The position numbers were made by a program, and so were the translations under genes. The notes beneath the pieces are model-generated. The model was not told where the DNA came from. It did not search any database and saw only the letters and a program-made list of their open reading frames with translations. 37,084 nt of DNA from Spirochaetaceae bacterium (lineage in GTDB: Bacteria > Spirochaetota > Spirochaetia > DSM-27196 > SLAA01): NCBI GenBank assembly GCA_007695055.1, contig REEM01000092.1:1-37084 (forward strand). The letters run 5' to 3'. Positions within the stretch are counted from its first letter, which is position 1; each line of letters begins with the position of its first letter. This document shows, piece by piece, positions 1 through 37,084 of this stretch.

Positions 1-276
1 CCTTCCGGCAACATTGCGGTATCGCGAGGGGCCAGAGACAGAAACAGCCCTCGTGCTTGGTATATCGACCCTCAGCTCCGAAGGCCTTAAACCGGAGATT
101 GAGGCTCTTGCAGTTGAAGATAGGTGGTTGAGGTCACGTAGGAGCGATTCCGGGGCTTGGGGTTTTACGGTGTCGAGACCTATACAGCTCACCCTGACAT
201 GGTTGTGGGAAAATAATGACCCGGTGCAGGACACAAGGGATGAGCCGTGTGGACTGCATCAACACCAAGGACGTCT

Positions 277-2211
277 CTAAGCTCCAGCCTCACAGTGTGC
301 AAGCACTACTTGGTTCCGTCCAGCCTCTTTCGCACGATACAGTGCCGCATCGGCTGCCTCGGCAATAGACAAGGCGTCGGAGCAGACTGGGAATCCGGCA
401 ATGCCGCAACTAAAGGTGACACTGAACTCCTCTTCTCCGGCTCTGTGGCGAATATGCGAGAAGCTCTCACGAATGTCATCAAGGAGGCGTTTAGCCTGAG
501 TGGTGCCTACATCAAACAGAATAACCGCAAACTCCTCACCACCGTAGCGACCAATTACGTCGGTCTTTCGCAGCCGTTGTTGCAGAAGACGGGCAAGGCT
601 TTTGAGAACCCGGTCACCGCTATAATGCCCGTAAATATCGTTCACCCGTTTAAAGCGGTCAAGATCAATCATAGCAAAGGACATTTCCCGACCTATTCTA
701 TTTGCACGCTGCATCTCCAGACTCAGGCTTCCTTTCAGATTGGAGTGATTCAAAAGGCCGGTCAGGGAGTCGCGTTCCATGAAGTAACGCATGCTGCGAG
801 TTCGCTCAGCACGCAGCGACACCGCCTTGATCAGGTGTTCCGGCTTCACCGGTTTAACCAGAAAGTCGTCGGCGCCGGATCCAATTGCCAGTAGCTGTTT
901 CTCGCGGTCGTTCTCTGCCGAGGTGAACACAATGGGAACTGCAACAAAGGAGTCCTGTTGACGAATGATTCGTGTGAGTTCAATCCCGTCGCAACCCGGC
1001 ATGTAAAGATCCATGAGGATAAGCTCAGGTCGTGACTCTATCATTACCGACACAACCTGTGCGGGATCGGAAACCACCGATGTGATCATGCCTGCTTGCT
1101 GCAAAATAAGCGCGGTGTGAGACACCTGCTCCTGGTCGTCGTCGATTATGAGAACGTGATACGGCTCGTTGGTTCCGGCTCCCCGTAGCCCGTCTACACG
1201 ATCAATAACCACCGAGATATCAACAGGTGGGGAAAAGAAGGCTGTCCCACCCGCGCGCACAGCCCGTAGGCGAGCGGCAAAGTCGTCACGATCCGAAATA
1301 AAGACCACCACGCACCCAAAACCAGGCCGACATGTGAGCTGCTGGAGCCGTTCCTCGAGACCTGGCATTTTGTCGAGTAGAGCAAAATCACACAGAATGA
1401 TCTTGTCCTTGATCTCGGGGCCTAAGCCTACGGTTACGGCGGAGAAGTCCAGCTCCTGAACTGAGCCAATTTTGTGAACCGGCATCCTGAAGAAACCGAG
1501 CTGAGCCTCGAGATCAGGAATAAGCGCTGGGTCGTCATCCAGCTGATACACCACAAAGCTGTCTGCGTCCTTCCCATTTGGCTCGCTTTCGGGGCCAACT
1601 GGGAGCAGGGTTCCGGTATCGTCATAGTCGTGCTCATCTTCCAGATCCTGGGTAGCGGCGCCGCTTGTTTCCTGGGGAGCATGATCTCTCTTGGAAGCTG
1701 TGTGTTCTTCGGAGTTCTGGCTGAGTTGCGGCTCCACACCTTCATCATGATCTCCCGGTTCGCGAACATAGGAGCGTACTGCCGCAAGGAGCGCTGTGTG
1801 GGCCGCGTCGAAACTCGGCCGAACAGCCTGGGTCAAGTCTGCAGTGGCTGGGCCTTGTGGGCTGTCGATGAAGGGTTCAAGCAGTTCTTCAAAGTAGCGT
1901 GCCGCTGCCGAAAGCTCGGCAAAGCCAAAGGTAGCACCAGTACCAGCAAGTTTGTGGAGTTCATTACGCAGGAGTGCGAGCAAGGTCTTGGTTTCTCCGG
2001 CTGCATCCGGTCGGTCACTGCTAAACCCCGCAAAAATTGCACTATAGGTATCATAGATGAGTGCAAGTTTTTCAGGGAGCTGATCCGCAAACTTTGCACT
2101 CAGGGCTTCTAAGCGCGCTCGCATTCGATCGGAGTACTGTGCCATTCGCGGAGGGTCTCCCTTGGGGGTAGTTTCTAATACCACTCGCGTAACAATAACC
2201 TGAAACCTCAA
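277..2211 (-). CDS. Hpt - degenerate REC - REC - GGDEF diguanylate cyclase/response regulator
   Basis: Hpt-like HKLAGTGATFGF; REC motifs LIIDDDQEQ, LILMDLYMPGCDG, FLVKPVKP; GGDEF motif RYGGEEFAVI. The start may be the internal ATG near 2142 (MAQYSDRM). Confidence 0.85.
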   Translation of the reverse strand: MRFQVIVTRVVLETTPKGDPPRMAQYSDRMRARLEALSAKFADQLPEKLALIYDTYSAIFAGFSSDRPDAAGETKTLLALLRNELHKLAGTGATFGFAELSAAARYFEELLEPFIDSPQGPATADLTQAVRPSFDAAHTALLAAVRSYVREPGDHDEGVEPQLSQNSEEHTASKRDHAPQETSGAATQDLEDEHDYDDTGTLLPVGPESEPNGKDADSFVVYQLDDDPALIPDLEAQLGFFRMPVHKIGSVQELDFSAVTVGLGPEIKDKIILCDFALLDKMPGLEERLQQLTCRPGFGCVVVFISDRDDFAARLRAVRAGGTAFFSPPVDISVVIDRVDGLRGAGTNEPYHVLIIDDDQEQVSHTALILQQAGMITSVVSDPAQVVSVMIESRPELILMDLYMPGCDGIELTRIIRQQDSFVAVPIVFTSAENDREKQLLAIGSGADDFLVKPVKPEHLIKAVSLRAERTRSMRYFMERDSLTGLLNHSNLKGSLSLEMQRANRIGREMSFAMIDLDRFKRVNDIYGHYSGDRVLKSLARLLQQRLRKTDVIGRYGGEEFAVILFDVGTTQAKRLLDDIRESFSHIRHRAGEEEFSVTFSCGIAGFPVCSDALSIAEAADAALYRAKEAGRNQVVLAHCEAGA

Positions 2212-2264
2212 TTTGAATCAACTAAACTTGCACAAGAGCGGGATATCGGTTAACATTTACGCAC

Positions 2265-2750
2265 ATGGTGAGTGAAATAAATCTAAGTACCAGTTTAGAA
2301 AACTACCTCGAAGCAATTCTCGTCCTGGAGCGTCGCAACCGAGTTGCACGTGTTAAGGATATTGCTGAGCATCTGAGCGTTCAAATGCCTTCAGTTACCG
2401 GAGCTGTGAAGAACCTGCGCGAAAAAGGGCTCATTAACTATGAGAAGAACTCCTTTATTAGCCTTACCCCCGAGGGAATGCAAATAGCACGGGCAATTGA
2501 ACGCCGCCACTCGGTGTTACAGTGCTTCTTGGAGAACGTCCTGCTCGTTGATACGGAACAGGCGACAGATATTGCCTGCAAAATGGAGCATGCGCTTGAC
2601 ACCGAGACCGCCGAGAAGCTCTGTAACAGTATAAAGTACTTCACCAACGAGATTCTCACGCGGCAAGATCTTTCCAAGGAGCAGTGGCAGGAAATTCTGA
2701 CCTCTCGTCGAACACCCTGCACAATTTGTCATTCATGGCCCACATCGTAA
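2265..2750 (+). CDS. DtxR/MntR-family metal-dependent transcriptional regulator
   Basis: N-terminal wHTH 'SLENYLEAILVLERRNRVARVKDIAEHLSVQMPSVTGAVKNLREKGLINYEK' followed by the dimerisation region 'RRHSVLQCFLENVL...ACKMEHALD'. Confidence 0.85.
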   Translation: MVSEINLSTSLENYLEAILVLERRNRVARVKDIAEHLSVQMPSVTGAVKNLREKGLINYEKNSFISLTPEGMQIARAIERRHSVLQCFLENVLLVDTEQATDIACKMEHALDTETAEKLCNSIKYFTNEILTRQDLSKEQWQEILTSRRTPCTICHSWPTS

Positions 2751-3511
2751 CCAGCGTTCTTGAGAATCGTCCTGTCGCCCAAGACTACTATGAGCTCAGG
2801 ATGGCTTGGCCGTCATGGGCTCCAGCACCCCAGCCAGGTCAATTTCTGACGCTGCGGACGGTAGATGGGCCGGTACCGTTGCTCCGGCGTCCCTTTGCAT
2901 TCTCGGGTTTTGACCGTGCTGACAGCGCGGCGAGTATCATTTACCAGCGGCGAGGCCATGCAACGACGCTCATGACCGCGAAGAGACCCTTTGATCCCTT
3001 TGATATTCTCGCGCCCCTCGGCAACGGCTTTCCCGACCCGAAATCTGGACGCAGACCCATACTCATTGCCGGGGGAATTGGCATGGGACCTATGCTATTC
3101 CTAGCCGAACGACTCGCACAGACACCCTACCCCGGAATTCTCATTATTGGCGCTCGCTCCGCGCAGTATCTGCCACGGGTTGTGCTCTCGCGTTCTGTAC
3201 AGACAATACTCTGCACAGACGACGGATCGGCAGGACGCAAGGGCACAGCGGTGGACATTGCGCGTGAAGAGATTCGCCAGGAAGGCTGTGCACCGGAACT
3301 CTACCTGTGCGGTCCCCACGGAATGCTCGCGGCAGGACATGCTCTTGCCGAGGAGCTTGATGCACCGTCATGGGTTGCCATGGAGCAAACCATGGGATGC
3401 GCCGTCGGCGCCTGTATGGGTTGTGTCGTTCGAGTTCATGGCGGAGAGGAGTATGCGCGAGTGTGCATGGAAGGCCCTGTGTTCGACTCCAGGACAATCA
3501 TATGGACCTGA
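2735..3511 (+). CDS. pyrK: Dihydroorotate dehydrogenase electron-transfer subunit (PyrK)
   Basis: FAD/NAD-binding reductase fold with C-terminal [2Fe-2S] cysteine cluster 'MGCAVGACMGCVVRVHGGEEYARVCMEGPVF'; directly followed by pyrD. Start chosen at MAHIVTSV. Confidence 0.88.
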   Translation: MAHIVTSVLENRPVAQDYYELRMAWPSWAPAPQPGQFLTLRTVDGPVPLLRRPFAFSGFDRADSAASIIYQRRGHATTLMTAKRPFDPFDILAPLGNGFPDPKSGRRPILIAGGIGMGPMLFLAERLAQTPYPGILIIGARSAQYLPRVVLSRSVQTILCTDDGSAGRKGTAVDIAREEIRQEGCAPELYLCGPHGMLAAGHALAEELDAPSWVAMEQTMGCAVGACMGCVVRVHGGEEYARVCMEGPVFDSRTIIWT

Positions 3512-4407
3512 GTGTTCGCATTGGCTCGGGCACCTTACCAAATCCGGTAGGAGTTGCATCCGGCACATTCGGATACGGAAGCGAGTACGAGAAACTTATT
3601 GACCTCAGCATTATTGGGGCACTGTACACCAAGGCTGTGACTCCAGAGCCGCGCCCCGGAAACGCAACTCCACGCATTATTGAAACAGCAGCCGGGATGC
3701 TCAACTCTATTGGCTTAGCGAATAACGGTCTTGCAGGGTTTAAAACAGCAAAGATACCTTACCTTCGCACGCTCCCCTGCCCAGCAGTGGTGAATGTCGC
3801 AGGTTCCAAGGGTGATGACTACGCAAAGGTTATTGAGGAGCTCGCTGGTGAGGACTGCATTTGGGGTTGGGAGGTAAATCTCTCATGTCCCAACGTCAAA
3901 ACAGGCGGACTGGCACTTGGAACTGATCCGACCGAGGTTGAGCAACTCACCTCCCGCCTACGCAAACTCAGTTCAAAGCCGCTCATTATTAAGCTCACAC
4001 CAAACGTCACCGACATCACCGCCATTGCACGTGCAGCCGAGTCCGGGGGCGCAGATGCGGTATCCTGCATTAATACTCTTGTGGGAATGGTTATCGACAC
4101 GAAAGCACTGCGGCCGGTTCTGCCAGGCAAGACCGGTGGTCTTTCTGGCCCGGCTATTCTTCCGGTTGGGCTCGCCGCAGTATACCGGGTAGCTCGCGCC
4201 GTCACTATTCCGGTTGTGGGGCTTGGCGGAATAACCGAGGCCGACCACGCAATTCAGTACCTGCTCGCTGGGGCGCATGCTATTCAAATTGGAACCGCCA
4301 ACTTCATTGACCCGACAGTGCACCAGAAAGTCCTTGACGGTATTCAGGCCTTTGCGGTGCTGCACAACTTGCAGTCCATCCCGGATTTCCATCAGTTCAT
4401 TGAGTAG
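3502..4407 (+). CDS. pyrD: Dihydroorotate dehydrogenase, class 1B catalytic subunit
   Basis: MDLSVRIGSGTLPNPVGVASGTFGYG..., 'VNLSCPNVKTGG', 'GLSGPAILPVGLAAVYRV', 'VGLGGITEADHAIQYLLAGAHAIQIGTANF'. Confidence 0.92.
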   Translation: MDLSVRIGSGTLPNPVGVASGTFGYGSEYEKLIDLSIIGALYTKAVTPEPRPGNATPRIIETAAGMLNSIGLANNGLAGFKTAKIPYLRTLPCPAVVNVAGSKGDDYAKVIEELAGEDCIWGWEVNLSCPNVKTGGLALGTDPTEVEQLTSRLRKLSSKPLIIKLTPNVTDITAIARAAESGGADAVSCINTLVGMVIDTKALRPVLPGKTGGLSGPAILPVGLAAVYRVARAVTIPVVGLGGITEADHAIQYLLAGAHAIQIGTANFIDPTVHQKVLDGIQAFAVLHNLQSIPDFHQFIE

Positions 4408-4426
4408 TCAGTCTCACGTTAGGTGT

Positions 4427-5518
4427 TTATGCATCCTGGATGAGACGCTCCCGTGCATGCGCTGCTGCTTGGGCTACCAGCTCATCCTCATCTGAACTCA
4501 GCCTCAGTAAATCATCAAGCAGCTCTTGCGCACCAAGGTTAGCCGCGGCTACACAGGCGTTGCGCAGCATGCCACGACGACCTGATCGCATGAGCGGTGA
4601 GCCGCCGAAGCGGGCAGTCATTTCCTCATGTGTTTTGATCCTGAGAATCTCGCTGAGCGAAATTGCGTCACCTGCAATGGACATAAGGAGATCAGGTTCG
4701 GTAGTAGGACGACGCACAGCATTCAGCGGGCACACTTCCTGACAAAGGTCGCACCCGAAAACCATGTCACCTAATGCCTCTTGCAGATCCACTGGAATGA
4801 GTCCCTTGTGCTCAATTGTCAGATATGAGATGCAGCTTCGTGCATCCATTCTATAGGGTGCGCTCAAGGCCCCAGTTGGACATACATTGATACACGCTCG
4901 ACAGCCCCGCGGACATCCCTGACCGGCCGGAACTGTCACAAAGTCCGGAAACTGGTGGGTACTCAGCACCTCACCCAAAAAGAAATAGCTGCCGTAGAGA
5001 GGAGAAATGGACAAGGTATTGCGCCCGGTAACACAGGCACCAGTGGCGGCGGCAAAACTGCGCTCGGCCAAGGGCCCTGAGTCGGTGAACCTGCGGAATG
5101 AGTCCTCGGGATAGGTCTGCTGTAGCTGTTGGAGTATGTGGAGCAGCTTTTTGCCAAAGGTTTTATGGTAGTCCCGGCCGCGGGCGTAGCGTGCTATGCG
5201 ACCGGATGCTGGCGCGGCGTCGAGCTTCCTGCCGCTGCCCGCGTCAACGGCGTCCTCACGATAGTAGTTGAGACCAAACATGAGCACCGATCGACAGTTA
5301 GGCAACAAGGTTTCGGCCCGGTACTTGAGTGGCGCAAACTTGGCAAGGTAGTTCATGTCACCGTGATTCCCCGAGGCAATGAACTCTTGATACTCGCCCT
5401 CAAGCCTGGCCAACTCTTCCGGGGCGTCAGGCTGTGGGCCACACACACCTAAAAGCGTCACACCTAACTCTTCAGCGTCGGCTACAACCCGTTTGAGCTC
5501 TGGAGGCACATGGTTCAT
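4427..5518 (-). CDS. queG: Epoxyqueuosine reductase
   Basis: 'IARYARGRDYHKTFGKKL', 'FTDSGPLAERSFAAATG', two 4Fe-4S motifs 'CPRGCRACINVCPTGAL' and 'CDLCQEVCPLN', C-terminal HEAT-like repeats. Confidence 0.9.
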   Translation of the reverse strand: MNHVPPELKRVVADAEELGVTLLGVCGPQPDAPEELARLEGEYQEFIASGNHGDMNYLAKFAPLKYRAETLLPNCRSVLMFGLNYYREDAVDAGSGRKLDAAPASGRIARYARGRDYHKTFGKKLLHILQQLQQTYPEDSFRRFTDSGPLAERSFAAATGACVTGRNTLSISPLYGSYFFLGEVLSTHQFPDFVTVPAGQGCPRGCRACINVCPTGALSAPYRMDARSCISYLTIEHKGLIPVDLQEALGDMVFGCDLCQEVCPLNAVRRPTTEPDLLMSIAGDAISLSEILRIKTHEEMTARFGGSPLMRSGRRGMLRNACVAAANLGAQELLDDLLRLSSDEDELVAQAAAHARERLIQDA

Positions 5519-6156
5519 GGGAGTAACCCCTGCTCCTTAGCAGCATGCTCGCAGAGATCCAAAAGCACACAGCTACAGCAGCGCGGTGCGCGAGAGAGAC
5601 ACACGACTCGGCCGTGTTTGTTCACCAACATCGATAGCGGAGACTGAAGATCTTCAGGAATTACACTGAGCAGTTCCCGCTCCAGAGCATCCGCATTCGT
5701 AGCCTGACCAAAACCCAGGCGGCGCATAACTCGGCCAAAATGTGTATCCACGATAATTGCTGGCAGGCCGAAAACATGGCTGCGAATAACGTTGGCCGAC
5801 TTCCGCCCCACCCCGGGCAAGGTGGTAAGTGCTGACATCGACTGAGGCACCTGACCGTGAAACTCCTTCACGAGTACTGCGGCCGCACCCTGAATATGCG
5901 CGGCCTTGCTGCGATAAAACCCGGTGCTCTTGATAATATCTTCAACCTCGGAGCGTGCAGCTGCGGCAAGGGCGGCCGCGTCCGGAAAGCGGGCAAAGAG
6001 CACCGGCGTAACCTTGTTTACCTGCAGGTCGGTGGTCTGAGCCGAGAGAATCACTCCAATGAGCAACTCAAAAGGTGAGTTGTAGTCAAGAAAGGAAATG
6101 ATACTCCCGTACTCGGCAACGAGTCTGCGATGTATTTCTTGCAGCTTCCGGTGCAA
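5515..6156 (-). CDS. nth: Endonuclease III
   Basis: 'LIGVILSAQTTDLQVNKVTP', HhH 'LTTLPGVGRKSANVI', 'VDTHFGRVMRRLG', 4Fe-4S Cx6Cx2Cx5C. TTG start proposed at 6156 after a GAGGAAG SD; the listed ORF start overlaps the neighbouring gene. Confidence 0.88.
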   Translation of the reverse strand: MHRKLQEIHRRLVAEYGSIISFLDYNSPFELLIGVILSAQTTDLQVNKVTPVLFARFPDAAALAAAARSEVEDIIKSTGFYRSKAAHIQGAAAVLVKEFHGQVPQSMSALTTLPGVGRKSANVIRSHVFGLPAIIVDTHFGRVMRRLGFGQATNADALERELLSVIPEDLQSPLSMLVNKHGRVVCLSRAPRCCSCVLLDLCEHAAKEQGLLP

Positions 6157-6160
6157 GGAA

Positions 6161-7483
6161 TTAGCTTCCTCGGATCCGCTGTACAACTTGTTGAATTCCT
6201 TCTTGTAGCCGTTTGACCTTCTCAGACAGGCCGTCGGCGACACCGTCTATACGGCGCACAGCCTCGGACGACTGTTCGGCCGCCTGACGAACATCACCCA
6301 CAGCTTCGTTCGCCTCACGCGCCGCCTCTGCTGTTGTCTGGCAGTTACTTGTTATGTCCTGACTCGCACTTGCCTGCTGTTCGACCGCCCCCGCAACCTC
6401 GGAGTTGATCACGTTCAAGTGCTCAATTGTGCTGAGTATCCGGTTAATGGCCTCCACCGCACCGCTACTTTGGTGTTGCAGGGCCTTAATTTGCGCAGAG
6501 ATCCGGTCTGTTGCCTCTCCTGTCTGCCGTGCCAAGGACTTAACCTCGTTGGCAACAACCGCAAATCCTTGTCCAGCCTCACCGGCATGGGCAGCCTCTA
6601 TTGCCGCATTGAGTGCCAACAGATTTGTCTGTTCGGCTATTTCGGTTATGAGCTCGGCTATGCTGCTGATCTCCCGCGAGGCCTGTCCAAGCTCGGCCAT
6701 CTTGTCTGATGCAGCGCGTGCAGACTCCACCGCGTTCTCGGAGGTGCCAGCCGCATCTCGCATCTGCTTGCGAATATGTTCAATGCTGGCTGAAAGTTCC
6801 TCACTTCCAGAGGCAATAGTCTCTACTCCTGACTCTGCCTGCTGCGTTGAACGTGCCGCAATTCCTACTCGTTCAAAGGTGAACTTACCCGCTTCCTCTA
6901 CCTGTTCAACCACGGCCGAAAGCTGACTACCAGCCACTTGCAGATCTTCTACCAGAGCGGCCACGCCCTGCTCAAGCTCAGCAGCATGCCGCCCGGCGAC
7001 ATCACGCTCCTTTTCGCGCATTTCCTCGGCCATGTCATCCTGCTCGCAGCGGGCGCGTTCAGCGCGGATCATGGCTACAACATACAGCCGGGCAAGTTTA
7101 GCCAGTGGGCGAACCTCCTTGACGGGGCCGGTTACACCACACGTGGCAACACGATTGTTTTCAATATCAATAGCGACACTCACGCCTTCTTTCATGAACT
7201 TAGAACGCCTTGCCTCACGCGCAGTCACCGCAATTTCGTCAAGTTCACCGGCCATGATCTTAGCCCCGCCGCCATGGATTGTCCCCACTCGTTCACGAAC
7301 TACCGCGGCAACTATCTCGCCACGCTCGGCACAAAAGATCATCTGGTAGCCAAACTCTCCATGAAACTCATCACAGAGATCCTGCAGAAACTGCACCTGT
7401 ATACCACTTTCGGTGCAGCCGTTCACTACACCACTTTGCGGCTTCTCTTCATTTTTTACCTGACTCGTTTGTGCTGTCGACAT
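6161..7483 (-). CDS. Soluble methyl-accepting chemotaxis protein with N-terminal sugar-diacid-recognition-like sensor domain
   Basis: MCP hairpin tip '[43 protein letters not shown]'; N-terminal '[40 protein letters not shown]' resembles CdaR-type sensor domains; no transmembrane segments seen. Confidence 0.82.
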
Positions 7484-7872
7484 ATAGCGACTCTCCCTTC
7501 AGTTCTTCATTGTGCAGCTTGAGCTTTGCTAAGCCCTGCGGATTCGCTACACAACTCATCTGTGACTGTCTTGCACATTTTTACTTTCGCAGACAATGCA
7601 GCTGGTGTCGAGCCACTTAATGCGGACCATCAATTATAGCGTTACAAATGTCTCTTCTGCGCCACAGATTTGGAGCGCTTGTAAATCTTACACACCATTG
7701 TACCGTGTGTTTACAGTCCGTCAACACAAACCGTGGAAAAAGGTGCCGTAAATCGTGCCGGTGACCCTTCCATTTCATAATCCCACATGCAGTTGACCGA
7801 CATGAGCGTGGTCGTTATACTACCGTCTCAATGAAGATGTGAAGTATCTCATCAGGAGATGTCCATCAACAG

Positions 7873-7945
7873 CGGGATGTAGCCTAGGGGCTAAGGCGCC
7901 TGCTTTGGGAGCAGGAGATCGGAGGTTCGAATCCTCTCATCCCGA
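7873..7945 (+). tRNA. tRNA-Pro (anticodon TGG)
   Basis: Acceptor CGGGATG/CATCCCG, anticodon arm CCTGC-TTTGGGA-GCAGG, T-arm GGAGG-TTCGAAT-CCTCT. Confidence 0.92.
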
Positions 7946-8047
7946 TCGAGCATGAACCGGGCTTGGGGCCGCGTGTCACAACCCGGTGCCGACTCGAAAA
8001 GGCGGCTTTTAGGCCGTCGATCCTGCAGCACCGTCTGCAGGATTCCA

Positions 8048-8121
8048 GCGCTCATAGCTCAGCCGGATAGAGCAACGGCCTTCTAAGCCGTAGGTCGGAG
8101 GTTCGAGTCCTCCTGGGCGCG
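8048..8121 (+). tRNA. tRNA-Arg (anticodon TCT)
   Basis: Acceptor GCGCTCA/TGGGCGC, anticodon arm ACGGC-CTTCTAA-GCCGT, T-arm with GGTTCGAGTCC. Confidence 0.92.
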
Positions 8122-8132
8122 GTTAAACCGAA

Positions 8133-8448
8133 CGCGTCTAGTAAGCAGGATGACTCGATCCGAGGCGGCGGCGCGAATACTTGGAGCGCACACCGGCAGG
8201 ATGCCGGGGTAGCCGCAGAGGCGGCTTTTCGGGCACACACACGAGGTGTGGGGCCGAAAAGCGAGTCCTCCTGGGCGCGAAGCAGTCCCTCGCGTCTAGC
8301 TAGCAGGATGACTCGATCCGAGGCGGCGGCGCGAATACTTGGAGCGCACACCGGCAGGATGCCGGGGTAGCCGCAGAGGCGGCTTTTCGGGCACACACAC
8401 GAGGTGTGGGGCCGAAAAGCGAGTCCTCCTGGGCGCGAAGCAGTCCCT
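8133..8448. repeat. Two tandem copies of a 158-bp repeat, each carrying an 18-nt duplicate of the tRNA-Arg 3' end
   Basis: CGCGTCTA at 8133, 8291 and 8449 (period 158); CGAGTCCTCCTGGGCGCG at 8104-8121 (tRNA), 8262-8279 and 8420-8437; near-identical sequence between. Confidence 0.93.
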
Positions 8449-8599
8449 CGCGTCTATTTCCTCTCATAACTTCATTCAGCAGGTGCAGCACCACTCAGTT
8501 ACCAACATATATGTAGGCTATTCCCCTCACTAACACCCCATAGCCTTGTAGTTATAAATATTCTTCCGTAAGATAGGTGAATTCCAAAGGAGGCTACGT

Positions 8600-9628
8600 G
8601 TGAATTACAATAGGTTGCGGATTACCGCATTGGTTTTGTCATTGCTACTTTTCATGGTCACTTTCCTTCCGGCCCAACAGTATGCTGAGCCGCTGTCACC
8701 GCCCGAGCGGGTAGTCGTTGGCTACGTGCCCATTATGAAGTTTGCGACCATGTACGTTGCTAATTCTCGAGGCATTTTTGAGAAGTACGGCCTTGATGTC
8801 GAGGTACAGAGCGTGCGCTCCGGTACCGAGATCATTGCCTTTTTGACCCAAGGCAGGGTCGATGTCGGAGGTATCGCGATAGTGGCCTCTACCTGGAACG
8901 CCTGGGCGCGTGGTATGGATATCAGCGTTATTGCACCAGGTGCACTTGAACCAATGGAAGGCAGTCCAACCAAGATGGTTGTGCGCACAGACCTCTATGA
9001 CTCGGGTCAGATACGGAGCGTTGCCGACCTGAGGGGACGGCGGGTAGCCATGGCTGGTGGCCCCGGAAGTGGTGGTGAGTACCTTGCGGCCAAAGCCCTT
9101 GAGCGTGGTAACCTAAGCATCCGTGACGTGCAGGCCCTGAATATCGGCAATCCCGACATCCCGGCCGCCTTTGCCGCCCGCTCCTTGGATGCAGCAATCC
9201 TCGGCTCCCCTTTCGCAGAACAAGTTCTCTCGGCTGGCACTGCGGTGGTGCTTGAGGAAGACCTCACCCCAGGGGTCATGACAGTGGCCTTTGTCGGTTC
9301 GGGAAACTTCGTGAATCAACGCCCAGAGGTCGCTCGACGCTTTGTCCTTGCGTTGATGGAAGCGGCTCAGCTTATGCAGGGAGACGAGTATCTCTCCGAC
9401 GCCAACCTGCGCGCCTATCTGCGCCATATTAACACCACCGAGGACGCGCTTCGCACCGGTGCACCGGTGATTTACGACCCAGATCAGGAGATCTCCCTCG
9501 ACGGTTTGCGCGATGTCGAACAGGTACACAGACGCAATGGCCGCACCGAGTATAGCCAGCCCTTTGACCCAGCTCAGGTAACAGACTTATCCTTTGTGCG
9601 GTGGGCTCGTTCCGCCATGGGCCGCTGA
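8600..9628 (+). CDS. NitT/TauT-type ABC transporter substrate-binding protein (NMT1/SsuA-like)
   Basis: Signal peptide; 'VVVGYVPIMKFATMYVANSRGIFEKYGLDVEVQSVRSGTEIIAFLTQGRVDVGG'; GTG start after AAAGGAGG. Confidence 0.85.
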   Translation: MNYNRLRITALVLSLLLFMVTFLPAQQYAEPLSPPERVVVGYVPIMKFATMYVANSRGIFEKYGLDVEVQSVRSGTEIIAFLTQGRVDVGGIAIVASTWNAWARGMDISVIAPGALEPMEGSPTKMVVRTDLYDSGQIRSVADLRGRRVAMAGGPGSGGEYLAAKALERGNLSIRDVQALNIGNPDIPAAFAARSLDAAILGSPFAEQVLSAGTAVVLEEDLTPGVMTVAFVGSGNFVNQRPEVARRFVLALMEAAQLMQGDEYLSDANLRAYLRHINTTEDALRTGAPVIYDPDQEISLDGLRDVEQVHRRNGRTEYSQPFDPAQVTDLSFVRWARSAMGR

Positions 9629-9635
9629 CAGATAC

Positions 9636-10472
9636 ATGAGCACCGATACAGTAGACAGTCCACACAACGGAGCTGCGTCGCCAAACGGCGCAGCTCCAAA
9701 AATTCGCGCGGTGGCGGTTGGTAAAACCTTTCCGAGCTCTCACGGGCCGGTAGAAGCTCTGCACAACTTCTCACTTGATATCTATGAGGGAGAGTTTCTG
9801 TCCTTGGTCGGACCCTCGGGGTGCGGCAAGTCAACCTTTCTCCGAATCCTGGCGGGTCTCGCAGAGGAAAGTTCAGGCCAGATTTCCATACACCGTGAAG
9901 CGAAGCCCAGCCGTCCGCTTAGCAGCATGGTCTTTCAGGAGTACGCAGTCTTTCCGTGGAAAACCGTTGCAGAGAACGTTGCGTTTGGACTCCATATGCG
10001 AGGTGTCTCGCGCAGCGAACGTAGCGCCATTGCAGCTGACTGGATTGACCGCGTAGGACTGCGAAAGTTTGCCCGCCATTACCCGCATCAACTTTCTGGG
10101 GGAATGCGCCAACGCGTGGGCATAGCTCGAGCACTGGCCAACGATCCGGAAATACTCCTTATGGATGAACCACTTGGCGCACTGGATGCCCAGACTCGCA
10201 CGGTACTCCAGGAACAGCTATTGGAGTTGTGGCAGGAAGGCCGCAAAACCGTGTTGTACGTCACTCACAGCATTGAGGAAGCAGTGCTGCTGGGAGATAG
10301 GGTCGTCCTTATGACCGCACACCCGGGCACAAACAAGGCCGAGTTTGATATTCCTCTGGATAGACCACGCAGTCTCAAGACCACTGCAGAGCCTGAGTTT
10401 GCACGGCTGAGCTACGCCATTTGGGAGTCTCTGCGCGATGAGGTGCAGCGTAGCATTGAGGAGGCCGAGTAG
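9636..10472 (+). CDS. NitT/TauT-type ABC transporter ATP-binding protein
   Basis: Walker A 'GPSGCGKST', signature 'LSGGMRQRVGIARAL', Walker B 'ILLMDEPLGALD'. Start at MSTDTVDS. Confidence 0.92.
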   Translation: MSTDTVDSPHNGAASPNGAAPKIRAVAVGKTFPSSHGPVEALHNFSLDIYEGEFLSLVGPSGCGKSTFLRILAGLAEESSGQISIHREAKPSRPLSSMVFQEYAVFPWKTVAENVAFGLHMRGVSRSERSAIAADWIDRVGLRKFARHYPHQLSGGMRQRVGIARALANDPEILLMDEPLGALDAQTRTVLQEQLLELWQEGRKTVLYVTHSIEEAVLLGDRVVLMTAHPGTNKAEFDIPLDRPRSLKTTAEPEFARLSYAIWESLRDEVQRSIEEAE

Positions 10473-11545
10473 TGAGCAGAACACAAAATGAAGATCGACA
10501 CACAGCACACAAGGCACGCCTCTTTCGCTCTCTACTCGTGTTTGCGGGACTCAACCTGGTAGTGACACTCCTTGGCTTGTGGCCCGCGTTGTGGTGGGCC
10601 ATGGCGCTGGGCAACTTTGTACTTCTGGTAATCATGGCCGAGGCCGCCGCACCACTGGTTCCTGGAACTCGCACACACCTCTACGAGCAGACACTGGCGG
10701 TCGGTTTCCCCGTCCTCCTGCTACTTGGTTGGGAGTTGTTGGTAGCCGGTGGAATACTCAGCCCTGACTGGTTCCCGCCACCAACGCGGATAGCGAGGGC
10801 GCTATGGGAGCTTTCAACCGAGCAAAACCCCTTCACCGATACATCGCTCTTTGGTAGGCCCTGGCTGCTGCCCGAACGAGTTGCCGCCGACGGCGCGGCC
10901 GGAGCTGCTGCCCTTGCGGCCGAGAGCCACCTGTTTGCAACACTCATGCGCGTCTTTCTGGGTTTCCTCATTGGGACTATTCCCGGCTTGGTGCTGGGCG
11001 TAGCTATGGGACTGAGCAGAACAATTCGCACCATGATTGACGCCACCCTATCCGCGTTCTACGTGCTACCAAAAATTGCAATCTTCCCTATCATGATGCT
11101 GGTGTTCCCCAACCCCTTTGGTGAGGGCCCCAAGATTGCGGTAGTGGCTATCTCGGCCTTCTTTCTGGTCACAATCAACACCATGGTCGGCGTTCGCGAT
11201 ATTGAGCCGGTGCTCTTAGAAGCGGGCCGCAACTACGGCGCGCGCGGCTTACGCATGTTTCGTCATGTGGTGCTTCCGGCCGCGCTTCCGGTAATATTTG
11301 GAGGGCTACGACTCGCCCTTGGTACCGCGCTTATTGTGATTATTGCCATTGAGTTTGTGCGTTCACAAACTGGGGTTGGTTTTCTCACCTTCTATTACTG
11401 GGAAATTCTGGCGCCAGAGAAGATGTACGCTGGCCTCGTTGTGGTCATGATGCTGGGGGTAGGGCTCACCGCAGGACTCACGGCCCTGGAGAGGCTCGTC
11501 ATGCCGTGGCGACGTGATGTTAAGCAGAAGAAGGGCAAGAGATAG
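10472..11545 (+). CDS. NitT/TauT-type ABC transporter permease
   Basis: Multiple TM segments; BPD permease EAA-type 'EAGRNYGARGLRMFRHVVLPAALPVIFGGLRLALGTALI'. Confidence 0.88.
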   Translation: MSRTQNEDRHTAHKARLFRSLLVFAGLNLVVTLLGLWPALWWAMALGNFVLLVIMAEAAAPLVPGTRTHLYEQTLAVGFPVLLLLGWELLVAGGILSPDWFPPPTRIARALWELSTEQNPFTDTSLFGRPWLLPERVAADGAAGAAALAAESHLFATLMRVFLGFLIGTIPGLVLGVAMGLSRTIRTMIDATLSAFYVLPKIAIFPIMMLVFPNPFGEGPKIAVVAISAFFLVTINTMVGVRDIEPVLLEAGRNYGARGLRMFRHVVLPAALPVIFGGLRLALGTALIVIIAIEFVRSQTGVGFLTFYYWEILAPEKMYAGLVVVMMLGVGLTAGLTALERLVMPWRRDVKQKKGKR

Positions 11546-11596
11546 AACACAACGAGTACAAGTGACGCCTGCAGCTACATAGGCCCATGCACTGTT

Positions 11597-11618
11597 GTTT
11601 TTTGTGATAGCAAAAAAC
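11597..11618. promoter_or_regulatory. Perfect inverted repeat upstream of eutH (GTTTTTTG-TGATAG-CAAAAAAC)
   Basis: 8-bp arms, 6-nt spacer, in the ssu-like permease/eutH intergenic region. Confidence 0.5.
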
Positions 11619-11707
11619 TGTTATAGCATACTCATTTTTGTTGACTCCGTGTCCTATCGGGTGGACGATAGCCTATCTATCCCAACCCGTTTATGAAGGA
11701 GCAGCAC

Positions 11708-12829
11708 GTGGACATCAATGAAATAATTGTGTTTGTGATGATGTGTTTCATGGTTCTGGGAGCCGTGGACCGCATCCTTGGTAACAAATGGGGACTTGGT
11801 GAGTAGTTTGAGAACGGCTTCAACGCCCTCGGCCCACTCGCCTTGGCTATGGTCGGCGTTGTGTCACTCGCTCCGGTACTGGCGTGGATCCTGCAACCGG
11901 TGATTGTTCCGCTCTACACCGCTGTCGGGGCGGATCCGGCTATGTTTGCCACTACCTTGCTGGCAAATGACATGGGCGGTTACCCGCTTGCTATGGCCTT
12001 AGCCATAGACCCGGAGGCCGGTCTCTACGCCGGTATCATTCTGGGAGCCATGATGGGGCCAACCATCGTTTTCTCGATCCCGGTTGCGTTGGGAATAATT
12101 GAGGCCAAAGACCGGAAGTGGCTGGCCATGGGTATGTTGGCCGGTTTCATTACCATTCCTCTTGGTACGGTTGTCGGCGGTCTGGTTGCCGGTTGGAACA
12201 TTGTCTTTCTTATTCAGAACATGATCCCGGTCGCAATTGTTGCAGTGCTCATAGCGGTAGGTCTCTGGCGCATTCCGGAGAAAATGGTTAACGGTTTTCA
12301 GATCTTTGGCAAGGGCGTCATGATCATGATTACCATTGGTCTGGCCGCAGCGGTCTGGGAAGAGCTCACCGGCATCGTCGTCATTCCGGGTATGGCTCCC
12401 GTCTGGGACGGTATTGAGATTGTTGGTGCCATTGGTATTGTACTCTTAGGTGCGTTTCCTATGGTTAAGGTCGTCGTCCGCCTGGCTGAAAAGCCGCTTA
12501 AGAAAGCCGGTCGGCTTCTTGGTATGGGCGATGTAGCCGCAGCAGGTATGGTCGCCACCCTTGCCAACAATATTCCCATGTTTGCCATGATGAAAGACAT
12601 GGACAACCGCGGTAAGGTTCTCAACGCGGCCTTTGCGGTCAGTGCTGCCTTTACTTTTGGCGACCACCTTGGATTCACCGCCGGGGTTGAGCCGCAACTC
12701 ATTTTTCCCATGGTCGTTGGAAAGTTGGTAGGTGGTGCGAGTGCGGTCATGGTGGCTATGCTCATAGCACCCAAGGCCGACGCCATGCAAGTGCTACACG
12801 CCGAGCCGCCCGAAGTTCCGGTCATTTAG
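11708..12829 (+). pseudogene. eutH: Ethanolamine permease EutH interrupted by an in-frame amber codon (TAG, 11804-11806); downstream ORF 11843-12829 intact
   Basis: GTG start after AAGGAG; VDINEIIVFVMMCFMVLGAVDRILGNKWGLGE*FENGFNALGPLALAMVGVVSLAPV..., same frame on both sides; strongly EutH-like downstream ('LANDMGGYPLA', 'GAMMGPTIVFSIPVALGIIE', 'GMVATLANNIPMFAMMKDMDNRGKV'). Confidence 0.85.
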
Positions 12830-12861
12830 AAGGCCCCGCCGTCTGAGCGGAATAGAGCAGG

Positions 12862-12882
12862 CGGTGGGGAGTCCCCCCACCG
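12862..12882 (+). terminator. Putative terminator hairpin after eutH
   Basis: CGGTGGGG...CCCCACCG followed by a pyrimidine-rich tract. Confidence 0.5.
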
Positions 12883-12992
12883 TCTTCTCACACTCTCCCC
12901 CTTCCTTCGAGAATTCCTCTTCGCCGCGTTGCCCTGGTATGCTATCATATCTTAGAATCTGAGCAGTCTTTGCTGACCCCTGGAGGCACACG

Positions 12993-13775
12993 GTGAATGT
13001 GGAGAATAGCCCGCCAGTACTTCACGAACTTGAGAACGGAACCGCAACCTTGACCCTAAATCGTCCCGAGAAACGCAATGCTCTCAGTCTTGAACTCATG
13101 CGTGCCTTTCTTGCGGAACTCAAGGTGATCCGCGACTCCACCGCGACACAGGTCGTAGTCGTTCGCGGGGCGGGCACCGTGTTTTCTTCTGGACATGACT
13201 TGAAGGAGCTGCATTCACACCGCAACAAGGAGTATCTCAAGGCAGTCTTTAGCACCTGCTCCGAGATGATGAGTGCAATAGTGTCGCTGCCCCAACCGGT
13301 GATCGCAGCGGTACACGGTGTAGCTTCGGCTGCGGGTTGCCAGCTAGTAGCCTCGTGCGACCTGGCCATAGCCACTGCGGAGGCTCGCTTTGCGGTGCCT
13401 GGCGTCAATATTGGCCTGTTCTGCTCTACACCCATGGTAGCGCTCAGCCGTGCGGTGTCTCGCAAGCATGCTATGGAGATGCTCCTCACCGGCGAACTGT
13501 ACAGTGCCGTGCATGCTGAACGCATAGGCCTGGTCAACCGTGTCGTCGCGGCATCTGAACTAGATAGAGAGGTTCACGACTTGTGCGCAAAAATTACCGC
13601 AAAGTCCAGGCGCACCATTGCAACCGGAAAGGCTGCATTCTATCGGCAACTGGAGATGGGCTACGACGAGGCCTACGATTGCACCGGCCAGATCATGGTA
13701 GAAAACATGCTCGGCCCGGAAGCCGAGGAAGGAATTGGCGCCTTCCTGGAAAAGCGCCCCCCGGTGTGGCCCTGA
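12993..13775 (+). CDS. Enoyl-CoA hydratase/isomerase family protein
   Basis: Crotonase fold: 'TLTLNRPEKRNALSLELM', 'VFSSGHDLKEL', 'VIAAVHGVASAAGCQLVASCDLAIA', 'RFAVPGVNIGLF'. Confidence 0.88.
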   Translation: MNVENSPPVLHELENGTATLTLNRPEKRNALSLELMRAFLAELKVIRDSTATQVVVVRGAGTVFSSGHDLKELHSHRNKEYLKAVFSTCSEMMSAIVSLPQPVIAAVHGVASAAGCQLVASCDLAIATAEARFAVPGVNIGLFCSTPMVALSRAVSRKHAMEMLLTGELYSAVHAERIGLVNRVVAASELDREVHDLCAKITAKSRRTIATGKAAFYRQLEMGYDEAYDCTGQIMVENMLGPEAEEGIGAFLEKRPPVWP

Positions 13776-13776
13776 C

Positions 13777-13798
13777 AGACCAAGTTATCCCTTGGTCT
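13777..13798. terminator. Bidirectional terminator-like hairpin between convergent genes
   Basis: AGACCAAG-TTATCC-CTTGGTCT, perfect 8-bp arms, overlapping the stop of the RbsC-like gene. Confidence 0.6.
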
Positions 13799-14834
13799 TC
13801 GATAGCCCAAATGTAAATGCCAACGCCGCAACCAGCACTACGCCCTTCACGAAGTCCTGCACGTAATATGGCATGTTCATCATGGAAAGGCCGTTCAGTA
13901 GCATACTAATGAAGATAGCCCCGACAATGGTGCCAAAGGGATTCGGACGTCGAACACCCAGTACCGCAAAGCCGATCAAGGCAGACCCAATTGCATCCAA
14001 TAGCAGTGTGCCGCCGGAGCTAACATCTCCCCGTCCCACCCGCGCAGCCAAGACAATTCCGCCTAATGCGGCTATGGTGCCGGATAGTATGTAAGCCATC
14101 ATGCGATAAGTGTTAACCTTCGCCCCGACAAGGCGAGCGGCCTGCGAGTTGCTTCCAATCGCGTAAAAAACTCGTCCCCAACGGGTCAAGGAGAGAATTA
14201 CAAACACCAGGATCGCCACAATGAGCATAATGGCAACCGCAGTCGGTACAATCCCAAAAAGACGCCCCTGACCCAGAAACAAGAAGTAGTCCCTAAAACG
14301 GCCGGGGGCTACTACGCCACCAGCCAGCACCGCACCACGTCCTATCGAGCGACCACCGGAAGGAATGAGTTGAACACCTTGAACCAGGAACATCATTCCC
14401 AAGGTCGCAAGGAGATCTGGAATTTTAACGCGTACAATCAGAAAGCCGTTGATAGCGCCTATACCGGCCCCCAACATGAGGCATACAAGAATCGCCACAG
14501 TACCACTCGCGTCCAGAACAACCATGACGTAGGCCGAGATCATGACCGACAACGCGGCAACGGATCCAATGCTGAGATCAAGTCCGTCAATGACCAAAGG
14601 AAAAGTAACTCCCAGAGCTAGGATTCCATAGACTGTAGCTCCAAGCAAGATCGAAAAGAGATTGGCTGGACGCCAGAAGACTGGGTTCCACCATCCAAAA
14701 AACAAGAACAGGGTCGCCATAACAATGAGAAAGCCATAGCGAATTGCAAAGCGCTTAAAGCGCTCAGAATTTGGCCGCCTCCGAGCCTGATCTACACTAC
14801 CGGTCGGTACTTCCGGAACCGTACTCGAACTCAT
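13785..14834 (-). CDS. RbsC-type sugar ABC transporter permease
   Basis: 'GVTFPLVIDGLDLSIGSVAALS', 'AIGSNSQAARLVGAKVNTYRMMAYILSGTIAALGGIVLAAR'. Confidence 0.9.
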   Translation of the reverse strand: MSSSTVPEVPTGSVDQARRRPNSERFKRFAIRYGFLIVMATLFLFFGWWNPVFWRPANLFSILLGATVYGILALGVTFPLVIDGLDLSIGSVAALSVMISAYVMVVLDASGTVAILVCLMLGAGIGAINGFLIVRVKIPDLLATLGMMFLVQGVQLIPSGGRSIGRGAVLAGGVVAPGRFRDYFLFLGQGRLFGIVPTAVAIMLIVAILVFVILSLTRWGRVFYAIGSNSQAARLVGAKVNTYRMMAYILSGTIAALGGIVLAARVGRGDVSSGGTLLLDAIGSALIGFAVLGVRRPNPFGTIVGAIFISMLLNGLSMMNMPYYVQDFVKGVVLVAALAFTFGLSKTKG

Positions 14835-16393
14835 ACTGCCGACTCCTCTCTTTCTTGTATTTCTTTCTCCTGCGCAACAAGCTGCAACAGTTTATCCCGA
14901 TCAATGTCTTCATACTCCTGCTCGCCTATGATCGCACCGTTGTTCATCACGACGATCCGGTCGGCGACCTCAATCAGTTCATCAAGATCGGTGGCAATGA
15001 TGATTGCAGATTTATCGCCAATGCTTGTTCGCAGGTACTCGCCAATATCATGGCGGGAACGGATATCAACTCCCTGAAAGGGTTCATCAAGAATTACAAG
15101 GTTATACTTCTCAAGAAGCCAACGAGCCACCACAACTTTCTGTTGATTCCCGCCGGAAAGACTGTCCATCTCGGCCTCTGGCCCCTCGCACTTAATGCCC
15201 ATGGCGCCAATCATTTCCCGACATCGCTTGATCTCGGAGTTCACATCCATTATTCCAAGGCGATCAAAGACTCGGAGGAAAGGCAAGGTCATGTTCTGAC
15301 GTATGTTGAACAGCGGGACTACCGCGTTCTCAGCGCGATCCTCCGGCACATAAAAAATTCCGGCCCGAATAGCCTCGCTCATGTTTCGAGGGTGGATCAC
15401 CTTGCCTGCCATTCGGATTTCTCCCGACATCGCCTGAGTAATACCAAAGAGCACCTGTGCCAGTTCGGTCTTCCCTGCCCCTATCAGACCGGTGAGTCCA
15501 AGTATCTCGCCCTTTCGCACCTTAAGATTCACAGGCGGGGCGCCCTCAGCAACCACGACATCCCGCAGCTCCACCTGAGTATTCGTGTCGTCTATACCTC
15601 TTTCTCGATCCGCCAAAAAGCTGTGCTTTGGGATTTCTCCAACCATGGCGGTAACCATGTCCTTGACCTGGAATGGCCGTTGGAGAGTCTTTGCCAGCTT
15701 GCCATCTCGGATAACTATAACTCTATCAGCGATTCGTCCGATCTCATGCAGTCGGTGAGAGACGTACAGGATAGAGACACCAAGTTGCTTGAGGCGATCA
15801 AGCATTGCAAAGAGCCGCTCGGATTCTTTATCGGACAAGGAGGAGGTTGGCTCGTCCAAGATAAGCAGGCGTGGCTTAATTGCCAGCGCGCGTGCTATTG
15901 CTATCATCTGACGTTCGGACTGCGGGAGTTGATCCACAGGGGTATCCAGATCAATCTCTAAGCCCATGGTTGCTGCCACCTCCCTGGCTTCAATCCTCAG
16001 CGCCTCTTTTTTGTAGAACAAAGGCAGTCCAGGATTAAGCAACTTTGCCAGGGTCAGGTTCTCGTAAACGGTCATTGAAGGTACCACACCCTCGTTAATG
16101 ATCTGATGTACGGTGGCAATTCCGTTGTCGTAGGCCGCCTTTGGGGTATGGAACTGAACCTCCTTTCCTTCTACCAGAATCTGTCCTTCATACTCGGCGT
16201 GATAGCCGCAAATGATCTTGATCAGGGTCGATTTACCGGCGCCATTTGCGCCGACCATCGCAAGCAACTCGCCGGGCTTGAACTCTACCGAGACACCGTC
16301 AAGAGCCCGTGTTACCCCAAAACTCTTCCCTATATCACGTACTTCAAAGAGAATCTTTGCGTCCGACACATCTTGCTCCTTCACTGCCGTCAT
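14831..16393 (-). CDS. RbsA-type sugar ABC transporter ATP-binding protein (two NBDs)
   Basis: Two ATPase domains: '[18 protein letters not shown]', '[32 protein letters not shown]', '[10 protein letters not shown]', '[15 protein letters not shown]'. Confidence 0.92.
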
Positions 16394-17442
16394 TCACCAA
16401 AGATCTTGTGAAGATTCTCTTGATAAGGCGCTCGAATAAGCCCTCTGTCGGTGATGATTCCAGCCACCAGCTCGTGTGGAGTCACGTCAAAGGCGGGGTT
16501 CCGAACCTTAATGCCCTCGGGAGCGGTCCTTCGCTGTCCGAAATGCGTTACCTCATCCTCACCTCGCTCCTCAATAAAGATCTCCTTTCCGGTTGGAGTA
16601 GAGAGGTCTACAGTAGACGCCGGGCAAGCAACATACACCGGAATCTTGAAGTACGCGGCCAGAACCGCCACACCCAGTGTTCCAATTTTGTTAGCGACAT
16701 CGCCGTTAGCGGCAACGCGATCGGTACCAACAATGACCATATCTATCAAGCCTTGTTGCATCACAAAGGCTGCCATGTTGTCCGTGATCGTGGTCACATC
16801 GACCCCGGCGTGCAAGAGTTCCCAGGCGGTAAGCCGTGAACCCTGCAGCAAAGGACGGCTTTCATCTGAGTACACGCGGAAGGAAACGCCACGTTCTTGA
16901 GCAAGGTACATTGGCGCGGTTGCAGTCCCGTACTCGGATGTTGCCAGTCGGCCCGCATTACAGTGAGTCAGAAGACCCATGCCATCCTTAATCAGCTCAA
17001 CCCCGTGTTCACCGATCTTCCTGCACAGCTCGATGTCCTCTGCGTGGATCTCCTCCGCAGTCTTGGTCAGGCACTCGAGGAGCTCGGCGCCGCTCTGGCC
17101 ACCTGAGGTCTCAACACTTTTCACCGTACGTTTGAGTGCCCAACTCAAGTTCACCGCAGTCGGCCGGGAGCTGTCCAGATACGCGGCTTTCTCCTGCAGT
17201 TCCGCGAGAAAAGCCTCGCGATTCAGGTGGCTTTTGTCTTGCATCGCCACCACAAGTCCGTAGGCTCCTGCAACGCCAATCGCCGGAGCTCCGCGAACCT
17301 TCAACTGCTTAATTGAGTCCCAGACCTGCTCAACGCTCATCTGCTCCTCCACCTTCACTGCAATTGGCAGCAGAGTTTGGTCAAGCAGGTAGAGTTTTCC
17401 ATCCTTCCATGTGATGCTTTTCACTTGCTTATGATCTAGCAT
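16390..17442 (-). CDS. mtnA: S-methyl-5-thioribose-1-phosphate isomerase (MtnA)
   Basis: '[19 protein letters not shown]', '[22 protein letters not shown]', '[17 protein letters not shown]', '[19 protein letters not shown]'. Confidence 0.9.
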
Positions 17443-17624
17443 TGTAGTTCTCCCTCTATTTGGACGGGGACAAGCTTCTTCGTTTGCGCATAGCGTTGGT
17501 TAAGCTGCCGTCAATGCTACCGTGCCCCGAGCGGTCGCGGTGCACGTCTCTTGGAATCCGGGCGTCTCCCCCAAACGGGGGCAACACCCGGACGGTTACG
17601 TAGAATGTGTCTCAATAGCGACGC

Positions 17625-18701
17625 TTAGCGAGGCATCCAGGGCGAACGAGCAGCGTTTGAGGTTGCAAACTCCGGAAATGCATCCATGAGTTCTTCCATG
17701 TTCTGAACACCGGCCTCGACCAGCATCTCGGAAGTGAAGATCATTGGTTCAACCAGAATGTCTTGCGGAACGTTCTCGCCGACCATTAACTGAGCAAGAG
17801 CTCGTACTGAGGCGGCCCCCATCTCGGACGGGTTAACTGCCGAGGTCATTACCCACGGACTATTGGGCTGCGTCATGATTTCTATGTCCTGCGTCGAGAT
17901 ATCAATGCTGTAAACCTTCACGTTGTCACGCCCAATCTCTTCAAGAGCAAGTACAATACCCTTAGCAAACTCATCATAGGGAGCAAGGTAGGCCCGAATA
18001 TTGGGGTTGGCTCGCAGCACCGCGGTTGCCTGCGCCGCGTTTTGCGTAGAGATTGGTGAATCAAGGGTACCGGTCTGCGCTACAATTCGCACCCCAGACT
18101 CCCGCGCAACAACTTCCTGAATTGGGCCATCGCGCTTATCAAGCGGAAGAATTCCAGCAACACGGACATAGGCCATATCTACCTGTCCGTTGAAGTCGCT
18201 CACAATGGCTTCAATTGCATTGCGCCCATGTTGGGGGTCGTTCTGCGCGATCTGTGGAATGCGAGGGTTCTCAAGGTCTACGTCAAAGGCAACAACCGGA
18301 ATACCTGCGTCAAGTGCCTCTTGCGCAGGCCCGACCATAGTCTCGGTGAGGCCATGCTGAATAACAATACCGTCGACACCCAGGTTGATAGCCTGGCTCA
18401 CAGCGTTCGCCTGCGACTGCGCATCGGTATGCCGCCCAAGCACGGTAACGCGCATCCCGAGCAGTGCGGCCTGCTGCTCAACACCGGCGCGGTACATCTG
18501 CATGAACTCCCCTTCCTGCAAATAGCTCAGGTGAGCAATATGCAGTTGCCGGCCTGTGCTACCATCGAAAGGTGCCGGTGCACCAGGGATATCGGTCACT
18601 GGCCCTCTGCGGGCTTCAGCGCCGCCCCCAGCAAACAGGGTACCCGCCCCAACGAACATCAAAAGAATAAGAAAGAATCCTACTGAACGTCGCATCGCCA
18701 C
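17625..18701 (-). CDS. RbsB-type periplasmic sugar-binding protein
   Basis: Signal peptide; 'AVSQAINLGVDGIVIQHGLTETM', 'AGIPVVAFDVDLE'; clustered with RbsA/RbsC-like genes. Confidence 0.88.
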   Translation of the reverse strand: MAMRRSVGFFLILLMFVGAGTLFAGGGAEARRGPVTDIPGAPAPFDGSTGRQLHIAHLSYLQEGEFMQMYRAGVEQQAALLGMRVTVLGRHTDAQSQANAVSQAINLGVDGIVIQHGLTETMVGPAQEALDAGIPVVAFDVDLENPRIPQIAQNDPQHGRNAIEAIVSDFNGQVDMAYVRVAGILPLDKRDGPIQEVVARESGVRIVAQTGTLDSPISTQNAAQATAVLRANPNIRAYLAPYDEFAKGIVLALEEIGRDNVKVYSIDISTQDIEIMTQPNSPWVMTSAVNPSEMGAASVRALAQLMVGENVPQDILVEPMIFTSEMLVEAGVQNMEELMDAFPEFATSNAARSPWMPR

Positions 18702-18862
18702 CTCCCTTGTCGAATCACGATCTCAGCCGTGATTCTCGCTTGTGGTTTATAAACCGGCTCTTGTTGTTTTGTGCCGGTTCACTTAGAAAAATTGTAGACC
18801 TGCATCAGCTTCCTGTCAAACTTTATCTTCAATTCTATGTGTTAATGCCTGTTTGTGTGGTT

Positions 18863-20029
18863 TTACCCAGTGGCGGCGAGCTCCTGCTCAACTGCTTCCC
18901 GAGCTGTGATTAAGGCCTCGCTAGCGGTGCATTCACCTCGAAACGCTCTGCTTAACTCGGCGTACAAGGGGGTTATCAAGCTGCCGAGCTTGGGCAAATG
19001 TGGCAGACGCCGTGCTCTTTCCAGCAACTGCTCCTGAGCGGTAAACCACGGACAGCGTTTGCGCAGGGCGGCATCGCGGTAGGTAGATTTCCGAACGGGA
19101 CTGCCAGCATACACCCCTATGTGGCAGTCGACCTCTCGAGAACCGAGATACGCCAGCAGTTCCACAGCATCGTGTTTGTTGGAGGAAGCCGAAAGAACCC
19201 CAAATGACCAGGTAACGTTCCAGGGATACTGCGGGGTTTCGTAAACAAAGTACTCATTGTTCGCGTGCTCTTCGCTAACAATCACCCCGGCTTGCCCTCC
19301 CCAGCTCAGCCCAAATGCGGCCTCACCATTGCGCAAGGCAGCGGCAACTTGCTCGTTTCCATAAGGTGCATGCTTCTTAGAAAGAAAAGCTGTGAGTCGC
19401 AGGTAGTACTCCAGCGCCTCGTGACCTGCGTCCTCGGCAAAGAGCGGTTCGCCGCTCGGCCCAAAACACTCACCACCAAATGAGTACAGGTACGGCAGCC
19501 AATCAAGGAATATCTCACTCGGGGCCACCTTCATGACGACAGGTGCGAGATGTGGGAGCTCAGTTTTGCTCAACCGCTGGGCAAGATCCACATACCGCCG
19601 AGGATCTTGAAGTTCAGCTCTACTCAACAGCTCAGAAGTGGCGCTGTCCGCGTAGACGATATGCCCATCGGTGAAGGACGGCACCAACCAGCTGCTGCCC
19701 TTATACCGCATCTCGGAAGCAATAGCCGGGTGTATATCCTTGGCGTCGAATTCTTCTGTATTGAGCGCCCCATAGTCGTCAAGGGGCTCCAGGTATCCAG
19801 CATTCACAAACTGCGCCAACCATAGGTGCCCGGCAATCATCACAATATCGTAGGCGGGCTTGCGTTCGGCGGCAACCGCAAACAAACGGTCACCGTACTG
19901 TTCCCACGGCAGAACTTCAAACTCCACTGAGATCCCGGACCGCTGCTGAAACGACTCAATAATACCAAGCTGCGGATCGACATAGCCATACACGGCCGGA
20001 TCTCCAACCGCTAGAACCTTAACCGGCAT
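18863..20029 (-). CDS. Family-1 extracellular-solute-binding-like protein without a visible signal peptide
   Basis: 'GIIESFQQRSGISVEFEVLPWEQYGDRLFAVAAERKPAYDIVMIAGHLWLAQFVNAGYLEPLDDY'. Start MPVKVLAVGD directly after AAGGAGATTCAAG, overlapping the DeoR 3' end. Confidence 0.75.
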   Translation of the reverse strand: MPVKVLAVGDPAVYGYVDPQLGIIESFQQRSGISVEFEVLPWEQYGDRLFAVAAERKPAYDIVMIAGHLWLAQFVNAGYLEPLDDYGALNTEEFDAKDIHPAIASEMRYKGSSWLVPSFTDGHIVYADSATSELLSRAELQDPRRYVDLAQRLSKTELPHLAPVVMKVAPSEIFLDWLPYLYSFGGECFGPSGEPLFAEDAGHEALEYYLRLTAFLSKKHAPYGNEQVAAALRNGEAAFGLSWGGQAGVIVSEEHANNEYFVYETPQYPWNVTWSFGVLSASSNKHDAVELLAYLGSREVDCHIGVYAGSPVRKSTYRDAALRKRCPWFTAQEQLLERARRLPHLPKLGSLITPLYAELSRAFRGECTASEALITAREAVEQELAATG

Positions 20030-20855
20030 CTTGAATCTCCTTCTCAGCCCTGGACACATCTGCAGCGCCAACGGAACTCGCGTCCCCACACGACTTGCCG
20101 CAACGAAAGCCAAGGTCATGCGCCTCAAGAGCAACTCTCCATTCCTCGGAGAGCTCGCAGTCGGTTATCATGAGATCAAAGTCCGACAGGTCAGCAATGT
20201 GGACAAAGGATGTGACGTCGAACTTTGTAGCGTCGGCCACCAAGATAGAGCTTTCGGCCTGGTGCATCATTTGCTTCCTGACCTCGGCCTCTCTTTCGTT
20301 TGCGTCGGTTACACCATGGGTGCGGTGCACACCGTCACAACAGATGAAGGCCTTGTCGGCAAAGTAGGTTGAAACAGCTTCTTCGGCCGCCTTTCCGACC
20401 GTGGTGAGGGAGCTTGGCCTCAGGGTGCCTCCGGTACAGATCACCTTCACACTACCTGCTGCGGCGAGAGCCTCGGCAACCTTGAGCGCGTTGGTAATAA
20501 CAATAAGGTTCTTTTTCTCGCACAAATGTTCTGCAATATGAATTGCGGTGGTACTTGCATCTAGAAAAACCGTATCGCCGTTGCGCACGCACTCCGCCGC
20601 AAGCGCCCCAATCATGTGTTTAGCCTCGACCTGCACATGACTGCGCAAAGCGACCGGAACTTCGCGGTGCATTCCGGCGTTTATGAATGCTCCCCCGTAG
20701 GTCTTAGACAGTAGGCCGTTACTTTCCATCTTGGTAAGGTCACGCCGAATCGTCTCTTCGCTCACTGCGAAACGCCGAGAGAGATCCGAGACGGTAACGC
20801 TCCCCGACTCCCGCAACAATTCTATAATGCTTTGCCTACGCTCTACCGCTAACAC
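20019..20855 (-). CDS. DeoR-family transcriptional regulator
   Basis: HTH 'RRQSIIELLRESGSVTVSDLSRRFAVSEETIRRDLTKMESNGLLSKTYGGA'; sugar-phosphate-sensing domain 'DTVFLDASTTAIHIAEHL'. Confidence 0.92.
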   Translation of the reverse strand: MLAVERRQSIIELLRESGSVTVSDLSRRFAVSEETIRRDLTKMESNGLLSKTYGGAFINAGMHREVPVALRSHVQVEAKHMIGALAAECVRNGDTVFLDASTTAIHIAEHLCEKKNLIVITNALKVAEALAAAGSVKVICTGGTLRPSSLTTVGKAAEEAVSTYFADKAFICCDGVHRTHGVTDANEREAEVRKQMMHQAESSILVADATKFDVTSFVHIADLSDFDLMITDCELSEEWRVALEAHDLGFRCGKSCGDASSVGAADVSRAEKEIQDAG

Positions 20856-20910
20856 AGAACATCTCCTTATCTAGCCGTACGGAAATATTCAGACGACCGT
20901 CAATCTACAC

Positions 20911-22119
20911 CTATTGCGTCACTGCAAACTTAAGCACTGTCTCTACCGCTTCATCAATGTTTTGATACTCTTCCCTACGCATGATAAACTCGCGCGCGGT
21001 ATCAAGCACCGATATCTGTGCCCGAGCACGAACCTCAGCATCTGGAATGGAACGAATATCCTCCACCTGAGCTAGCCCAACAATTCGGCGTGTCATTTTG
21101 CAACCAGCATAGCCAATCGAGTCAGCGAGCAGGCGTTTCATATAGTCTTCAAGGTACTCGGGATTCATCTCAAGCGGTGTCTTCACGTGCTCATGCCACA
21201 GCGAACGAAACTGCTCCTCAAAAACGTACCAGATCTCCCGGAAACTTCGGAGAAGGTACTCCCGGAAAACTTCACGTTCGTGTTTGTCCTTCTTATGCCA
21301 CAGCTGGGAGGCATGGTTTAGCACTAGATTCCCTATAATCGCGCCGACGTCAAAACCCATTGGGCCAAAGAAGCCAAACTCCGGATCAAAGGCCTTGGTC
21401 GACTCAGCTGTGACAAAAACGCTCCCGGTGTGAAGATCTCCGTGAATAAGGGCCTGCCCCTGCGTCATGAACTTCTCTTTGAGTTTTGCAACCTCTCGCT
21501 TGAGTGCTGCATCTTTCCAGTTCTCCTCTGCCCGCTCTCGAATCTCTGGATCAATCTTGTTGTTGGCCGCGTCAAAATACGGGTTGGAAAACACCAGATC
21601 CTCGGTGATTTTGCAGAGATCAGGATTAACGAAGCTCTTCTGTACCACCTTCTTCTTGAGAGGATCCATCCCAAGGTCGGAGGTGAAGAACAGGGAGCGC
21701 GCGAGAAACTCGCCAATGTGCTCGGCAAGCTTTGGGTATACCGTTCCCGCAATAAGGCCTTTACGAAGCACAATGTGGTCCGAAAGATCCTCCATTATAA
21801 TTGCGTACATCTCGCGGTCATAGCTGAAGATTTTTGGGGCCAGTCCCGGGCAGTTGCGGTCATGCAGCACTAGCATTTCGCTCTCAATGCGCGCACGGTC
21901 AAGCGGAGCCACAATGCTGTCGTCAATACGGGCGTGAGGCAAGGACTGCTTAATTATGACACTCGCGCCTGAGCCCTTGGTTTCGCTAACGCGAAAGACC
22001 ATGTTCAGATTCCCGTCGCCTATTTCTTTACACTCGAGCTGCGAATCGGCCGAGAAAACCTTCGTCTTGGCACGTGCAAACTCCAGTGCCGTCTTCTCAT
22101 TCAGGGTTGCATACTCCAT
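20911..22119 (-). CDS. mtnK: 5-methylthioribose kinase (MtnK) family sugar kinase
   Basis: 'LECKEIGDGNLNMVFRV', 'ALIHGDLHTGSVFVTAESTKAFDPEFGFFGPMGFDVGAIIGNLVLN', 'IGYAGCKMTRRIVGLAQVEDI'. Start MEYATLNEKT after AGGAGG. Confidence 0.9.
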   Translation of the reverse strand: MEYATLNEKTALEFARAKTKVFSADSQLECKEIGDGNLNMVFRVSETKGSGASVIIKQSLPHARIDDSIVAPLDRARIESEMLVLHDRNCPGLAPKIFSYDREMYAIIMEDLSDHIVLRKGLIAGTVYPKLAEHIGEFLARSLFFTSDLGMDPLKKKVVQKSFVNPDLCKITEDLVFSNPYFDAANNKIDPEIRERAEENWKDAALKREVAKLKEKFMTQGQALIHGDLHTGSVFVTAESTKAFDPEFGFFGPMGFDVGAIIGNLVLNHASQLWHKKDKHEREVFREYLLRSFREIWYVFEEQFRSLWHEHVKTPLEMNPEYLEDYMKRLLADSIGYAGCKMTRRIVGLAQVEDIRSIPDAEVRARAQISVLDTAREFIMRREEYQNIDEAVETVLKFAVTQ

Positions 22120-22232
22120 ACCAGCACCTCCTGTTGAATCTCTGATCACTACGAAGTAGTGAGTGGACACGACCTGCTCATGTTGTTCACGGTTGTACCG
22201 TCATACAAACGCTCAGAACCGCACGGAATCGT

Positions 22233-22336
22233 ACATAAAACCACCCCATAACCACCCACTCGTTTAGATTATCATGGCAAATTTCGGCAGTCAAACATTA
22301 TTGTTGCATTTGTGTCGTTTTATCGTGGTTTTATGT
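22233..22336 (-). promoter_or_regulatory. Putative mtnK promoter (TTGACT-N17-TAATCT) bracketed by a perfect 12-bp inverted repeat
   Basis: ACATAAAACCAC at 22233-22244 and GTGGTTTTATGT at 22325-22336; sigma70-like promoter on the minus strand between them. Confidence 0.6.
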
Positions 22337-22352
22337 GGTTTCCGTAGCGGCG

Positions 22353-23159
22353 TTATGAGCCCCGTACCCGGCGCACAATCTCAGCCACCAGTGCTTCGAA
22401 TTCGGATGTGCCCGGACTGAAGTCTCTGCTTACCGAGCGTTCGTTATTCATCTCACACTGTGGATTGGCCGCACCGGACGCAGAGCCAGACGGCCTGTAG
22501 CTACAAGCCTGGGCCTGAGTCTTGATTCCGTAGAACTCTCGCAGGCCCTGCAGGCGGTGAATGTCTTCGGAGGAGAACGGTTTGGCACCCCCAAGCGAAT
22601 GAGCGTAGATCAAGATCTCGGCGTTGTGCTCAAGCTTTTCCAGCTTCTTGAAGGCATCGGAGAGGGTCGCGCCCACCGTGACGCTCCCGTGGCGTGCCAA
22701 CATCACCGCATCACTGCGGGCAATGAGATCGCTCATTGAGTTCGGCAGGTCCTCGGTGCTTGGGGTTGCGTACGGTGCCACTGGCACATCGCCTAAGGTG
22801 AGCACCACCTCCGGCAGAATGCAGGTATCTAGACGCACCTCGGCAATGGTAAAGGCAATGGCTTTGGGAGGATGGGCGTGGATCACGGCCTTCACGTCCT
22901 CGCGTCGTTGGTAAGCCTCAAGATGAACCTTATACTCGGTGGAAGGACGCCTTGAATCGCCAATGGGGTTGCCTTGAAAATCAATGACGATGGGTGCCTC
23001 GACCGTCATGTCCTCTTTGCGTAAGCCGGATGGAGTAATGAGAACACGATCCTCGCTAAGCCGAATAGAGAGATTCCCGTCGGTTGCACACACAAGACCT
23101 TGCGCATGAACCTTGTGGCTATAGTAGACAATCTGCTTGCGTGCTTCAATTTCGTTCAT
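22353..23159 (-). CDS. Class II (fuculose/rhamnulose-1-phosphate-type) aldolase with C-terminal encapsulation-peptide-like helix
   Basis: 'GLVCATDGNLSIRLSEDRVLITPSGLRKEDM', 'VHLEAYQRREDVKAVIHAHPPKAIAF', 'LARHGSVTVGATLSDAFKKLEKLEHNAEI'; tail 'SEFEALVAEIVRRVRGS' after a low-complexity linker. Confidence 0.88.
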   Translation of the reverse strand: MNEIEARKQIVYYSHKVHAQGLVCATDGNLSIRLSEDRVLITPSGLRKEDMTVEAPIVIDFQGNPIGDSRRPSTEYKVHLEAYQRREDVKAVIHAHPPKAIAFTIAEVRLDTCILPEVVLTLGDVPVAPYATPSTEDLPNSMSDLIARSDAVMLARHGSVTVGATLSDAFKKLEKLEHNAEILIYAHSLGGAKPFSSEDIHRLQGLREFYGIKTQAQACSYRPSGSASGAANPQCEMNNERSVSRDFSPGTSEFEALVAEIVRRVRGS

Positions 23160-23170
23160 CTTTCACTCCG

Positions 23171-23470
23171 TCACGTAGCTATGCTGTTGTCATTCATCTT
23201 AGAGTTGAGCTCAACCGAGTCGATAATCCCAATAATCAACTCCTGCAGAGGCGGGTTTTTCACACCTAGTACCGCGGCTGCCGAGTTTCCTTCCTTTAAG
23301 ACAAGCACGTACTCACCAATACCAGCCTGCACGGTGTCCACTGCCAGGAGTTCAACCCCTGTAGGCGTGAGATCCGGCAAACAGACCTCAACAACCATAA
23401 GAGTACGCCCCTCATAGACCGGATGCTTTACGGTTGCGGTTACCGTTGCTCGAACGAGCCCTATCTTCAT
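23171..23470 (-). CDS. BMC-P (EutN/CcmL) pentameric shell vertex protein
   Basis: MKIGLVRATVTATVKHPVYEGRTLMVVEV...AVDTVQAGIGEYVLVLKEGNSAAAVL. Confidence 0.88.
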   Translation of the reverse strand: MKIGLVRATVTATVKHPVYEGRTLMVVEVCLPDLTPTGVELLAVDTVQAGIGEYVLVLKEGNSAAAVLGVKNPPLQELIIGIIDSVELNSKMNDNSIAT

Positions 23471-23805
23471 TGTGCAGCCCCTTCGGGCTGAACCACGCCG
23501 TCGGGCTGTGAGACACGATCGGGCGCAACGCGGTCAGGAATATCTCCATCCAGAAACTCTACAATACCCACAATTGTGGCATCCACCGGCACAAAGTTCC
23601 TGGGCAAGGCCAATGCGGCCTCTCTTCCGTCCACCATGTACACACGCTCGCCAACTCCGGCTTGGGTTCCGTCACAAGCGACAATTGCTTTGCCGGAAGG
23701 AGATCCGTCGGAGAAGATCGGTTGCACCCAGAGCAACTTGACACCCTCAAGGCCTTCATATTTCACAGTTGAAACCAGCGAGCCAATCACTCTTCCAAGA
23801 AACAC
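23467..23805 (-). CDS. BMC-P (EutN/CcmL) pentameric shell vertex protein with C-terminal extension
   Basis: MFLGRVIGSLVSTVKYEGLEGVKLLWVQP...ACDGTQAGVGERVYMVDGREAA; extra tail DIPDRVAPDRVSQPDGVVQPEGAAQ. Confidence 0.88.
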   Translation of the reverse strand: MFLGRVIGSLVSTVKYEGLEGVKLLWVQPIFSDGSPSGKAIVACDGTQAGVGERVYMVDGREAALALPRNFVPVDATIVGIVEFLDGDIPDRVAPDRVSQPDGVVQPEGAAQ

Positions 23806-23814
23806 AGGACTCCC

Positions 23815-24102
23815 CTACTTTCGGAAGACGGTCTCGTCGCCGATGGTGAACGAGTCGACAATTGCCATAATGACGGCATCTACCGGACGTTCCTTGGTTA
23901 TAGTGGTTTGACGAGCAGAGGAGCCCGCTGCGTACAACACAACCTCCCCCTCTCCAGCACCGACGGCGTCAACCGCAACGACGAAATCACCAAGGGGCTT
24001 CATGCGCTCGCTCAAACGCTCAAGGATGAGAAGCTTAGCCCCGGTAAGCGAGGCTTCTTTCTGAGTGGCCACCACGGTTCCAGCAACACGCGCGAGATTC
24101 AT
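23815..24102 (-). CDS. BMC-P (EutN/CcmL) pentameric shell vertex protein
   Basis: MNLARVAGTVVATQKEASLTGAKLLILE...AVDAVGAGEGEVVLYAAGSSARQT. Confidence 0.92.
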   Translation of the reverse strand: MNLARVAGTVVATQKEASLTGAKLLILERLSERMKPLGDFVVAVDAVGAGEGEVVLYAAGSSARQTTITKERPVDAVIMAIVDSFTIGDETVFRK

Positions 24103-24207
24103 CTTGGCACTCTCCGTATCTGGATTCTAGATGAGCATAGTGATATCGTCAACAAAATTCCACAGAATCCCACATCGATCTATAGGTAGCATTGACCTAA
24201 CACCAGT

Positions 24208-24555
24208 CTATACCTGGTGGCGATCAAGTACCTTGCTGATAACGGCTTCCAGATTGGCTGGCTTGCTCCCTAAATGGGTGACCACAACACGCGTCACAAT
24301 CTCTGCCAGTTCAGCTTTGTTGCTCGCCGCAGCTTGATTTCCTGACGCACCAGAGGGCACATTGGGCGGGCTTGGACTACTCTCACCGTCCAGGACTAAG
24401 CGCAGGCCCCGCTCGCGGGCGCGCTCACGCCCTACATCGGTGACGACGGTATCGCAATCTACTCGCATCTCGCTCTGTCCCTGTTCAAGGAGTTCGTCTA
24501 CATCACGTGCGGTGATAAATCGTTTCTTTCCCATGGTTTCCTCCCGGCTCTTCAC
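24208..24555 (-). CDS. EutQ N-terminal-domain-like protein lacking the cupin domain; amphipathic helices at C-terminus
   Basis: 'KKRFITARDVDELLEQGQSEMRVDCDTVVTDVGRERARERGLRLVLDG' resembles the EutQ/EutT N-terminal module; C-term 'AELAEIVTRVVVTHL...ANLEAVISKVLDRHQV'. Confidence 0.65.
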   Translation of the reverse strand: MKSREETMGKKRFITARDVDELLEQGQSEMRVDCDTVVTDVGRERARERGLRLVLDGESSPSPPNVPSGASGNQAAASNKAELAEIVTRVVVTHLGSKPANLEAVISKVLDRHQV

Positions 24556-24560
24556 CGACT

Positions 24561-25184
24561 CTACTTGGTGCCGTCGACTGCGTTGATCGCTGTCACTGCC
24601 GCATCACGTGCGGCAAGAATGTCGGCCTCGGTTCCGGCCATCCATAGTCTGCCGAATACGCCAACGCCGGTAATATGCATAAGGTTCACGTCTGCAGCCT
24701 TTTCGGCCTCGTTGGCGGCAAGGTTAATGTAGGCCGCTGGCTCACACTCAAGTACCAACATAGACTGCCCCGGCACCAACATCATTCCTCTGTTAAAGCG
24801 ATTCAGCAACTGAGACTGATAGGGACTCACGTTGGTAATAATCTGCATGGACGCAATTGACGGTTTCTTGCGCGCGGAGATATCGACTCCCAGTTCACGG
24901 AGCACGACATCGCCAGCCTCAATTACGTCCTCCTGCGACATTGAGTGCAGCTCGAACATTCCGTATTGACGTTCTACAATCTGGGCTCCGGGTCGGGCAC
25001 TGGTGGCTTTGACGGCAGCATCTACAACTCGAAAGACCCAGTTACCCGGAGCCATTTCAACATAGAGACTTGCCATACCCTCAATTGGGAGGTCGCCCTG
25101 GGTAATGCTCCCGACAAAGGCGGCGTACTGAGGCTGCATTCTATCCAGATAGCAGTAAGCGCGTAGTTGAAAGTCGTCGGTCAT
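24561..25184 (-). CDS. BMC-T (tandem BMC-domain) trimeric shell protein
   Basis: 'LRAYCYLDRMQPQYAAFVGSITQGDLPIEGMASLYVEMAPG' and second half 'VLECEPAAYINLAANEAEKAADVNLMHITGVGVFGRLWMAGTEADI'. Confidence 0.82.
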   Translation of the reverse strand: MTDDFQLRAYCYLDRMQPQYAAFVGSITQGDLPIEGMASLYVEMAPGNWVFRVVDAAVKATSARPGAQIVERQYGMFELHSMSQEDVIEAGDVVLRELGVDISARKKPSIASMQIITNVSPYQSQLLNRFNRGMMLVPGQSMLVLECEPAAYINLAANEAEKAADVNLMHITGVGVFGRLWMAGTEADILAARDAAVTAINAVDGTK

Positions 25185-25195
25185 AGTTATCTCCC

Positions 25196-26083
25196 CTATC
25201 TCCCTAGTGCGCCTACACCGGCGCGAACATCATTCATTGCTATTCCTATTGGCGTCACAAAAAGAGGATTTCCCGGCACTATGGTAGGAACCCCAGTAAC
25301 CGCCTCCACTACCTCCGCGATACCGGCAAAACTACTCGTACCGCCGACAAGGTACACACAATCAACTTCAAAGGACTTCAGATGGGCAGCAATAATTGTC
25401 CCCATCTTTTCCATCACTGGCCGCACTACCGGAAGCAACTCACGGTGACGTGCAGGGTCGGTCTTCATGGCCTCAGCCTCTTCAAAGGAAACCTTGTGTG
25501 CACCCGCCAAGACAAGACTCAGGTGCGTTCCTCCAGTCGGCTCATCGCCGGTGTACACCACTTTGCCATTTTGAATAACGGCTATCCCGGTTGTCCCGCC
25601 ACCTATGTCTACAACAGCGGCGTTCTCTACCTGCAAGAGGCTGTCAGCTGCACTTGGCTCGTCTATGAGCACGCTACACTCAAGGCCAGCCGACTCAATC
25701 ACATAGCGAACAGCCTTTACCTCACCTGGTGACACCCCGGGTGGGAAGGAACCGGCTGCGGACTCAAGTTCCACTCCAAGGCGGCGCTCCACGTTGAGCT
25801 TAATCTTCTTGACAAGGTCAACCGCGCCCACAAAGTCCACAACAACCCCGTCACGCACTACCTGCGCAAACCGGTACTCACCGGCGCATGGCATGCCTTC
25901 TTCGTCGACCACTACAACAACGGTGTAGGCGGTTCCAAGGTCAACTCCAACACGGAGAACCCCTGCTGGTTTACCGAGCTGAGTCTCGGCCGCGTCAGGG
26001 GGTTGTGCGCCCCCATTAACTCGGTCGCCACGAACTATGACCCGGTCGGCGGTCTGGAGTATTGCGTCAAGCCGTGCGTTCAT
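25196..26083 (-). CDS. eutJ: EutJ-like chaperone/actin-fold protein
   Basis: 'RVGVDLGTAYTVVVVVDEEGMPCAGEYRFAQVVRDGVVVDFVGA', 'AAVVDIGGGTTGIAVIQNGKVVYTGDEPTGGTHLSLVLAGA'. Confidence 0.9.
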   Translation of the reverse strand: MNARLDAILQTADRVIVRGDRVNGGAQPPDAAETQLGKPAGVLRVGVDLGTAYTVVVVVDEEGMPCAGEYRFAQVVRDGVVVDFVGAVDLVKKIKLNVERRLGVELESAAGSFPPGVSPGEVKAVRYVIESAGLECSVLIDEPSAADSLLQVENAAVVDIGGGTTGIAVIQNGKVVYTGDEPTGGTHLSLVLAGAHKVSFEEAEAMKTDPARHRELLPVVRPVMEKMGTIIAAHLKSFEVDCVYLVGGTSSFAGIAEVVEAVTGVPTIVPGNPLFVTPIGIAMNDVRAGVGALGR

Positions 26084-27339
26084 GAACGGCCTCCACGCTT
26101 GAGATCATCACGCGCCAGTAATAACTCAACCAAATAGACTGCACTGCTCAGCCGATTGAGCCCGGCGACAATCTCGGTGCCAATCTCCGCGTCAAGCGCC
26201 GTCACCTCTACCTCGCGTACTTGCGCACGCAGGTAGTTCAGCTCAAGCAGAAGAGCATGGTCATTCGCGTCCGGGGCAATATGCCCAATTCCCAGCATCT
26301 CTACCGGTTTGTGGGTAGCCTCGCGAAGCTGCGCCTCGTCCATTCCAGCAATCTGCAATGGAGCAGGAACACGGGCATGGTACTCTGCACTCATGAGCTC
26401 GCGGCAGTAGGCCGCCACGGTTGCAATTCTGTCGGCGGTGGCCTGGAAGCCACACACGCTGGCCAGCGCAGCACAACGCAGCGCGACTGCGTTTAAGGTA
26501 TCAAGACGCCCACGCAGGCGAATGCGCGGTGCGTTCTTTGGGGCAAAGGTCTCGGCATCGAGCTGGGTCATGTGTTCGGGCTTGCGGTCGGGAACCTGCC
26601 CACAGGTAATGCAGTGCGGCCGCGGGCCGTCCATCTTTACCGGAAACTCCGCCGCCCGGTCCCAGTTCACCGGTTTCGACGGTGTGGCAGTCGCGGTCGG
26701 TGCGCCCTGGGAGATCTGGGCGCCCTGAGCACTCGGCGCAGCGGGCTCGCCTTCGCCTGAGGAAGCCCAGTTTGCGGGGTAGGTTACGTAAAAGAACTTA
26801 GCCCAGTTGGGAGTCCCAAAGGTAATTGAGGAACCCTTGGGAATGAAGAGCACATCTCCCGGTCGTCCAATAACCGGCCCGTCCTTGGTGCCAATGTGGA
26901 GTTCTCCCTCAAGCACGTACTGTACCTCGTCGTAGTTCAGGGTCCAAGGAAAACTGCCCTGCCGCAGACTAAGAAAGCCTGCCGCAACCGGAGAGTTATC
27001 GTCGGAGGTCACCACATCTACGCCACGTACATCCATTTCCGGTCGGCCAATGTCAAACTCAAAGGGAGGCATGGATAGTCCACGCGTGTCAATGCAACGA
27101 ATCAAGTCCCGTGCAACCAGCCTCCCTGGCGCCTGCGCAGCGCTACCCGGACTCGGTGCGTCCACCGCCGTAGCTGGCGGAGCCGCAGCTACGCGCTCAA
27201 TACGCATACCCAGCTCGCGCGCGGTATCCTGCGCGAGTGGCGTAATGAGATCATCAGGGCGCAGGTGGAGAACACCTACACCCTGGCTAGCGAGTTTGCG
27301 CACCTCAGCTTCGGTGTACAGGTTCTTACTTGGTTGCAT
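26080..27339 (-). CDS. Fusion: EutT/EutQ-type N-module + EutQ cupin + EutT-like cobalamin adenosyltransferase
   Basis: N-module 'LYTEAEVRKLASQGVGVLHLRPDDLITPLAQDTARELGMRI'; cupin 'SFPWTLNYDEVQYVLEGELHIGTKDGPVIGRPGDVLFIPKGSSITFGT'; EutT 'HCITCGQVPDRKPEHMTQLDAETFAPKNAPRIRLRGRLDTLNA...LRAQVREVEVTA...LNRLSSAVYLVELL'. Confidence 0.85.
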   Translation of the reverse strand: MQPSKNLYTEAEVRKLASQGVGVLHLRPDDLITPLAQDTARELGMRIERVAAAPPATAVDAPSPGSAAQAPGRLVARDLIRCIDTRGLSMPPFEFDIGRPEMDVRGVDVVTSDDNSPVAAGFLSLRQGSFPWTLNYDEVQYVLEGELHIGTKDGPVIGRPGDVLFIPKGSSITFGTPNWAKFFYVTYPANWASSGEGEPAAPSAQGAQISQGAPTATATPSKPVNWDRAAEFPVKMDGPRPHCITCGQVPDRKPEHMTQLDAETFAPKNAPRIRLRGRLDTLNAVALRCAALASVCGFQATADRIATVAAYCRELMSAEYHARVPAPLQIAGMDEAQLREATHKPVEMLGIGHIAPDANDHALLLELNYLRAQVREVEVTALDAEIGTEIVAGLNRLSSAVYLVELLLARDDLKRGGRS

Positions 27340-27348
27340 ACTACTTCA

Positions 27349-27810
27349 TCACTTCGGGAGTATTGCCTCTACATCACCATGGGGCCGTGGAATAACGTGG
27401 ACACTGACCAGGTCGCCAACGCGTTGTGCTGCGGCAGCACCGGCATCGGTAGCGGCCTTCACCGCACCAACATCACCACGTACCATAACAGTAACGAAGC
27501 CACCACCAATCTGCTCTTTGCCGATCAGTTTCACGTTAGCTGCCTTGACCATTGCGTCTGCAGCTTCAATTGCGCCTACCAGTCCCTTGGTTTCGACCAT
27601 ACCCAATGCAATTAATTGAACATCCGCCATCGTTGTCTCCTTTGCAGTGCCCTGCTTCTTACCGGTAGGCGAAGCGCCGTCCGGGGTTTGTTTCTTTTTG
27701 GACGCGCCGCTTTTGGGCTCGTCACTTGTTGTCGCCTGTGGTTCTTGCGCCCCCTGCGGCGCTCCCTGTGGTTCCTGGGGATCCTGTGGATCTTGTGGTT
27801 CGTCAGCCAT
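27349..27810 (-). CDS. BMC-H hexameric shell protein with ~60-aa low-complexity N-terminal extension; strong internal start at 27630
   Basis: BMC-H core '[64 protein letters not shown]'; extension rich in D/E-P-Q then K; SD motifs before both ATGs. Confidence 0.92.
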
Positions 27811-27822
27811 GACTTACTCTCC

Positions 27823-29397
27823 TCACGCCTTGAGCTCCTTCAGCACCTCACGAACAATCTGAGCGATATTTTCTGCTGAGTAGCCTGTTCCTGCCCCGTT
27901 CGAGCCAGTCACGTTCGAGGCAGACAGGCTTGAAGCAGACACCGGACCCGCTGTGTTGGACGATTGTGCTACCACACCCTGGGCAAGGCTATAGGCCTCT
28001 GGGGGCGGTGCCCCTGTCTCGTAGGCCAGCCGCTTGATATTGAGCAGATGCTGAACACTAATATTATCACTGACAATAGACCCGCCGATTCCGCCGGGGG
28101 CTAGAGTCATTGAGGGCATGAGTCCAGTCGTAGACCCCACCGCGCCCATAGAAGCCCAGGTATTCACAATAATGCGAAAGGCTGGCTTTTCTATGCCAAA
28201 GGCCAGAATCACTTCCTCGTCGCGGGCATGGATCACCAGTGAGTGCCCGTCACCACCGAACTTTAGCAGCTCAATACAACGCTCACAACCGGCATGCCAG
28301 TCCTTCTCCACGTAGAAGCCTAAGACCGTGGTGAGTTTCTCACGGCTTAAGGGGTAGTCCTTTCCAACACCCTTCAGATCTGCCACCAACACACGAGCCC
28401 AACCTGGAACGCTAATTCCTGCCAGCTCAGCGAGTGCTTGTGGCGTCTTACCTACGCTGCGCGGATTGATGGCCCCAGAGGGATCAAACAAACAGCGCGC
28501 AACGGCCTGCTGCTGATCGGGATCCAGCCAGTAGGCTCCGTTCTTTTTCATTTCAGCCCGGAGCTGCTCGGCTATGGGCGCATCTGCTACCACCGCCTGC
28601 TCGGTTGCACAAATGACCGAACAGTCAAAAGCCTTGCTATTGACGATGTCGGAAGCTGCTTTAGCTACATCTGCGCTCCGGTCTACATAGACCGGCACGT
28701 TGCCCGGCCCCACCCCAATTGCAGGTTTGCCTACGCTGTGTGCAGCACGAACCATGGGAGTTCCACCAGTCGCCAGAATGAGTGACACCGCGTAGTGCCG
28801 CATGAGTTCCTGCGTACCCTCCAGGCTGAGGTTCTCTATGCAACTCACCAGACCCTTGGGCATGCCCGCCTTCTCGCCCGCTTCGGCCATGATGCGCACT
28901 GTTTCCAGGCAGCATTTTCGAGCCGAGGGATGGGGTGCAATGATGGCGGCGTTGCGAGCCTTGACAGCAATGAGCACCTTGTACATTACGGTCGATGTCG
29001 GGTTTGTTGATGGCACCAAACAGGCCACCACACCCACCGGCCAGCCAATTTCAACAATCTTCTTTTCTTCATCGCGGCGAAGCACACCAACCGTGGGTGT
29101 GTCCTTGATTGAGTCCCACACGCCCTGGCTTCCGAGCTTGTTCTTGAGCGCCTTGTGGGCGGGTACCCCGTAACCGGTCTCTTCATGAGCCATTTGTCCA
29201 AGACGCTCGGAGTTCCGGTAGGCGGCTTCGGCCATGGCAGCACAAATACGGTCTACCTGCTCCTGAGATGTATGGAAAAAGGCCCTTTGAGCCTCGCGTG
29301 CCTCAACCGCAAGTCGCCGCGACTCCTGCACCGAAACCAAGTCGCGGTCATACCCGGTGTATTCCTGCATGTCTCTCTCCTTCGCTTGTGTACCCAT
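27823..29397 (-). CDS. eutE: CoA-acylating acetaldehyde dehydrogenase EutE with C-terminal encapsulation peptide
   Basis: 'GWPVGVVACLVPSTNPTSTVMYKVLIAVKARNAAIIAPHPSA', 'NSKAFDCSVICATEQAVV'; C-term 'SAENIAQIVREVLKELKA'. Confidence 0.93.
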   Translation of the reverse strand: MGTQAKERDMQEYTGYDRDLVSVQESRRLAVEAREAQRAFFHTSQEQVDRICAAMAEAAYRNSERLGQMAHEETGYGVPAHKALKNKLGSQGVWDSIKDTPTVGVLRRDEEKKIVEIGWPVGVVACLVPSTNPTSTVMYKVLIAVKARNAAIIAPHPSARKCCLETVRIMAEAGEKAGMPKGLVSCIENLSLEGTQELMRHYAVSLILATGGTPMVRAAHSVGKPAIGVGPGNVPVYVDRSADVAKAASDIVNSKAFDCSVICATEQAVVADAPIAEQLRAEMKKNGAYWLDPDQQQAVARCLFDPSGAINPRSVGKTPQALAELAGISVPGWARVLVADLKGVGKDYPLSREKLTTVLGFYVEKDWHAGCERCIELLKFGGDGHSLVIHARDEEVILAFGIEKPAFRIIVNTWASMGAVGSTTGLMPSMTLAPGGIGGSIVSDNISVQHLLNIKRLAYETGAPPPEAYSLAQGVVAQSSNTAGPVSASSLSASNVTGSNGAGTGYSAENIAQIVREVLKELKA

Positions 29398-29412
29398 GGG
29401 AGCTCAGACCGC

Positions 29413-30069
29413 TTAGTACTTAAGCGGGTTCGAAGCAACCTCAAGCACGGCGTCGGCGAAGGCCTGGCAGGCCGCCTTGCATGCGCTCTGACTACCAGAA
29501 AGCAAAGCGCCGCCAAAGTTGGTTTCTGACGGGGGTTTGAACCATACACGCATTGTCACTTCAGCCGCCTTGAGTGCCGCATCTATTCCGTAGGTAGCCT
29601 CAATAGGCTGCGAAATGAGGTATGAGAGTGATGTACCTTCAGGCACACCGGCCATGTTGCTCAGGAATGCTCCCGAACGGGAAACGGTGTGCGCAAAGTA
29701 CGCCGAGCCGTCATCATCCGAGGCGGAGTAGAACCAGGCTTCGCCCTCACAGTACTGTATAGCTGCATTGAGCCCGGATCGAACCTCGGCAGGATCGGGG
29801 CCAGCGAGAATGCCAATTACCTCGCCGGAGAGTTTGCCGGACGCATGCCCGGAACCGGCGTAGAAGCTCTGCCCGTACACCACCTGCACCTCGGCCATCT
29901 TTGTGGCTTCGTCCATGGCTACGTAGAGCGGGTCGTCCATGTTGCAGGTAATGAGTGCAATGCTGCGCTGGTTGGGCTTGAGTTCAAGCTCCTTGGCATA
30001 GTCCGGATGCACATTCGGAATAATACGTGCCGAGAGAATTGTCGGCTTTAATGGATCATGAATTGCCAT
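29413..30069 (-). CDS. eutL: EutL, tandem-BMC shell protein
   Basis: 'ARIIPNVHPDYAKELELKPNQRSIALITCNMDDPLYVAMDEATKMAEVQVVYGQSFYAGSGHASGKLSGEVIGILAGPDPAEV'. Confidence 0.93.
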   Translation of the reverse strand: MAIHDPLKPTILSARIIPNVHPDYAKELELKPNQRSIALITCNMDDPLYVAMDEATKMAEVQVVYGQSFYAGSGHASGKLSGEVIGILAGPDPAEVRSGLNAAIQYCEGEAWFYSASDDDGSAYFAHTVSRSGAFLSNMAGVPEGTSLSYLISQPIEATYGIDAALKAAEVTMRVWFKPPSETNFGGALLSGSQSACKAACQAFADAVLEVASNPLKY

Positions 30070-30083
30070 TGTTCCACTCCTTC

Positions 30084-31031
30084 TTACGCGTTCTCGCCTG
30101 AGATTTTCAGGCGGAGCTGGACGCCACTGGCCTGATACTTCAGATACTTCTTCACCTGCTCAACAATGAATGCACCGGCCTCAAGCGGGTTGGTACCTCC
30201 ATTGCGGGTAATCATACAAAAGGCATCGCGGTCGCCGTCGGTTTTACCCTTTGTCGGCTTATAGCCCATGTAGGCGCTCATTGCATCGGCAACACCCAGT
30301 CCCGGGCGTTCGCCAATGAGCATGACTACAACATCGGCCCCGACTATATCGTTCACCGAGTTCATAATTCCCACCCGCGCATACTTCACAAAGAAGGGCG
30401 TGCCGCTACTAATGCCCGCAGATTTCAGACCCTGCTCAATGACCGGGAGAATCTCGTCCACATTGTTGCGAATAGCGGCGGCACTCAGTCCGTCACCAAC
30501 CACAATTTGAACCTGAGGATTCTTGGTGCATTTTTCAGCGACAAGCTTTGCACCCTCATCCGAGAGGAGCCGCCCAAGGTCAGGGCGAATAAGAAACTCC
30601 TGCTTGTCCGAGACACGGCTTTGTACCGTAAACAGCCCAGCCTTTTCTACGACCTCGGGTTCCACCTCACTGTGTATTGCGTCCTGCGTCACACCGTGGT
30701 CGGCCTGAAACAGAAGAAGCGAACTTGTGGTGGGGCGTGAGCCCGCGCGGCCAACCGCAATACGTGCTCCGGTCGAGGCCTTGAGATTTCGCAGCCCGTC
30801 CATATCCATGGGATTCTTCACCCCTACCTGTGCACGAGCTTCCTTGGTGGTGGGGTCTGGAAGATCCAGCACCAATCCGCCAACGGCCGCGCCGCTGGGC
30901 GCAGTCGCTGAGCTGGCCCCGGATGCACCGTTTGAACCCGATCCGGCTGCAGCGGAGGCTCCACTGCCCAGTTCCTTGAGGACCGCTTGTACGATTGCCT
31001 CAATCTGGTCTTTAGTGTTGTCCATATCCAT
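30084..31031 (-). CDS. eutC: Ethanolamine ammonia-lyase small subunit with N-terminal encapsulation-peptide-like helix and long linker
   Basis: N-term 'DQIEAIVQAVLKEL' plus G/A/S linker; core 'ARIAVGRAGSRPTTSSLLLFQADHGVTQDAIHSEV', 'GERPGLGVADAMSAYM', 'MITRNGGTNPLEAG'. Confidence 0.95.
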   Translation of the reverse strand: MDMDNTKDQIEAIVQAVLKELGSGASAAAGSGSNGASGASSATAPSGAAVGGLVLDLPDPTTKEARAQVGVKNPMDMDGLRNLKASTGARIAVGRAGSRPTTSSLLLFQADHGVTQDAIHSEVEPEVVEKAGLFTVQSRVSDKQEFLIRPDLGRLLSDEGAKLVAEKCTKNPQVQIVVGDGLSAAAIRNNVDEILPVIEQGLKSAGISSGTPFFVKYARVGIMNSVNDIVGADVVVMLIGERPGLGVADAMSAYMGYKPTKGKTDGDRDAFCMITRNGGTNPLEAGAFIVEQVKKYLKYQASGVQLRLKISGENA

Positions 31032-31036
31032 CCTCC

Positions 31037-32404
31037 TTAGCGCTGCAGAAAGAACGAGGCGTCACCGGCCTTCGCCGTAAGCACACCGTTTTCTATGAGT
31101 CCGTGTTTTTCCATCCAGCACTCAAACTCAGGCAGCGGCCTCAGTCCCATGAGATTCCGGAGGCTCATTGCGTCGTTATAGCTGGTACACTGATAACTGA
31201 GCATTGGGTCGTCGCCCAAGGGCACACCCATGAAGTAGTTACAGCCCGCAGCCGACAGCAGTACCGCAAGGTTCTCAATGTCGTTCTGAGTCGCAAGCGC
31301 ATGGTTGGTGTAGCAGGCGTCAACACCCATTGAAACCCCGGTGAGTTTCCCCATGAAATGGTCTTCCAGTCCGGCGCGAGTGATCTGCACCGAGTCAAGC
31401 AGGTACTCAGGACCGATGAAGCCAACCACGGTGTTCACCTGAAAGGGCTCATAGCGCTTGGCAAAACCATACTTGCGCGCCTCAAGTGTGACCTGGTCGG
31501 CTCCATGATGTGCATCTGCAGAGAGATCCGCCCCCTGGCCGGTTTCAAAATACATGTAGTTTGGCCCCGGAGTCACGCAATACTTCTTTGCCATGTCATA
31601 GGCCTCGTCGAGCATGTTGACATTGACACCAAAACTCTCGTTGGCTGTTTCGGTACCGGCAATGCTCTGGAAAATAAGCCCGGCCGGAGCGCCACGCTTG
31701 ACCGCATCCATTTGGGTCGTTACATGCGCCAAGAGACAGTTCTGCGTAGGAATTTCCCAGCGCTCAATGACCTCCCAGGTCATTTCCAGCAACCGGGTCA
31801 CACTCGCGAGTGAGTCGTCTACCGGGTTAATGCCAATAACGCTGTCACCGGAACCAAGGCTGAGGCCCTCATAGGTCTCGGCCCGGATACCCTCAACCGA
31901 GTCGGTTGGGTGGTTCGGCTGATTGCGCGAGGCCAAGGTACCAGGCAGCCCAATGGTGTTGTTGCAGTGAGCGACAATGCGAATCTTACTGGCGCCGAGC
32001 ATGAGATCCATGTTGGACATGAGTTTTGCAACCGCAGCCACCATCTCTGAAGTAAGTCCACGCGAGATGCGGCGAATCATGGAGCCGTCGGTTGTGTCAG
32101 CAAGAATCCACTCGCGGAGCTGCCCAACGGTCCAGTTCTTGATCTCTTCATAGATGGGAAGATTCACCGCGTCCTGAATGACACGGGTTATCTCGTCCTC
32201 CTCATACGGCACTACCGGATTCTCCCGGAGCGCCCACAGCGGCAGTTCGGCCAGCACAAACTTAGCCGCCATACGCTCAGAGGCAGTCTCGGCGGCAATT
32301 CCGGCCAGTTGGTCTCCTGACTTCAGCTCGTTTGCTTTAGCCAGCAGCTCCTTAATACTCCGGAATTGGTAAGTTTCACCAAACAGCTTGGTTTTCAGGG
32401 TCAT
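31037..32404 (-). CDS. eutB: Ethanolamine ammonia-lyase large subunit
   Basis: 'RGLTSEMVAAVAKLMSNMDLM', 'TIGLPGTLASRNQPNHPTDSVEGI', 'GLSLGSGDSVIGINPVDDS', 'YFETGQGADLSADAHHGADQVTLEAR', 'MGVDACYTNHA'. Confidence 0.97.
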   Translation of the reverse strand: MTLKTKLFGETYQFRSIKELLAKANELKSGDQLAGIAAETASERMAAKFVLAELPLWALRENPVVPYEEDEITRVIQDAVNLPIYEEIKNWTVGQLREWILADTTDGSMIRRISRGLTSEMVAAVAKLMSNMDLMLGASKIRIVAHCNNTIGLPGTLASRNQPNHPTDSVEGIRAETYEGLSLGSGDSVIGINPVDDSLASVTRLLEMTWEVIERWEIPTQNCLLAHVTTQMDAVKRGAPAGLIFQSIAGTETANESFGVNVNMLDEAYDMAKKYCVTPGPNYMYFETGQGADLSADAHHGADQVTLEARKYGFAKRYEPFQVNTVVGFIGPEYLLDSVQITRAGLEDHFMGKLTGVSMGVDACYTNHALATQNDIENLAVLLSAAGCNYFMGVPLGDDPMLSYQCTSYNDAMSLRNLMGLRPLPEFECWMEKHGLIENGVLTAKAGDASFFLQR

Positions 32405-32461
32405 AAGCTCAACTCCTTAGCCGCCCCATTTTGGGACATGTCCCGCAACGTTCACAGGGCG

Positions 32462-33913
32462 TCAGCGATAAAACACCAGCGTCTTAATAGAGAGTGGCAC
32501 TACACGACCGGCAAGTATTGGCTCGCCAATATCAATGAAGTCCCCTTCTCCCAGTCCCACCTGATCTATACTCACAACGCCAAGATCCGGAGCCACGGCC
32601 TTAACCGTTTGTCCAAGACTCTGGGCATAGTCCTGTTCCAGAATGAGCACCAAAGGCGCTCCCGGCCTGAGCGTTTGCGCCGCAAACTCCGACAATGCGT
32701 TTGCGGTCGTCGAGAGCATGGCGTAACTCATGTCCTCCGGCAGATCCAAGGCCAGGGCAAAGCCAATCTCACGGGTATGCGCGTCCCACCGTGTTATGGC
32801 GAGGTTAAGCATTTCCAACACCCGCGTGTGATCAGAGAAGTCCTGTTCACCAAGTCGGGGCTGAATCACGGCCAGGTTCCGAAGTGGCAGAATACTGCCG
32901 TCGGTCCAGATCGTGCTCCCGCTTAGGGTTATGGTCTGACTTGCGGCACCAAGCACCGTGGCCCTGAGCGTTTCATCCGGTGGGAGGATCTTGAGCTCAC
33001 GTAGCCGCGGGTTGCGCCGCAAGGACTGTGCAAAGAGCGGGCCGACATCGTTATGCACCGCAATTTCGGCCAGTCCTTCAATTTCTATTGGCCGGTAGTA
33101 GTAGTGCGCCACCCCGCCGGAGAAGAACACCACTGTTGAGTCCTCTGCCCCAATGAGTGGCGGACTTAGCTGCAACTTCTCACCCAGACTGCTGAGCCGC
33201 CCCTGCGCCAGATCCGCAGTAAGTTCGGCCATGCAGTCGCAGAACTCCCGCAGGGCAGATATTTCAGGCTTGAGCCCCACCTCTATGGGCAGACTCAGGT
33301 GCTCAACAATCATGCGACCTGGTCCAGCCACATGACGCACGGTACCGCTTGTCTGTTCAAGGACAATCTGACGCCCGCCCACCGCAAGGCCGGAAGACGA
33401 AAGGTGCCTCCCCATCCGGAAGATCGCCGCGTTCGCGGTTCCTCCCCCAATGTCGATATTGGTCACCTGCGCGTAGTTCTTGGCAGAGTACGCAGCAGCG
33501 CCTGAGCCGCGCCCGGCAATCTGCGCCTCAACGTTTGGACCGGCAACCGTAACCACAAAGTCGCCAGCGTAGCCCGAAAGGGCGTCCAGCATGATGTCGG
33601 CGTTCTTGGTGCGAGCAATCTCTCCGGTAATGATTACCGCCCCGGTCTCCACCTCTTTTGGGTTGATTCCGGCGTTTGCGTACTCACGTTCGACAATTGC
33701 TACCAAGGCATCGGCGTCGATTTCGTCCGGTGAAAGCAGAGGTGTAAAACTAATGCCACTTTCATAGAGCACCGAGCGCGCCGACACCTCAATCCGGGGA
33801 ATCTGCCCGCCGCTTGCCGCGTTTCGCAACTGCAAACGGGAGAAAACTACCTGAGTTGTAGTGGTGCCGACATCAATTCCGACGCTCAGCAGCTCACGGC
33901 CGTCACTGGACAT
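32462..33913 (-). CDS. eutA: Ethanolamine ammonia-lyase reactivating factor EutA
   Basis: 'LLSVGIDVGTTTTQVVFSRLQLRN', 'AVIITGEIARTKNADIMLDALSGYAGDFVVTVAGPNVEAQIAGRGSGAAAYS', 'NIDIGGGTANAAIF'. Confidence 0.93.
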   Translation of the reverse strand: MSSDGRELLSVGIDVGTTTTQVVFSRLQLRNAASGGQIPRIEVSARSVLYESGISFTPLLSPDEIDADALVAIVEREYANAGINPKEVETGAVIITGEIARTKNADIMLDALSGYAGDFVVTVAGPNVEAQIAGRGSGAAAYSAKNYAQVTNIDIGGGTANAAIFRMGRHLSSSGLAVGGRQIVLEQTSGTVRHVAGPGRMIVEHLSLPIEVGLKPEISALREFCDCMAELTADLAQGRLSSLGEKLQLSPPLIGAEDSTVVFFSGGVAHYYYRPIEIEGLAEIAVHNDVGPLFAQSLRRNPRLRELKILPPDETLRATVLGAASQTITLSGSTIWTDGSILPLRNLAVIQPRLGEQDFSDHTRVLEMLNLAITRWDAHTREIGFALALDLPEDMSYAMLSTTANALSEFAAQTLRPGAPLVLILEQDYAQSLGQTVKAVAPDLGVVSIDQVGLGEGDFIDIGEPILAGRVVPLSIKTLVFYR

Positions 33914-33924
33914 GTATCACTCGG

Positions 33925-34221
33925 TCAGGCTTTTCCGCCGCCGGTGCTCGGAAGGATCTGCTCAACATCGCCGTGGGGCCGTGGAATCACATGCACGCTG
34001 ACCAACTCACCAACACGCTGTGCTGCCGCCGCACCGGCATCTGTAGCTGCCTTTACCGCACCAACATCGCCCCTGACCATAACGGTAACCAAACCGCCGC
34101 CAATGTACTCCTTGCCAATCAGCTGCACATTTGCAGCCTTAACCATAGCATCTGCCGCCTCAATAGCTCCGACAAGGCCCTTGGTCTCAATCATTCCGAG
34201 TGCGGTTAACTGCATTGCCAT
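33925..34221 (-). CDS. BMC-H hexameric shell protein (EutM-like)
   Basis: '[81 protein letters not shown]'. Confidence 0.95.
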
Positions 34222-34281
34222 AACTCCCTCCGATAGTGTGTGTCGTTTCTTGGCGCCATTCCGACGCCTCTCCGTGTGTTC

Positions 34282-34572
34282 TTATTCCTTGCGAAATGTA
34301 GTCTTGTGATTCAATTCTAATGAGTCCAGAATTCCAACGATAGCGGCATCTACGGCCGCATCCACAGTGGCCTCGGTGTGCCGGGCCGAGCTACCCTCTG
34401 CCACAAAAACCAGCTCACCCTCACCCGCCCCGACGGTGTCGACCGCTATAAAGGGTTCGCCATAGAGTTCGTTCTCGGGAGTGGCTTTCTGCACCACCAG
34501 AAGTTTGCGGCCTACGAGCTTGCCTTCCTTAACGGTTGAGACCGCACTACCAACAACCCTTGCAATGATCAT
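34282..34572 (-). CDS. BMC-P (EutN/CcmL) pentameric shell vertex protein
   Basis: MIIARVVGSAVSTVKEGKLVGRKLLVVQKATPE...AVDTVGAGEGELVFVAEGSSARHT. Confidence 0.93.
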   Translation of the reverse strand: MIIARVVGSAVSTVKEGKLVGRKLLVVQKATPENELYGEPFIAVDTVGAGEGELVFVAEGSSARHTEATVDAAVDAAIVGILDSLELNHKTTFRKE

Positions 34573-34824
34573 ACCGGCTCCTTCGGCCGCGGCACGGCCA
34601 ATGAGCAGTGCACTGCGTTATCACCCCACCTGTTGCGGCGGGCATGAACGAGCAACGCACCACATGTCTCAACAATAAACCCGGGCAATGGAATCCGCAA
34701 CCAAAACTTGTCATATGTTCCGTGACATTGAACGCCTGCTTGTTGCAACCTTCGCCAGACACAACAGTTCAAAATCCTGGGGCTGCCCCAACCGCGGCGC
34801 ATTGAGATCTGCGACAAACTGCAA

Positions 34825-34873
34825 ATTATAACCGGCTGTAGGCAAAATGATATCACTTTGCTATCGTTTTGCC
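34825..34873 (-). promoter_or_regulatory. Putative BMC-operon promoter (-10 TATAAT on minus strand) with near-perfect 12-bp inverted repeat just upstream
   Basis: -10 at 34825-34830; arms GGCAAAATGATA (34841-34852) and TATCGTTTTGCC (34862-34873), one mismatch, 9-nt spacer; no good -35. Confidence 0.6.
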
Positions 34874-34994
34874 CCTATACGCGGCCCGCGCGAGACTATA
34901 CCTACCCCGGTAGCGACCGGTCGAGCGCAGGTGGATTGCCAGACGGCCAAACAAGCGGTAATGTCGACACGGAGATGAAGGAGATAGAGGCGAG

Positions 34995-35243
34995 ATGAAC
35001 CCACCAAAGATTGTGATTATGACGGTGAAAGGAAGTGAGACCGCAATAACCGAGTACACCGGGGACGACTCCCGTGAGGCGGTATTGGCGTTTGTGGAAG
35101 AGGAGCGGAAGGCGGGCTTTGCTACTGCCTACCGGTATACCGGGTCGGCCGACAGCACGGGAATGCCTATGTACCGCGAGATGGGCGGCCCGGACTCCCG
35201 CCCAATCCCAACCGAGGCGGTTACCTTAGCAGACAGCGAGTGA
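34995..35243 (+). CDS. Small hypothetical protein (82 aa)
   Basis: MNPPKIVIMTVKGSETAITEYTGDDSREAVLAFVEEERKAGFATAYRYTG...; AAGGAGATAG upstream. Confidence 0.55.
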   Translation: MNPPKIVIMTVKGSETAITEYTGDDSREAVLAFVEEERKAGFATAYRYTGSADSTGMPMYREMGGPDSRPIPTEAVTLADSE

Positions 35244-35272
35244 CCGGAGCTAGGCTGCGCGGCCCGCTTCAC

Positions 35273-35338
35273 CGGGGAGCAAGCGGAGCCGGGGAGCAAG
35301 CGGAGCCGGGGAGCAAGCGGAGCCGGGGAGCAAGCGGC
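35273..35338. repeat. 17-bp tandem repeat (CGGGGAGCAAGCGGAGC), ~4 copies, between convergent genes
   Basis: Direct reading of the repeated unit. Confidence 0.93.
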
Positions 35339-35341
35339 GGG

Positions 35342-36589
35342 CTACCAGCCCACCGCCAGGTACATGCCTGCCCCAAGCCCGCGCATAGTGAAGGCACCAA
35401 GGGGCTCGGGTGCTGCTGAGCGGAACTGCAGTCCCAGCTCAAAGGCGCGGAAAGGTGCACGAATTCCCAGCACGGTCTCGTACAGGAAGTCGCGGTGACC
35501 GACACCAATGGACAGTATATTGAGCGGGAAGAAGTTGCCCTCTACCGCAACTCCGGCGTTGAGACGAGGATAGGCTCCAAAGATCATTTGGCCGCTTGGC
35601 ACGACATCTACAAAGGGAACGGTAAAGCGGTAGAAACCGCCGACCGCAATAGGCAGGTAGATGTCGGGCCGGTCGCCGCTCTCGAGCGTGCGCGTGTCAA
35701 TATCGCCATCGTCCTCTGTCGTGGTAAAGGGGTCATCGTCGTCAAGCAATGGATCCAGAATGCCTTTGGTCTCAAAGGTACCGCTGAGCCCTTCATTCTC
35801 TATGGCGTAGCCCGGGCGGGCAGGAAGAATGGGGATGCCGGTTATAGATGCCCCGTAGCGTGGTATACCGCGTTCATCTGGGCGAATCATGCCGAGGTCA
35901 ATGTGAACGCCAACCCCAACCAGGCCATCCTCACCAAGCGATGTGTAGATATCGCCCTCTACCGCATAACTTCCACGAATGGTGCCGTCGGCGTTGGTTT
36001 CAAAACTGAAGCTGGTCTTGGTGTTGCTGTCAGTCCAGATGAGGGGCACAAAGGCGCCAACCTTTACCCCAAAAATGAACTGCCGCCACTGGTATGAGCC
36101 GTAGATGCCGGTTTTGTTGAAGGACCTCTGAACCATCTCGGCCGAACCGCTGTATCGTTCACCAAGTACGTTCCCCTGGGCAAACAGCTCCACCAGGTCT
36201 TTGTCCACCGTGAAACGAGACAGGTTATCTGTGGTGGAGTACAGACCAAAGCCAACACCAAAGCGCCGCAGATGGAAGACCGCGTGCCCCTCACCCCGTG
36301 AGGTAAATGCAGCCCGGCCACCACGGTCAGGTGTGGAGTCGGCTATATCGTCCAGATCAATGACCAGGGTCTCGGAGAGAATGTCAGAAACACTGAAGTA
36401 GCTGTTTCCGAATGCGAACTCACCACCGCCACCGAGTTCAAACACCTGTCGGGGGCCAGCCGAAAGCAGAGCTGGATTTGTGTCGTGATTGAAGCTCCGA
36501 ATGCCGTTGTTTGCAGACAGCACAGCCGGGCTGAGACATACGACCAAAACGATACCTGCAAAGAAGAGAGGTCTTGTTAGGTTTTTCAT
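35342..36589 (-). CDS. Putative exported/outer-membrane beta-barrel-like hypothetical protein
   Basis: Signal peptide MKNLTRPLFFAGIVLVVCLSPAVLSA; repeated alternating aromatic/glycine strands, C-terminal 'RGLGAGMYLAVGW'. Confidence 0.6.
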   Translation of the reverse strand: MKNLTRPLFFAGIVLVVCLSPAVLSANNGIRSFNHDTNPALLSAGPRQVFELGGGGEFAFGNSYFSVSDILSETLVIDLDDIADSTPDRGGRAAFTSRGEGHAVFHLRRFGVGFGLYSTTDNLSRFTVDKDLVELFAQGNVLGERYSGSAEMVQRSFNKTGIYGSYQWRQFIFGVKVGAFVPLIWTDSNTKTSFSFETNADGTIRGSYAVEGDIYTSLGEDGLVGVGVHIDLGMIRPDERGIPRYGASITGIPILPARPGYAIENEGLSGTFETKGILDPLLDDDDPFTTTEDDGDIDTRTLESGDRPDIYLPIAVGGFYRFTVPFVDVVPSGQMIFGAYPRLNAGVAVEGNFFPLNILSIGVGHRDFLYETVLGIRAPFRAFELGLQFRSAAPEPLGAFTMRGLGAGMYLAVGW

Positions 36590-36591
36590 GG

Positions 36592-37084
36592 CTAGTCGTC
36601 CTCCCGGTCAAAGGTGAAGGTGTAGTCCATGCGCGCCTGCGCCCGAATGTATCCACTGAGTATTTTCAGCTCTCCACCGTCGTTGAGTTGGAACTCCGGA
36701 GGCAAAAGGAACTCAAGCTTTGAGTAGAAAGGGTTGGAGTCTATCATCTTGTTGAAGCCGGTTGGAGTTATATCCGCAATGAAGGTGAAAGGGCCCTCCT
36801 GGGGCGGGGTCGGGGTCCGTAGTATCTCTACACCCTCCCCGGCCGCCGATCCCACCGCGCTGATCAAACGGACAATGGGGGTAAGACCAACGGTGTTGTT
36901 AATCTCCATGACTATCTCAGCATTACTCCCGCGCAGACTGTCTATGAAGTCGTTCAGGTCTTTGTCCGGATCATCTGGGTCACGTCCAAAGATATCGTCG
37001 TCGAAAACGAAGTCCTCGTCGTCTTCGTCGTCGCCAAGAAGGAGAGCAACGTCAGCGTTGGGGTCGGACAGCTCGAAGGCGAAC
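36592..37084 (-). CDS. Hypothetical protein, C-terminal part, truncated by window edge
   Basis: Frame open to 37084; Asp-rich 'LLGDDEDDEDFVFDDDIFGRDPDDPDKDLNDF'; ends at 36592 just before the neighbouring gene. Confidence 0.6.
   Translation of the reverse strand, partial: FAFELSDPNADVALLLGDDEDDEDFVFDDDIFGRDPDDPDKDLNDFIDSLRGSNAEIVMEINNTVGLTPIVRLISAVGSAAGEGVEILRTPTPPQEGPFTFIADITPTGFNKMIDSNPFYSKLEFLLPPEFQLNDGGELKILSGYIRAQARMDYTFTFDREDD

Follow-up and report, generated by a model that had tools for sequence, protein, structure and literature searches.

The locus described here raises the question of whether a class II aldolase encoded beside microcompartment (BMC) genes is itself a cargo of the organelle. 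In the window, that is, the whole 37,084-nucleotide stretch of Spirochaetaceae contig REEM01000092.1 that was analyzed, the aldolase gene lies at 22353..23159 on the minus strand, as do the shell, EUT, orf115, kinase, isomerase, DeoR and Rbs-type transporter genes discussed below. The original prediction held that the aldolase carries a tail resembling an encapsulation peptide (EP) and that the aldehyde-releasing step occurs inside the shell, with kinase and isomerase outside. We consider it highly likely that the tail is a C-terminal EP packing the aldolase with EutE and EutC in a microcompartment, and that MtnK and MtnA are cytosolic; this is the best explanation of the data taken as a whole.

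The aldolase and its C-terminal extension

The aldolase is a protein of 268 aa (PF00596, E=4e-46), with the Pfam Aldolase_II domain at residues 9-183. Its best solved sequence match is DrdA of B. thuringiensis (6btd), and Foldseek groups its core with fuculose-1-phosphate aldolases (4c24) and the same DrdA (6btg/6btd). As expected of an aldolase of the DHAP shunt, it has the class II fold with the metal site, residues E75, H94, H96, and H157 being invariant in the alignment of relatives, and it is encoded with an MTR/5-deoxyribose kinase and isomerase, MtnK and MtnA, both above curated cut-offs. Judged by sequence, it is a probable 5-deoxyribulose-1-phosphate / 5-methylthioribulose-1-phosphate aldolase. 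A search of its own genome at E<=1e-5 gave no second match.

The catalytic core common to this protein and its untailed relatives stops near residue 212, and a 56-residue C-terminal extension remains (22356-22523). The predicted variable linker followed by a terminal helix was confirmed: the open reading frame ends as quoted, and the AlphaFold2 model, built with 18 relatives (mean pLDDT 87), shows disorder and then a helix. The linker (residues 213-250; 22410..22523) has pLDDT <50 at residues 225-249 and varies among relatives in length and sequence, in agreement with the poorly conserved flexible linkers of EPs. The terminal segment (residues 251-268; 22356..22409, helix codons 22356-22403), with the sequence EFEALVAEIVRRVRGS, is modeled as a helix at 251-267 with pLDDT of about 76, consistent with the short (15-20 aa) terminal amphipathic helix of an EP.

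The tail was scored on a profile that combines 17 EPs from the non-aldolase cargoes of these loci, among them those of EutC, EutE, aldehyde dehydrogenases, and Pdu-like proteins. It reaches 9.5 (P = 0.0013 versus shuffles of the same tail) and ranks 21 among 678 termini of 339 proteins, where the higher ranks are nearly all BMC cargo; the tails of related aldolases reach 22. The hydrophobic moment, calculated for this single sequence, is weak (P = 0.15). The peptides of EutE and EutC originally quoted are both present, ENIAQIVREVLKELKA at the C-terminus of EutE (27826-27873) and DQIEAIVQAVLKEL near the N-terminus of EutC (30969-31010); the pairwise identity of the window tail is weak to EutE (P = 0.09) as well as EutC (P = 0.86). 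The EutE of a genome from the same family ends in ELVREIVRRVLTEL, which has 8 identities with the window tail (P=0.001). A profile match alone is not discriminating, because the last helix of MtnK also scores 9.6. The window tail is by itself moderately distinctive, and the comparison with relatives is decisive.

Co-occurrence of the tail and shell genes among relatives

Among 96 related aldolases, with shell-gene adjacency defined as a distance within 5 kb, 22 are tailed with shell genes, 7 tailed without, 1 untailed with, and 66 untailed without them. Tailed proteins are thus encoded near shell genes in 22/29 cases and untailed ones in 1/67; conversely, the tail is found in 22 of the 23 aldolases with a shell gene and 7 of the 73 without (Fisher P about 1e-14, for rows that are not independent). 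Many loci had flanks of only 1.5 kb, and shell adjacency is therefore under-counted. For five of the seven tailed aldolases without nearby shell genes (L032, L089, L091, L092, and L101), shell genes occur elsewhere in the genome. Two of them, considered as tailed non-BMC aldolases, were rejected, the L032 genome having a BMC locus and the L089 genome BMC-P genes elsewhere. In the draft genomes of the other two, L033 and L146, a PF00936 shell gene was not found, nor was PF03319 in that of L033. With these two drafts as tailed exceptions, the tail is absent from non-BMC homologues, as is characteristic of EPs: for 66/67 untailed aldolases, the surrounding 5 kb are free of shell genes. An exception to the rule is an untailed class II aldolase immediately after a BMC-P gene (L038:9442-10696).

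In shell loci of the same order (L027, L029, L030, L031, L050, L052, and the window), every aldolase terminates in the helix LV.EI[VT].RV, retained in 7/7 tailed members of the clade, and the linkers before it differ in sequence and very strongly in length. Untailed paralogues that adjoin mtnA but no shell genes (L028, L055, L056, and L058) end 10-13 residues past the core. The alignment with non-BMC aldolases, proposed originally as a check, favors a locus-specific tail, as the untailed paralogues, 61-76% identical to the window aldolase, are those away from shell genes. Two genomes (G001 and G015) each encode one aldolase with the tail, inside a shell locus, and one without it, elsewhere; such natural pairs within one clade are matched controls for EPs. 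In two genomes of one genus, an untailed aldolase is naturally fused to MtnA (L054:5344-7089 and L057:565-2313).

BMC-linked aldolases with an EP-like helix of this kind were also found throughout the order and in other spirochaetes, a deltaproteobacterium, and Bacillota. On its firm branches, the phylogenetic tree requires the tail to have been gained or lost at least six times, and untailed rows fall within groups of tailed ones. Of the phylogenetically independent pairs on well-supported branches, 3-4 agree and 0 disagree (P=0.25).

The same trend was observed within a single pathway. In the DHAP shunt (DrdK/DrdI/DrdA or MtnK/MtnA/Ald2), 5-deoxyribose or methylthioribose is converted to DHAP and an aldehyde (PMC6079011, PMC10986504), and we took as the DHAP-shunt subset those aldolases that adjoin the methylthioribose genes MtnK/MtnA. 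Seven of its eight tailed members are in shell loci, and the genome of the eighth (L101) contains EutA, EutB, and a BMC gene. Nearby shell genes accompany 0/13 untailed members (L028, L040, L054-L058, L156, L162, L163, L170, and those of G681 and G456); the exact P for 8 tailed versus 13 untailed would be 5e-6 if rows were independent. Four genomes (G001, G002, G005, and G015) encode untailed spirochaete aldolases, yet have a BMC at another locus, and thus the tail follows the locus; a shell encoded somewhere in the genome is not enough. A search for the PF00936 family in the non-spirochaete genomes G681, G456, G470, G588, G839, and G496 gave no match, and in the phylum Bacillota (399 genomes) shell genes were found in 0/19 short flanks of MtnK loci. 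A spirochaete of another family has an MtnK-MtnA-aldolase cluster with a strong EP tail (L118:5193-8228 and L119), EutA, EutB, and a BMC gene being located on another contig.

Taken together, these comparisons make it very probable that the aldolase tail is an EP.

Kinase and isomerase

MtnK (20911..22119; TIGR01767, 496 bits versus a cut-off of 275) and MtnA, the 5-methylthioribose-1-P/5-deoxyribose-1-P isomerase (16390..17442; TIGR00512, 444 bits versus a cut-off of 279), have no extension at either terminus compared with solved non-BMC homologues, ending with 2olc and 2yrf, respectively. The statement that neither carries a helix plus linker is therefore correct. The missing extensions fit a cytosolic kinase and isomerase, which is compatibility and not proof. 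The C-terminal helix of MtnK was considered as a hidden EP in view of its profile score and rejected; it belongs to the ordinary kinase fold, and in alignment it coincides with the end region of MtnK from B. subtilis (2olc).

Organization of the microcompartment loci

As in EUT microcompartments, EutB, EutC, EutE, and shell proteins are encoded in one locus of the window. It includes EutE acetaldehyde dehydrogenase (27823..29397; TIGR02518, 587 bits, slightly under the cut-off of 620), EutC (30084..31031; NF003971, 269 bits, cut-off 230), and, in the remainder of the EUT block, EutB, EutA, BMC-H, and BMC-P (31037..34572). A CcmP-like BMC-Tdp shell protein (24561..25184; NF053796, 248 bits, under the cut-off of 340) is followed by a 115-aa protein, orf115 (24208..24555), with an EutQ-like start (a weak NCBIfam EutQ match) and a helical C-terminal tail, KAELAEIVTRVVVTHLG. 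Three BMC-P (EutN-type) vertex proteins (23171..24102; PF03319 for the 23815-24102 gene) lie directly upstream of the aldolase in the same module, and their counterparts adjoin the aldolase in L003/L086 and L052. The genome of the window has a second EutB on another contig (C26; L082:4509-5924), with no recognised shell genes in the 7.5 kb covered there.

Where relatives have no aldolase (L076 and L079), the EUT block closes with the homologue of orf115, the EUT locus L079 of G029 ending at this gene. In G001, such an EUT locus (L076) coexists with a separate locus, L050, containing BMC-P genes, the tailed aldolase, MtnK, DeoR, MtnA, and a transporter. We infer from this gene order that the window combines an EUT block and an aldolase/MtnK/MtnA module, joined after orf115.

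Three spirochaete loci (L030, L031, and L052) are stand-alone BMC loci without EutABC. They encode BMC-Tdp, BMC-H, BMC-P, an aldehyde dehydrogenase, BMC-T, two BMC-P, the aldolase, MtnK, DeoR, a sugar-binding protein, MtnA, and an ABC transporter; in L052, MtnK gives a weaker match and is placed after MtnA. The aldehyde dehydrogenases of L029 and L052 have an N-terminal EP. The genomes G003, G007, G008, and G015 have no EutB at all. Two adjacent genes flank stand-alone DHAP-shunt BMC loci (L031:80-1734, L052:16506-18049), both belonging in L052 to the CoA-transferase family PF01144; these perhaps substitute for a phosphotransacylase.

Proposed pathway and alternative explanations

In the proposed pathway, cytosolic MtnK and MtnA would make the ribulose-1-phosphate from 5-deoxyribose (or methylthioribose) that is either imported or salvaged, and the phosphate would then pass into the shell. 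Sugar phosphates might enter through the CcmP-like BMC-Tdp, a plausible door of the kind proposed for SPU (PMC8217296). The amphipathic helix on its flexible linker would hold the aldolase beside EutE and EutC, where it would cleave the ribulose-1-phosphate to DHAP and either acetaldehyde or methylthioacetaldehyde. Close copies of the aldolase away from the organelle genes lack the tail, and release of the aldehyde therefore probably takes place within the shell. Acetaldehyde is the product handled by EutE, which would oxidize the aldehyde to the acyl-CoA while DHAP exits to glycolysis.

The tail might instead be a cargo-cargo adhesion helix that binds EutE or other core enzymes, or aggregates the aldolase, so that the aldolase is still inside while the helix is not a shell-docking signal. 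Its resemblance to the tail of EutE in a related genome points in this direction, and the two roles are not separable by sequence; however, the tail is retained in L052 and L029, whose dehydrogenase differs in type and has an N-terminal EP, which makes one fixed partner less likely, and we regard the adhesion role as possible though doubtful. An encapsulated aldolase could also act on fuculose- or rhamnulose-1-phosphate, with the lactaldehyde chemistry of PVM/GRM5, and not on 5-deoxypentoses. Such a substrate is unlikely: FucA is among the closest folds, and some tailed aldolases of Bacillota adjoin BMC genes in the absence of MtnK/MtnA, but the aldolases of the window and of related loci are accompanied by MtnK and MtnA, and nothing in the window was recognised as an isomerase or kinase of fucose or rhamnose. 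Least probable of all is an inherited idle extension, or a helix with another role such as oligomer stability. The tailed L033 and L146, from drafts without detected shell genes, would suit it, but across the tree the tail state has changed repeatedly in step with shell linkage, the helix, unlike the linker, is conserved, and the untailed paralogues are alike in all else.

With the tail read as an EP, we incline slightly to a broader proposal: an undescribed spirochaete BMC type for 5-deoxypentose (DHAP-shunt) catabolism, with the EP-tagged aldolase as its signature. Here it would be merged with an ethanolamine compartment, one shell being fed aldehyde from two substrates, and it might recycle the 5'-deoxyadenosine shed by its own B12 lyase. 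Ethanolamine ammonia-lyase as the source of 5'-deoxyadenosine is speculation, drawn from the general behavior of B12 enzymes.

Comparison with known systems

EP-bearing class II aldolases are already known in other BMC types. The ACI microcompartment has a class II aldolase (pfam00596) with a C-terminal EP, PVM and GRM5 use the same family (PMC8217296), and the GRM5 fuculose-phosphate aldolase has been described as encapsulated (PMC6325248). The aldolase family within a BMC is thus the same, whereas the substrates in those systems are fuculose or rhamnulose phosphate or unknown, the window aldolase is partnered by MtnK and MtnA, and the window-type shell locus is of the EUT or stand-alone spirochaete type. 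The DHAP shunt shares its kinase, isomerase, and class II aldolase with the window; DrdK accepts both 5-deoxyribose and methylthioribose, and DrdA, which uses Glu76, makes DHAP and acetaldehyde and prefers acetaldehyde (PMC6079011). In contrast, no microcompartment is mentioned in PMC6079011 and PMC10986504, and DHAP-shunt aldolases without nearby shell genes are untailed. In SPU loci (DeoC aldolase, RpiB), a sugar-phosphate aldolase likewise feeds acetaldehyde to a BMC dehydrogenase, and EUT modules are known both as satellites and merged into the main locus (PMC8217296), but aldolase family and substrate differ from those of the window. EUT2 and EUT3 resemble the window in EutABC, EutL, and EutE with a C-terminal EP, and EUT3 in BMC-Tdp (PMC8217296); the window, which is not cleanly typed, adds the aldolase-MtnK-MtnA module with three BMC-P genes.

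It is the pathway that looks new: in related spirochaetes, a stand-alone BMC lacking ethanolamine lyase is organized around the aldolase, MtnK, and MtnA together with a sugar transporter and an aldehyde dehydrogenase, and here this module is joined to EUT. In the open-licence papers searched, we found no description joining a microcompartment with methylthioribose, 5-deoxyribose, or mtnK; in A. woodii, a methylthioribose kinase gene adjoins the pdu cluster and was called unrelated (PMC7593272). The pathway would extend microcompartments to the salvage of two by-products of SAM chemistry, 5-deoxyribose and methylthioribose, which yield a reactive aldehyde when broken down, and it would give a reason for enclosing that step. 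One catabolic module of vertex proteins and a tagged enzyme is seen as a stand-alone BMC, as a satellite, or joined to another BMC type.

Transport and regulatory genes

The module of the window also encodes an Rbs-type ABC transporter, comprising a sugar-binding protein (17625..18701; PF13407) and, at 13785..16393, a permease (13785-14834; PF02653) and an ATPase (14831-16393; PF00005), and a DeoR-family regulator (20019..20855; PF00455/PF08220). In the gap between the aldolase and mtnK (22233-22336), an imperfect 26-nt inverted repeat (77%) is a candidate regulator site. Beside DeoR lies a gene of the solute-binding-protein family SBP_bac_1 (18863-20134), conserved in L027 and L050; its likely start, MPVKVLAVGDPAVYG, is without an obvious signal peptide, and its product is possibly a cytoplasmic sensor.
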